Shown here one piece after another: positions 1 through 64,000 of a stretch of 64,000 bases of DNA (positions are counted from its first letter, which is position 1; each line of letters starts with the position of its first letter). The position numbers and the translations under genes were made by a program. The stretch lies in contig CM067298.1 of assembly GCA_034231615.1 (NCBI GenBank), forward strand, positions 34,168,127-34,232,126, read 5' to 3'. The DNA is from Meghimatium bilineatum (Eukaryota; Mollusca; Gastropoda; Stylommatophora; Philomycidae). Below the pieces are notes generated by a model. The model saw nothing but the letters and a program-made list of their open reading frames with translations, was not told the DNA's origin and searched no databases.

Positions 1-263
1 TCACTTTAGAGATGGTTAATAGGGCAGCAGTCATTGCTACTTAGTTCCTTCACTTTGAAGATGGTACATATGGCAGTAGTCATTGCTACTTAGTTCCTTC
101 ACGTTAGAGATGGTTAATAGGGCAGCAGTCATTGCTACTTAGTTCCTTCACTTTGAAGATGGTACATATGGCAGTAGTCATTGCTACTTAGTTCCTTCAC
201 TTTAGAGATGGTACATATGGCAGCAGTCATTGCTACTTAGTTCCTTCACTTTGAATATGGTAC
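1..263. repeat. Minisatellite, ~50-bp unit, about 5 copies
   Basis: Five tandem units of about 50 bp share the core GTCATTGCTACTTAGTTCC. Two unit types can be seen, one with GGTTAATAGGGCAGCAG and one with GGTACATATGGCAGTAG, partly alternating. The array runs off the left edge and decays after 250. No coding meaning is supported. Confidence 0.95.
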
Positions 264-1420
264 ATAGTTCGTCAGCCCTTTCATCAGCTATAAATTCATC
301 TGACCTCCCTATATTAGCTATTACTATGATCCTCATAATACGTCAGCTCTTCGAATTCTCTTGCGTTATTTTCCTATTATCCAAAGTGACATCTTCAACC
401 AGCTCTATTTCTTCCTTCTTCCACACTTGTCGCTTTCCTCTGAGATAAGAACCGATGGGACCATTTAGTCCACTCATATTTAGGTTCCAGTAATCATCCT
501 GATACTTTCCCTTGCTCTCGGCAAAGTCTTAAATGCCAATGTGCAATTTCTGTTAAAAACATATTTACTTAATCACTTTTTTATAATACGGATTCCTGTA
601 CTTGCTTGTCTGTTCTTGTTTTAATCTTGCTTATTGTATCTTTTGCAAACGGGATAATAAAAAATAGAAAGAAAAATACATTGCGAAAACGTATTGGCGA
701 TTTGCTGAAAGATTTACAGAGCACTTACGAAATATATCTCACTACATTGATTCATACGTAGAAAATCATTTCAACAGTCCCACAGAATGCGGCAGAATTA
801 ACGTTTTGGTTACTTGTTAGTTATTTTTCTGGTGGTCACCAGCATTTGTCACTTAACGGTCACTTGATATACCGCCTCAGTGTGATCTCTCATGGACTGC
901 ACATCCAACATCATTCTCTTAAGTTATGTCCACGCTTCTTCCGCTACGTTTGTATTACAATTGTGTTTCTCTGTGGTGTTTATACTTGCACTGTCATTTT
1001 GTTTCCAATCATGTTTCCATATTAAATATACACACTTGCCCTATGTATTTATATAGTTTGTCGCATCCACCAACGATTTCTTTCTCCTTAATTGTAACCC
1101 CCATTTCTTAGGGGAGGGGGGATATATGCATAATAATGTAACTGGATAGTTTCCAGCACTTATTTTACACCCTACACTCCCTCCAATTTCTTATTGTTTA
1201 TTTCTATTGGCATCATCTTTTTTCTTCATCCAGTGCAATGTCACCTTAGTTATATTTTAATTCAGATGGTTCATGCATGGTCACTGATAGGTATGTATTG
1301 TAGTGTATGTGTGTGTGCGTGTACGCGCGGTGCATTGCGGTGTTATGTGTGCTGGTTGACTTTACCTTGTCCTTTGGCTCATTCTTTCATACATGGTGGT
1401 CATGTTGCACCGTCCTGGTT
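264..1420. other. AT-rich non-coding stretch
   Basis: No recognisable protein, RNA or repeat. Only short chance reading frames are present on either strand. Confidence 0.5.
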
Positions 1421-1483
1421 TTTCTCTCTCTCACTCTCTCTCTCTCTCTCTATCTATATATCTATCTATCTCTCGCTTTCTCC
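1421..1483. repeat. TC/TCTA-rich microsatellite
   Basis: An impure CTCTCTCTC run passes into TATCTATC units. The reading frames that cross it are simple-repeat translations. Confidence 0.85.
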
Positions 1484-1884
1484 CGAATTAGTGTTTGGAT
1501 TTTATCCATATTTTCTTGGTTAGATTTCCAATATATTTTCATGGCGCGCATTAATCTTTTCTTGAACATTCTATCAGATAAAGATCTTATTATTGATACA
1601 TCAACTATTTGTGTCTTCGCCGTTTTTGATATAATTGTTTTCTACATCTCTATATTAGTAGCGGTGGGTATTTGTAACACATATTTACTTGTCAAGTCCC
1701 CTGTTAGATATGGTAATACAGGAGAGTGAAAACAAAGAACTCAGTATAAACAAGAAGTAAACAAAAGTAATTGTTTAAATAACAATACATATTGCCAAAA
1801 TACAGTATTGTTATCAGTGATAGAAGTTTAATCAAGCGGATAAAGTTAAGTATTATCTGTATAAAATAAAGATAAAGCTTTGAC
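1484..1884. other. AT-rich stretch, nothing recognised
   Basis: No protein similarity, tandem repeat or structured element could be seen before the LINE fragment starting near 1885. Confidence 0.45.
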
Positions 1885-2440
1885 ACCATTTTAACCTCAG
1901 ATGGCCGGAGCTTCAATGAGATCAAGAATACGAAAGCGCATGCCAAATCAACATTTCCAAAAATGAGAGACATTATACTCAATAGAACAATAGCAATGCA
2001 TATGCGAGTTAGAGTGCTATAATGTTATATTGATCAAATCGTTCCTTATGGAAGAGAAGCATGGGCAGTAAACAAAATTGCCAAGATAAGCTGGAAGTAA
2101 TTGAGATGTGGTATTTCAGAAGAATGATGAAAATTTCATGGACAGACAAGAAAACTAATGTAGAAGTTCACAGAAATGCTGCTGTAAAACGACAATTTAT
2201 AGCAAAAAGTATAAGCAGACATATGATGAGGAATGTGATAAGGAAGAGGAAACTTTAACATTTAGTAACTACCGGAAAAACCAATGGGAGAAGAGACATA
2301 GAAAGACAAAGAGAAAAATGTCTAGATTGGTTGTCGCTGTGGTACAAAAACAAAGCACCAACGGAACTTATTGACAACACAAGAGACAGAGGTGCGGAGA
2401 AGCATAAGCGCTTACGAAACTCAACATTGCACTTGATTGA
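1885..2440 (+). pseudogene. LINE reverse-transcriptase C-terminal fragment, degenerate
   Basis: Pieces of the post-palm part of an endonuclease-type LINE polyprotein are readable across several frames. First comes a segment like SDGRS...EIK...RDIILNRTIAMHMR, then YIDQIVPYGREAW, then EMWYFRRMMKISWTDKKTN (2107-2160) and VKRQF. The end is a basic GRRDIERQREKCLDWL stretch and ELIDNTRDRG. This order is the usual thumb-to-C-terminus order in such LINEs. In-frame stops (for example after SWK near 2098) and frame changes show it is dead. Endonuclease and palm are absent, so this is a 5'-truncated copy. Family assignment is from motif memory. Confidence 0.85.
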
Positions 2441-2450
2441 TTGATTGACT

Positions 2451-3474
2451 GATACACTTGTTTAATATAATTACATTGTTACCTGTGTTACTGCGGTGTA
2501 TATTTGATTGTCATATATTTTTTTCCGGCTTTTTTATTACTTATATACTTCCACATATTGATTTGCTTAAGAAGTTTGTTCTCATCCATTTTAAGTACTT
2601 GCTCGATTACATTCCTGCATCTTTTTATAAAACTTAACCCACATTCGTAATGTGTTTCCCTCATACAACATACAGATATTGATTAACTACACGTTGGATA
2701 TCTATACTTATAAGCGTCTCGTATTAGTAATTTACTCTCTCACTTTCTTTATTTTAACTTATTTCTGCAAAGTATCATATCACATAGTTATTTTCATAAT
2801 TTAAATACAATTATTTTATATGTATACATACAATGTAGGACATGTAATATCTGCTGCATAATTGTGGAAAAAAGGGCTCCACGTCAGAGATCCATGGGAA
2901 TTATCGTTTGCAGCTATGAAGTTACTTGATGTGAGTGGTCATTTCTGCAAACGGTTTGACTCTTCGCTGAGACGGCTAGAGTACATATGTGGAACTTCAC
3001 TACAATTAGAGCACATTTGTACTCTCTTTTAACCATTTTTGAATGTAAACATCGCAGGCACAAAGGGAGAACATGTACGGGAGAGTGACCTTTTTTATTG
3101 CATGCGTAAGAGTGGAGTTACTGTGAGACGCTACTCTAACTTGTCCATGCTTTTCATCGTATTTTTCAGTATACTCTGTACTGCGATTAAATAAAAAGCA
3201 CTTTGAAACGTAGTATTAGCCTTAAGTAGTGACGTAAAATTGGAGTAACACTCCAAATGATATACACAGTCAAATTCCGCTATAACAACTTGATCCGGAC
3301 GCACATAATATGTATGTAATAACAGAAATTCCCTATATATAGTATATACAATACACAATCAATATAAATGATGATTTTCAACAGCGTTGTTTGTTATAAA
3401 AAGATGCGCTATAGAAGGATATGTGTTGTACAGAAAACATTATTATATGAGATGATGTATCATCTAATACAGCC
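2451..3474. other. AT-rich stretch, nothing recognised
   Basis: No tandem repeat, TE motif or long reading frame could be supported on either strand. Confidence 0.45.
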
Positions 3475-3745
3475 GACGGTTTGGTGCCGGGTCCTGAAAG
3501 GGAAGAAAGGAATATCAATGCTGTTTACCTCCCATGCATGTCGTAAAAAACAACTAAGGAGGTCTTCCGGTGGAGTTAACCACCCCATCTCATATATGTT
3601 CAAAGTGACTCAGAAACAATACTGAAGATTACTGTGTCAGGACAAAAGGCGCAAATAGTGTAGTTGAACTGTAAAACATGACGTTTTCCGATATCCAGAA
3701 TGTATCTTGTTAACCTATAGGATTCTGAGAACGCACACAAAAGAA
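3475..3745 (+). mobile_element. SINE-like repeat, diverged copy
   Basis: Aligns by eye along its length with the clean copy at 49472-49754. Shared landmarks are the GGGTCCTGAAAGGG head, CATGTCGTAAAA(A/G), AACTAAGGAGGT, then AAAGGCGCA, a GTAAA-CATGAC segment and a terminal GAGAACGC followed by AAAAGAAGAA. No clear target-site duplication is visible. Probably an old copy. Confidence 0.8.
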
Positions 3746-4470
3746 GAACATATTACAACGCAATTTAGTAACATACATTAAATGCGATACTTTTTCCCTG
3801 TTTAAATTCGAATATTAAGTGCTATTAAATCAGTCTGGAAATATGTATTTTGTTATGTATACCAAAATACTATTTCAAATATACATAAGATCAATTTTGT
3901 GTCTGTTTCTCTTGATACTAGAGACGTGGAATGTGTATTTAATCTTTACAACTGGTGAAGACTTTGGTGTGTAAGAATGGAACTGTTACTAGTAGGGTTG
4001 CTGCTAGACTATCTTTAGGCCATGTGACGCATTCACTGCGGTGTTAAACAAAAATGAGATAATTTCCACAGTAATGGAAAGAACGGCTGGTCTTTCAGCT
4101 CAAAAACGTTTATCTTTCTTAGACAACCATAAAGTAAATAAAAGCGGTAAAATTCTACGGCTTTGGGGGCATGTGAGATTGAAAAGGAAGAAAACTGAGA
4201 TTCGTTTCTCGATAGAGAAGGGCCATAACAATAGCTCTCCCTTGAGGCAACTCAAAGCTCTCAATTTCTCTCGGTAAGGAAAGCTCCTATTTCATGCAAA
4301 TTCGAGATAATTCCTGGTAGTTTTGGCCACCGAAATAACAACAGGATAGTTGTTGAATCGAATATAAAAACCGCCACGGTTTTAGCACTATATTATTTTT
4401 GCTCTGAGTTTATCTTTTCCATAACCTTTAGTGAGTACGCTTTGCAGAAAAAGTGTGGATGATAGCCATC
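3746..4470. other. Nothing firmly recognised
   Basis: GCCATGTGACGCATTC near 4018 resembles the 3' end shared by LINE fragments at 22171 and 27771, but the match is too short to call. A 78-codon frame at 4041-4277 is not recognised. Confidence 0.35.
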
Positions 4471-4689
4471 ATATTTAGTGATATGGGATGGAGTTGGCTG
4501 TCCCATCCCATATAGGGTCAGTGACCCAAAGCCATGCTGAAGTCGGATGTGTCAGGCCTAAAGGCGCAGATATCGCAGCAATGCTGTAAACCATGACACA
4601 ACGCATTCCGTTCTCCGGACTACATCCTGCCAACCTGCAGGAGTTTGAGAACGAATGCCGAAGATGCAGAAGAAGAATATTTAGTGATA
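4471..4689 (+). mobile_element. 5'-truncated SINE with perfect 13-bp target-site duplication
   Basis: The body 4484-4676 matches the 3' two-thirds of the SINE at 49472-49754, almost base for base through TCCCATCCCATATAGGGTCA and the GAGTTTGAGAACG end. It finishes in AGAAGAAGA. ATATTTAGTGATA occurs at 4471-4483 and again at 4677-4689, a perfect direct duplication. A 5' truncation, an A/G-rich tail and a duplication together indicate target-primed reverse transcription by LINE machinery in trans. Confidence 0.92.
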
Positions 4690-5350
4690 GCACGACATAC
4701 CTTACATTACTTTAGCCACGGCAATCGTTGTCGAGGAATTCGTCTTACTTTAACACAGCTTGACTCACGTTCATTACTTCTTTGGGGTGCAAATGGAACG
4801 CATTGCTCTAAGCGGACCCAGGGTTAGCAGATAACCAAGATCCCAAATGTACCTCCACGCGGTGCACCCTGGAAACAGAAATACAGCAGCTCGAGCTGAT
4901 TCTGGCCAAATCATTTGGGGATCGTGTCCGAAAATGTGGAGGTAGCAGATGGAAAGAAATTTGACTGCGCAAGAAACAGACAATATCTCCGACACCACCA
5001 GCATCACCACATATAGCGACACTGTCGACATACAGTGAAGCTAGTCAGTCCAGTCCGAACATTGGAGGGGCGGCCAATGTAAAATGCACGTAAAGGTAGA
5101 TGCATGGCGAGAGACAAATAGATTTCATACCGAGTACAATGAAACAATGAAAAGGCAGAACAGCGCTAGAGGGCAGCGCGAACTGCAAATAGAAAGTGAA
5201 AAGTCCCTAGGAAAGGGGAACTACAAGCTCCGTCAGCTCGAGACGAGCTTCTAGTTACCTGTGTTCCTTACAGGCAGAGACCCAGACCTATTCATTGGCG
5301 TTTGGTAAAGCAAGAAGAACTAATCCAACTCTAATGTCGAGCCTTCCTAA
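4690..5350. other. GC-richer unrecognised block
   Basis: Base composition is clearly richer in G and C than the flanks, with no long open frame. It leads directly into the 107-bp tandem repeat. It may be the remains of an unidentified retroelement, but no conserved motif was seen. Confidence 0.3.
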
Positions 5351-5645
5351 ACCGGAAATATGCTCGCGAAGAGAAAGGGTTCTGTACCCGATGGGATTAG
5401 GCAAGAAAGGGACAACGATGGTAGTCCTAGCACAACTCTACTGTCAAGGTTTCCTATACCGGAAGTACACTTGCAGAGAGAAAGGGTTCCGCACCCGATG
5501 GGCTCAGGCACAAAAGGGACAACGATTTAGCCCTGGCCCAACTCTACTGTCAGGTTTTCCTACACCGGAAATACACTTGACGAGAGAAAGGGTTCAGTAC
5601 CTGATGGGCTCAGGCGCTATTGGGACAAGGACGCTCAGCTCGAGA
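5351..5645. repeat. ~107-bp tandem repeat, three copies
   Basis: Units begin with ACCGGAA at 5351, 5458 and 5564. Each contains GAGAGAAAGGGTT, CCCGATGGG and GGGACAA. A fourth, more diverged unit can be traced at about 5740-5830 (GGTTCAGTACCCAATGGGC). The units allow an open frame across part of the array, but nothing resembles a known protein. Confidence 0.85.
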
Positions 5646-5964
5646 ACGCCTTGCTCTCAAACGCGTGGTGTGAGACTCGAACTTGGACAAGGGGTACACG
5701 ATGCCGGTGAATGACACCTCGGCTAAGAGGGCGAAAGAGCCAGGGTCCAACTCCTCTGTTGAGTTCTTCCCCTAAGGAACCAGGCTCACGGATGAGAAAC
5801 GGTTCAGTACCCAATGGGCACAGCACGCCCAATTACACGAGGCAAGTTCATAGACAGTGGGACACCTCGTGCGAGTCAGACGAGAGCTAAAATCGTCTTG
5901 GCGAAGAGTCGCCACTACGCGTGCCTGGAGACAGATATAGAGGCTGTCACAGGCTAAGGGTAGC

Positions 5965-6075
5965 CCACCCGAATTTTCAAGGCATGCCGAAATCGGATGT
6001 GCTAGGCCTACAAGGCGCATAACGGAGGCACAACGTAATCACGCTCCCGGCGGAAATCGCACGGTATTCCGTGAT
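5965..6075 (+). mobile_element. Diverged SINE 3' fragment
   Basis: Contains GGCATGCCGAAATCGGATGTG, CTAGGCCTACAAGGCGCA and a CGGCGGAAATC..CGG segment matching the middle of the 49.5-kb SINE. The tail is degraded and no duplication is seen. Confidence 0.6.
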
Positions 6076-6536
6076 GATTACAATAGAGCGAACGCAAAAC
6101 AAACAAACATTACTTCTCTTAGCATATGCATTCTTTTTTTTAACTTATTGCTATTTCGTCTTATCTTGTTATCCTTGTCTTCCTGTTTCAATATCTTCTT
6201 CATATCATCTCTACTTGTTTATCAACTTTTTCTACTTTCGTATTTTTATACTATGCCACTTTGTATAATATTCATTTTTGTTGTTCTTTTCTTTGTCCAG
6301 TTGAAGACCTTTAGTAGCAACATCCTATGTTTTAGTATCTCCTTTTAACATCTCATACTGCATAATAGAACGGGATGAACTATTCAGAAAGAAAGCCGGA
6401 AAACTACATCAAATTCTCCAATACTGCAACTATTTAATAGTCTTGTTGTACACGTGGAGTTATCATGCCATAATTTCTAGAGGCATTTGGTGCTGGCAAA
6501 AATATATTTTATAAAACATAAGTAAGTTAAACATGT
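6076..6536. other. Pyrimidine-rich, AT-rich stretch
   Basis: The top strand is rich in T and C. The two small overlapping frames here are low-complexity and not recognised. Confidence 0.4.
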
Positions 6537-6665
6537 GGTATCTCGTTGAGTAGGGTATAGTTTTAGCCACTAGACTATGTGTTTCTGCGGCTGGTGTCTG
6601 GGAATATGTGGTACCTCCGTGGGTAGGATAGAGTTTGAACCACTAGATTATGTTTTTCTGCGGAT
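6537..6665. repeat. Two-copy direct repeat of ~67 bp
   Basis: Two adjacent copies share TGTGGTA, GTAGGATAGAGTTTG/GTAGGGTATAGTTTT, CCACTAGA(C/T)TATGT and TTCTGCGG. Several mismatches separate them. Confidence 0.8.
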
Positions 6666-7044
6666 GAAGTCTTACTGATTTGGAACTGGAAAATGTGTTA
6701 GAGTGTAGACCTCTGAACAATGAGTATAGCCACGTTTGCTTAATTTCTTTCAGCTTTCAAAATGTATGAGCATGGTAGCACTTAGGATACGGAATATTTC
6801 CAAAAGTGTTGACATTGTGAGTTCATCCACTCTAATAGTTCTTTAATGCTCGCTTGAAGTAGAAATTAATGACTTAAAATGGTGCAATAGGAAGCACGGG
6901 ACGAAATGCGCAGTTCACGCGGTAACTATGTACCTGTTCCATTTTCTAAACCCATTTTTATTCAAAAATGGCAGTACTACTTATGGCGAGGTAAGTCTTT
7001 TCAATAGTGAACGTTAGTTAAATTTGGTTATATCACAGCACTTC

Positions 7045-7190
7045 AATTCATACCAACATTGTTTTATCAATGACAGACAAATTTCATACCAACATTGTGT
7101 TATCAATGACAGACAAATTTCATACCAACATTGTGTTATCAATGACAGACAAATTTCATACCAACAATTGTTTTATCACAGACACAGACA
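7045..7190. repeat. Minisatellite, 36-bp unit, 4 copies
   Basis: The two central units (7081-7116 and 7117-7152) are identical, and the outer two are slightly diverged. The core is CATACCAACATTGTGTTATC. The period is divisible by three, so a short frame with 12-residue repeats crosses it, but that is not evidence for a gene. Confidence 0.95.
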
Positions 7191-7224
7191 CTTACAAACG
7201 AACCAAAGAGAAAGCATACAACGT

Positions 7225-7520
7225 GTGAAATGAAATGTCAAAGAAAGGCAGCAAAGAGAACACGAAGAGATCATGTGAGAAATGATTAGATTACATCACG
7301 AACTGTTAGAACAATATATTTGGTCAAATATATTGAAAAACATGGACTAAAATGGTACGGTCACTTAACGAGAATGGACCTTCATTGACCATCGGTAAGA
7401 GTATACAACATGAAAATAGATATAGCAAGATACAGAGGAGGACCACGAAGAATGTAGATAGGAGTTACTAGAAATCTGAGACGTCACAAAAGTACTGCAT
7501 ATCAAGCGACCAAACGTGCC
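7225..7520 (+). pseudogene. LINE C-terminal fragment
   Basis: A frame with stops reads YIEKHGLKWYGHLTRMD, then a basic RYRGGPRRM block, then RNLRRHKSTAYQATKRALTR. The W(Y/F)GH-x-RM motif, the G-(R/G)-PRR block and a final helix are the standard C-terminal end of endonuclease-type LINE polyproteins. Everything upstream is missing and stops interrupt the frame. Confidence 0.75.
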
Positions 7521-7553
7521 CTAACACGGAAACCGTTTGCTTTTCAATCCTTC

Positions 7554-7625
7554 GTTGCCTTACAACAAAAGCAGAGAAAAGATAATAATTATATTATCTT
7601 TTCTCTGCTTTTGTTGTAAGGCAAC
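7554..7625. repeat. Perfect inverted repeat, 34-bp arms, 4-base loop
   Basis: Arm 7554-7587 is exactly reverse complementary to arm 7592-7625, with loop ATTA. The outermost pairs are GTTGCCTTACAAC and GTTGTAAGGCAAC. No mismatch is visible and pairing stops abruptly at both outer ends. It lies between a LINE fragment and the Tc1-like element. Confidence 0.97.
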
Positions 7626-7847
7626 AAGAGATATCTTTTTTAATATTTAAAACATAATAGAGGTTGGTATTCGGCGAACCACAATCACCAAGAACAATAT
7701 CCGAAGTAACGACTCCCACGAAATACTAATGTTTTGGTTAAAACTGGCATAAGTCCGCACGTCGATGGTTTGGGTATCTTACCACTAGCATTTCAGACCA
7801 ATCACAATGCAACAATACACGCCTAGTAGATGGTTTTCAATTATATA

Positions 7848-7861
7848 CTAGCAACCATTAA
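7848..7861 (+). repeat. Left terminal inverted repeat of the Tc1-like element
   Basis: CTAGCAACCATTAA, directly after a TA dinucleotide, is the exact inverse of 9532-9545. A weaker match (CATC) continues inward. Confidence 0.9.
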
Positions 7862-8579
7862 GAACACATCGAAAACAAGCGTGATTTATTTTCACACTTA
7901 AAACGTTGATTTACGTCGGTAATTTGTTAAACCGAAACCACGCGCAAGTGATGACGTACACGCAGTCCAATTGTTTTGTTGATGTGATGATGATTTCGAG
8001 TTTTTCGTGCTGCGGCAGGCAAAACTGTAAATAAACTAATTATGACTCTATTGAAAGTCAAAAGAGGTTAATATTTGGAACACGCAATAATAATTTTTAT
8101 TTGAGTAAAAGGCAGTATGTGGTTTCTTTCGAAAGAAGGTATGTAACTGTCTTTTTTTCAGGCTTCGACTGACGCTACGAGAGGGAATTCAAGCTCTCTG
8201 TAAGCTTTTCAGTGAACTGGCGACCAGAGAAGTTACCAGACATTTCATTTGTGACAAGTACACTGTAGCAAGTGTGCGCCAGCGATTCCTGACCACATGT
8301 ACCACCGGCGATGGCACCAGACCTGATCAACATTGTATGGCAGCATTAACTCAATATCTTCAAAGTGTACTGATGCCGCTGTCCAACCATGTTCCAAAAA
8401 AAAACCAGCTAATACACGAGGCTTCTTAGCGTAAACACTGTGCAAAGGAGACTTCAGTCCTCTTGCTTGCAAAAAATTAAGTCCTTACATTAGTCCTATC
8501 CTTAGTAGACGCCACATGACCAAAATACTAGCTTGATCTCAATGATCAACGATGTTCTAGGATGAAAGCGTAAATGAAT

Positions 8580-8767
8580 ATTATAATATAGAAGCATCAA
8601 GGATTTATGAATACAGAAAAATCATCCAGCAAATAGGATTCGAACCACTTTCGCTCATAAGCCACCCAATCACTAAGTCACTACGTCTTCCGTCTTCTAC
8701 CACACCGCGATTGGGAGCCATCTGAACGGACCTGGTTCGAATCCTGTTTCCTGCATGAATTTTTTCT
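8580..8767. mobile_element. Small fold-back insertion nested in the Tc1-like element
   Basis: 8614-8647 and 8733-8768 are inverted copies of one sequence, differing at about three bases and one indel. Both carry the tRNA B-box-like GGTTCGAATCC, in opposite orientations. The insert splits the transposase reading. GATGAAAG followed by AATGAAT occurs on both sides (8561-8579 and 8768-8789), which looks like a long imperfect duplication. It could be two SINE heads in inverted orientation or a fold-back element. Confidence 0.75.
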
Positions 8768-9531
8768 GATGAAAGAAGATTTAATGAATCATTTTCTAAT
8801 AGGAAAAATAGAGTCTGGCGTCGTCCTGATGAATGATATACTAATGTGTGTATATTCCAGCATAATAGATATGGAGGAGGAAACGCACATATTTGGGGTA
8901 TACTATCCCATGAGCACCGTACTTCCCTTCATGTTTTCGCAGTTGATAAAACCATTGATGTTTACGTTAATCAGTTACTGCGACCTATCATTGTGCCGTT
9001 CTTCTACATTAACCAGGATTTTGGAATCTTCAAAGACGACATCGTTAGGTCTTACACTGCTAACGTAACCAGGAATTTCTTAGCCCATCAACCTTTTCTT
9101 GTACTGGATTGGTCTGCCAATTCACTTGACATGAACCATATTGAAAATTATCTGATTATACTAACAGAAGGTCCAGCAATATAACATCAACAATGGCATT
9201 GAAATATAGCCAGCACTTATAGCAGAATAAAATCATGAACCCCAAAACATTCTTCGACACAATCGGCAATAAGATGAGTGGCCGATGCATAGGTTGTATT
9301 GATGTTGTTGGGACACGATATAAATGATAGCTTTATTTGATGATTATGGGTGATCAAATATTTTGTATACAGAGATTTGACAACTACTTACTATCCGGGT
9401 CTGAAATGTTTTATATATTAAAATACTACAGGTTTGATTCAACAAATGTTTCACAAATGTGAAAAAAAAATAGTTTTAGTTAATTTTAATTCAAAACATG
9501 CAGTGGCTCACTTAAAAAATGCTGATGCATT

Positions 9532-9545
9532 TTAATGGTTGCTAG
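9532..9545 (-). repeat. Right terminal inverted repeat of the Tc1-like element
   Basis: TTAATGGTTGCTAG followed by TA. Exact inverse of the left end. Confidence 0.9.
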
Positions 9546-9547
9546 TA

Positions 9548-11609
9548 TAGTTATACTTTCCTGTAGTGCAAACCTCCACAACACTCCATATATGCTATTG
9601 TTTTGTTATAAATGATGCCTATAAAATGAAGAATATCTGAAAATCAATTTTTTTAAAGGATATGCGTCAGTAATTATATAATTATTATCTAACTGAAAAA
9701 GCATTCTTTGTATGTATTATTATAACCACTCATCTTCAACAATCAATACGCTGTTCCAACATATTTTTACATACATACGGAAATCTCTGCAAAAGTAATA
9801 TAGTATATGTGTTTTAACAGGATGTGAATGTTTCTATTTCAACGTCAATACAGACAGAGAAGACATTGGTTGGTTGCTGATTCAGCGTTCTATGGGCTCA
9901 TGACCTTTGACCAATGCCATTGTGTATTATATTCATGTGTTTGTGAGCTGTTGTTTTGTTCCATATAATCTGTTCCATGTATCTGGCCTTGGAGGCAGAC
10001 GTAATTTTCTGACATCATCCAACACTGGACATTAAAAACGTGGTGGTCAACAGTTTGATAGGAATAAGTGTACACCATGGATTGTGCTACAGTTGTATTC
10101 TGTTCGGGTCATTGTTAAGCTGTACATGTTGTATGCGAATTTTGAAAATGATAATCCGTCTTTCCTTCCTAAGGATGTCGATGTTGTCTTTATGATTTAG
10201 GTCTGGACGCAGCAAACGTTCAAGGCGAGTATTTAAAGCAAGAGCATATTGTAATCAATAGTTATATACGTTATTTGAATAACACATAATGAAATGTTTG
10301 CTCAAGTCATGATAAAAGTCATACATATTTTATGAAACAAAATGTCATAAAAAGTTATAAATGTCATACATATGCTCTCTTTAAAATGACGTATGTATCT
10401 GCACTATAGCATAAAGGATATATATATATATATATATCATGTACATGACATTATCTTTATGAAGAATATATTATGACATTTTTTCTCAATTTGCAATTAA
10501 GGTTGTATAATGAATAATATCAGCTCAGATACTAGGAATTTTGGAGTTCTTGGCAAGTGCCTGCTTGTTTTTACATAATATGAATGCGCTTGTGTTATGG
10601 CGCTACTGGATACAACTTTTGATGCTTCCGGTCTGGAACGCCGCCTCGTAGCACCTGTCCGGTTTCAGCGCAGCAATGAATGTGTTGATTATGTTAGAAC
10701 TGTCATTTACCTTCTGATTAGAGCTGAAGTGTTAAATAATTCTTCCGCCGAACCGAGGTTTCGAGTTCAGTCATTATTCTTGGTTTGAAAAGAAAATGCT
10801 GTCATAATTCATCTAGTTTCAAGGAAATGTAATACCAAGGATCAAGCTTTGAGAAAGACAAGGCGTGCAGCCATCACTACTGGGCAGGTGTGGTAGATGA
10901 CGCTTTTCAAGCGGTATCTGGTCAGCCACTAACTCGATAGCTGAGCACCTATGGGATAATAAGATGCGTAATAAGATGTTTGTTAATAACTAAACACACC
11001 TTTACCTTTGTAATCTGTATTACCTTTTGTTTCTAATACTGTAGTCATGTTTGCTAGTCTGTCAGTTCGTCCAGTGCCCTCCAAATGGTATGTCGTGGCG
11101 ATACAATTTCTGCTTTCTAACTTATTTTTACTTTCATAAATTTAATATATTTATTTAATAAATCCAAAAAATTGCGAATCTTATAATCTTTATATATATA
11201 TATATATTGATTTTGCAAGTATAAATGTCTAACTCCGTAGCTCTGAATATTCGCATTTGGATATAGGCGCGTGGGGTATGGACATGAAATTTCACACTGT
11301 TATAGCGCAGTTCAAATGAACGACAACCTGAGCTAGCGAAATATCGAATTACTGCCCAGTTGTCCGGGAAACACTGACCAATGATACGATTGGTTACTCT
11401 TTTACCTCTGGTAAAGGAGCTGATGCACAAAGGTCAAACATGCAAACTTAACATTATAATAATATAGATCTGGACGGCAGAAATAATATTTGGTATATCC
11501 GTCGAAATTTGCTTTGTTGTAATAGATTAGTATTCTTTCTTAACGCGTTCGTGCAATTTTATTTTTATGATTACTTCAAATAGACTTACAATCTAGCCAT
11601 TTTCACCGC
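9548..11609. other. AT-rich stretch with two TA microsatellites
   Basis: Short TA runs lie at about 10419-10437 and 11192-11210. A 63-codon frame at 10597-10788 is not recognised, and it ends near a GGTTTCGAGTTC sequence that only loosely resembles a B box. No other feature is supported. Confidence 0.5.
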
Positions 11610-11910
11610 TAACCGACATCTTCTTCTTCTTCTTCTGCGTTCGTTCTCAAACTCCTGCAGATTAGCAGGATGTAGTCCGGAGAACGGAATGCGTTATGTC
11701 ATGGTTTACAGCAGTGTTGCGATATCTGCGCCTGTCGGCCCGACACATCCGACTTCAGCATGGCCTTGGGTCACTGACCCTATATGGAATGGGACAATCA
11801 ATCCATCCCATAACCATCCGTAGTCGTTTTTTACGACATGCGTGGAAGGTAAACAGTGTTGCTAGTCTTTGCTCCCCTTTCGGGCCCCTCAACACACGGT
11901 AGTAACCGAC
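11610..11910 (-). mobile_element. SINE, near full length, with 8-bp target-site duplication
   Basis: On the minus strand, 11902 down to 11618 matches the copy at 49472-49754 throughout. Landmarks are the GGGGCCCGAAAGGGGAGC head, CATGTCGTAAAA, CAGTGACCCAAGGCCATGC, the GGACTACATCC segment and GAGTTTGAGAACG, ending in a long AGAAGAAGAAGA tail. TAACCGAC lies on both sides (11610-11617 and 11903-11910). Few differences from the other clean copies suggest a fairly young insertion. Confidence 0.93.
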
Positions 11911-12004
11911 TTTTTATCATGCTCATAATAACGATTGCTCCAAAATTATTATCGCGATATATTATTATATTCAAATGCTTACGTCTTTAGAAAGTGACTT
12001 CGTG

Positions 12005-12085
12005 GTCGCCTGGCTAAGAGCGTTTTTTTATTTAGTAGCAGATGGTTATCGTTCTGTGTTCGACTCCAGGGACGGTGGGTTAATT
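12005..12085 (+). mobile_element. tRNA-like SINE head (A and B box)
   Basis: TGGCTAAGAGCG (12011-12022) resembles a polymerase III A box. GTGTTCGACTCC (12056-12067) resembles a B box at tRNA-like spacing. No complete cloverleaf was drawn, so this is more likely the head of a tRNA-derived SINE than a functional tRNA gene. A SINE body was not delimited. Confidence 0.5.
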
Positions 12086-12334
12086 TATTTTTACTTCAAT
12101 TTGTAAGCGCAGATGAATGTAATAGTCATGGTAGATAGCACTTATAATAGTACTCTTTTTTTTCTTACGCTCACCTCGGGCAACGCCAGGTATTGCTTCT
12201 ATGATCTTATAATCGCATACTTTATTAATCTCTTACTTTGTATCTTATTACTGAAACCATACCATGGTTTATACATTATTTCATTTACAAATATTTATTA
12301 CAATATAGGCTCATAACACTTGAGTTTTGATACC

Positions 12335-13872
12335 GTTCACAAACCGTTCAACCCCGGCAGACCCATTATCTCTGCGTGTTCCTGACCTACTGAACACATC
12401 TCTGACTTCCTGGATAGTGTCTTCCAACCATTAGTGGAGTAACTTCCTACATTCCTGAAAGATACCAACTATGCCCTGTCCATCTTTGCTTCTGCCCTGA
12501 CCTGACCCCTGCCCATACGTATCGTATCTTTCTGCTGGACGTCTGCTCCCTTTATACCTCCATACCGCACTCAGAGGGTCTCAATGATGTGAAGTTCTTT
12601 CTCAATCAGCATCCTCACCCCTCTGTGTCTACATCTACCCTCATCCGCCTTGCTGAACTCGTCCTTACTCTCAATTCCTTTGAGTTTGATGGGTACTTCT
12701 TTGACCAAATCAGTGGGGTCGCCATGGGCACCAAGATGGGGCCTAGCTATGCCTGCTTGTTCATGGGCCACCTTGAGCATCAGGTATGGGGATCATATGG
12801 AGGGCCCTTCCCATCGGTGTTCCATAGGTACATCAATGATGGGATCGGCATCACTGACATGTCTGAGGCTGACCTGGCACGCTTCATACAATTCATTGAC
12901 AATTTTCATCCGGCCATCAAGTTCACATCTGAGATCTCCACCTCCCATGTGAACTTTCTTAACATATCTATCACTGTTAAACCCCTCTGTCTTAGTACAT
13001 AGGTACACTACAAACCGACTGATGCTCATAGCTTTCTTCTATACAACTCTTCTCATCCCTCTGCCTGTCGTGATTCCCTTCCCTTTTCCAAAGTTCTTCG
13101 TCTTCGGCGCCTGTGCAGTCGCGAGGATGACTTTATCTAGAAGGCCTACGAGATGATAGCTTTCTTCCGCTGTCGCCTGTATCCTGAGGCTGTCCTCAGG
13201 TCTGCCCTTCTTCGTGTGTGCAGTCTCTCCCGTCAGGACACCCTCTCGACCACTCGTAAGGCTTCCTCGTCTAACCGGACTAATCTTGTTCTCATTTTTC
13301 ACCCCCATAGCGCAGCCGTTCGCCATGCCCTGCTTCGTCACCGTCCCCTTCTCCACTCTGACCCCGAGACGCAGGAAGTGTTCTGTAACTCCCCTCTTGT
13401 TGCTTACAGACGTGACAAGAACCTCAGGGATCTACTGGTCCGGAGTCACCTCCAGCCTGACGTTCCCAACCATTTTGGCATCATCAGATGTAAACGCAGC
13501 AAATGCTACACTTGTGCCTATGTCACCCAGATTCGTTCTGTCACATTCCCTAAAGCCACCTTCACCATTGAGGAGAGCTTCACATGTGTGTCCCGCAATG
13601 TCATCTACGCCACCATATGCAAGCGTTGCGCCATGACATATATAGGTGAAACTGGTAGGAGGCTCGCAGACCGATTCTGCGAACATCTGTACAACATAAA
13701 AAACCATTCTGGTTTGCCTGTTGACGTCCACTTTAATGGCACGGGCCATCGGGGCGCCCAAGACATTCACGTTACTGCCATTAAGTCGTGCTTCTCCGAT
13801 GACCGGACTCGTCTGGCGCTTGAGAACCGCTACATTTATCAATATGGCACTCTGAAACCCGACGGCATTTAA
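12335..13872 (+). pseudogene. Penelope-like reverse transcriptase with GIY-YIG endonuclease, inactivated
   Basis: Domain order is reverse transcriptase then GIY-YIG endonuclease, the hallmark of endonuclease-bearing Penelope-like elements. Visible landmarks are a fingers segment (RPII-AC-PTEHISDFLD, about 12358-12420) in one frame, a frameshift near 12,500, then motif A LLDVCSLYTSIPHSEGL (ending about 12582) and the GVAMGTKMGPSYACLFMGHLE-type motif B. Motif C reads YINDGIGI, with Asn where the second catalytic Asp of YxDD is expected. The GIY-YIG core is near 13602-13665 (YIGETGRR), with the downstream catalytic-type Glu in LALENRYIY. Frame 1 is otherwise open, with TAG stops at 13000-13002 and 13138-13140 before the natural end at 13872. 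The N-terminus is missing. RT copies RNA into DNA and GIY-YIG nicks the target. Confidence 0.92.
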
Positions 13873-14121
13873 GAGAGAGTGTCTCTTGTATGACTTTCGT
13901 CTTTCCATAGTTTCTGTTTGTTTCGTGCCACATATTTGTTGATAAATTTAGTCTATCCATAGTTTTTGTTTGTTTCGTGTCACATGTTTGTTGTTATTTT
14001 TGTATTTTCCTTGTCCGGTGTCTTTTCGCCTCTTCCGGTCAATCCAGACTACCCATACCTATGTGACCGTTGATATTATTATTGTTCGCTTTCTATTATA
14101 TGTTTTAAGTTTACTGTCTGT

Positions 14122-14153
14122 CTTGACAAAGGCCTTTTGGTCGAAACGTTGAC
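14122..14153 (+). ncRNA. Hammerhead-like hairpin motif in Penelope-like 3' region (candidate)
   Basis: CTTGACAAAG, a hairpin GGCC-TTTT-GGTC, then CGAAAC. This resembles a hammerhead core (CUGANGA, stem II, GAAA), with one extra base and an altered conserved base in the first strand. Penelope-like elements are known to carry hammerhead ribozymes in terminal regions. The copy at 25881-25910 shows the same layout. Stem III and a cleavage site could not be assigned with confidence, so activity is doubtful. Confidence 0.4.
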
Positions 14154-14271
14154 TTGTGTGTGTCATTCTGTATGTTATCTAGTGTTAGCAAAACTAAGTT
14201 ACCTTTTTCCTGGATCTACCTGTTGGATTTTTGTTTTGCGCAGTAAGTACAAGTTTTCGAGTTTTGATACC

Positions 14272-14778
14272 ACAAATCAAAATTTCCTGTAGTTGGGGAT
14301 TTTACGATATATTCTGGGAGGAAACTTGCTGAAAGTGTAAACTAAAAACATATATTTACAAACAATCTTCATTCAACGTTTACAGCATTTTGCTGTTACA
14401 TATCTCCATGGGAGTCGATTTTCGAAGCTTCTTCATTTGAAAACCTGAACCAGAATTTGAAAATGATATGAGGTGACCATAAGAGCAAACGTAACCGCAC
14501 ATGATAAAGCTTAGTAACTAATCTTATCATTGATCGCATTAAATTTGTTGTAAGTTAAGCTTATATTGATTTATAGTATACTAAAACATATATTTGCAAT
14601 GTGTTCTCTTTGCCCTATTACACAGCATGTTTTAACGATGTCGCAGGTTATTTCGATAAAATCGAATCGTGAATTACTTTGCTCATGTAAAATGGAGTAG
14701 TAGCTCCAGATATATGAGGAAAATGTAAATTACAAGATGGTGAAGGTGTAATAGAGAATTCATGTTTAACTTACTGAC
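14272..14778. other. AT-rich stretch, nothing recognised
   Basis: Lies between the Penelope-like insertion and the TCTA array. No motif or repeat was seen. Confidence 0.45.
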
Positions 14779-15807
<1,029 letters not shown>

Positions 15808-15865
15808 ATTATACGCTGAGTCCGTTGTACTCTGTATTGTCATAGGTAGAAGAGTTTGAAGATGT
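15808..15865 (-). mobile_element. LINE 3'-terminal fragment attached to the TCTA array
   Basis: On the minus strand, CATCTTCAAACTCTTCTACC, then CAGCGTATAATTAGATAGATAG. This aligns with the 3' end of LINE copies ending at 43105 (plus) and 45217 (minus). Only the last 60 bases or so of the element remain. Confidence 0.7.
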
Positions 15866-16419
15866 CCTTCGCATGCGCAATATATATATATATTATCCAA
15901 TATATATATCGGTCTACGTGTTGCATGTCCGTTCTATATTCGTTGTATCTGTGCAGCATCACTAATCGGGAAACACAATGATGAAAAAAACCATTTGATC
16001 TGCTATCCAGATCTTATTGACTAAATGCTTTTAATGTTTCAAATTTACTGATGACATATACGACTGACATTATAGTTTTAAAAGGGTTTATTGAACAAAC
16101 TGATCTTAATCATTCTAAAGTATATATATATATATATACATGTCTCTTCCAGATATTTGATGATTGCTGACCATAAAGAAATGCATTCTTTGGATTACTT
16201 AATGTTTCCATTCCCGAAATTGTTCAGAGCTTTCATAGGTAAGTTGGAGTTGGAATCATATTATTATCTACATCCATTAAACGTATCTGTTAGTACATGC
16301 GCTATAGTGAATTATACATTTTTTCTCTTTAGATTCACTTATACATTGTCAGGAATGGCGGTATTATTCATAACATGAGTAAAATCATAGTGAGTTAGTT
16401 TTTTAACACTAATACATCG
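15866..16419. other. AT-rich stretch with short TA microsatellites
   Basis: TA runs near 15881-15893, 15900-15909 and 16121-16138. The 95-codon frame at 16091-16378 is not recognised. Confidence 0.45.
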
Positions 16420-17500
16420 AACCCAGAGTCCAAGTATTTCATGCCCTCTATATTGAGATCTGGAAAAGTGAAATACCGTCACAAGATTGGAAATGATCAG
16501 CATACTACTTCCGAAGGAGGGCAACTTGAAACTCTACACAGATTACAGAACAATTGCACTGATCAGTCATGGGAGAAAAATACTTCCCAAGATAATCGTG
16601 AAAATAGTGAAACAAAATATGGACACAGAGAATTCAACATATTTCTGGTAGGTTTTAGACAGAACAGATGTACTTGGATCACATATTCAACATGAGAAAT
16701 GAAATATGGAAGTGCAGATAGTTTTATGAAGTCATATACACATATTTCATAATTTACTCAAATGCTTTTGACTCTGTAACACCAGAAATTATGGATCATA
16801 ATGGAACACACTGGTTTCCAACACCATCTCATTAAAATAGCTAATTAAAATGCGTTATCAAGGACAAGAGACTTTTGTTTGCCACGAGGGAGAAACATCT
16901 GAAAATAGGTTTGTCGTCCAAATAGGAGTCCGGCTGGGATGCAACCTCTCACCATTTGTGTTTAACATATACACATTAAACATCATGTACGAGAAGACCT
17001 ACATTACGATCAATTTCAACTTACTAATATTGGAAGACATGGGATTCGATAAATTAGGTATGTAGATTACGCCACCCTAATATCAAGAATCCCCACACAT
17101 TTATAGTGATTGATTATTTCAGTTGATTATCATAAAGAGGAACACAGTCTTTTTCACACTGGAAAAATCACCAAATTAATGCTTATCAACAGAAGTGAAG
17201 TCAATAGTCATTGACAAAGAACAGCTAGTAAATGTTAGAATCTCTGAATATCTCGAATCAACCATCAACACCACATGTGATTGCACAGCAGGTATAAGAA
17301 ATATATTATTAAAAGCCTTACAAAAACATCACAATGAAAATCGATGGAAGGGGACAAACAGAAAAACAAAGCTACAACTATTAAGAAGATATATTTTTTT
17401 TTCCAGTGGCAAAATATTGTTGTGAAACGTGGATAATGACATCCCCAATGGAAAAGAAAACATCGGTATTTTAAATGAAATGTTACGGAAATGTCCTAAT
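16420..17500 (+). pseudogene. LINE reverse-transcriptase palm/thumb region, degenerate
   Basis: Shifting frames read a LINE RT in order. There is a NYRTI-like start, MGFQHHLI (near 16800), a GVRLGCNLSPFVFNIYT block (16925-16975, RT motif B region) and IRYVDYATLIS (near 17060, YADD catalytic motif changed to YVDY). KSIVIDKEQLVNVRISEYLE and CTAGIRNILLKAL (17195-17320) form the thumb. Many stops and frame changes are present. The reading breaks near 17,500 and resumes at about 17,890 across an insertion. Confidence 0.82.
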
Positions 17501-17890
17501 AATTCTGTGTCGCTAGGAATTTGTAATTTATATGTATGCTTCCTACTTGAATTTACTTGTATGAGCTATTATTTTAAGCAACAGTGTACGGTCTCTATGT
17601 TATTTATGTTTAGAAGATGACCTATTGGTACTTGTAATACGAATACTGATCTTCTTATGTGTTTGTGGTCCTGAAAATATTTCAATACGTGTACGGGATG
17701 TTTGTTGTTGTTATTGTTATAATAGTTCTTGCCTCGATTGGTCCGTCTCAGTGACTTGAGTACACAGTTTGATTGGTTGAGCAAAATCACATCTTTTTTT
17801 TTGTGATGTGGTTAGTCAAGTACGGAAAAACTCTTTTACTCGAGTTGAAAGGCGATCTGTGCCGCTAGAACGGATCTGGTTCAATTCCTG
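17501..17890. mobile_element. Unidentified insertion splitting the LINE
   Basis: The LINE reading stops at a KCYGNVL segment and resumes at ILWTERRTNAEIRKDLN, so about 390 bp are foreign. GTCCTAATAATT on the left and GTCTTAAGAATA on the right may be a decayed target duplication. The right end carries GAACGGATCTGGTTCAATTCC, a B-box-like sequence resembling the one at 8730. Confidence 0.55.
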
Positions 17891-18240
17891 CTAGTCTTAA
17901 GAATATTGTGGACAGAAAGACGTACAAACGCAGAAATCCGTAAAGACCTAAACATAGAGGAAGACCGGCTCTACAAAACTATCAAAAACCACAAGCTATC
18001 ATAATCTGACACATAAAAAGACAATGGTTTTTACATCCAAGATTAATCATGGATCGAAAAGCTCCAGTGGAGAGAACAAGAGGCAAGCCAAGACTATGAT
18101 GGTCACTGAATAGTGAAGACGTTCTGAACATGACACTTGAAGAGGCTTGACAGTATGCACACAACTGAGAGGCTTGCATGATGGCAGTGATGACAATTTT
18201 CTATGAAGGACACGTCACAAAGAAAGATAGAATACTAAAA
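17885..18240 (+). pseudogene. LINE C-terminal region, continuation after the insertion
   Basis: WTERRTNAEIRKDLNIEEDRLYKT is the segment that follows the thumb in these LINEs. It is followed in another frame by RTRGKPRLWWSLN, a tryptophan/arginine-rich block, and a final EDVLNMTLEEA helix with stops. It is the natural continuation of the fragment ending near 17,500. Confidence 0.78.
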
Positions 18241-18919
18241 TATACAAATATTTATTGAATATGATGTGTATAGATAACACTACATATAAGACAAATTGTC
18301 ATTAATATCAAAGTTAAGCAGATTTACATGAGATAGTTCATGCTTGCAACATGTAGAATATACTGTATAGTAAGTTTGTAAATCTACTGTCATTTATCTT
18401 CTAGAGAAATGTATGTTCACTGACATAGCATTACATAGAATAGTTTATATTTCTATCACACTCAACAAATGTTGTAGTGATAATCATCCGATATCTGTAA
18501 ATGCTGAGAACAGGGCATCGTCGACGAAAACATTGATAATAATAATAAGGCATCACCTGCATTAATTAATAGTAAAGAATTTGTTATAAAATATACCCTT
18601 GAAACGTGTTTGCAAAATACTGCTGTAGTCACGTCAATGTATTAAGCAATTCCATTGATACGACCACGCTAAATCTGAAAATGGAGGACAAAGTCGTAAT
18701 GAAAGCACTGCTCTGGTGGGTGTTACGTGAATGCACTACTAAGTTACTACATTATCAAGAGGAGCAATATATAACTGCAATAAGTTATATTGCACACCAA
18801 GTTCTAAAAGATATCAACATTTTTGTTCCCGTCATGCGAATGTGGAGCGTATTGTTCTAACTGATAGGGGCTTGCATTACCTGGAGGATAATGACTTAGT
18901 TAACAATTAATCGAGCTGT
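18241..18919. other. AT-rich stretch, nothing recognised
   Basis: The 84-codon frame at 18606-18860 matches no remembered family. No repeat structure is seen. Confidence 0.4.
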
Positions 18920-19540
18920 ATCACCTGCAGAGCAGTGATCTAGCTGACAGGGGTTTGTGCCACTTGGATAGTAATAATCTATGAGACATGGTATTGTATC
19001 ACGTGGAGGCTAATGATCTAGCTGATAGAGGAATTAGAATGTGGAGGGTAATGGTTTCGCTGACATGGGATTGTATCTGGTGAAGGTAATCATTTCCCTA
19101 ACGGGGGATTGCATCACGTGTAAGGGGGGGGGGATTAATGATTTCGCTGAGATGGATTGTATCGCGGGGAGAGTAATGATCTTGCAGATGGATGATTGTA
19201 TCACGTGGAGGGTAGTTATCTGGCTAACAGGTGATTGTATCACGTGGAGGGTAGTTATCTGGCTAACAGGTGAGTGTATCACGTGGAGGGTAGTTATCTG
19301 GCTAACAGGTGATTGTATCACGTGGAGGGTAGTTATCTGGCTAACAGGTGATTGTATCACGTGGAGGGTAGTGATTTGTCAAACAGGAGATTGTATCACG
19401 TGGAGGGTAGTGATCTGTCAAACGGGTGATTGTATCACGTGGAGGGTATTGATCTGGCTAATATGTGATCCAATCACGTGGAGGGTAGTTATCTGGCTAG
19501 CGAGTTATTGTATCACGTGGAGGGTAGTGATCTGTATGAA
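18920..19540. repeat. Minisatellite, 39-bp unit, every core unit with CACGTG
   Basis: A diverged left part (18920-19190) leads into a regular array whose unit contains GTATCACGTGGAGGGTAGT and ATCTGGCTAACAGG. CACGTG starts at 19202, 19241, 19280, 19319, 19358, 19397, 19436, 19475 and 19514, exactly 39 bp apart, with two further copies at 19000 and 19115. Because 39 is a multiple of three, a 179-codon frame with 13-residue repeats crosses it. I treat that frame as a by-product of the repeat. Confidence 0.96.
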
Positions 19541-19890
19541 CAAATGCTATCACCAAGTACATCAATATTTCATGTCCTGATTAATTCTACATTTGCTAGC
19601 ATGATTACAACGCCGATGAAGGTACACACAAAACAGATATGTGAAAAACTAAACTGCTACATAGCAAGAATTAAAGAAACTTTATATCCCTAAATATATC
19701 CCATTGATATATTTTTAAAATAGATTTCTGGATCAGGAACACTCCATAAGTGTTCGTATAAAGTATGGGCATTTGTGTTGAAGTGAAACGTTCGCTAAGT
19801 GGGAATGTGTACGTAAGAGTGTTTGTTCTCATGAATCTCACCGATTTGATATGATAGACATCAGTATTCATCATCGATACGCAATACGCC
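19541..19890. other. Spacer between minisatellites
   Basis: No element recognised. Confidence 0.4.
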
Positions 19891-20040
19891 ATTACACACG
19901 TGCCAGCATCGTATCTATGTTAGTTCATTACACACTTGCCAGCATCGTATCTATCTTAGTTCATTACACACTTGCCAGCATCGTATCTATCTTAGTTCAT
20001 TACACACTTGCCAGCATCGTATCTATGTTAGTTCAATTCA
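19891..20040. repeat. Minisatellite, 36-bp unit, 4 copies
   Basis: Units start with ATTACACAC at 19891, 19927 and 19963, with a fourth after these. The core GCCAGCATCGTATCTAT is invariant. Confidence 0.95.
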
Positions 20041-20429
20041 CACTGTCCGTTCAACATGAGAGCGCAACAATTGTTCCGAGACTTCTCTTGGTCCTACTGG
20101 TTTTTGTATTTGAAAATAAAATAGTTCCACGTTGTACTCAGTGTCTCTGTTATAAGATCGACAGAAATCATGGCGGAAGTCAAGCGTGCCTGTGAATAAA
20201 TGAAATGTTCAACACACAATATGTCCCAATAAGACTTATGTAATTGATGTAGACGTTAGGTATTAGATTTTGCGTATGTTGATTATCTTCCTCATACACT
20301 GCACATGCCAATAGGTGCTCAGAAATGCTTCAGTAAATTTCTCAATGTGCAACGGCTGATGTTTATATTGAATTAGTGCTTTTAAAAAAAATAAAAAAAT
20401 TAAGTTGTCTTCTTCTCTACGAGCCACGC

Positions 20430-20625
20430 GTATCGTCACTCCCAATTCTCACATTTCCGATACTGTCATATGTTCATGTATCGTCACTCCCAATTCTCAC
20501 ATTTCCGATACTGTCATATGTTCATGTATCGTCACTCCCAATTCTCACATTTCCGATACTGTCATATGTTCATGTATCGTCACTCCCAATTCTCACATTT
20601 CCGATACTGTCATATGTTCATGTAT
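20430..20625. repeat. Minisatellite, 48-bp unit, 4 near-identical copies
   Basis: The unit contains TATCGTCACTCCCAATTCTC and CCGATACTGTCATATGTTC. Copies appear identical over most of their length, so the expansion is recent. Confidence 0.96.
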
Positions 20626-20879
20626 CTTGATATCATCTGATTATGCGGGGCACCGAAGGGCATTGAGTATATATATTAGGTTCATATGCTGGCCATCTGT
20701 TACTGTGACAAGACTGTCTAATTTGTCGGTTTATTGGATAATATCCTTACCCCTGTCCAGGAAAAAAAGATGATATTAATTTTCCTCAGTGATAATCACT
20801 TTTAGCCCTTTGCAATGACTCAAACAATAGCCTACGAACATCACTTGTTTTTACTTTTCGAATCATATTCATTGAATCA

Positions 20880-21050
20880 ATCAACCGCCGAATACGGATG
20901 TGTCGAGCAATTTGGCGCAAATAAAACGGATACAACACAGCATTTCATTCTCTAGACTACATCATACTAGAAATCGAGTAGGACCATTGTCCTGCTACAA
21001 GAGAGACCCAGTTGGAGTTTGAGAATGAACGCTGAAGAAGAAGAAGAATT
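20880..21050 (+). mobile_element. SINE, variant 3' domain (subfamily B)
   Basis: Shares GGCGCAAATAAAACGG, CATTCTCTAGACTACATC, GAAATCGAGTAG, TACAAGAGAGA and GAGTTTGAGAATGAACGC with the copy at 62098-62261, and ends in GAAGAAGAAGAA. Relative to the 49.5-kb type it has an extra segment of about 45 bp before GAGTTTGAGA. Flanking GAATCAATCA and GAATTAATCA may be an imperfect duplication. Confidence 0.82.
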
Positions 21051-21655
21051 AATCAGAAGTTGATATAGAAGTTATTCGCTTCATTTGCCATTATTCTCTT
21101 TATGTTTGTTTTTTTTCAAATTTGTATGGCACAATTATTGTGCTCACAAACTGAAGACTAATGCAAGCCTAAATAGAAATTTCCAAATACAACTTAGTGC
21201 ACATCAACTTGCACCTTAGGACACTCTAACAAAACTGTAACCGTCACGTCAAAGGCTCTCGAAGAAAGACAATATTCAAGTGGCAATTCGGGACTTCTAT
21301 AAAACTGTCTTGAGATTTGATAGCCAATGAAATGTAACGTCATAAGACATATATAAGTGCTTTTACTATACATTTCAACCTTTATATCTATGCATTCAAA
21401 TTTTATATGCGAGTCTGTCTTTTTGTATTGTACTTGACTACTCAGCGTATTCAATGAATATATCGAATGTTCTAGTGGAGGTACAGATGTGTATAATGTT
21501 ATAGAAAAGAAACGTTTCGAAAGTTACAGATAATATTGCTTGTATTGAGTACGATCAAGTAATTGTAAGCAATAAAAATGAGGTTCCACAATCTTCGTGA
21601 CATTAAAAGGGTTATTTACACATACGTATGTCTCGTGTATATATTAAAGGCATGA

Positions 21656-21746
<91 letters not shown>

Positions 21747-22170
21747 AAACTCGAGGCTAGTTATGTATCCGTTACATGAGGTATGTTCCACCATTCTATT
21801 ATCAGATAGTGAAATCCTTGTGAGGCATTTTATTGTGCGGACTTAGACGAGGGATTATTGCGCTATAAGAGAGGCATGAGTGGCATTTTATGTCATCTTG
21901 CTCTCTCAGTAAACAAAAGTCTCAGTACTGGGCCGGAATATTTGGATATTTATAGAACATGAAAGTGCCAAATATAATGTAGGACAGCTTAACCGGCAAG
22001 TCATGTTATTAGATTTAGAAAAATTTGGAAAGAAGATGTACTATTTCCGAAACGGAACTGAGTATGGAAAATTGATTAGAGTTATTTTCATGGACTTCAC
22101 GATTTTTACTGGCATATGTATTACGTTATAAGAGGATAACGTCTTTCTAACATATTTTTATTTAAGTTAG
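21051..22170. other. AT-rich stretch around a long TA microsatellite
   Basis: A nearly pure TA run lies at about 21657-21746. No coding or TE signal was recognised elsewhere in the stretch. Confidence 0.6.
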
Positions 22171-22345
22171 GTCATGTGACGTATTCCTTCTAGAACGTTG
22201 TCTTCCCAATGAACTCTCTGAAACTCTCTCTGTCTTGGGCGATGTGGCTTGCATTTTCTAGCGATGAATTCATGTTATCTTTAATGTCGTCAGTCCATCG
22301 TCTTCTTGGTCTGCCCTTTCTCCTCCACCCAGGCACTACAATCCT
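22171..22345 (-). pseudogene. LINE C-terminal fragment (GRPRRRWTDDI type)
   Basis: The minus strand encodes a GRPRRRWTDDIKDN-like block, then a region with a DRESFREF-like helix, and ends with a GKTTF-EG-RHMT-type terminus at 22171. It is very similar to 27771-27945, and both copies end at the same GTCATGTGACGTA sequence. Only the last 60 or so codons remain. Confidence 0.85.
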
Positions 22346-23789
22346 AGAGAAAATAAAGCTAGGACACAGTTAAATTCAAACGCACAAAATACATTACTCC
22401 ATAATGTAAGCTCTACAGGTATATAATTAGCATACACACCAGTGTCATCTATTGTACGACAGTTTCTTGGAAGCTTCTTTTGATTTTGATTGCTTTCCCT
22501 GTTGCACTTAGTGTTGATTTAGTAACTCTATTATAAAATATCGAAAAATCCTGGCTACTAGTCTATTACTAATCAAAGTCTATTACTACCATGTACACAT
22601 TTCTATTTTTAAGACCTTTGATCAAATCTCTTTATAGTAAGAATACTAGCATATACAGCATATAAAGTACACCTATTCATCTATACATTCTGGTTATTTC
22701 TGAATAAATGTAGTAACATGATAAGATATATATATATATATATATATATATACTTTGTAGTATGCAGTAATTTTCTATATGGGAACTTATTTAATTATAT
22801 TATAAATGATAGGGTTAAAAGGAATGAAAAGAAAAAAATGTACCTTTGTGTGTCCTGGACTGCAACAACATGTTTGTGATCTTAGTGGTTGAAAAAAGGG
22901 GGGTCTTAACAAACGAAATATTTTTGTAATTACTTAAGAGAAATGTCGAAAAACGCCAGATTCCGGTATTCAAGCAACAACCTTGCTATCACCACACACA
23001 AAAATTGCTTAACCTGAAACCGGATTAACCTTTCGGCTACTGTTTTTTTTTTAATTTGAGATGCATTTAATTATTTAAGAAATATAATAACCGTGATTTG
23101 AAATAGCATGTATAGTTCATGTTTGATTTTAACATAAATCACAGAGTTGTTTTATATTTATTGAATTATTTGTTCACATGTGAGAAATATACATTTTCCT
23201 ACTGAGACTTAACAATCAATGAAGAACATAACAATTCTGAATTAATACATATGTTCATAAACCAACGTTGTGCTACTGTATTGCACGTACGTCTGACTTC
23301 GATGTCAAATCTAGTCATCTAATATTCTTCCCACTTTTAAATAATGTCAGGTTACAATAATAATCTACCAGTTTAATTTTTCACAACATCCAGTGATAAA
23401 CGAAAACTATTGCATACCGTTAATAGTTATAATACTAAACTATAAAAGAAATCAATGGAAATAATCCAAGAACGCCTTATGTTAGCCAGCGTCTTTTAGA
23501 TGACCTGTTTACTGAAACTCAAGTCAGATGTCTGAGTAATGGCACTGGTTTGTGCGATGAAAGTCTTAAGTCAAATATAACCTCTTCCTGGAGAAAATAA
23601 TACTTTTGCTGTGTACACACTATTTGTTGTACATATTAAATGTATGATTTAATATATCGCGAAAATGTATATTACAAAAGTTTTACTGAGATTACTCGGG
23701 ATCAGCCTAATCCTACCAATTCAATGAACTCAATCCACTGATATTATTCAGTAATTCATATGAGGTGCACATATGCTTCATAATCATAT
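22346..23789. other. AT-rich stretch, nothing recognised
   Basis: Contains a TA run at about 22726-22751. No protein-like signal was seen. Confidence 0.45.
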
Positions 23790-24900
23790 GCTGTTGGTCC
23801 GTCGAAGTCGACTTTAACCATTCAGCTCAAGTGAGGTGATGATAAAGATGATGCTGTCTGCGATGTGCCGGACTGTGACTAATGAATCATATTCGTGCTT
23901 GGAATTGTCTACCACACGCTGGGCATGCTGGGAGGGGTCTGTCGGACAGTACGCAGCTCTTGCCTTTCTTCTAGCGCGTTTCTGTTGCCTAGCTTTATGT
24001 CTGAGGCTTTCTTCAGTTGCTGCACAATTCATGATTCTGTGAAACTAATCAGATTTGTCTTGTGTAAGATTCTCCCATGAATGTGTGTCTACTTTTAAGT
24101 GGGTCACTAATATCTTTTGAGTGTCTTTAAAACGCTTTTTCTGTCCTCTTGCTTTGCCGGAGCCAGTCTGAAGTTCTCCATATAACAACCTTTTGTTAGA
24201 CGATGATCTTTCATGCTGACCATCTGTTCTGTCCAGTGTATCTGCGCCTTCATCAATATTGTACATTATGCTTACAGACTTAGATTTATCAGTACTTCGC
24301 TATCTGGTATTTTATCCCACTAATGGATACTGAGTATCTTACTAAGGCAATAGTTGATTCTTCTAGCGATTCTGTCATATAATGTCCATGTTTCACAGAC
24401 ATTAAGGAGTGATATTACTGCTGTTTGGTAAACTATTATTTGGTGGTAGTTGTTATTCCCCTTCTTTCCAATACTTTTCTTTCGCATTCTTCCAAATGTG
24501 ACACTATCTTTCGCTATTCTGTTATTTATTCTGTTATTTCCCTATTATATTGTGTACTTCAGTGACGATGTTTACAACTTCAGAGTGCTGCTCAGGTAGG
24601 TGAAATTATTGACTGAAGCATTTCTTCTTTGATCCTTATTGGGGTATTTAAGTGTGGTTTGTTTGGTGTGGATTGAAACATCATCTTTGTTTTCTTTATA
24701 TTGATAGTGAAGCCAAAGTTGTTAGTAGGTTTCATAAACATATACATATAGACTTAATGTCCCTTCCGTTCCTTCTCTATTCCTGACATCCAGGTTAACT
24801 AGGATAATACATATCTTATCTAGACTACCTATGTCTGTTTCCCTTTGTCTTCTTACCCTGTCACTGACAATTAGATAGCAAAAAGTGTTCTGCTATACTT
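23790..24900 (-). pseudogene. LINE RT thumb to C-terminus, zinc-finger-tailed family
   Basis: Reading leftward from about 24,900, the minus strand gives an NVCETWTLY-D-IARRINYCLSK-LSI segment (near 24,330-24,410). After that comes RLLYGELQTGSGKARGQKKR (24,150-24,210), FKDTQK, SWENLTQDKS and a Lys/Arg-rich AARQQKRARRKARA-like helix. The end is a degraded HAQRV...H...H segment where related copies have a C2H2 finger. A frameshift near 24,040 and stops make it a pseudogene. It is the same family as 36690-37080 and 63540-63998. Confidence 0.83.
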
Positions 24901-25168
24901 TTATTTTGATTTCTCTAGTTTTTGTTTTATCCAGTTTGTGACCAATTTCTATTCTTCAGTACTTCACGTATTATTGTTGACTTAGTATCAACAGCACCTC
25001 ACTACTTCATACACCTCTAGATGTCTTATTTACCATAATCACACTACTACATTTCTTGTCTTCTGTCAAACAGAGATTATAGTCACCAGTATTTCTAGAA
25101 TAGGCTAACACGATCTTTGGTAAAGTGAATAAATGTGAACATTAACTTATATAGTGAAGTAAAGTATA
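24901..25168. other. Probable upstream LINE remnant, unresolved
   Basis: Composition continues that of the LINE fragment, but no motif could be identified with confidence. Confidence 0.3.
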
Positions 25169-25762
<594 letters not shown>

Positions 25763-25869
25763 CAATATTCGTTCAGCGCCGAATATGGTGCTTGTCTTGT
25801 CTTATACTTATCACTACGACTATGAGGTTATGATGTGTAAACACGAAAACATACAAGTTACAATATACA

Positions 25870-27400
25870 AGACATTTTCAACGTTTCGAACCGTTAGGTC
25901 TTTTTTCATGAATATAAAACAATGAAAACTGTAAATGCTATGTTGCCACCACAGAGGCACTAGATACACTAATGACATGTGAAAAATACAAAGTTCAATG
26001 TGACAATGATGTATATGTAAACATGTAGTCCTGGAAGTGGGTTTTGTTGAAAATCTGACAAGATTTGATAACAGATATAACCAATTATTACCCAATACAA
26101 CATGAATAGCAATACAATAACGACCCCAGACAACTCACATTTAAACAAAAGATTATTCGGAGTTTAGTTCAAAAAGCTTGAGTGTAGAAAAATCTAAAAT
26201 AAATCGATTTTCAAGAGCGTACCTAGATCTGTTATCCTTGCTGAAGGATCTGAGGGCAGTGACTTGGCTATTGATGGCACCATGATGACCATCACCATTG
26301 AAATTAATGACAAGGGTAAGTTATTAGTGTTTTATGGAGTGAAAAAGTCTACCGGCGCGATCACTCAATCGTAAGCCCGTTTCACCTACATACTTCTTGT
26401 CACAACTTTCACATATGATAACGTAAATAACATTACGGGATTCACATGTAAAGGCCTCATCGGTAGTTAAAATGATCTTAGGAAATGAAACAGAACTGAT
26501 CTGATCTACATACGGACATATGTAGTAACAACCGCGTTTGAAAAAAATAATGCCAAAGTGAGCAGGAAACATAAGACCTGAGGTAACTGAGGATCAGGAT
26601 GTCATTAAAAGATTGTGTAACGCCTATAGACAAGAAAAGGGAAGTCATTGAAAGCAGCCGGAGTTTCAGAATCAGACCGGAGAAGGGAATAATGCTTGAA
26701 CAAGATTCGACGGACTATAGAATTATGAGGATGAACAGTAAGGACACGTTTAACTGTATCAGAGGAGGATGAAGTACCCTGAGTATTAGTCAAGGTATCA
26801 GGTCGAGATATCTTATGTACACGAAGCCATGCCGATGAATAAACACTGTGAGTGAATGAAGGTCTACGAAAGAAATGAATCATATCAGATAATTTATCAG
26901 GAAAGTCGTCATCATCTCTACATAAGCAACAAAGGCGAAGAAGCTGGGAGAATGACAAAGCGTTGCGACAAGCAGGAGGTGAATGAGAAGAAGTGTAGAA
27001 CAGAAAACCATGTGCATCAACATGTTTGTAGTAAACAGATGTGCTGAGATAAAGGGAATGCATAGTGGCAATAATGTCAATATAGTTGACAGAAGTCGTG
27101 GAGATGTTAGATGTGAATTGAATATAAGGGTTAAAATTGCTGATAAAGTTGATGAAGCGAGACAATTCTATCTCAGGCATGTCAGTAATGTCTATACCAT
27201 AATCAATATTTCTATGAAATAGGAATGGGAAAGGATCTTCATAAGACTCCCAAACCTGATGCTCAAGATTTCCTATAAAAAGACACGCATAACTTGGTCA
27301 CATCTTAGTACCCATAGCAACACCACTGAATTACCTTCTATTAATTCATACATGGAATAGTTCCTATAAAATTTATGTTGTCTTCATTTCCTGTTCGATC
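25870..27400 (-). pseudogene. Penelope-like element, second and older copy
   Basis: On the minus strand the order is the GVAMGTKM-type block (near 27,310), an NFNPYIQFTSNISTTSVNY segment (about 27,130-27,090), a long region equivalent to the linker in the 12.3-kb copy, and the C-HFGIIFFKRGCY segment. The GIY-YIG core VIICESCDKKYVGETGLRLS lies near 26,400 and a decayed tail near 26,180 ends in ALENRFI. A frameshift falls between 26,605 and 26,572, and stops follow SIKH at 26,324. The 3' region holds the hammerhead-like motif at 25881-25910. More diverged than the copy at 12.3 kb. Confidence 0.88.
25881..25910 (-). ncRNA. Hammerhead-like hairpin motif, second copy (candidate)
   Basis: On the minus strand CATGAAAAAA, hairpin GACC-TAAC-GGTT, then CGAAACGTTG. 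The layout equals that at 14122-14153, with a different stem sequence that still pairs (G-C to G-U and G-U to A-U changes). Conservation of pairing rather than sequence hints at past selection on structure. Catalytic competence is not shown. Confidence 0.4.
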
Positions 27401-27770
27401 TGTTCCATCGATATAACAGAGGAAGTAGAGGATGAATTAATAAGTCATGCAAGGAAAGCAGTAGACAGACAACAATCTTTGAACGTTTCGCTCATGAGTA
27501 AATAAATGCAGTTACGGTGCTTTTGTATGGTCATTGTTATTGGCAGGTTCTTAGCACCTATGGAAAGAGTGCAGGTAGCTTTTGTATTATGCCATTGTTA
27601 TGGCGAGACGATAACAAGGCGATGACGTGTCGAGACTATTAGGAACTCTCTCTTTGGAGTCCATCACGGTGGCAAACAGGAGTGGGGTAAATACGTAGAA
27701 CGCCATGCAGACGTGATATATTGACATTACCACTGACCGATGGGAGACCGGAAATAATCGACCATTGATT
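27401..27770. other. Short stretch, nothing recognised
   Basis: Sits between the Penelope-like 5' side and a LINE 3' end. The minus-strand frames here do not resemble a known family. Confidence 0.35.
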
Positions 27771-28612
27771 GTCATGTGACGTAATCTTTCCAGAACGTTG
27801 TCTTCCCATTGTACTCTCTGAACCCCTCTCTGTCTTAGGCGATGCGGCTTGCATTTTCCAACGATGTATTAATTTTATCTGTAATGTCGTCAGTCCATCG
27901 TCTTCTTGGTCTGCCCTTTCTTCTCAATCAGGCACTCTTCCCTCCATTATTTGTCTTTCTAATCAGTTGTGTCTCTTTATTTGACCAAACAGGTGTAGTT
28001 TTCTTTATGTTATTGTGTTTAGTAACAAACACTATGTAATCTTCAATGTGTTTAAAATATCTGGGTTTCGCATTTTTCCTTCCATGATATTCTAAGTATC
28101 CTTCTGTCGCATTTCATCTCATAGGTGTTGATCTTCTTCGCCGTTGTTATATTTAGGGTCCATGTTTCTCAGCCGTATGTTGCAAACGGAAAAATAAAAT
28201 TTTGTAGCATTAGCAGTTTCATTTCTATATTGTTGTTACATGTATTCCTTATGTTTTTTAACCATTGTATTTTGCAATATACCATTGCCAATCTCATCCT
28301 TATCTCCGCGATGCAGTCTACGGCATCGTTGGTGTTTGCTCCTACGTATTCATATTTATCCACACATTCTATCTCAGTATTCTCTATTCTGATTTTTGGT
28401 TGTTTTGCTGTTATATCTGTTGATATGATTTTTGTTTCTTGTGTGTTTAAATACAAATTTTGTGATTCGCTATATTGTGTTCTTGACTAGTTGTTCCAAT
28501 CCGTTTATATAATTTGAAATAAGCACTGTGTCGCCTGCGTAGCGTAGTTCAGGGATTTCGAATCCGCCAATGCATTTAAAAGCGTTTCGAGATTAGAAAG
28601 ATTGTTCTAGAA
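27771..28612 (-). pseudogene. LINE RT catalytic loop to C-terminus (GRPRRRWTDDI type)
   Basis: Leftward on the minus strand: GFEIPELRYAGDTVLIS (near 28,560-28,510), where the YADD catalytic motif reads YAGD. Then a thumb segment with IRIENTEIECVDKYEYVGA and DAVDCIAEIRMRLAM (28,380-28,290), NNNIEMKLLMLQNFIFPFATYG, and the GRPRRRWTDDITDKINTS block (27,920-27,870). The end is a terminus shared with 22171. Stops are scattered. A hAT-like element starts immediately after, at 28,613, and truncates it. Confidence 0.86.
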
Positions 28613-29640
28613 CAGAGGTTTCCTAAGTGTGCGCCGAGGCGCCCGAGGACGCCGCAAAGAGTCTCCGGCAGCCTCGCCAAAACACCCATAAAAATATGAA
28701 AACTATAATGTTATAAAATGTATTTTATTAAACAGCTTTTATACACTTGATTGTAAATATAGTCAACATTGATTTACTCAAAATAAATATTATCATTTTG
28801 TAAATGGAATGTTAGATTTAATGTTAAAATAGCTTGTAGAAGTTTCAGCATAGGCAATATCACTTGGTCTAATAATAAAAGGTCCATCATCTGTAAGTGA
28901 GCGTGTGTGCTCGGCAGAGTCAATTGGTTGTCACTGTATGTGTACGCGCGCGTATAAGCAATAGTCGGTAAGTAACAGTGCCCACTCACGTTTAGCAATC
29001 TAATCATTGTCCTGATTTTTTGGAATGTTATAGAAGCGCCTAGAACTTTCGTGTACATTCGGAACAACTCGTATTTCCACATAAAAATGCGCTAGCGTAG
29101 TAACACGAGTCAGGGTCAGTAGACTTGTGCTCAACTAAAACTGAGAGTTTCGTCGTGAAGTAATTGAGTGACGAGTGAGATGTGATTGTGTTCATTATGA
29201 AGAGGTTTTTAATGCCAACATCGTCATAGAAAAATGATGAGGATTCATCAATTTTGGAGAAGGTATGAGATCCATTGGGGACTCGTAAAACTAAATATAT
29301 AAAGTATTACGAAAAATGTTTAAACTATAGGTTTTCTTGTGTGGATGTCAATGGTGAAGACCATTCTTAATGTGTTCTTTGTATAAAGGTTTTATCTGTT
29401 GAATCTATGCTTCCGAGGAAATGTAAAAAGCACATTCACTCTTCACCCAAATATGTTTGATAAACCAAAGGATTTTATTTGCAAGAACATTAACAACAGC
29501 AGACAAAAAAAGGTCTGCATATCCCAAACATTCTCAAGTCAACGGGATCTACGTTTGCCACAGCTGAGAGAGATTTTCAGAAGACCACATATAGGTGCAA
29601 TAAAGCAGTTGTGCAAATTGGAAATGTAAACGAGATTTTA
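28613..29640 (+). mobile_element. ZBED-type hAT transposon fragment, 5' end and BED finger
   Basis: CAGAGGTTTCCTAAGTGTGC at 28613 resembles hAT terminal repeats and directly follows TTCTAGAA (28605-28612), a typical hAT 8-bp target. A GC-rich GCGCC-containing segment follows. At 29,196-29,520 a broken frame reads as a transposase N-terminus: MKRFLMP, YEKCLNYRFSCV, C-VLC-KVLSVESMLPRKCKKHIHSLHP, FICKNINNSRQKK. The C..C...H...H spacing fits a BED zinc finger. The catalytic region and right terminus were not found. Stops interrupt the frame. Confidence 0.72.
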
Positions 29641-29946
29641 GAATGTCAGAAGAAAATGGTATATATTGCAATAACACTTAATATCAAATTGTTTTTATTC
29701 CAAGAAATCAGTCAAGAAATTGAACACAAGAACAACAACAGACTGTATCGATGTTTCAATCATATTCAATCGGTTCATACACTTTGCTAAATAATATTAG
29801 TTGGAGTCTTAACTCCTGGAGATCAAATGATTTTCAAGTTATACTTCTTGCTCGTTAGAATGAATAATCTTAAACTTACTTTTTCTGTCCTGAGGAATAA
29901 TCTTACATTGTTTACGCTGAAGAGTATCACATGTTCTTACAATGAA

Positions 29947-30400
29947 GGCAGTCACAGCATTCTTACGATGGTTCTTGGAAACAACTTTGAACAGGGTTGT
30001 TATTGTGTCCGATTCTCAGCCTATGCTTTGGAAGGTCCAAAGCGAATGTCTGCGTTATGAATGGACAGTATAGATAGATACATCTGACCTTCGGGAAATC
30101 GCATGTATCTACTGCTGATGTCATGCTGGAGTACGAGGAAATGAGAGAGAATTCACCCTTGTAGAAAAATTATGGTGGGCACTTTGAATAAAGATGAGAT
30201 CTTACAACAAAATACTGGATCTCCTACTGGAGAATTCAAATTTACTGAACGAATCAGTATTACAGAGACTGAATGAATTTGGGATGAAGCGTGTGGTAAG
30301 CAGCGAAGCTCGTTAGAGAGTTCAAATTAGGTGCATTAAAAAAATTAGCGCGCAACGGGAACGAAAAGGACACATACACCTTAGCATCAGCTTATTGACT
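29947..30400 (+). pseudogene. LINE RNase H domain and C-terminus
   Basis: One frame reads AVTAFLRWFLETTLNRVVIV then SDSQPMLWKVQ, with the second catalytic Asp in SDSQ. The domain continues with REIACIYC and CHAGVRGNERE. Later pieces (SSEAR, RCIKKISAQRERKG) match the region after RNase H. The final Asp-containing motif (ERAD in the 47-kb copy) reads as NERENS here, so it is mutated. Stops interrupt it. RNase H would remove the RNA strand during retrotransposition. Confidence 0.82.
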
Positions 30401-30699
30401 GAAAATCTATGGGTCTGTCCCATACGCAGCAACTTCAGTTATTAATTTCTGGAAATACATGATCTCACTTTATTTATGTTCTATCTGCAATCTCACACAA
30501 TCTACCGTCTGTAGCAAAAAATGAACACTAAAAAATTATGTATTTCGTCTTGTCAACGTCAATGATCTTACATTTCAAAATTTATGCATTGTGGAGGAGA
30601 ATTAGTAGCTAAGTGTAGTAATTAAACCAGAATTGTTTTTGGCTGTGGTGATTGTCTAGGCAATATAAATAGGTCCAGTAATTTTCCATTTCTTTCTGA
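30401..30699. other. AT-rich, nothing recognised
   Basis: No supported feature. Confidence 0.4.
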
Positions 30700-30795
30700 A
30701 CGGTCTGAATGCACAATTGCATACAGCGGGACTCGAACTTGTACCGTGTACGATACAGGCGCGAACTATACCACTCAGTCACATAGCCTAGAGTG
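30700..30795 (-). mobile_element. tRNA-like sequence, probable SINE head or tRNA relic
   Basis: On the minus strand TGACTGAGTGGTA (A-box-like) is followed about 40 bases later by AAGTTCGAGTCCCGC (B-box-like). The match to tRNA internal promoters is good. Acceptor-stem pairing could not be established, so a functional tRNA is not claimed. Confidence 0.5.
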
Positions 30796-30829
30796 GAGGA
30801 GATAAGTTTCACATATTTTCACGTTGTCT

Positions 30830-31145
30830 CTTGAAAGTAAATAGTCTCACATTTTCCATTTCTATCTAGTGATAGTAAGTAATATATTTTTTCTCCCATT
30901 TCTGTCTAAGGATATCATAACTGGTTTTCCACTTGTCTTGCACAAGTGAATAGTTTCGTATTTTCTCAATTTTGTCTTGGGAATGTTAATAGTTTTATAT
31001 TTTCCATCTTATGTCCTCAGAAATTGCATTTTCTTACATTTTCCACTTTTGTCTTGTGACATTAAATTACCTCATATTTTCCCACTTCTGTCATCTGAAT
31101 GATAATACTACTGTCTTAGACTCTCGACTTTTGTCTCAGACAAAT
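30830..31145. repeat. Diverged minisatellite, ~45-50-bp unit
   Basis: TTTTCCA(C/T)TT...TGTCTTG..A(G/T)...AATAGT repeats about six to seven times with heavy divergence. An old array. Confidence 0.65.
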
Positions 31146-31299
31146 ATATTAGGCGTTTCCGTTACCCTCCCCCCCCCCAATCTAAAAGGAGTAATATTCT
31201 CTCCCGACAGAAATAGGACATGTGCCTACTTGTATCAAAATCACAATCCCGTGACAAAACAGGATCTGAACTTGTTGTTCAGGGTGTACTGCCATTTTT

Positions 31300-31440
31300 C
31301 CATGCATATCCTAGGGAGTGGCTAAGGGAAGTTGAGGGAGAAACTGACCACTTGTTTTCTTTTTTTCTCATCGTTCCATGCATATCATATGGAGCGGCTA
31401 AGGAAAGTTGAGGGAGAAGCTGACCACTTGGTTTCTGTGA
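31300..31440. repeat. Two-copy direct repeat, ~75-80 bp
   Basis: CCATGCATATC, GGAG(T/C)GGCTAAGG, AAGTTGAGGGAGAA and CTGACCACTTG occur twice in the same order. Confidence 0.85.
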
Positions 31441-32049
31441 AAAGGTCATCATTATCACATTTTGTGACAAATTTTTACCTCTGTCTTCTATGAAATAATC
31501 CCCATGGATGACGAAGAGATGCAGGCCAGCGGACATTGAACGTTGTATTTTCTGGCAGACCGCGGGATGTCGGGAAATGACGACTTGGTAATGTAGGATA
31601 CTGACGAACTGGAATACCTCCATCCGAGGATTAAATATGCATCCGTAGCCCCTCCCCTTTACACAATCATACCATTGGAGCAACTGTATGAATCCGAGTA
31701 TCGCCTCAGTTACATGGCTCAGAAGAATATGTGAATTTATCAGAGAGCCTTTTGATTGTCAAGAGTTACCTATTCACAGCTAACTGGATCATTTAACTAC
31801 TTACACCACTCGCACTAATCTGGTCATGTTGTGCTGAAAGATCAAGAACAGAGGTTTTCCACGAATCCGTGACAATGATGTAATGTTTAAGATATATTGT
31901 CAAGTAGTCCTTGAAAGAAATGTCTACATATTAACTGTTGAATCTACGCCGTTCGGCTAGATTATTCAGATTTCATCACGGTTTTGGTTCCATTTGGCCT
32001 CTTGACTAAATAGCCAATTCCACACGTAAACCTGCTTAGTAGTCTGTTA
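31441..32049. other. Nothing recognised
   Basis: A 134-codon minus-strand frame (31279-31683) partly overlaps the direct repeat and resembles no known family. I do not call it a gene. Confidence 0.35.
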
Positions 32050-32300
32050 CAAGATGCCTGTTAGATTACAGTACTGCTATTTCATGTAAAACATGTTAGA
32101 TTACAGTACTGCTATTTCATGTAAAACATGTTAGATTACAGTACTCCAAATTCATGTAAAACATGTTAGATTACAGTACTGCTCTTTCATGTAAAACATG
32201 TTAGATTACAGTACTGCAAATTCATGTAAAACATATTCGATTACAATACTGCATAATCATGTAAAATATGCTTGATTACAGTACTGCTATCTCATGATCC
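32050..32300. repeat. Minisatellite, 35-36-bp unit, about 7 copies
   Basis: The core is GTTAGATTACAGTACTGC followed by TTCATGTAAAACAT. The outer units are more diverged. Confidence 0.95.
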
Positions 32301-34074
32301 AAATTAATGCTCCATCAATACACGGGTAAATAATAAATACTAGTACAGAGAAACATATGCAAACTACCTTCTTATCTTCAAAATCTAAATCATAATATAA
32401 TTTTGTATCGTTTCTGTTTGTTATTATGTATCCCTATGTACTAAGTAACACTGGCAGATGACAATACTCATTCTTTCTTCTCTAATGATCACTCCAACTA
32501 TTTCTTGTCAGTACTTTCTCATCAATTTTTATTTTCTACTTCTAAATTACCCACTTCATTATGGGCAACCAATACATCCTGTGTTAATGATCACGATTCT
32601 GTTTGACCTGTCCTCTTTATCCTATCGTATTTAACTCGACATAGTTAATTATCGAGGAAATCATTAATATTTGCAATAGGTAGTGTTAGCCATGTTATCT
32701 TTGACGAGTGTACTGAACCAATAGATCGGGGTCATCAATGTCATAGCTCAGTTAAATGATTGATTGAATCCGAGCACTATTCAGTGATTTTTAGTAACAA
32801 TTAATACGAACTGCAGAAACATGCTGATACAAGCTAAAGGTAAATACAAAGAACAAATAGTGTAGGTTTGATAATACTCATAATAATTTTAAAATGGAAA
32901 ATACATACATGTTTGAGAGCACGTATGTATATGTTATCGCGGATGTTCTTTCTTTCATTCAATCTCCAGGAATTGCTTGCGATTAGCTCTTACTTCTGAT
33001 GTGCAGTGGTTGCGATTTCTCACAGCTTTCTTTATTCAAACCAGGATAATTCAACTTTCGGTTTAGTGCAATGCCTATTGAAAGATCTTTCTAATCAGAT
33101 GGGGTGAATGTCACAAGACGAGCTGATAGTTTGTCTGGATCACCCATGGTATGCCCCTTTTCTCCGACGAGGTGCTGTTTTGCCAAAAGCGTCGGGAGTC
33201 TAGCATGTGACATGTGCATTTCTTACCGCACTCACCTCGTCCGTTTGTGATGGCTTAATAAATCGCAAGACGCGGCCAGTGTTTGGACTCTCTGCCATTG
33301 CGTTCAGCACCTAAGGAAGTGAGTAGATTGCGCCTATTCTGGGCGAGGATCTTTGCAGTCGGCGAACAATTCTCGTGCAAGAAAGGTATCCCTCTATGCC
33401 TTTGGGTACTGAACCAAGTTCTCTCTGTATGAGCCATGTTGGGCAACGGCGATAGTTGAGTTTGACTTGATTTTTGCGATGCCCTCGAAGAAAACGGTTT
33501 GCTACCCGTTACGATGTCCACAGACTCCAGAGTCCGAGTCTCAACACTGCTTCGGAGAGAAGTTCTGAACAATTTAATCCCCGAAATTTGTTCAATGCTT
33601 TTCGTGTATGCAATGGACAGCTGTATTCAAATTTTTGTTTTTTCAATATCCAGGAGTGCATGTTCAAATTGGCGTATCCAATATCTGAGTCATAACTCCT
33701 GCATTGAATGAAGGCAATTGTGGTGAGACCCGTAGGCTTCTGTGTGTTCTCGAGCATTAACAGCACTACCGCCAGTCTGTCTCATGCTGGGCGATTGTAA
33801 CGTCGTTGCCACTATATCGTTTCACATACACAACTTTGCCCTCTAGCACGTGTTTTCTTTTCTAGATGCAATGTGTACTATTAGGTTCATCTTATTTTGA
33901 CGAGATCCACCCATTTCGGAACGTTGCTATTGTCCTCCCCTTCTAAATATTTGGCTGATCGAAACTAAATGCACAGGTTTCTTGCGTCACTATATGCCGA
34001 CAGTGCTGCTGGGTGTGTTGGCGTAGTGGTCTTGGAGATATTGCTTACCTTTTTGAAGGCAAGTCACCTAGCAT
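32301..34074. other. Unrecognised stretch with one longer minus-strand frame
   Basis: A 105-codon minus-strand frame at 33255-33572 lies in a locally GC-richer patch (33,100-33,600). It could be TE-derived, but no motif was recognised. A short segment near 33,968-34,012 resembles 49,083-49,115. Confidence 0.35.
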
Positions 34075-34860
34075 GTATCATTGTGACTAGGCTCTATACC
34101 CAGCATTTACCAAGGTGTCTATACCCAACATTTATCATAGTTTCTAGGCCTATACCAAAAATTGATCATTGTGTGTAGGTCCTATATCTAGCATTTATCA
34201 TTTTATCTGTACCCACCATTTATCATTATGTCTATACTTAACATTTATCATTATGTCTATACCCACCATTTATCATTGTGTCTACATCCAATATTTATAA
34301 TTATGTCTATACCCACCATTTATCATAGTTTATATGCCATATACCCAACATTTATCGTTGTGAATTGGTCTTATATCTAATATTTATCATTGTGTCCATG
34401 CTCAATATTTATCATTGTGTCTATACCAAATATTTATCACTGTGTACATAAACAACATTTATCATTGTGTCTATATCCAACATTTATCATTGTGTCTAGT
34501 CCATATATCTAACATTTTTCATTGTCTATATCCACTATTTATCATTGTGTCTAGTCCATATATCCAACATTTATCATTTTGTCTAGGTATATATCTAACA
34601 TTTATCATTGTGTCTAGGCCATATACCCAACATGTATCATTGTGTCTAGGCCATATACCCAACATGTGTATCTAGGCCATATACCCAACATGTATTATTG
34701 TGTCTAGGCCATATACCCAAAATTTATCATTTGTGTCTTGGCCATATACCCAACAATTATGATTGTGGTGTCTATACCCAATATTTATGAATGTGTCTGT
34801 ATTTATATTTATCGCTGCGTCTGCGCCCCATACCCAGCATTTATTATTGTGTCTCTACCA
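34075..34860. repeat. Diverged minisatellite, ~24-33-bp unit, ~28 copies
   Basis: ATACCCAACATTTATCATTG followed by TGTCTA(GG) recurs with variable spacers such as CCATAT or GTCTATACC. Unit length varies, so the array is irregular and probably old. Confidence 0.92.
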
Positions 34861-36369
34861 ACCAGATGATAACTTGTCCATGTATGTGTGCTTCAAACGT
34901 GCTTTAGAATGTCATGGATACATTTAAAAACGTAAGATGTAATGACTAATGATACCAGAAAATGATCTCACAAAGATGTCGCTCAGTTTAGTGATACATA
35001 TTTTGTTCCTCCTGAAATAGTCTGAACATTTCCTGGATAACCTACTACACTCCCCCCTATATAATAGCAATCGTTTTGTACAGGACATGCTTACGTAATG
35101 ATGATTTTCTCATGCTGAAACCATACATCATGGACAATTTATCGTATTACCGGCATTTAGGCCAGGACTAAATAAGATTTAGCGGATTATTGTTCCCCAA
35201 TACGTTTTAAATGCGTGACGAGGTCAAAACGGTTGTTAAGGATAGAGACTGATCCATTTTGATAATTATGTTTCCTGACTATCTGGCGCTACCTTTATTT
35301 AATATTCCCTTATAAAATTAAGAGATACAAACGCGACTCGAACTCCATCATTTCAATAGGGCACCCTCGTCAACAATGAACGAGCATATTTAACACAATT
35401 CTGGGGTGTACTTAAATAAACAATTTCTAGTCTTTGAATGAACAGTTTTTATTACCAAACTGAAGTCTGGGCACGAAACATCGGAACAATATAATCAAAT
35501 ATTATGCGCGCACGATTTAGTACAAGATGACACGATCTCTGTATTCTGATTGGTTAATTATAACTTTAAAAATAAAGATTCGTGTAATGTTTTTTTTTAT
35601 CTAAGAAGGTATGCATATATTTTCCAAAATACTTCCCAAATTTCGCGTCCTTCAATTCAGTAAGTCGCTTATTTTTTTCACGAAATTATCCGTAAACATT
35701 ACCCATAACAGTAGTTCTGTCAACATCATAACAATCTGTGTATCCTAACACGAAATTGATATTTGATATATTGACATGTTTCCGTTATTAACTTGTTCAT
35801 GATACTATTTGTCCAACAAATAAACCAATATTGCCTTAACGCCTGTTTTTTTTGTGGCCTTCCATAAATAACCAACGCCCGTTCTTGAACTTTGAAGTGC
35901 AAAATAGACCATAATGAGAATCCACGGAATGTTTACACACCTCTGAATATAAATTTCATATTGAACGAATATTTACGGTTGTACTCCATGCCCTAATAAC
36001 AATTTTAGAAGAACCATGTATTATTCTGTTAAGTACACTTTCAGAAACGAAGTATCAATAAAACTAACATATCGGAGCGTGTTGATGCGTGTCAAGAATC
36101 TAATCAGGATTATTCCAGCGTGGAGGTCTATTAAATCAACATATGAAGCATAATTATTGAGCAGGTAAACAGGAATGAATAAAATTACCATAGCATATCA
36201 ACAAATAGTTAGAAAATTCATCAAACTCTAGCTGGGGGACTTGGGAGTAAATATTAGCTGTCAAGTTAACAAATTCGTCATTATACGTAGTGGATGTTTT
36301 TTGGTGTCGGTTGATTCTTCCATCGTTTCCTCCTGTAACATGATGTCTTGCTGATTTGTATACATGATT
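34861..36369. other. AT-rich stretch, nothing recognised
   Basis: No TE motif, tandem array or supported frame on either strand. Confidence 0.45.
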
Positions 36370-36515
36370 GGTATGCACTGCTTGCGTGGTTTGAACATGT
36401 AACGAGACACCACTCACTTAAAAACATCATACTACAGGGAACAGATGAGGTTGGAAGGAAGCCAGGTGATGTTATAAAAGAGAGTATGGATATTTGGAGG
36501 GCCTTCTTTGCCGCT
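36370..36515 (+). pseudogene. LINE C-terminal fragment
   Basis: A frame reads WFEHVTRHHSLKNIILQG, then T-EVGRKPGD and KESMDIWRAF. This is the WFGHVTR...ILQGTxEGGRxxG...W pattern of LINE C-termini, with GRK in place of GRR and loss of the usual Trp-Met block. Confidence 0.75.
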
Positions 36516-36689
36516 GTTTTCAATTAGAAAACTTACCTTATATGTGTATGGCATCATTCAATTCACAATGTAAATTTAGGTAATCATTCACCCTAACTCC
36601 CCCTCCCCCTTTCGGCTCTTGGCTTAGTGGTCAATTAATCTTCTTCGTGTCAATGAAATCACCTGTTCAAAATCAGACCGTCGCATACG

Positions 36690-37080
36690 GTTAATAAGTT
36701 ATGTGGACCGGTCACTTCGATCCCATGCCAGACAAGCGCCTTCCAAAGAGTTTGTTCTATAGGGGGCTATGAGATGATAAACGTTCAATCGGAAAACAGA
36801 AAAAACGATTCAAGAATTACTTTAAAAATCCCTGGAATACTGTAGCCTCTGGGAGACTAAAGCTCCTGATCACTCAGCTTGGCACACTCAGATCACCGCT
36901 AGCATCACGAAATTTCAGCAAGAAAGAACACTGCAGGCAATCTGTCAGAGACAGAAAATTAAGAAAAGATCTGTATTCTTACTCCAGACCCTCTGCAGGC
37001 ATGTACGCACTGCAACAAATCTTTCCTGCCACTAACTGGACTCCTCGGGAATGTACGAATTCACAAATCTAAAACAAAAT
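36690..37080 (+). pseudogene. LINE C-terminus with C2H2 zinc finger
   Basis: Across frames: GH..R-IPCQTSAFQRV (a decayed MPDxRLPKxxF motif), a Lys/Arg-rich QRKR-like stretch, an SLKIPGIL segment, the ARNFSKKEH region, and a C-terminal CTHCNKSFLPLTGLLGNVRI followed by H. The Cys-x2-Cys...His spacing fits one C2H2 finger at the extreme C-terminus, a recurrent feature of this family. Several frame changes are present. Confidence 0.75.
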
Positions 37081-37817
37081 AGACAAACACCAATTTATTT
37101 CTTTCATCATTTTTCGTCACATATGCTCGTTTTTTTCATGCCATGCTCGTCTTTGCTTGCAAAGGAGGAACACCATCATCATCAAATGTATTTTTAGAGG
37201 TTCCTCTGGGACTGTCACTTGACCAGCATTATTAGTACTTTGGTCGATACTTTTGAACAGTGTTCTGTTAAAGGAGGCAGAGTATACATCGTCAACCCCG
37301 AGAACAATGAGAAATCCTTTTTTATTTTTTTTATAAATGAAAGTTAATCATCAATTAGTCACGGGCTGACTACAGCCAGTGCGACCCACGTGGCCAAAGA
37401 CAGAGAACTCCAACTCTCTCCACGATATTTAACAGCACTGTTAAGTGGAAATGACAACAGGTTGATAGAAAATTAATTGGGTTGTTGTTGTTGATTTTGC
37501 TGCTTTTGTTCCTCCTATGACATTCCGTATGATTTTATTCTCAACCATCGATTGCTGTTTCTGTGGAATTATTTCTTATATGATCATTGTTAGATTGCCC
37601 AGAACTTCTGCTACTCCCGGATGACTGATTTACCTAATTCGCTTGTAGGATACCACGAGCTGACAGTCTTCTATCATTCAGATGAGATAACTTTCAATGT
37701 ATTTCTGCTGCCTCGAGATATAATGTTGATTCCTTACGAGCAGTTCAGATGTGAGTTTTCAGCGGCGCTCATCATAACGTAGGTCATTGAATAGGTTAGT
37801 CAACCTCCGCCAAACCT
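37081..37817. other. Nothing recognised
   Basis: No supported feature. A poly-T rich patch lies near 37,318-37,334. Confidence 0.4.
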
Positions 37818-38085
37818 CCATAGCCATGCCACGCATAATATCCATAGCCGCGTCACGCTCAAACATTATAGACGCATCACGCCCAACATACATAGCCGCG
37901 TCACGCTCAAACTTTATAGACGCGTCACGCTCAAACTTTATAGACGCGTCACGCTCAACATACATAGCCGTGCCACGCTCAATATCCACAGTAGGATCCA
38001 ACCCACATAGTCTCGCCACACCCAAACTCCATAGCTGGGCCACGCCCAACCTTCATATCCGCGTTATGCCCAACCTACAGATCCT
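37818..38085. repeat. Minisatellite, 24-bp unit, ~11 copies, CpG-rich
   Basis: Unit CGCGTCACGCTCAAACTTTA plus TAGA, with variants CATACATAGC and CATTATAGA. The period is a multiple of three, so eight-residue repeats appear in frames on both strands. Those are by-products. Confidence 0.95.
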
Positions 38086-38294
38086 AGCCTAACTATTATC
38101 TGTTCCTTTTCGTTCCTATTTCGACTCGGGCAGACATTAGTTGATAGATTGGCAACAGCTCATAAGAAATATATAATTGTCATTTATAGAAATCAAATCT
38201 CAGGAAGTCTTCTTCTTCTTCTCGTTCACTGTTTAACATGTCTACACAGCAAGTATTTTGTTATGAGTACATGTTAACCAAACATGTTACTTGA

Positions 38295-39165
38295 TGTCAT
38301 GGGTGCTAGTGAAGTATTAATGATACCATGGGTGATGGTGAAGTGTTAATGATACCATGGGTGATGGTGAAGTATTAATGATACCATGGGTGATGGTGAA
38401 GTATTAATGATACCATGGGTGATGGTGAAGTATTAATGATACCATGGGTGCTGGTGAAGTATTAATGATACCATGGGTGCTAGTGAAGTATTAATGATAC
38501 CATGGGTGATGGTGAAGTATTAATGATACCATGGGTGCTGGTGAAGTATTAATGATACCATGGGTGATGGTGAAGTATTAATGATACCATGGGTGATGGT
38601 GAAGTATTAATGATACCATGGGTGATGGTGAAGTATTAATGATACCATGGGTGCTGGTGAAGTATTAATGATACCATGGGTGCTGGTGAAGTATTAATGA
38701 TACCATGGGTGCTGGTGAGGTATACATGATACCATGGGTGCTGGTGAAGTATTAATGATACCATGGGTGCTGGTGAAGTATTAATGATACCATGGGTGCT
38801 GGTGAAGTATTAATGATACCATGGGTGCTGGTGAGGTATACATGATACCATGGGTGCTGGTGAAGTATTAATGATACCATGGGTGCTGGTGAAGTATTAA
38901 TGATACCATGGGTGCTGGTGAGGTATACATGATACCATGGGTGATGGTGAAGTATTAATGATACCATGGGTGCTGGTGAGGTATACATGATACCATGGGT
39001 GCTGGTGAAGTATTAATGATACAATGGGTGCTGGTGAAGTATTAATGATACCATGGGTGCTGGTGAAGTATTAATGATACCATGGGTGCTGGTGAAGTAT
39101 TAATGATACCATGGGTGATGGTGAAGTATTAATGATACCATGGGTGCTAGTGAGGTATACAAGAT
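38295..39165. repeat. Minisatellite, 29-bp unit, ~30 copies
   Basis: The unit is built from ATGATACCATGGGTG and a(t/c)TGGTGAAGTATTA. Two variable positions define subtypes: GATG versus GCTG, and AAGTATTAATG versus AGGTATACATG. Subtypes are arranged in runs, with GATG mostly on the left and GAGGTATACATG only in the centre and right. No spacers, so not a CRISPR array. Confidence 0.97.
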
Positions 39166-40979
39166 GCAATGGATGCAACATGCTTGCTTGGGCAGTAGTA
39201 AGGTCCTCTCGATGTAGAGGATGACCCGACCACTCTAAGTTTACAATCTCTGTTTTTTCAAGGGAAATTCGTTCTGAAATGTATTCTTCTCTTTGGATGT
39301 TCTGAACTCCTCACGATCTGGCAGCAGCCAATGGAATATTTAAATATTAAAATGTCTCTTGTCCATCATTTTCTTTTGCAATTCTAACCACTTTTACCAG
39401 TAACCATAGTTAGCTGAAACACCATCCACACTGCATATCGACCCATCAGTCCATAAGTTATTGTATCTCCTCAAGATATCCCACATGTAATCACTGACCA
39501 CATACACTCTGTGTGGTTTTACTGGTCTACTCTGGTTACCTGCATAACGTTTTTGATACATCATACCTCTCTGTACGTGACCTTCCTGTAGTCTTATCAA
39601 GGCTGAAGGTTTGCAAGCACAGTAATATCAGTCGGTCATTTATACTATCTCCTTAAATATACCAGGTCGGTCCATTGTTTGTCAGTTTCCCATGCTCGCT
39701 GCACTAAAAAAAACCATTTTAGTATTCATTCGAACACCGTCCTCTCCAGGCACAGATATGACATCGATCGATTGTTATCTTTGTAGATCGTTCTACCGAC
39801 TTGCAACCAGTGCCTGATGGTCATCCGTTCTTGATCTTTCTTAAAATTATCAATGAGACCCTGAAAAGGCATACCTGAGTGAAGATTTGGACATTTCAAC
39901 CACGCTATTACCCTGGTTACTGTCGCAATCTCTATCAACATCATAATGTAGCCAAAGTGAACTTCTGATCACATCAAAAGTACTACTGTCTTGCCTCATC
40001 AGTATCTTTCTAAACTATGCCGTAAACACCATGATCTTCTCACATTCCAAACAACAGCACAATATTTATACATTACGTTATCGCTCTCGGCTGTATTCTT
40101 TTTCAATCATGTTCTGAACATTTGCTTCTACCACCAACGGCTTATGTAACCAACACGTTCTGTCAACTGATGTTTACTGAAAAGGCATTAAGTAGTTCCG
40201 ATGTCTCATTCTCTAATTCTGCGCAATGATATATTTTATCTGGTGACATACATGTTGTATAATTTCCTCCGCAGGACCCATTAAAGATTATCCAACAACT
40301 ATACATTCGAGTATTACTCTTTTTCTACACTCGTGTGCCTCTTTATATAGCCAGAAAACTGCATCTTTACGAGATCTAGCGGACGTGAAATCGCTAAAAC
40401 ATGTATACACTTCATAATATACAAATTAACGCACATGAAAATATGAAGAACCAAACTACGGAAGAATATAACTTTTAGGAGAAATTTAAAGAAATAACAT
40501 TGGCTTCATCGTTAGCAAGACCTCTGGCAGCAGCCGAGATCACTAACTACATTCAGCTGGTGATGTAGATAACTCAACCTCAAATACAAACTGTAATGTC
40601 CTTGCGCCAATTACCACTATGCGTGATTCTATGTAAAATGGCAGTAGAATGGCGCGAAGTGCCAGCTGTGTTATTTCTAATGACTACAAATGTAAGTTCA
40701 GTTCAATGTTCAGGACCCTTCTCATGGAATATATAGTTTCTTTCTGATGGTGTTATAGATCGCGGTGTAGCCATGTGAAATTCCTGCTACAACACTGAGA
40801 CAGGATTAGTAAATCGTCAGTGAGAACTAAACAGATTTTCCCGAAGACGACTACTAATATTAAACAAAGAAGGGATGAAAAGAAAAGAAAACAAAAATAA
40901 AAATTTGCTACAATCAACATATGTGGAATAAACAAATAAAGGAAATAAGACCTGATAGATGAAATGAAAAGGAGAAACA
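39166..40979. other. Unrecognised, possible minus-strand coding remnant at 39.4-40.4 kb
   Basis: Two minus-strand frames (39394-39600 and 39726-39944), with patches between them, have protein-like composition, for example RHWLQVGRTIYKDNN and KPHRVYVVSDYM. Further minus-strand patches to about 40,380 (VFWLYKEAHECRKR) suggest one decayed longer protein. I cannot name the family with confidence. Confidence 0.35.
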
Positions 40980-43105
40980 TCAAAATTCTACGATTAGCAG
41001 ATACGAGGATTAAAGATAGTGGATGTAAGAAACTATATCAAAATTACACGCTCCTATACGGTGGAGTTGATCCGCTTCAAAGGTGAAGCTCGGAGTGGTC
41101 TTTTACGTACATCCGATACTAGCTAAAACATTGTTCAAATTACACATCAGAATGAACGATCAATGCTGGTCAGGATTACAATAGTCCATGTAAATACCAC
41201 ATTTATACATATCTATGCCCCATGTAACATACCAAACAACGAAACGAAATAGAGGAATTTTTTGAGGATGTAAACAGATTAATAAAAGCAGCAACAATTA
41301 TGACGACTGATCTATTTTGAGAGATTATAAAGCACATCTTGGCGCAAATAGAGAAAGAATGGAGGAATATAAAGGACCATTCGGCGACACAAGAAACAAG
41401 ATTAACGATAACGGATATAAACAAATAGATACATGCATCCAGCACAACCTCTCTAAACGAACACCTTCTTTAAACATAGACAGTCGCAAGTTTACGCATT
41501 GTATAAATTGGACAGCGTGGAATTCAAGAACCCGACAGATTTTATACTCACAAAAAAACCACTAGACTAAAAATAAGAGACGAACGATTAATACCTAACA
41601 TATGTGCAGACACTGATTATAAGTCAGTAATAATAACAGTCAAGACAAACAGAGCGAAAAATAACAAGTACAAAAAAAGCTAAATGCACCAATGTCAAAT
41701 AGATATATAGAAATTGGAAGAACCTAACATGCGAGATAAATATATCCAGGAAGGTAACGAAGAATTCACAAAACTATCAGAAAACAACCACACATAGAGG
41801 AAGAATGGAAACAGTTCAAAAATGCTATAATTCAAACAACATGAAACGTAAGTTGATATAGAAACCATAAAGGGACGAGTCCAAAAATAAAAACTTCATG
41901 GACAGAAGAAGTAAAGAACTCAATGACAAATATTAACAAAATATAGAGAAATGGGCAACAGACAAAACACATGAAGACTATTTAGCTTACAAGACAGCAA
42001 ATAATAATACCAAGACAATAATCAAATAAGCGTGGCAAGATTATGGAGAAATGCTTAAATAGGATAGACAAAACGCATCGAAGATGTTCTGCAAGAAAGT
42101 ACAAAACATGAGAAATAGACAAAGATATGTATGAGACAACAGAAATACTCAACGTTGAACACCTACATACTAAATAGGACCGAAGAAATCACGGGGAGAT
42201 GAAAAAAAAATAATTCAATTAGGTGTTAAATTTAAAGGTTGGAGAAGTGATAATAATAATATATACATTAGAAGAAGACCTGGAACCATACATTCTAACA
42301 TTTGAAATTTAAGGCGAAATTAAACATGCACCAAATAGCAAAGCACCAGAAATAGACGGAATACCTATAGACTTAATAAACATGCTAACAATGACTGGTA
42401 TAAAGTGACTACACAGCCTGTTCAATGCGAAATGGAAGACACAAGACACACCACCGGAGTAGAATACAGCAGTGATTGTACCCATCTGGAAGGAAAAAAA
42501 TGCAATAAGAGGGACTGCACTAAGTATAGAGGCATATCACTCTTAAGCAAAATAGGAAACATCTTCAGGAAAATACTAAAGAGAAGGATGCTCGCATATA
42601 TAGAACCACAGCTCAACAACACACAAATGTGCTTTCGGAAAAATAAAAGCTGCACAGATGCAACTTCCCCCTCAAATAACTATCAGAAGGGACGACAGAA
42701 CATAATCAAGACTTATATTTAGCTTTTGTAGACAAAGAAAATTCTTTCGACAGAGTGGGTAGAGCACAGCTATGGTTAACAGGACAGACATATTGAGTTT
42801 CTCTGCACTTTATACTGAGGAGAATGAGGATATTTGACAAAGAACAGGCACCATCCCAATAAAGAAACATATTAAAATACAGCAGATCATACAGTTTGCA
42901 TACATCTGCAGACTACCATCAGATAGCATACCACAGCAAGCTATGCTACACAGATACAGTGAAGGCAGACTCGCCACGAAAATGATTGACCACCGAGATA
43001 AAAAGGGCAACAGATTCCACAATATACTTAGCATCCACGAGGGCTATCTCCAGAAAACCCTTCAACCCCTGACGTTGAAAAGCAACAGAGGGTTTAGCGA
43101 ATAGA
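40980..43105 (+). pseudogene. Long degenerate LINE: endonuclease, partial RT, internal deletion, 3' end
   Basis: Order on the plus strand: a start of the AP-endonuclease domain (41,080-41,250, GVVFYVHP), then RDYKAHLGANRERMEEYKGP and FGDTRNKINDNGYKQIDTC (41,320-41,440), the GDFNAxxG-type catalytic block with Arg in place of the usual Gly. Next come KFTHCINWTAWNS, a linker (EEWKQFKNAI, TSWTEEVKNS), the RT start (NSKAPEIDGIPIDLI; VIVPIWKEKN; YRGISLLSKIGNIFRKILKRRM, about 42,320-42,600) and CFRKNKSCTDA. RT palm motifs are missing: reading jumps at about 42,785-42,835 to the C-terminal HIK-QQI-QF...LPSDSIP region. The end is RKPFNP followed by AATAGATATATAGATAG. Many stops. Confidence 0.88.
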
Positions 43106-43110
43106 TATAT

Positions 43111-43339
43111 AGATAGGGATTCTTCTTACTAATGTAGACCATCTGAAAAAATGGTTCCCAATGTGCTTCTTTTTTCTGTTACGTCTAGAACTATGTTTCT
43201 TATTTATATACCTACGTCGACTCAAGGCTACAACCTCCGTAACCTAACGCAATAATCAGATATCAATATCGTCTAGCTGTGGTGCGCTGTTTACCAATAA
43301 AACAAATGTGTGCGCCTCCCGAAATCTGTATTCTTAATT
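43111..43339. other. Short AT-rich spacer
   Basis: No feature recognised between the LINE end and the inverted-repeat element. Confidence 0.4.
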
Positions 43340-44066
43340 CAGGGTTGCCATATTGGCCAAGGTATGTCTAAATTTTTCAAATTTAATCATTTTTAAATGC
43401 TACTGACCGTGATAATTATTGTGGCCTTTTTGAAAACATGTACTTTTCCATAATTTCTTCTTTAACGTGTTGTATTTCTTCTTTATAAATTGTATGGCAG
43501 GTCCATTTGTGGATATTAACTAGTATATAAATACGGCCGACTCCAATCATGTATAAATGTCGAAGGTGGAGTACATGTTACAATAAGGTATTTGATATTT
43601 ATTTTTCTCAGGATATCTAAGTGGAAACCTTGTTAAATCTAATGAAACATAATACAGCAAAAGAAAAGAGCATACATCTTGAAAACAAAAACAAAACACT
43701 AGAAAATACCTGGACAATGATTTAACTAAAACCTTATTTAATATACAGTGAAAAGTAAAATGTCTAGTTTTACAATGTACACTATTTTTAAGTATTCGCA
43801 TTTGATTTCACGTCTAGAGAAAGCTCAGACTCTCAAAATAAAATTAACATAACTAAATTTAAGTTAGCAATAAGATATGTGTCATCATGAAATTAATAAA
43901 TGTTGAGAATTGGAGAGAAGTAATACAAGTTCAAGTTTATAGAAAGGTAGCATGCTCTAAAATTCAGAATTTATTTGTAATTTATACAAAATTTTGAATG
44001 TTGCCGGTTTCACATTTTTTTACCAAAAATATGGCCATAAACCGTAGAAACCATATGGCAAACCTG
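43340..44066. mobile_element. Non-autonomous hAT-like element with terminal inverted repeats
   Basis: The left end CAGGGTTGCCATATTGG and the right end (minus strand) CAGGTTTGCCATATGG match at about 14 of 16 positions. CAGGGTTGCCA-type termini are common in hAT elements. The 727-bp interior is AT-rich and carries no transposase. No clear 8-bp target duplication was found, so the family call is tentative. Confidence 0.6.
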
Positions 44067-44804
44067 ACATGTACTGACAAACAAGAGGGAATGTTGTCCC
44101 AACTTCCTCTTCAATTATTGTGAGACTGGCGTCACAAAATTGTCTTTAGATAATGTTCGCAATTTCCACTGTAGAGTAGCAAAACAACATAGAAAACGTC
44201 CTTGACGGAACAATAAATGGAGAGAGAATACTGTTTTATAGGGACATATACTTCTTGTTTGAATAATAAGAGAAAAGAACATGTATTTATACCTCACATG
44301 AGATGTTTTAGCTATTTATAGCGACTATAAACTAGCAAACCTGACAATTTGAACCGAATATCCTGGCAGAAATTGCATGCAATCTGGAATCAGTGACTTG
44401 AAACGCGTCACAATATCATAGCTGTAAAAGTCAAGCTGGCTGTCATTACAGACTTCACGTATACCCTGATGCCATTATATTGTCATATAACTGGCCTAGT
44501 GACATTTAACTGTAGAAACGTAGGCCTTAAATTAAGGTATAGCCAAGCCGAACGGTTCATTTCTTTCTCCATGAAGGGAAACATGTGCTATTACGAAGAT
44601 AAAATATTAGAACAAAGGGTGGGCAATATCAACTGGAAATTATCAGTTGTATCCTTTTCTTACAAAGAACAACGCAATGTTTCTCAAATAAGCAACCATT
44701 TGGGATAGACGATCCTGTTTTTACCAACTTCATGTCCCTAGAGTTGTCTTTTATTTTTTTAATTTTTTTTTTCATTTTCTCTTTCTTTTCGCTTTATATC
44801 CATT
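44067..44804. other. Nothing recognised
   Basis: The 79-codon frame at 44469-44708 matches no remembered family. A T-rich run lies at 44,750-44,790. Confidence 0.4.
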
Positions 44805-45185
44805 TATGTCTTGCAGCATAAGGGGTAGAAGTGTTCTTGGGAGATGACTTTTTTGTTTGCTTTATATATGTTTGATTTCGTTGATTTTTTATTTCTGTAA
44901 TCCATCGCTTGCACGGTCTCCCGCTGGCTGTGTATCCATTGTGTCTGTATAGTAATGCTTTTCGAAGGGCACTGTCTGATGGTAGTATGGACGGATGCGA
45001 AAAAAACTCAATCTATTGTCTTCTGATGTAATCTAGAATTGACATTCTGTTTGTTAGTCTGTTTCGTTTCTGATTCTGTCTCTTATTGTTACTCCGAGGA
45101 TTCGACGCAAACATGTCATTTCCCCCGTAACATGTTATCTTTTTGATTCTGCTGTTTGTGCCCACGTTTGACAGTAGTAGCATCT
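44805..45185 (-). pseudogene. LINE C-terminal fragment, diverged copy
   Basis: The minus strand reads LRRILGVTIRDRIRNE, a degraded QRRQQI-FF-like segment, a TVPFEKHYYTDTM region and a KRWITEIK-like block, then SPKNTSTPYAA. It aligns over its length with the adjacent copy at 45217-45870. Two copies in the same orientation may be a local duplication or nested insertions. Confidence 0.75.
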
Positions 45186-45216
45186 ATCTATCTAGCTATA
45201 CGCTGTATCCCTTGTT

Positions 45217-45870
45217 CGCCTTGCGGCATCAGGGGTAGAAGAGTTCTCTGGAGATGGCCTTCCTGTTTGCAGTTTGTAAGCTTGTGCTTTTGGCTTCTTT
45301 GATTTCTGTAATCCATCTTTTACATGATATGCCTCTGGCTTTATAGCCTTTATGTCTATGTCGCATGTCCATATGTGGCATGCTATCTGTTGGTAGTGTG
45401 AAAGCGTGTGAAAAAAACTGTATCTGTTGTCTTTTCATGTGTTCCAATACTGGCCATGTTTTGGTTTTCTGTCTGATGTTATTGTTTCTGATTCTATCTC
45501 TTAATGACACTATGATCGCCTTATATAATGCAATTTTGGTGTTCATGCTCACATGTTTTTTTTTTGAGAGAATAAGAGACATCTGCCCTAAGATCTGGTA
45601 TGCCATGTTGCATCTCTGTTGGTTAATTTTTGTGTTTTTCTCACTTGATGATATAATGCTTTCAGGACACGTGAATTGATTCACTTTTTTAAGTTGCTGA
45701 TCATTGATTAGAAAAGTGACGCTTCATTCTGTTATTGCGATTGACATTACCTCAGTTTTTTTCTGTGTTTGTCTTCATGTTAAAATCTCTACATGTTGTG
45801 TGGAGTCTATTTATATGTTGTTGTAGTTGCTGTTTTAGTGTTACTCAATTTTATTTTTAACTTAATGAAA
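45217..45870 (-). pseudogene. LINE RT thumb and C-terminus, 3' end in TAGATAG
   Basis: From 45,870 leftward: QQLQQHINRLHTTCRDFNMK and NTEKTEV (thumb start), then an open 151-codon stretch (45229-45684) with VNQFT, SIISSSEKNTKINQQRCN, the RDRIRNNNIRQKT segment and MKRQQIQFFSHAFTLPTDSM. The end is a CKRWITEIKEAK block and ISRELFYP. The 3' end on the minus strand continues GGGATACAGCGTATAGC then TAGATAGATAG. This is the same family as the end of 40980-43105. The 151-codon stretch is the longest uninterrupted LINE frame in the window, but the RT core is absent. Confidence 0.88.
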
Positions 45871-45959
45871 ATAGTATACTCAAGTGTGAAAAAATTGGAA
45901 TAGGAGGACTTGCTGGGTCCCCATGCTGAATTGAGTTTACTTGTCACGAGCCATAGAAT

Positions 45960-46215
45960 TAACAACATATTCTATAAAATATTTAACACACTACAATAGT
46001 ATCCTTCACTCTGTACATATTCTATAAAATATTTAACACACTACAATAGTATCCTTCACTCTGTACATATTCTATAAAATATTTAACACACTACAATAGT
46101 ATCCTTCACTCTGTACATATTCTATAAAATATTTAACACACTACAATAGTATCCTTCACTCTGTACATATTCTATAAACTACTGAACACGCTACAATAGT
46201 ATGCTTCACTGTGAC
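45960..46215. repeat. Minisatellite, 50-bp unit, 5 copies
   Basis: The unit contains TTCTATAAAATATTTAACAC and ACTACAATAGTATCCTTCAC. Internal copies appear identical, and the last (46,165-46,215) has several changes. Confidence 0.96.
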
Positions 46216-46834
46216 CAATTTTTTTAAAACAATATTTTTTCTTTTTTTTACCAATGACGTCACACTGGAATTGTAGCCGAGAGCGAATTCTCAACTGTCG
46301 ATTCTATCAGGCTGATTTTGTCTACTTAGTTTCTGCTGGACCTTATATACACTGACATAGGATTGATATGATTATTATTTATAACTTTCATTTCCATCTT
46401 GTCCATGTGAAATTGAATTATTAAAATTATAGCATGAATTCTTTTGCTAATTTATTCGATCTGAAAATGTAAAATACATCGCCATTAACAACATTATTTG
46501 CTTATTATTGTATAATATGGCAGTGTCTCACATCGAGGGATGGAAATATCATTATCCTGTTCCCTAGGAAAAATTATTTGATGTTATGCAAAATTTTTCA
46601 CAAAAATGGGATGTACTGATACAGCAGATTGCTTCTTGAATTGTGTTTTCGATTGAATGATTATTTGCATTCAGATACCGCATGTTTGAAGAAAAGCAGT
46701 AATGGTTAATGAAAAGTAAATTAGATCGTGATATTTCTGTCAAAACCAAAATATGTTTGGCACGTAATTTCTAAACAAAGTAGAACATTGCGTTTAATAT
46801 GGTAACAGCAACATATACAAACGTCTACATGACG
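46216..46834. other. AT-rich, nothing recognised
   Basis: No supported feature. Confidence 0.4.
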
Positions 46835-47470
46835 AAATGAATTAAAACTAGTGGATATATTCTTTGATTCTTGTTTCTTGATTCAAAAATAGCTTCACAG
46901 CACGCGGGACATTCACATAAGTGCTCCGCCCTCCGCTCCAGCAGCCATCCCAGTGTATGTAGACTCAAAGTCCCGGTCAGGTGTTGATTGTGTGATCTTC
47001 GTGACTTACCAAATAATTTACTTTTCCTTCCCTCACCTCTAGATACTCCCATTTATAAGATTCTCTGTATGTGTACGTTCTCAACCTCATTGACATCATC
47101 TGCATCTTGAAATGAGTTTATTACTGCCTTCATTAAGTCTGCTTTATCTCTTCTCAGCAATGTACCGTCTATCGCAGCATTGCCTGGCAATTATGTCGGC
47201 TCTCTCGTTTCCTCTGACCCCAGCATGACCAAGACAGTATATCCATATAATGCTCTGTACAACTGAGTTAGTCAATAAGTCCCAGCATTCTCTTCTTAGC
47301 ATGAACTTTTCTATCTTGCGCAACATGCTCTGAGAGTCTGTGAGTATTACCGAGTGTGTTGATGTATCAGTTATCAACCAATTAAGAGCTGCTGTAACTC
47401 CCTCTATCTCCATCCTCATGCTCGATGTGACAGTAGAATACGTAGAAGATTTCTCAATGAATAGTGGATA
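46835..47470 (-). pseudogene. LINE RNase H domain plus Cys-rich C-terminus
   Basis: The minus-strand stretch 47419-47144 reads EIEGVTAALNWLITD (catalytic-type Glu), VILTDSQSMLRKIEK (Asp) and IYCLGHAGVRGNERADIIA (final Asp), so the RNase H acidic residues are largely kept. After a stop at 47144 and a frame change comes GVSRGEGRKSKLFG (near 47,050), then TLGWLLERRAEHLCECPACC, a Cys-rich terminus like a zinc knuckle. Upstream RT is absent. Confidence 0.85.
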
Positions 47471-49459
47471 TCTTTGTTTGATCGAAGTTACGCATTAGAT
47501 ACTTGATAACTATACTACTTTTCTTTACTTTTTATCTTAAAAACCGCTACGTTTCTTAAGCGAGATGAGCATCTTGTTAAAAGTTAAACATATTTCTCAC
47601 ACTACGACGCAGGAGTTGCGTACATTTGAACCACATTTAATACTGAATGTCACCAATCTCAGAAGAAATGTGTCATCAATCGCAGTGTCCAAGTCTAACA
47701 GTAGAACATCAAGACATCTCATTTATTCTTCGCAAACTCATCGATTGTACGTGCCTTTGATGACATCATGTTTCCTCTCTCAAAGTATGAATCAATACTT
47801 TAAGGTACCAAAAGATAGTAGCGATTTGATTTCAATCGTGCTGTACGCATAGATACCTTATTTGACTTTTATATTTTTTCTGCCTTGATGATTGCTACAT
47901 TTTCACAAAAAATCTACGTATTTTTGAATGTATTTTCATTGTTTAATGTGTCTTAACCTCGCTCATTGTTTTTCATCCACATAATGTCAACCAACAAATA
48001 TAAATTAAATAGTAACAACCGAGATGTAATGTATGTACATATTATTTGGTGAGACGAGAAAAGAAATAATAATACTGGTAATATCAGGAACAAGTAGGCA
48101 TCATAGCTGTTATAGTGTAATCATATTACGACGCAACTTCAATACAGATTATAGCAGAGAAAAATGACGCTGAAGTCTATGGGGAAAATACCAAGAGGAG
48201 AATCTAGAAAATGTTGTATTTGTGGGGTAAACAGGAAACTAGCTCAACACCGCACACATCACAGATCATCTTCTTTCGCGTTCCCTCTCTCGTAACCAAC
48301 ATGGAGATTCGTGTGATTTCCGGCGGGGAGCAGGAAATACTGTGTGCTGGTACTTCCACAGCATATCTGTATTATTTGCACTTCGGAAGGTCCAGCAGAT
48401 TCGACGCCCAGCACACCTGTTTCTGTAATGCCTTTAATTCGGGTAGTGGGCTTCCCAAGTCTGTGATAGCCTTCCTATCTGTCGCAATTCGAAGGATGTG
48501 TGTCGATCCTACGCCGTAACGATTTTGCACCCACTGTTCCTTTTGGGCTATTCAGACCAAAACATCTCCCTGGGTGGCAGTGTCCATGGAGACGGCACTT
48601 AAGGATTTAGACTTGGGTCGACTACGCCCATCTCTCGCATGAGGTGTTCCGCTGCCAGTGGAATCGTATCGTGTAATTAGATGCATTGTGCATGTTTCTA
48701 AATGATTCTGAACATTTATCTCCGTGAGCATGATTCCGATATAGGAAATCATCGATGGTAGAGCTGGGTTCGGGTTAGTTAGCTCTCCTATCCGTGGTGT
48801 CATTCACCAACATAGTGAACCCCTACATTAAAATCGGAGTCTATGCACATGTTTTTAGTACCGGAGACTGGAACCTTATTCTTGAGCTGAACATAGTTTT
48901 AATTCATATTTCCTTTCAGCGTTTTCACGTTCCTTTTTGCACGTAGCTCTGAGCTCTTGCCCTTTGCTGCCCTCTCGATGCACACAATATGTTATATTTT
49001 TTTACTTTCACTATTCTTCTTGACTTTTACCAATTTCGCGAAAATTCCATTGACCACATCACCAATGCTCGAGCCGGACTGTTTTGCATCACTGTATGCC
49101 GACAGTGACCAAAAAATATTTTCCAGAATCTTCATGAACCGCTGTACTTATGTTTCCGGGGTACACAACGAGGACGTACTTTTGATATGTGGTTTATCTT
49201 AACGCAATGTTCGCAGAGATCGTTGCGATGTCCTTAGCACCCAAGTACAGATCAGATCTTTGTGACAAAACAATTGCTGCAATGAAGGATTAACAAAAAC
49301 AAAAAACCGGAATGATACAAATGAAACCGCATATAGTATACGAAGATAAAGCTGAGTTCAAGATATGATATTCTGTTATTATCACCTTCTTGTTATTTCT
49401 ACCATATATATTTACCCAAGATTGGTAAATGTAACTGTACAATCTAGCTTCCGATTCTC
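47471..49459. other. Unrecognised stretch with several short frames
   Basis: Frames of 81-102 codons occur at 47565-47852 (+), 48211-48519 (+), 48552-48803 (-) and 48957-49202 (+). The patch 48,200-48,800 is GC-richer and may be TE-derived, but I recognise no domain. Confidence 0.35.
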
Positions 49460-49766
49460 AATTACACAGATCGCCCGTGTGTTACCGGGGCCCGAAAGGG
49501 GAGCAAAGAATAGCAACACTGTTTACTTTCCACGCATGTCGTAAAAGGCGACTAAGGAGGTTATGGGATGGAGTTGGCTGTCCCATCCCATATAGGGTCA
49601 GTGACCCAAAGCCATGCTGAAGTCGGATGTATTAGGTCGAAAGGCGCAGATATCGCAGAAATGCTGTAAACCATGACACAACGCATTCCGTTCTCCGGAC
49701 TACATTCTGCTAATATGCAGGAGTTTGAGAACGGACTCAGAAGAAGAAGAGAAGAATTACACAGAT
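49460..49766 (+). mobile_element. Full SINE copy with perfect 12-bp target-site duplication
   Basis: AATTACACAGAT at 49460-49471 and 49755-49766 bounds a 283-bp element. The head CGCCCGTGTGTTACCGGGGC leads into a body with a TGTCGTAAAAGGCGACTAAGG segment, an inverted GGATGG...CCATCC pair and AAAGGCGCAGATATCGCAG. The end GAGTTTGAGAACGG is followed by an AGAAGAAGAGAAGA tail. I use it as the reference copy for the family here. A clear A/B box was not identified in the head, so its parent RNA is unknown. Confidence 0.95.
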
Positions 49767-51179
49767 AGTATTATTCTGTGAGATACATAACTTTGTCGAA
49801 GAAAGGTATCGCCAGATACGAGCATTAATTGGTAGTTAATAAATAAATACCATAAATCAGTAGAATCAAAAATATAAGCTGAAAATATAGGACTTGAGAT
49901 AGCACAGGGCAAATTAACGTATGAAAAGAAATAGGTGAATTAAAATGTTACCGTTCGTAAAGACAGCGCACTACAACAAAATACAATGACACAACGTTTC
50001 TACTAACAAGTCTTCATTTGGAAAATCCTGTCTGTCATTGTTATTCGCTTTCGATATTTAGTTTTTAGCGCTTAGTTGCTCTTCAATTTACCTTTTTAGT
50101 TCATTCTCACGTTACTTAATGAATGGTTTGAACTTTAACCAACTCAGAGCTGTATGAAGGTGCCCGTTGTCTTTTGATGACTAACACAATCTAACAATAT
50201 AGTAGGGTCGGATGCGTCTCCCTTCTTGAACTGTAGTTAATCTGATAAGAACACGTGACTCTCTAAATTAGATGACATATGTCACTTTGAGATTGACAAT
50301 TCCCACCCTTGCCACACAGATACGTATATAGATCAATCTATATTACATTTTATATATATATATATATACATGTCTGAGTTAACAAATTATAGTGATAATG
50401 CATCAGGTGTCGTCAGCATTAGTAATGCCATTTTGTCTCAAGATATTCAGAAATGCTAACTATCTATTCCTGTTTTCTTTTATATATGCATTAGCACATA
50501 GATGTATCTATGCATAGATGCGCTAATGCATTTGTCTTCTTGTATTTTCACAGGACATAAGCCTACATTTTTCCTGTTCACATTACCAAATCGACGACAA
50601 TGATAGCATGAACTGATGTTGACAATTGTTATGTTTAGCGTGATCTTGGCAAGTGTATGGGGTTTTTTTGTAGTTGGATGCTGTATGTAAAAATCAATAT
50701 GAAGACACTTGAAAGTTATGGATAATGTGTGTGGTTCTACATTTCTCTAGAATGTTTTTTACCAAATACCACCTTGATTCTTAGTTCTAGGTTGGGAACC
50801 AGCATCACATAACTGAGTGCATTCCCATAAACGCTACATGTCTTATTCTGCCAGAAATATAATCTCAGGGTGCCAGTTGCTGGCTTCTTCGGATCTTTAA
50901 ATAGAAGACACATTTCCTTACATATCCCGTGGTCACTACTATTTATATCATTTCCTGAACATAGGTATTGTCTATTTCACCCTCCACTGTATATCTCTTC
51001 TCATCGATGTGTCATTTAATATACCTTTACCTTCACTAGACAAACCAACCATGCAACAGAAAACCTTAGTAGATGACATGCCTTTATATTGAGGTTATCT
51101 TCTTATAGAAGCTTCATGGCACGTCATCTATACAATCCCGTAGTCGTAACCTTCAATAACAGTTACCATGTTGTTCTGA
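49767..51179. other. AT-rich stretch with a short TA microsatellite
   Basis: TA run at about 50,351-50,368. Inverted TGCATTAGC(A)CATAGATG near 50,487-50,530 forms a modest hairpin. No gene-like signal. Confidence 0.45.
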
Positions 51180-51395
51180 CAGGCTGACGTTGTGCTTGAA
51201 CTAGTTACGGCACGGCGTTGGCACGGGCAGAACAACAAAGAAACCTGTCGCAAGGGACAGAGTTGTGCCATGATGTCGACATCTGTTTCGGCGACATTGA
51301 ACTGGAAACACCATCGAGTCGAATGGCTGCTGGAACAGAGGGCGGAGCACTTATTGGAAAGTCCCACGTGCTGTGAGGCCAGTTTCTAATCAAGA
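51180..51395 (+). pseudogene. C-terminal fragment of the RNase H LINE family
   Basis: The open frame 51192-51389 ends HRVEWLLEQRAEHLLESPTC then CEASF, which aligns with the C-terminus at 46.9 kb (LERRAEHLCECPACCEAIF). One Cys of the Cys-rich end is replaced. Upstream sequence (QSCAMMSTSVSATLNWKHH) is diverged. Confidence 0.78.
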
Positions 51396-51545
51396 ATATA
51401 TTTACCTTGGTGTAGTTAAATATCCATTAATAACTTTACCGTGGTGTAGTTACATATCCATTATTAACTTTACCTTGGTGTAGTTAAATATCCATTATTA
51501 ACCTTACCTTGGTGTAGTTAAATATCCATTATTAACATCTATATT
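51395..51545. repeat. Minisatellite, ~35-bp unit, about 4 copies
   Basis: The core TACCTTGGTGTAGTTAAATA is followed by TCCATTATTAACT. It starts a few bases after the LINE fragment stops. Confidence 0.93.
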
Positions 51546-52094
51546 ATGTTATTTGTACATTCCATATCTTATTTTGCAGCTTGGTAAGTCTAGAAGACAT
51601 GTTGCAGTAACAAATAGTGTATCTCATATGCATTCTCAAGGTTATGTTCTGGACTCGTTTCCTGATGGTAGTATGTGTTTGCAAAAGTGTAAATAGTCGT
51701 AGATCATAATAGATCAGAATAAGCGTCTATTGTTGTATCTCTGCAAATACCATGACTTAATTGCAGTGATACCCTTCTTTAGCTGTCTGAATGAAATTAT
51801 CGCCATGATTCGCACAATACATACTTCTGTCTTACGTACTTTATGGACATTTTATAGTCTACGAGACGTGCTAGAAGTAATGGTGTTGGTGCCATGTAGA
51901 TGATATTTACAAACTGCATATTGCTTACTGTCAATGACATAGTGAAATCCACAATACGTTGGGATTTCTCTTTTACTCATTGCTATACTATATTTATGAC
52001 AATTTTCTTAAGAAAACGAAAAGGCATGTTGTATTACTTAGCTCTCTGAGCATAATAAGTGCACTTGGAACAGGTCTTTTGGTGCTTTAATCAT
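51546..52094. other. Nothing recognised
   Basis: AT-rich with no supported feature. Confidence 0.4.
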
Positions 52095-52668
52095 ATATTA
52101 ATAACGCTTTCAGCAGATAACGCTTTCATCACATAACGCTTTCATCACATAACGCTTTCATCACATAACGCTTTCATCACATAACGCTTTCATCACATAA
52201 CGCTTTCATCACATAACGCTTTCATCAAATAACGCTTTCATCACATAACGCTTTCATCACATAACGCTTTCATCACATAACGCTTTCATCACATAACGCT
52301 TACATCACATAACGCTTTCATCAAATAACGCTTTCATCACATAACGCTTTCATCACATAACGCTTTCAGCACATAACGCTTTCATCACATAACGCTTTCA
52401 TCAAATAACGCTTTCATCAAATAACGCTTTCATCAAATAACGCTTTCAGCACATAACGCTTTCATCACATAACGCTTTCATCACATAACGCTTTCATCAA
52501 ATAACGCTTTCATCACATAACGCTTACATCACATAACGCTTTCATCAAATAACGCTTTCATCACATAACGCTTTCATCACATAGCGCTTTCATCACATAA
52601 CGCTTTCAGCACATAACGCTTTCATCACATAACGCTTTCATCAAATAACGCTTTCATCAAATAACGCC
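52095..52668. repeat. Minisatellite, 16-bp unit, ~36 copies
   Basis: Unit ATAACGCTTTCATCAC with variants TCAAAT, CAGCAC and CTTACATC. Some blocks of variants recur in the same order about 240 bp apart, which implies duplication of multi-unit segments. Confidence 0.97.
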
Positions 52669-54109
52669 TGTTTCAGATAAGTGTTCGTTTATATTATTCC
52701 ATATATTAGATCTGTCAACATCCCGCTTCATGTGTACATTCTTACATTATGGTCATACCGACGAAAAAAGAAACGACAGTATTCTCAAAAGCGTCCCATC
52801 TCCTGTTTGCAAGAAATACCAACGATTCCAACGATTCAAGTCGCAATCCTGCACATAGCGCACTGGATCATTCTAAGCATATTTAAAGAACGTGTCAGAA
52901 AATATATATTTGTGACATTCTGCACATTCAATAATTTCACTGAACTATCACTAAATCGTCTTTATTAGCATATCACTCGTGACGGTAACGACAGGCTCAA
53001 TCTCATTCATAATACATTTCTATCCATCTACATTGGACAATATGCGTCAAGTACTGCTCTCATGGCCAATCACCGAATCATCGGTGTAGATAATCATATC
53101 CCCCTCAGAGAATATCTCAGTGAGCAGGATTCGTGCATTTTGGAAATCTCAATCTAATCGCAATGAATGATTATTTTGACGAGCATCGTACTTAATTTAA
53201 TTCTCTCAATTTATCGTAGCCTGATAAAAGTGAATTTTTTTAAATATCAAGTGGCAGCAAGTACTACTTTCTATTTATTCTGCAACTGTCTTCTGGTGTT
53301 TCCACATTCATGTTAACAATGGTTCTAGCAAAAACGTGGTAACCTCATTGAAGCCAGCTTTTGTCGAGAAGATCGGCTTACGTGTGCCACCTGAGGCTGG
53401 AATCTATGTCTAGTACGGCGTTCCTACAAGCTATCAAGATCACTGTATGCTCTCGCAACCAGAGGTGCTGAGTACAGAGGCAACTATCCGAGGCGCATAC
53501 AGCAATCATTATGCTATAAATCAACATAATTTGTAGAACGACAAAAGAACATTGCAAAGTGCTTCTTTTAGACCTCTAACACTATTTGGAATAGAATAAC
53601 TGGTATATACATTTATTATTACAGATAATTAAATCTGAATATAATTTGTTAATATTAAAAATGTGTTAATATTGTGTGGATCATTTCATTGATGATGTTG
53701 TATCTTGTTTCGTTGATTATAATTATTCGGTGATAGCTCAATGTTTTAAATAGTATTGCTTTTATTATATAAAATGATGGGAGCAATGCTAACAATTTCA
53801 TATTTGTCATCGACAGTATAAGTTTTAAATTCGTTTTCCTCATGCATCTCAACTGTGACGCAGCAAGGACGATTCTAACCGCACGGGGTAATACATTTAA
53901 GACGGTGACACCAAAGTGAACAATATTTTTTCAAATATTCATGAAAAATGTTTCTTTCGTTTAAGTACTTAGAAAGATTGATTTCTAAAAAAGCAATGAG
54001 ATTTCTGGGTGATAAAATAATTTCAAAACTGGGAAGGACAACATCATAATAGCCCACCAGTTGTCGTCAACATTGGCTTCGTCAATTTCTTTCAATATAT
54101 TCAGAAAAT
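52669..54109. other. AT-rich, nothing recognised
   Basis: A 95-codon plus-strand frame (52681-52968) and small minus-strand frames match nothing remembered. Confidence 0.4.
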
Positions 54110-54300
54110 ATTATTGCTCAATTTTTAAAGCATTCACTTTGTGGTCAAGAGGTTGCGGGTTCGAATCCCGCTTGCACATCTTGTTTACAAAGTCGATTTT
54201 CTCGAGATCTCTGAGGATTATGGCTTGATGATAAGAGGTTACGTGCTGTGAGTGGTACTCACAGCAGGTGATGTGCTTTTTCGTTAAAAGGGACATAGTA
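54110..54300 (+). mobile_element. tRNA-derived SINE or tRNA relic with perfect T-arm
   Basis: GCGGGTTCGAATCCCGC (54,159-54,175) forms a perfect five-pair T-stem and a canonical B box. Upstream TTTGTGGTCAAGAGGTT could be the variable region, but no convincing A box or acceptor stem is seen. The following 120 bases contain a small GTGAGTGGTACTCAC hairpin. Confidence 0.5.
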
Positions 54301-54767
54301 CGTTTTTGGCAACCCGAGTACTAGTAACTGAATTATCTACTACTCTTTAACACTTTTTTACCTTCCCTTTATGAAATTATTCCATAATTTTTCTTACCAT
54401 TATATATGTGTATCTTATTGGTTTTCCAGCTAGTGATAATCACGTAATCTTTTGAATTCCGACACAGCTAATTAGTATTCCATGTCATTTTTGTTGAAAT
54501 AATTTTATTTTGATTCACAATTTGTGAATACAACAACACGTTTAGCAGTTTCTCACAACTCAGGTTTATTATTAGATATGCTACGTTCACTAGATTATCT
54601 TCGCCAATGATTCATTCATCAATACTGAGCTGGAACAGTCAGTCTCACAGTGATCACAATACATTTAAGATGAGATTGGAGTACATTTGTATTTATTCCA
54701 CGTACAAGGATGGACGATCTGACGACAAACTAACTAGCTAACTCTGAATTATCTGAGAACCCAATAT

Positions 54768-54870
54768 TAGTGGTTCTCAAACCTTTCATGCATTACTTGG
54801 TCATTTTGTAAAGGTCTTATGCACTTCCCACTTATAGACCCGATCCCCCTCCCCTTCCACTTTCAACCAC
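54768..54870 (+). mobile_element. hAT-like terminus, isolated
   Basis: TAGTGGTTCTCAAACCTTTC resembles CAGTGGTTCTCAAAC-type ends of hAT elements, and is followed by a CCCCCTCCCC patch as in some such elements. No partner terminus was found. Confidence 0.4.
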
Positions 54871-56254
54871 ATCTTAAGTGACAAATTTACAAACAGTTGT
54901 TAAACAATTGACAATATTGTGTGTTTTGATATGTTAATGCAATTTATATATGTCCATGAACATTAATTTTATTACAGAATTAACGTTCGTTGCTGATCCA
55001 GCGGTCCATGAGTTTATATCATTTGACCGAGGATTAACGTTAAATAAAATTAATTAAAATGATCATTTCAAAAACATGTCTTTAATACATTAAATTCCAA
55101 AATCGCTCCGTGCAACTTTATATCATCTCAAACCGCATGGTAGAGCAACCCCGTCGCAGCTGTTTTTTTGAGCCCTGAGCTTTGGCGTGAAATCCTATCA
55201 AATGTAATACTCATATAACAACTTGAAGTATCGTTTCTTCTCTATTTCAAATTCTTTTTAAAACTCGATCTTTACCTTTATGTCTCTATATTATGTTGGC
55301 AGTAACAAATTGTGATATTGCAGAACACTGTGATGTTAAATAAATATTTGTGCAATATGCATGTTTCCTTTCTATCAATGCTGTCCTCTATGTAGTAGTT
55401 TAGTCAAGTATTTTTTATATCTTCTCAAGGATTCACTTGAGATCTAGGTAAATCTAGCTTCTTACAGCTCCTTATGTTCCTGTTTATATGTGAGATTCCA
55501 TGTGTATTTATTCTTTCTTATTCCAAGCATTGTCTTTTTTTATGTACGAGAGAGTCTGCACTGCGCAGTGCTTATTATGTTCAATAAATCAATGCGTACA
55601 GTCTTGTTATGTTGCGATATATTATCTCGTAACTTGGTGTGACGTCATGTTTTTTTCTATTGCAGTTTCTTAAAATAGAACAGCAAAGAAAATGACAAGC
55701 CATAGAAAACAATGGCACGGGATGATTGTCGCTATTGTCCTAATTGACATCGGCGTTATGTGGTGATGTTGATATTAAAATCCCCATCTTAACATTGCAA
55801 TTAAAATTAAACAACACAGAAGATTTTGTCATGGTGGAAAATAACAATAAAAACATATTCACAACAAATAGTTATTTCAAATTAGATTACATATTCCAGG
55901 CATGCACTGTAAAATCATGAGATGTATTGGCCATACTTAAACACTTCAGGATCATATAGACAGCTTGTAGAACGTATAATGAGTTCCTAAAATATAATAC
56001 TTTATGACAGTTATTTATTATATGACCGAGAGGTTAGTGAACTCAGACAAAATATACAGCTGTTCATCTACCCAGAAGAAGTCAAAGAGCAGCAATATTC
56101 GTGATTCATACGACTTCAAGTTAAGTATTCTTCTCACTGTATCCGACAAAGCTCAATTTTTCGTCTAATTTAGTCATAACACCTGCTAGTTGCATCGGTG
56201 ATACCTCATTAATTGCAATGTGTTCATTTGGCGTTGAGATACCTCAGTAAGTAC
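54871..56254. other. AT-rich, nothing recognised
   Basis: No supported feature on either strand. Confidence 0.4.
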
Positions 56255-56450
56255 TCCGTATCAATCGTTAATATACCTACTATATATTACTACTGTATAT
56301 GTCTTGCATGCAATCCTGATCGCTAACATACCTACTATAGATTACTACTACAGATGTCTTGCATGCAATCCTGATCGCTAACATACCTACTATAGATTAC
56401 TACTACAGATGTCTTGCATTCAATCCTGATCGTTCGTTACTGCGAACGTC
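56255..56450. repeat. Minisatellite, ~62-bp unit, 3 copies
   Basis: AACATACCTACTATAGATTA then CTACTACAGATGTCTTGCAT and GCAATCCTGATCG. The last two copies are almost identical and the first is diverged. Confidence 0.93.
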
Positions 56451-56887
56451 AACATGTCTAAGGTGGTAGATTTACCTATTTCTGGAAAATGGACTGGTAA
56501 CTGTTATGTGATGATATTCCAGTTAATGGGAAAATGTCAAAATAAAAGCTGTCGATATTCAATATTTCCCTTGAGGCAGTTCTAGGGAAGTTGTGTGTGA
56601 CCTGTGTTATAAAGACCTCTGTTGCCGACAAGTCATGTACAGGGTGAGTTTTGTTATTTCCCTCCGTCAGAAAAAAATATTTGTCCTTACCGTGAGTCGG
56701 GTATATAATCCCTGAGAAGAAACCACCGAATATGATATTTGATTTACGCAATCAACATTTTATTTCATTTGTGACTTTTGGCATTTTTTTTTCACCCCGC
56801 CAGTGATAAATGGTTCAAACTCTGTGCAGGTATGATCGTTACTCACGTTTCTCATGATGTCCTCTGCGTAGATACCGAACAAATATG

Positions 56888-56892
<5 letters not shown>

Positions 56893-56919
<27 letters not shown>

Positions 56920-56920
56920 A
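56893..56920. repeat. GA microsatellite
   Basis: About 13 uninterrupted GA units. Confidence 0.95.
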
Positions 56921-57479
56921 CATCATCCATGTGTTAGATATTTTCAAATAATATAAATATTGAACAGCCCGAATCAGTTATATGAGACACGGAAGAGATA
57001 ATAATATAAATTGGGCAGCCAACATTTCCGATCTGATATATAACAATTATGACAGCAAATATGAAATTTCTGAGGTTTAAAGGTGAAACATTTACTTGAA
57101 AATCCCACCAGATTCTAAAAGTTTTAATAGAACACTATGAATCAGACGAAACTACCAATTATTTAATATTGTCAGGTATTTGTTAATACATTCGACTGAT
57201 TATCTGAACACATTAGCAATCACTGACTAGTACAATATTAAGTCAGAGACAAGGAAGTGTTAATTTAATTAGAGCCAGAAGACACGGAACATGAGAGATA
57301 TAAAAACCAGTAAATAGCCAAAATCTGCCGAAGACCACAGGAATAGAATCTTCGTTGATAACAAACACCCAGTAAGATTTCAATACCTCCGAACACAATG
57401 CAGAGGATTAAAATTATATAAGATCGTATTATTTCCTAAGATCTTCTTATGACCCAATATTGTGTATGTATATTGTACA
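56921..57479. other. AT-rich, nothing recognised
   Basis: No supported feature. Confidence 0.4.
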
Positions 57480-57575
57480 CATATATATTTATCTATGTGG
57501 GTAGATTATGTTGACCAAGTCTCTGTGAGTGGATAATGTTTATCAACATTCTGTGTGTAGATTATGTTAGTGAAT
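57480..57575. repeat. Minisatellite (33-bp type), left part, split by insertion
   Basis: GTGTGTAGATTATGTTGACC-like units with CTCTGTGAGTGGATAATGTT. The same unit resumes at 58,762 after an inserted element. Confidence 0.85.
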
Positions 57576-58761
<1,186 letters not shown>

Positions 58762-58985
58762 GTTGGTCACGTCGCTATGAGTGGAGTATGTTAGCCAAGA
58801 CTCTGTGAGTGGATAATGTTGACTAAGTCTGTGTGTGGATTATGTGTGTCCAGGTTGCTGTTAGTGGCGTATGTGTGTGCAGAACTCTGTGAGTGCATTA
58901 TGTTTATGCAGATCTTCGTGAGTGGATTATGTGTGCAGATTTCTATGAATGGAGTATATTTGTGCATATTGTGAAACAAATATAT
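58762..58985. repeat. Minisatellite (33-bp type), right part
   Basis: Units of GTGAGTGGATTATGTT with GACCAAGTCTCTGT or variants (GTGTGCAGA, TTTGTGCAG) continue the array of 57,480. Confidence 0.85.
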
Positions 58986-59879
58986 GTTAACAGGTCTCTA
59001 CAAATGAATTAAGTGAAACCATGGTTGTCGTCTGTAATCCACCCGAGAGTAATCCACACAACTGAAATTGACGAAAACCGAGGCAATTATTTTTATATGA
59101 ATTATTGTAAATCTAATTAATTCGCCCTACCCTCCAAAATACATACCAAAATCACATTTTATATAGAATAAATACAGTGTGTAATGCTAAAAACATAAGT
59201 AATTAATATGCAATTTTAATAGAAGACTAATATAAACAATAAGTGAACATTTAACATGGCATTTAACTTTGTGAAAGACTTCTTGGCGTATGAAATACGG
59301 CGAGGAGAGAGCGAGTGGTGCATATATTATTTTTTGGAAGGGGAATCCCCCTCAATAAGGACCTTACAAACAAATGTACTAACTACAGTCACTTCCGTGT
59401 TGGTCGTTTGGACCAACTTCAGAGTCGTTGAAATCAGAGGATTCCGTCGAAATCCGAGACAAATTATTTTGCGTAATACATAGGCGAAAACCAAAAACGA
59501 CAATAACCGAAGTCAACGAAATTCGAGTGTAAGTTTTCACTGTGTGAGTAAAACGCATTTGTGTGGCTTTGATGAAGTTAAAACATTGTAGATTTCAAAG
59601 TACAATTCATTTTATATATCTCTCAGAACGTGAATAATGTGTATGTGTTTCTAGTTTTAAAGTAAATTGAAGTATTCTTTAGTTCTAATAACATGGATTA
59701 CTTCACTCCAGCTCTGATTTGTGGATTATTTGACTGCAGCTCTGATTTGTGGATTATTTGATTGAGGCTTTAAAAATGTAATTAATTGTATAAATTTAAG
59801 AATGTGAATAAAGTAGCTGGGTCTCTGTGATCATAAAATAAATGTTTAAAACTCGGAACTCATAAAAATAATTTTATGT
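58986..59879. other. Nothing firmly recognised
   Basis: A 75-codon frame at 59256-59483 is unrecognised. The paired phrases GACGAAAACCGAGG (59,069) and GCGAAAACCAAAAACGAC (59,483) hint at a decayed element between them, but no clean termini were found. Confidence 0.3.
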
Positions 59880-60235
59880 CTTGATGTCTCTGTGAATAGA
59901 TCATCTGTCATCGTAAAATTATAATTTGTGTGTTGATGTCTCTGTGAATAAGTCATCTGTCATCATAAAATTATAGTTTGTGTGTTGATGTTTCTGTGAA
60001 TAGGTCATCTGTCATCATAAAATTATAGTGTCTAAGTCTGTTTTAATGAAATTATAGTTTGCAGCTTGTGATCAATCATGAAATTATAGTTTATATCTCT
60101 GTGTTCATGAAATTATAGTTTATATCTTTGTGTTCATGAAATTATAGTTTATATCTCTGTGTTCATGAAATTAGTGTTTGTATCTCTGTGATAATGACGG
60201 TGTATTTCTCTGATCACGGAATAATTATTTGTATC
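59880..60235. repeat. Minisatellite, ~52-bp and ~29-bp related units
   Basis: Three units of GATGTCTCTGTGAATAGGTC plus ATCTGTCATCATAAAATTAT grade into shorter ATGAAATTATAGTTTATATC-TCTGTGTTC units. A matching phrase (TCTGTGATCCTGAAATAATT) reappears at about 61,193. Confidence 0.88.
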
Positions 60236-60242
60236 GCAAATC

Positions 60243-60917
60243 ATGGATTATAATCGAGCAACAGCGGAACATTATGTCAAACGTGTCTGGGAGCCCAGGC
60301 ATATCTATACGCCAGGAGCAAGCAGTGTCCAAAATATGCCCCTTGTTGATCCACAGAAAATATTTATGCCACCTCTCCATATTAAGCTAGGACTGATGAA
60401 AACCCTTGTGAAGACCATGGGTAAGACAAACTCAGAAGGTTTTCAGTACCTTGTTAATAAATTCACAAACATCACTGCTGCAAAAATGAAGGAATGGATA
60501 TTTATAGGTCCACAAATCAGATCTGTTTTACAAGATAAAGGTTTAAAACAGTCTCTGTCAGGAGCTGAGCTAGAAGCCTAGGAGGCATTCAAGTGGGTCT
60601 GTGAAAACTTTCTTGGTAATCATAAGTCCCCTACGTACAGGGAAGGAGTTCAGCGTCTAATAGATTCTTACCAGAACCTTGGCTGTCGCATGTCATTAAA
60701 AGTGCACTTCTTGCACTCCCATGTAGATTTCTTCCCAGAAAATCTTGGTATGGTGAGTGAAGAGCAAGGAGAACGTTTTCACCAGGACATTCAGTTAATG
60801 GAGCGCCGTTATCAAGGTTTGTGGAATGAGAGTATGATGGCCGACTTCTGCTGGATGCTATTCCGTGATAATCCAGGCGAAGAATATAACAGAAAATCAA
60901 ATTCCAAGCATTTTTGA
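60243..60917 (+). pseudogene. TE-associated protein, one internal stop (225 codons)
   Basis: The frame opens with ATG at 60243, has one TAG at 60579-60581 and continues in the same frame to TGA at 60915. Conserved-looking blocks are VDPQKIFMPPLHIKLGLMK (residues ~38-56), EWIFIGPQIR, FKWVCENFLGNHKS, GCRMSLKVHFLHSHVDFFPE, EEQGERFHQDI and ERRYQGLWNESMMADFCWML, ending in a Lys-rich tail. I remember this protein type as a multi-copy, function-unknown sequence in invertebrate genomes, probably transposon-derived. The start is likely a chance ATG after a 5' truncation, since minisatellite lies directly upstream. Whether the stop is read through is unknown. Confidence 0.75.
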
Positions 60918-61254
60918 AGAAACATTCTACATATCTATGCTGTGATGTGAGTATATTTGATTTAGTCTAGAAGATGTGAATCATTTGCTTAATTGATGTT
61001 TGCGATTCTCGAAAAAAATACAGCCAAGTTCAGTGAAAACTAACATCACTCATAACTTTAAAACTTGACGTGATAGAAAAAAAACTGATACCAGATCTGA
61101 AATCAGCGCCAAAAAATCCTTTAGAAAAGTGTATTTTGGTTTCAGATGATTAAAAAAAGTTTTATTTTGTTGCCTTGTGTTATTTGTTAGTATATCTGTG
61201 ATCCTGAAATAATTGTTTGTTTTTCAGAGCCCATATGGTAAATTGGAGTGTAAA
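60918..61254. other. Flank of the TE-associated frame
   Basis: Probably the 3' part of the same element. It ends where the minisatellite phrase resumes near 61,190. No motif seen. Confidence 0.35.
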
Positions 61255-61905
61255 TACATAAGTTGTCACCCGTGTGTCGCCAGGCACTTAACTGGAAATA
61301 CATTGCATAATGACATTATGTTCTGTGGTGAATGTCGTAAAAGGCGACTAAAGTGGTTTTACGAAAGTATTGTTCTTCGATCCCGTAATTTATCAAAATT
61401 ATCGAAAATTTATACCGAAGTCTGATGAGCCAAACAGAAAATATATGCTAACGTCTGATATGTCAAACAGAAAATATATGCTGAAGTCTGATGAGTCAAA
61501 CAGAAAAGATATGCTGAAGTCTGATGAGTCAAACAGAAAAGATATGCTGAAGTCTGATGAGTCAAACAGAAAAAATATGTTGAAATCTGATTAGTCAAAA
61601 AAGATAAGATATGCTGAAATCTTATGAGTCAAACAGAAAAGATATGCTGAAGTCTGATGAGTCAAACAGAAAAGATATGCTGAAGTCTGATGAGTCAAAC
61701 AGAAAAGATATGCTGAAGTCTGATGAGTCAAACAGAAAAGATATGCTGAAGTCTGATGAGTCAAACAGAAAAGATATGCTGAAGTCTGATGAGTCAAACA
61801 GAAAAGATAAGCTGAAGTCTGATGAGTCAAACAGAAAGGGGAAGATATCGCAACCAATATGTAAACCCTGACACAGTGCTTTCCGTTTAACCAATTACTG
61901 ATTGT
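61255..61905 (+). mobile_element. SINE copy expanded internally by a minisatellite
   Basis: The left part (61,262-61,360) matches the SINE 5' half: CCCGTGTGTCGCCAGG and GTCGTAAAAGGCGACTAAAG. The right part (61,838-61,890) matches its 3' half: AAGATATCGCAACCAATATG, TAAACCCTGACAC and GCTTTCCG. Between them lies a 33-bp tandem array whose unit equals the SINE segment that belongs at that point. Confidence 0.85.
61425..61845. repeat. Minisatellite, 33-bp unit, ~13 copies, SINE-derived
   Basis: The unit contains GCTGAAGTCTGATGAGTCAA followed by ACAGAAAAGATAT. Most units are identical, and edge units differ. The period is a multiple of three, so 11-residue repeats appear in frames on both strands. 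They are not genes. Confidence 0.97.
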
Positions 61906-62088
61906 AAAAACAACGATGTTCGAATTAATGTTACTGAATCTAATGAACATCATTGTTATTAAATGTAGTGACAGTGTCTCCTTCATACAAATTAGTATTA
62001 TTTAGAAGATATTTGTCAAACGCTTCCTAGATGAGAATGTACATTGTTAATTACTTTCTACGAGTAATATAAGTTCATGAGATTTGAA

Positions 62089-62270
62089 TATAATGTTTCC
62101 GCCGAAGACTGATGTGTCACGACATTGGCGCAAATAAAACGGCGACACAACGGATTTCCATTCTCTGGATTGCACCCTGCCAGAAATCAAGTAGAACCAT
62201 GGTCATTTTACAAGAGAGATTTAGTGGGAGTTTGAGAGTGAATGCCAAAAAAGAAGAAGATTATAATGTT
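62089..62270 (+). mobile_element. SINE, subfamily B 3' domain, with 9-bp duplication
   Basis: TATAATGTT at 62089-62097 and 62262-62270 bounds a 164-bp body. The body shares GGCGCAAATAAAACGG, CATTCTCTGGATTGCACC, GAAATCAAGTAGAACCATGG, TACAAGAGAGAT and GAGTTTGAGAGTGAATGCC with the 20.9-kb copy, and ends in AAAAAAGAAGAAGA. Confidence 0.88.
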
Positions 62271-62329
62271 GAGATCAGAAATTTAATTTGAATTAAAGTG
62301 ATGTAGAAGAGTACAAAATTGTAGACACG

Positions 62330-62530
62330 ATGACATGTAGAGAATGTTACTGGAGGGGATGATAGTCGGCAATTAAGACAAAGGCCACCCGAGACGCCGT
62401 TGGACAAAATACATTCAAGAATGCATGTGCAACTCACTAAAAGAGGCGGAACAAATTGCTCAAGACCGCGGAGAATTCAAGAGGTCCATAGGGAAGACTA
62501 CATTCTGAAATGAATATGTCACCTGATGAT
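62330..62530 (+). pseudogene. LINE C-terminal fragment (GRPRRRWTDDI type)
   Basis: A plus-strand frame reads KGHPRRRWTKYIQECM, then CNSLKEAEQIAQDRGEFKRS and GKTTF, and ends ...EYVT. It aligns with 27945-27771 and 22345-22171 on the other strand. GRP reads GHP and the frame is interrupted upstream. Confidence 0.82.
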
Positions 62531-63539
62531 GATGATCAGAACCGTAGATATGACTTCAATAGAGATGGGTATTGTGCATCTCTACGAAAGAAATATTAAC
62601 TACGCACTTCAATTTAATGTGATTTATGATGTTGTTTTTAAAGAATAAGTGTTTAGAGGATTGGTTAGGGTGCGTTACTGTCGTTATTCTTGTTTTTCAG
62701 TGATAAAAATCATGTAATAATTTTCTTTACACAACAATTGGGGGTGGGGGAATATTATCGCTATAACCGACCCTCATGTCTACGGGCTTGGTTTAAATCA
62801 CCATTTCCGATTACCAATCTAACGCAATCTTCACTCATGTTTTTGATAAATGGCACATCCTCTATTAAAATCCGCGGATACGGGGGATGATATACCAAAA
62901 TAGCGTGTAAACCCCCAAATTTTCACTGCATTTTCTTTCCATACCAGGTCCCCAATTTCTCATGACAACCAAAGATTTCCCGACAAGAAGAAAAAACAAT
63001 TTTTTATAGCTTTTTTATTCCCCCTCCTCCCCAAAATTGCTTTTGAAATACGTACTTACTGCCATGTACCTCTCTGAACTCCACAGACTCCGCAGAAACA
63101 TTTATTTGACCACTAACCGTTCTCCAATAACTCGCGCGAGTCAGGTAAACATTTACAACCCTCTAATTTAACATTCCAACCCAATGCGATCAATACACGT
63201 CTCTTATCACTACAGAACTATCGATCTATCTTCCAAACGACGTCACAACAGTACATACTGAGGAAAGATATAGGATTCAAGAAGACAGGAACTATTAGTC
63301 TGTCATTACATCATATAATATACATCAAATTGTCATTCCACTGGTATTGGATACAGATTATTTCTAGTGTAGGTAACCAAAATTGTGTATTAGCAGCTCC
63401 GGCAGTGCAAACCTCCGGCTCCAAAAATATGGAAGGAACTGTACTCTCATCTTATTTGATGCAGGTCTCTCTTTGTCATCCCTTTTTTTAGCTATTTAAT
63501 TATTTCCTAAATATTAACAAACATAATTACAACTAGAAG
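62531..63539. other. Nothing recognised
   Basis: Includes small C-rich and A-rich patches. No repeat or protein signal supported. Confidence 0.4.
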
Positions 63540-63998
63540 CAGTTGTTGTTCACCCATCACAAGTGATGATGTTGAGCTGCTCCGTTGTTGAGCTGCTCCG
63601 TTGTTGAGCTGCTGCATTTCTCCTCTTTTCACATGATGCAACTTCATTTTTTGTACTATAGAGACCCATATATATATATATATATATATAGTAGCTGTAT
63701 TTTGTATTTTGTGCAAGTTCTTCCCATGCATCTTGAACTATTTCAAATTCTTTCAGTGGGTTCTAACAAGTCCTTGTGGACTTCTTTTGACCACCTTGAA
63801 AGATTATGCCCTTCTGCAACTCATCATAGAGAAACATTTCTGGCAGACGATGATCTGGGAAACGTTCAACTTGACCTGCCTAAAAAATCTGTGTCAACAA
63901 ATCATAATAGTTTCAGTACAAGTGATGCCAGGTCTGTCCAAGTTCTTGCATCCAGAATCGTGTTTTGCCATTTGATGTTGATAATTTTTTTAGACATG
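63540..63998 (-). pseudogene. LINE C-terminal fragment, zinc-finger-tailed family, at the right edge
   Basis: From the right edge leftward: STSNGKTRFW (a decayed IKWQDRI motif), MQELGQTWHHLY, VERFPDHRLPEMFLYDELQ (the MPDHRLPKxxFYGEL motif, near 63,850-63,800), QGGQKK, then NPLKEFEIVQDAWEELAQNT (about 63,765-63,706). A TA microsatellite (63,669-63,691) interrupts it, after which an EKRRNAAAQQR helix can be followed to about 63,560. Stops present. The element continues beyond the window. Confidence 0.82.
63575..63617. repeat. Short 18-bp tandem repeat, ~2.4 copies
   Basis: GTTGAGCTGCTCCGTT is repeated head to tail inside the LINE fragment. It adds residues in frame. Confidence 0.85.
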
Positions 63999-64000
63999 TT

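What the first reader, a model, noticed from the sequence alone, without database searches (positions are those of the whole stretch)
61255..61905. A minisatellite born inside a SINE
The 33-bp unit (GCTGAAGTCTGATGAGTCAA + ACAGAAAAGATAT) corresponds to the SINE interior at 4531-4568 and 49616-49655 (GCTGAAGTCGGATGT... then AGGCGCAGATAT). The flanks of the array are the SINE parts expected on each side: the TCGTAAAAGGCGACTAA head region on the left, and AGATATCGCA...TGTAAACC-TGACAC on the right. One SINE copy has therefore had an internal segment tandemly amplified about 13 times. It is a clear documented case of how a new satellite can start, and other copies genome-wide could carry the same nucleus.
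Basis: seen in the sequence. Interest (0 to 1): 0.75.

Follow-up and report, generated by a model that had tools for sequence, protein, structure and literature searches.

The report
Minisatellite born inside a SINE-like retroposon
A short internal piece of an old mobile DNA copy was multiplied head-to-tail about 13 times, and the same piece was multiplied in other copies of that element elsewhere in this genome; this is a known way for tandem repeats to arise, seen here at several stages of growth.

Summary
Window 61415-61837 carries a 33-bp repeat (13 units, the last running into the right flank). Its left (61266-61387) and right (61838-61887) flanks align, in order and orientation, to the head and post-nucleus part of a ~286-bp SINE-like retroposon (0 of 1000 shuffles as good on either side). 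In the window's own genome (1.6 Gb, unnamed) I found 11 further loci, and one dispersed composite element, with the same SINE interior in tandem: from 2 units to an array of about 9.5 kb. Periods and joints differ between loci, and in 5 of 10 tabulated loci the host copy's own two flanks account for the whole joint, so in-place, repeated birth is likely. The consensus has AAAG exactly 32 bp apart, which predicts a commonly seen joint, but not cleanly the one in this window. A second nucleus (36 bp, SINE tail) gave 12 loci. Against a special role: minisatellites are common here, and 4 arrays overlap SINE sequence where 7.5 are expected by length. The process is published for Alu, B1, squamate SINEs and a limpet. 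Verdict: real, well explained, a new member of a known kind.

The parts
61266..61387 (+). Left flank: diverged head of the host SINE copy (consensus 1-122), including TCGTAAAAGGCGACTAA
   Evidence: Local alignment 80 of 125 columns, 0 of 1000 shuffles as good
61415..61837 (+). 33-bp minisatellite, 13 units; nucleus is SINE interior, core = consensus 144-172
   Evidence: TRF, unit split
61838..61887 (+). Right flank: SINE consensus 173-222; the SINE tail beyond it is missing
   Evidence: Local alignment 42 of 51 columns, 0 of 1000 shuffles as good
49472..49754 (+). Full-length reference copy of the SINE-like retroposon, 12-bp target-site duplication
11618..11902 (-). Full-length reference copy, 8-bp target-site duplication
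4484..4676 (+). 5'-truncated reference copy, 13-bp target-site duplication
3474..3750 (+). Older copy of the same family (about 70-72% identical); no target-site duplication found

Best explanation
A SINE-like retroposon inserted here long ago. Its interior segment was later duplicated in tandem, most likely by replication slippage or unequal exchange between short direct repeats inside the element (in the family consensus AAAG stands at 138 and 170, exactly 32 bp apart). The doublet then grew by ordinary tandem exchange to 13 units. The same happened separately in other copies of the family. Shown: the SINE-array-SINE anatomy, recurrence at other loci, differing joints and periods, copy numbers from 2 upwards. 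Inferred: the molecular step, the order in time, and that AAAG was the breakpoint in this particular copy.
For: Flanks match SINE in order. Eight of 12 loci (window included) have SINE head and tail on both sides of the array by alignment. L095 is an old SINE copy with just two 32-bp units. In 5 of 10 tabulated loci the own left and own right flank account for the whole joint, overlapping by 0-11 bases (one mismatch allowed per side). L048 has the word AACTAAAAG at both points of the host copy and at each standard joint. AAAG spacing in consensus. Six identical units inside flanks that are only 64% and 82% like the consensus.
Against: A 4-base repeat is weak evidence by itself: AAAG occurs five times in the consensus. 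No second individual or species was available, so the order in time is inferred.
Confidence: 0.8

Rival explanations
1. A source SINE already had a dimeric interior (or tail), spread by retroposition, and arrays only grew from that inherited nucleus.
For: The 36-bp tail arrays share one joint position at all 12 loci, and L079 is a full-length copy with 8 units within a 12-bp target-site duplication.
Against: For the interior nucleus, periods of 23, 28, 30, 32, 33 and 35 bp and several joints exist. Only 5 array loci carry the exact interior joint, beside 23,849 intact interior segments; a successful dimeric source should leave many dimers.
Confidence: 0.12
2. The tandem repeat came first and the SINE captured one or more units of it.
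For: Large arrays of the unit exist (C20, about 9.5 kb) and a composite element carries one.
Against: The single-unit segment is part of the family consensus built from nine copies and occurs intact 23,849 times; arrays are few and follow the variants of their host copies.
Confidence: 0.04
3. An unrelated minisatellite that lies by chance between SINE-like pieces.
For: Minisatellites are dense here, about 0.47 per kb outside SINE sequence in the sample; a doubled unit alone scores only marginally against the full consensus.
Against: Both flanks and the unit match in order and orientation, 0 of 1000 shuffles per flank.
Confidence: 0.02

Closest known systems
SINE-derived satellites (sSats) of squamate reptiles (PMC10702118; seen: abstract, first part of Results, Discussion, passages)
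   Same: Part of a SINE amplified in tandem, SINE remnants at the ends, low-copy to high-copy loci, independent origins.
   Different: Units there about 70-290 nt and mostly one extended terminal unit; both termini only in minor variants. Here units are 23-36 bp and 8 of 12 interior loci keep SINE parts on both sides.
Minisatellites from human Alu and mouse B1 (Jurka and Gentles; Bois et al.; known to me here only as cited in passages of PMC3389668 and PMC6947457)
   Same: Minisatellite within a SINE, explained by short direct repeats in the element (Haber and Louis model).
   Different: Other SINE families, other units.
PcH-sat of the limpet Patella caerulea, from a Nin-SINE (PMC11121367; seen: first of six parts, passages)
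   Same: Tandem repeat that contains a SINE segment, in a mollusc.
   Different: 179-bp monomer, about 10% of that genome, pericentromeric. Whether the present SINE is a Nin-SINE was not tested, and the host here is not identified.

Membership tests
SINE-derived tandem repeat (sSat or SINE minisatellite) | Repeat unit homologous to part of a SINE | tested here: met
   24 of 29 positions of the core; unit against consensus 130-180, 0 of 1000 shuffles as good
SINE-derived tandem repeat (sSat or SINE minisatellite) | Array bounded by the adjoining SINE parts | tested here: met
   Both flanks; SINE tail beyond consensus 222 missing
SINE-derived tandem repeat (sSat or SINE minisatellite) | At least four tandem units (limit used in PMC10702118) | tested here: met
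   13 units
SINE (host element) | Short, dispersed, non-coding copies with target-site duplications | tested here: met
   TSDs at 3 of 4 window copies tested; over 20,000 matches to each of three segments
SINE (host element) | Pol III promoter or head related to tRNA, 5S or 7SL RNA | tested here: not met
   No A- or B-box by simple pattern; no Rfam match up to E 10 at 49440-49790; hence 'SINE-like retroposon'
Nin-SINE / MetaSINE | Conserved central domain of that superfamily | not testable with these tools
   No repeat library held; likeness of GTCGTAAAAGGCGACTAA to molluscan SINE motifs is recalled only; four sequence words gave 0 papers

The most novel reading that the evidence does not exclude
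One SINE-like family contains sequence-encoded nuclei (a 32-bp interior segment bounded by AAAG repeats, and a 36-bp tail segment that folds as a hairpin) that give the same minisatellite again and again in independent copies, while an equally abundant upstream segment gave none; the genome thus holds a replicated natural series from two units to an array of several kilobases.
Probability: 0.4. Interest if true: 0.5.

Novelty: new member of a known kind. Interest (0 to 1): 0.33.

Why it matters
Minisatellite birth is hard to study because the single-copy start is usually lost. Here the start is known: more than 20,000 intact copies of each segment, and a few loci in which a segment became tandem. 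That gives events and non-events from one starting sequence, so the rate and the sequence rule could be measured. It does not change the accepted picture that transposable elements seed tandem repeats.

Tried and rejected
Hairpin as a general trigger: the tail nucleus folds well (z -3.13), the interior nucleus does not (z 0.74), and the best-folding segment (upstream, z -4.30) gave no arrays. Rejected as a common cause.

SINEs as favoured birthplaces: not supported. Sample of 170.6 kb: the window plus 38 of the 39 loci L018-L026 and L049-L078 (L065 dropped, a second copy of the L048 locus). 72 arrays outside SINE sequence, 4 overlapping it, 7.5 expected by length (P of 4 or fewer 0.13). Two of the 4 lie in one locus (L078). 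The loci were baited with SINE matches, so the sample is biased. Window alone: 25 minisatellites, 0.53 expected in SINE sequence, 1 seen.

Loosened joint pattern: 777 matches, the listed ones mostly single SINE copies, so the count is uninformative; it did lead to L078 and L092, L093, L095. L094 and L096 showed no array.

Rows dropped: 5 of 22 hits (L034, L035, L036, L043, L044) judged single SINE copies, 8 of 63 hits outside the 12 loci with the shared joint (4 of these, at C10:39.44, form a 39-bp array that looks related by eye but gave no SINE match, L091), L013 unrelated.

An earlier count said that the composite element has a common left boundary. That is wrong: six of the seven copies printed share sequence further to the left and only L006 differs, so its ends are not known.

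Head-segment denominator: asked, never answered. A DNA search with the reference SINE did not complete. The organism was not identified.

Full report
What is there. The array at 61415-61837 is a 33-bp minisatellite with 13 units, the last running into the right flank. Six of the 12 complete units are identical. On the left, 61266-61387 aligns to positions 1-122 of a consensus that I built from nine copies; on the right, 61838-61887 aligns to 173-222. Of 1000 dinucleotide shuffles per flank none reached the observed score. The unit core is consensus 144-172. So head, nucleus x13 and post-nucleus stand in the order of one SINE copy. The tail of this copy (consensus 223-286) is absent. The piece at 62099-62270 is related to another diverged piece at 20885-21048 and looks like a separate subfamily.

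The host element. Copies share a 5' end, run to about 286 bp with an AGAAGA tail, and three of the four window copies tested have target-site duplications of 12, 13 and 8 bp; none was found at 3474. No tRNA, 5S or 7SL relation was seen, so 'SINE-like retroposon' is the safe name. Exact matches in the genome: interior segment 23,849, tail segment 22,858, upstream segment 20,602.

The same nucleus elsewhere. The genome search with the array, an exact joint pattern (22 hits, backward control 6; 17 hits in 5 array loci, 5 judged single copies) and loci met on the way give 11 further loci: C13:11.69 (L002), C13:21.64 (L038), C13:2.81 (L092), C25:19.49 (L015), C7:74.17 (L016), C1:118.67 (L017), C22:58.12 (L048), C21:50.50 (L095), C6:10.84 (L093), C3:22.20 (L078) and C20:59.30 (L045-L047, L087). 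Of these 12 with the window, 8 have SINE head and tail on both sides by alignment (L001, L002, L016, L017; L048; L092, L093, L095). L015 has the head by alignment and a short tail by eye. For L038, L078 and C20:59.30 SINE parts on both sides were not established. One composite element, held at 11 loci (L003-L012 and L014, five of them within C14:26.27-26.93 Mb), carries a 32-bp array of the nucleus in varying copy number. The search tools score only the best candidates, so these numbers are lower bounds.

A series of stages. L095 has two 32-bp units at 96% identity in an otherwise ordinary old copy; L093 four of 23 bp; L092 roughly nine of mixed 32 and 21 bp; the window 13; L048 17; L002 about 20; C20:59.30 about 9.5 kb with 32-, 21- and 53-bp periods and at least one interruption.

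Mechanism. The consensus carries AAAG at 138 and at 170, exactly 32 bp apart, though AAAG occurs five times in it. Slippage or unequal exchange between these two predicts a 32-bp unit with the joint AAAG-CCATGCTG. Joints of that kind, with private changes, are seen at L048, L092, L095, C20:59.30, the last units of L015 and some units of L078. In L048 the host copy has AACTAAAAG at both points. At L017 the joint instead repeats 19 bases of the host's own left flank (one mismatch allowed) and breaks at TGTC. Over 10 tabulated loci, own left plus own right account for the whole joint in 5 (overlap 0 to 11 bases) and fall short by 2 to 8 bases in 5, the window by 5. The direct-repeat model is thus supported for the family and only plausible for the copy in hand.

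Is the SINE special? A pattern meant as a control hit a second nucleus: the 36-bp tail segment, tandem with one joint position at 12 loci (55 of 63 hits, backward control 1). Eight of the 12 were read: 2 units (L098), 4 (L097, L099), 6.8 (L089), 8 (L079), 14.8 (L086), 15 (L090) and 75 (L088). L079 is a full-length copy with its array inside a 12-bp target-site duplication. Three of the 12 lie on C17 with identical joint strings and two near each other on C25, so some may be copies of one event. The upstream segment gave 2 hits against 2 for control; the head segment 5 against 7, one of which may be a SINE doublet; the segment between the nuclei 9 against 2, two of them SINE-like doublets by eye. 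With denominators, tail against upstream is p = 0.0006, interior against upstream p = 0.066 (Fisher, loci taken as independent). Segments thus seem to differ. But SINE sequence as a whole is not favoured: 4 overlapping arrays against 7.5 expected.

Comparison. Squamate SINE-derived satellites (PMC10702118: abstract, part of Results, Discussion), Alu- and B1-derived minisatellites with the short-direct-repeat model (PMC3389668 and PMC6947457: passages) and PcH-sat of a limpet (PMC11121367: first part and passages) are the same kind of event. PMC3389668 states that 23% of human minisatellites and satellites derive from transposable elements. The literature searches were made; their listings showed no report on this SINE, but the library lacks most subscription papers.

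Verdict. The finding is correct and its interpretation holds. It is a new member of a known kind, made more useful by replication within one genome.

Noticed in passing
L003-L012, L014 (C8, C14:26.27-26.93 Mb, C20, C21, C7): A dispersed composite element over 2.9 kb carries a 32-bp array of the SINE nucleus (10 to 37 units) between SINE-tail pieces in opposite orientation; copies are about 93-98% alike. Its ends and class are unknown.
   Followed up: partly
L059 (C12:384 kb), locus bases 28-1426: 47-bp x 29.8 array made of the SINE tail segment with another period than the 36-bp family.
   Followed up: no
window 20885-21048 and 62099-62270: A second SINE-related subfamily that begins near the nucleus (GCCGAAGAC...) and shares the tail region; its 5' part was not traced.
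   Followed up: no
G000 C1:7.898-7.946 Mb: Six SINE matches in one orientation spaced about 9.3-9.6 kb apart in all three segment counts, which suggests a tandem array of a roughly 9.5-kb block.
   Followed up: no
window 14814-15781 and 25172-25763: Very long tetranucleotide runs (TCTG x 242, TATC x 148) in a window that also holds 25 minisatellites.
   Followed up: no
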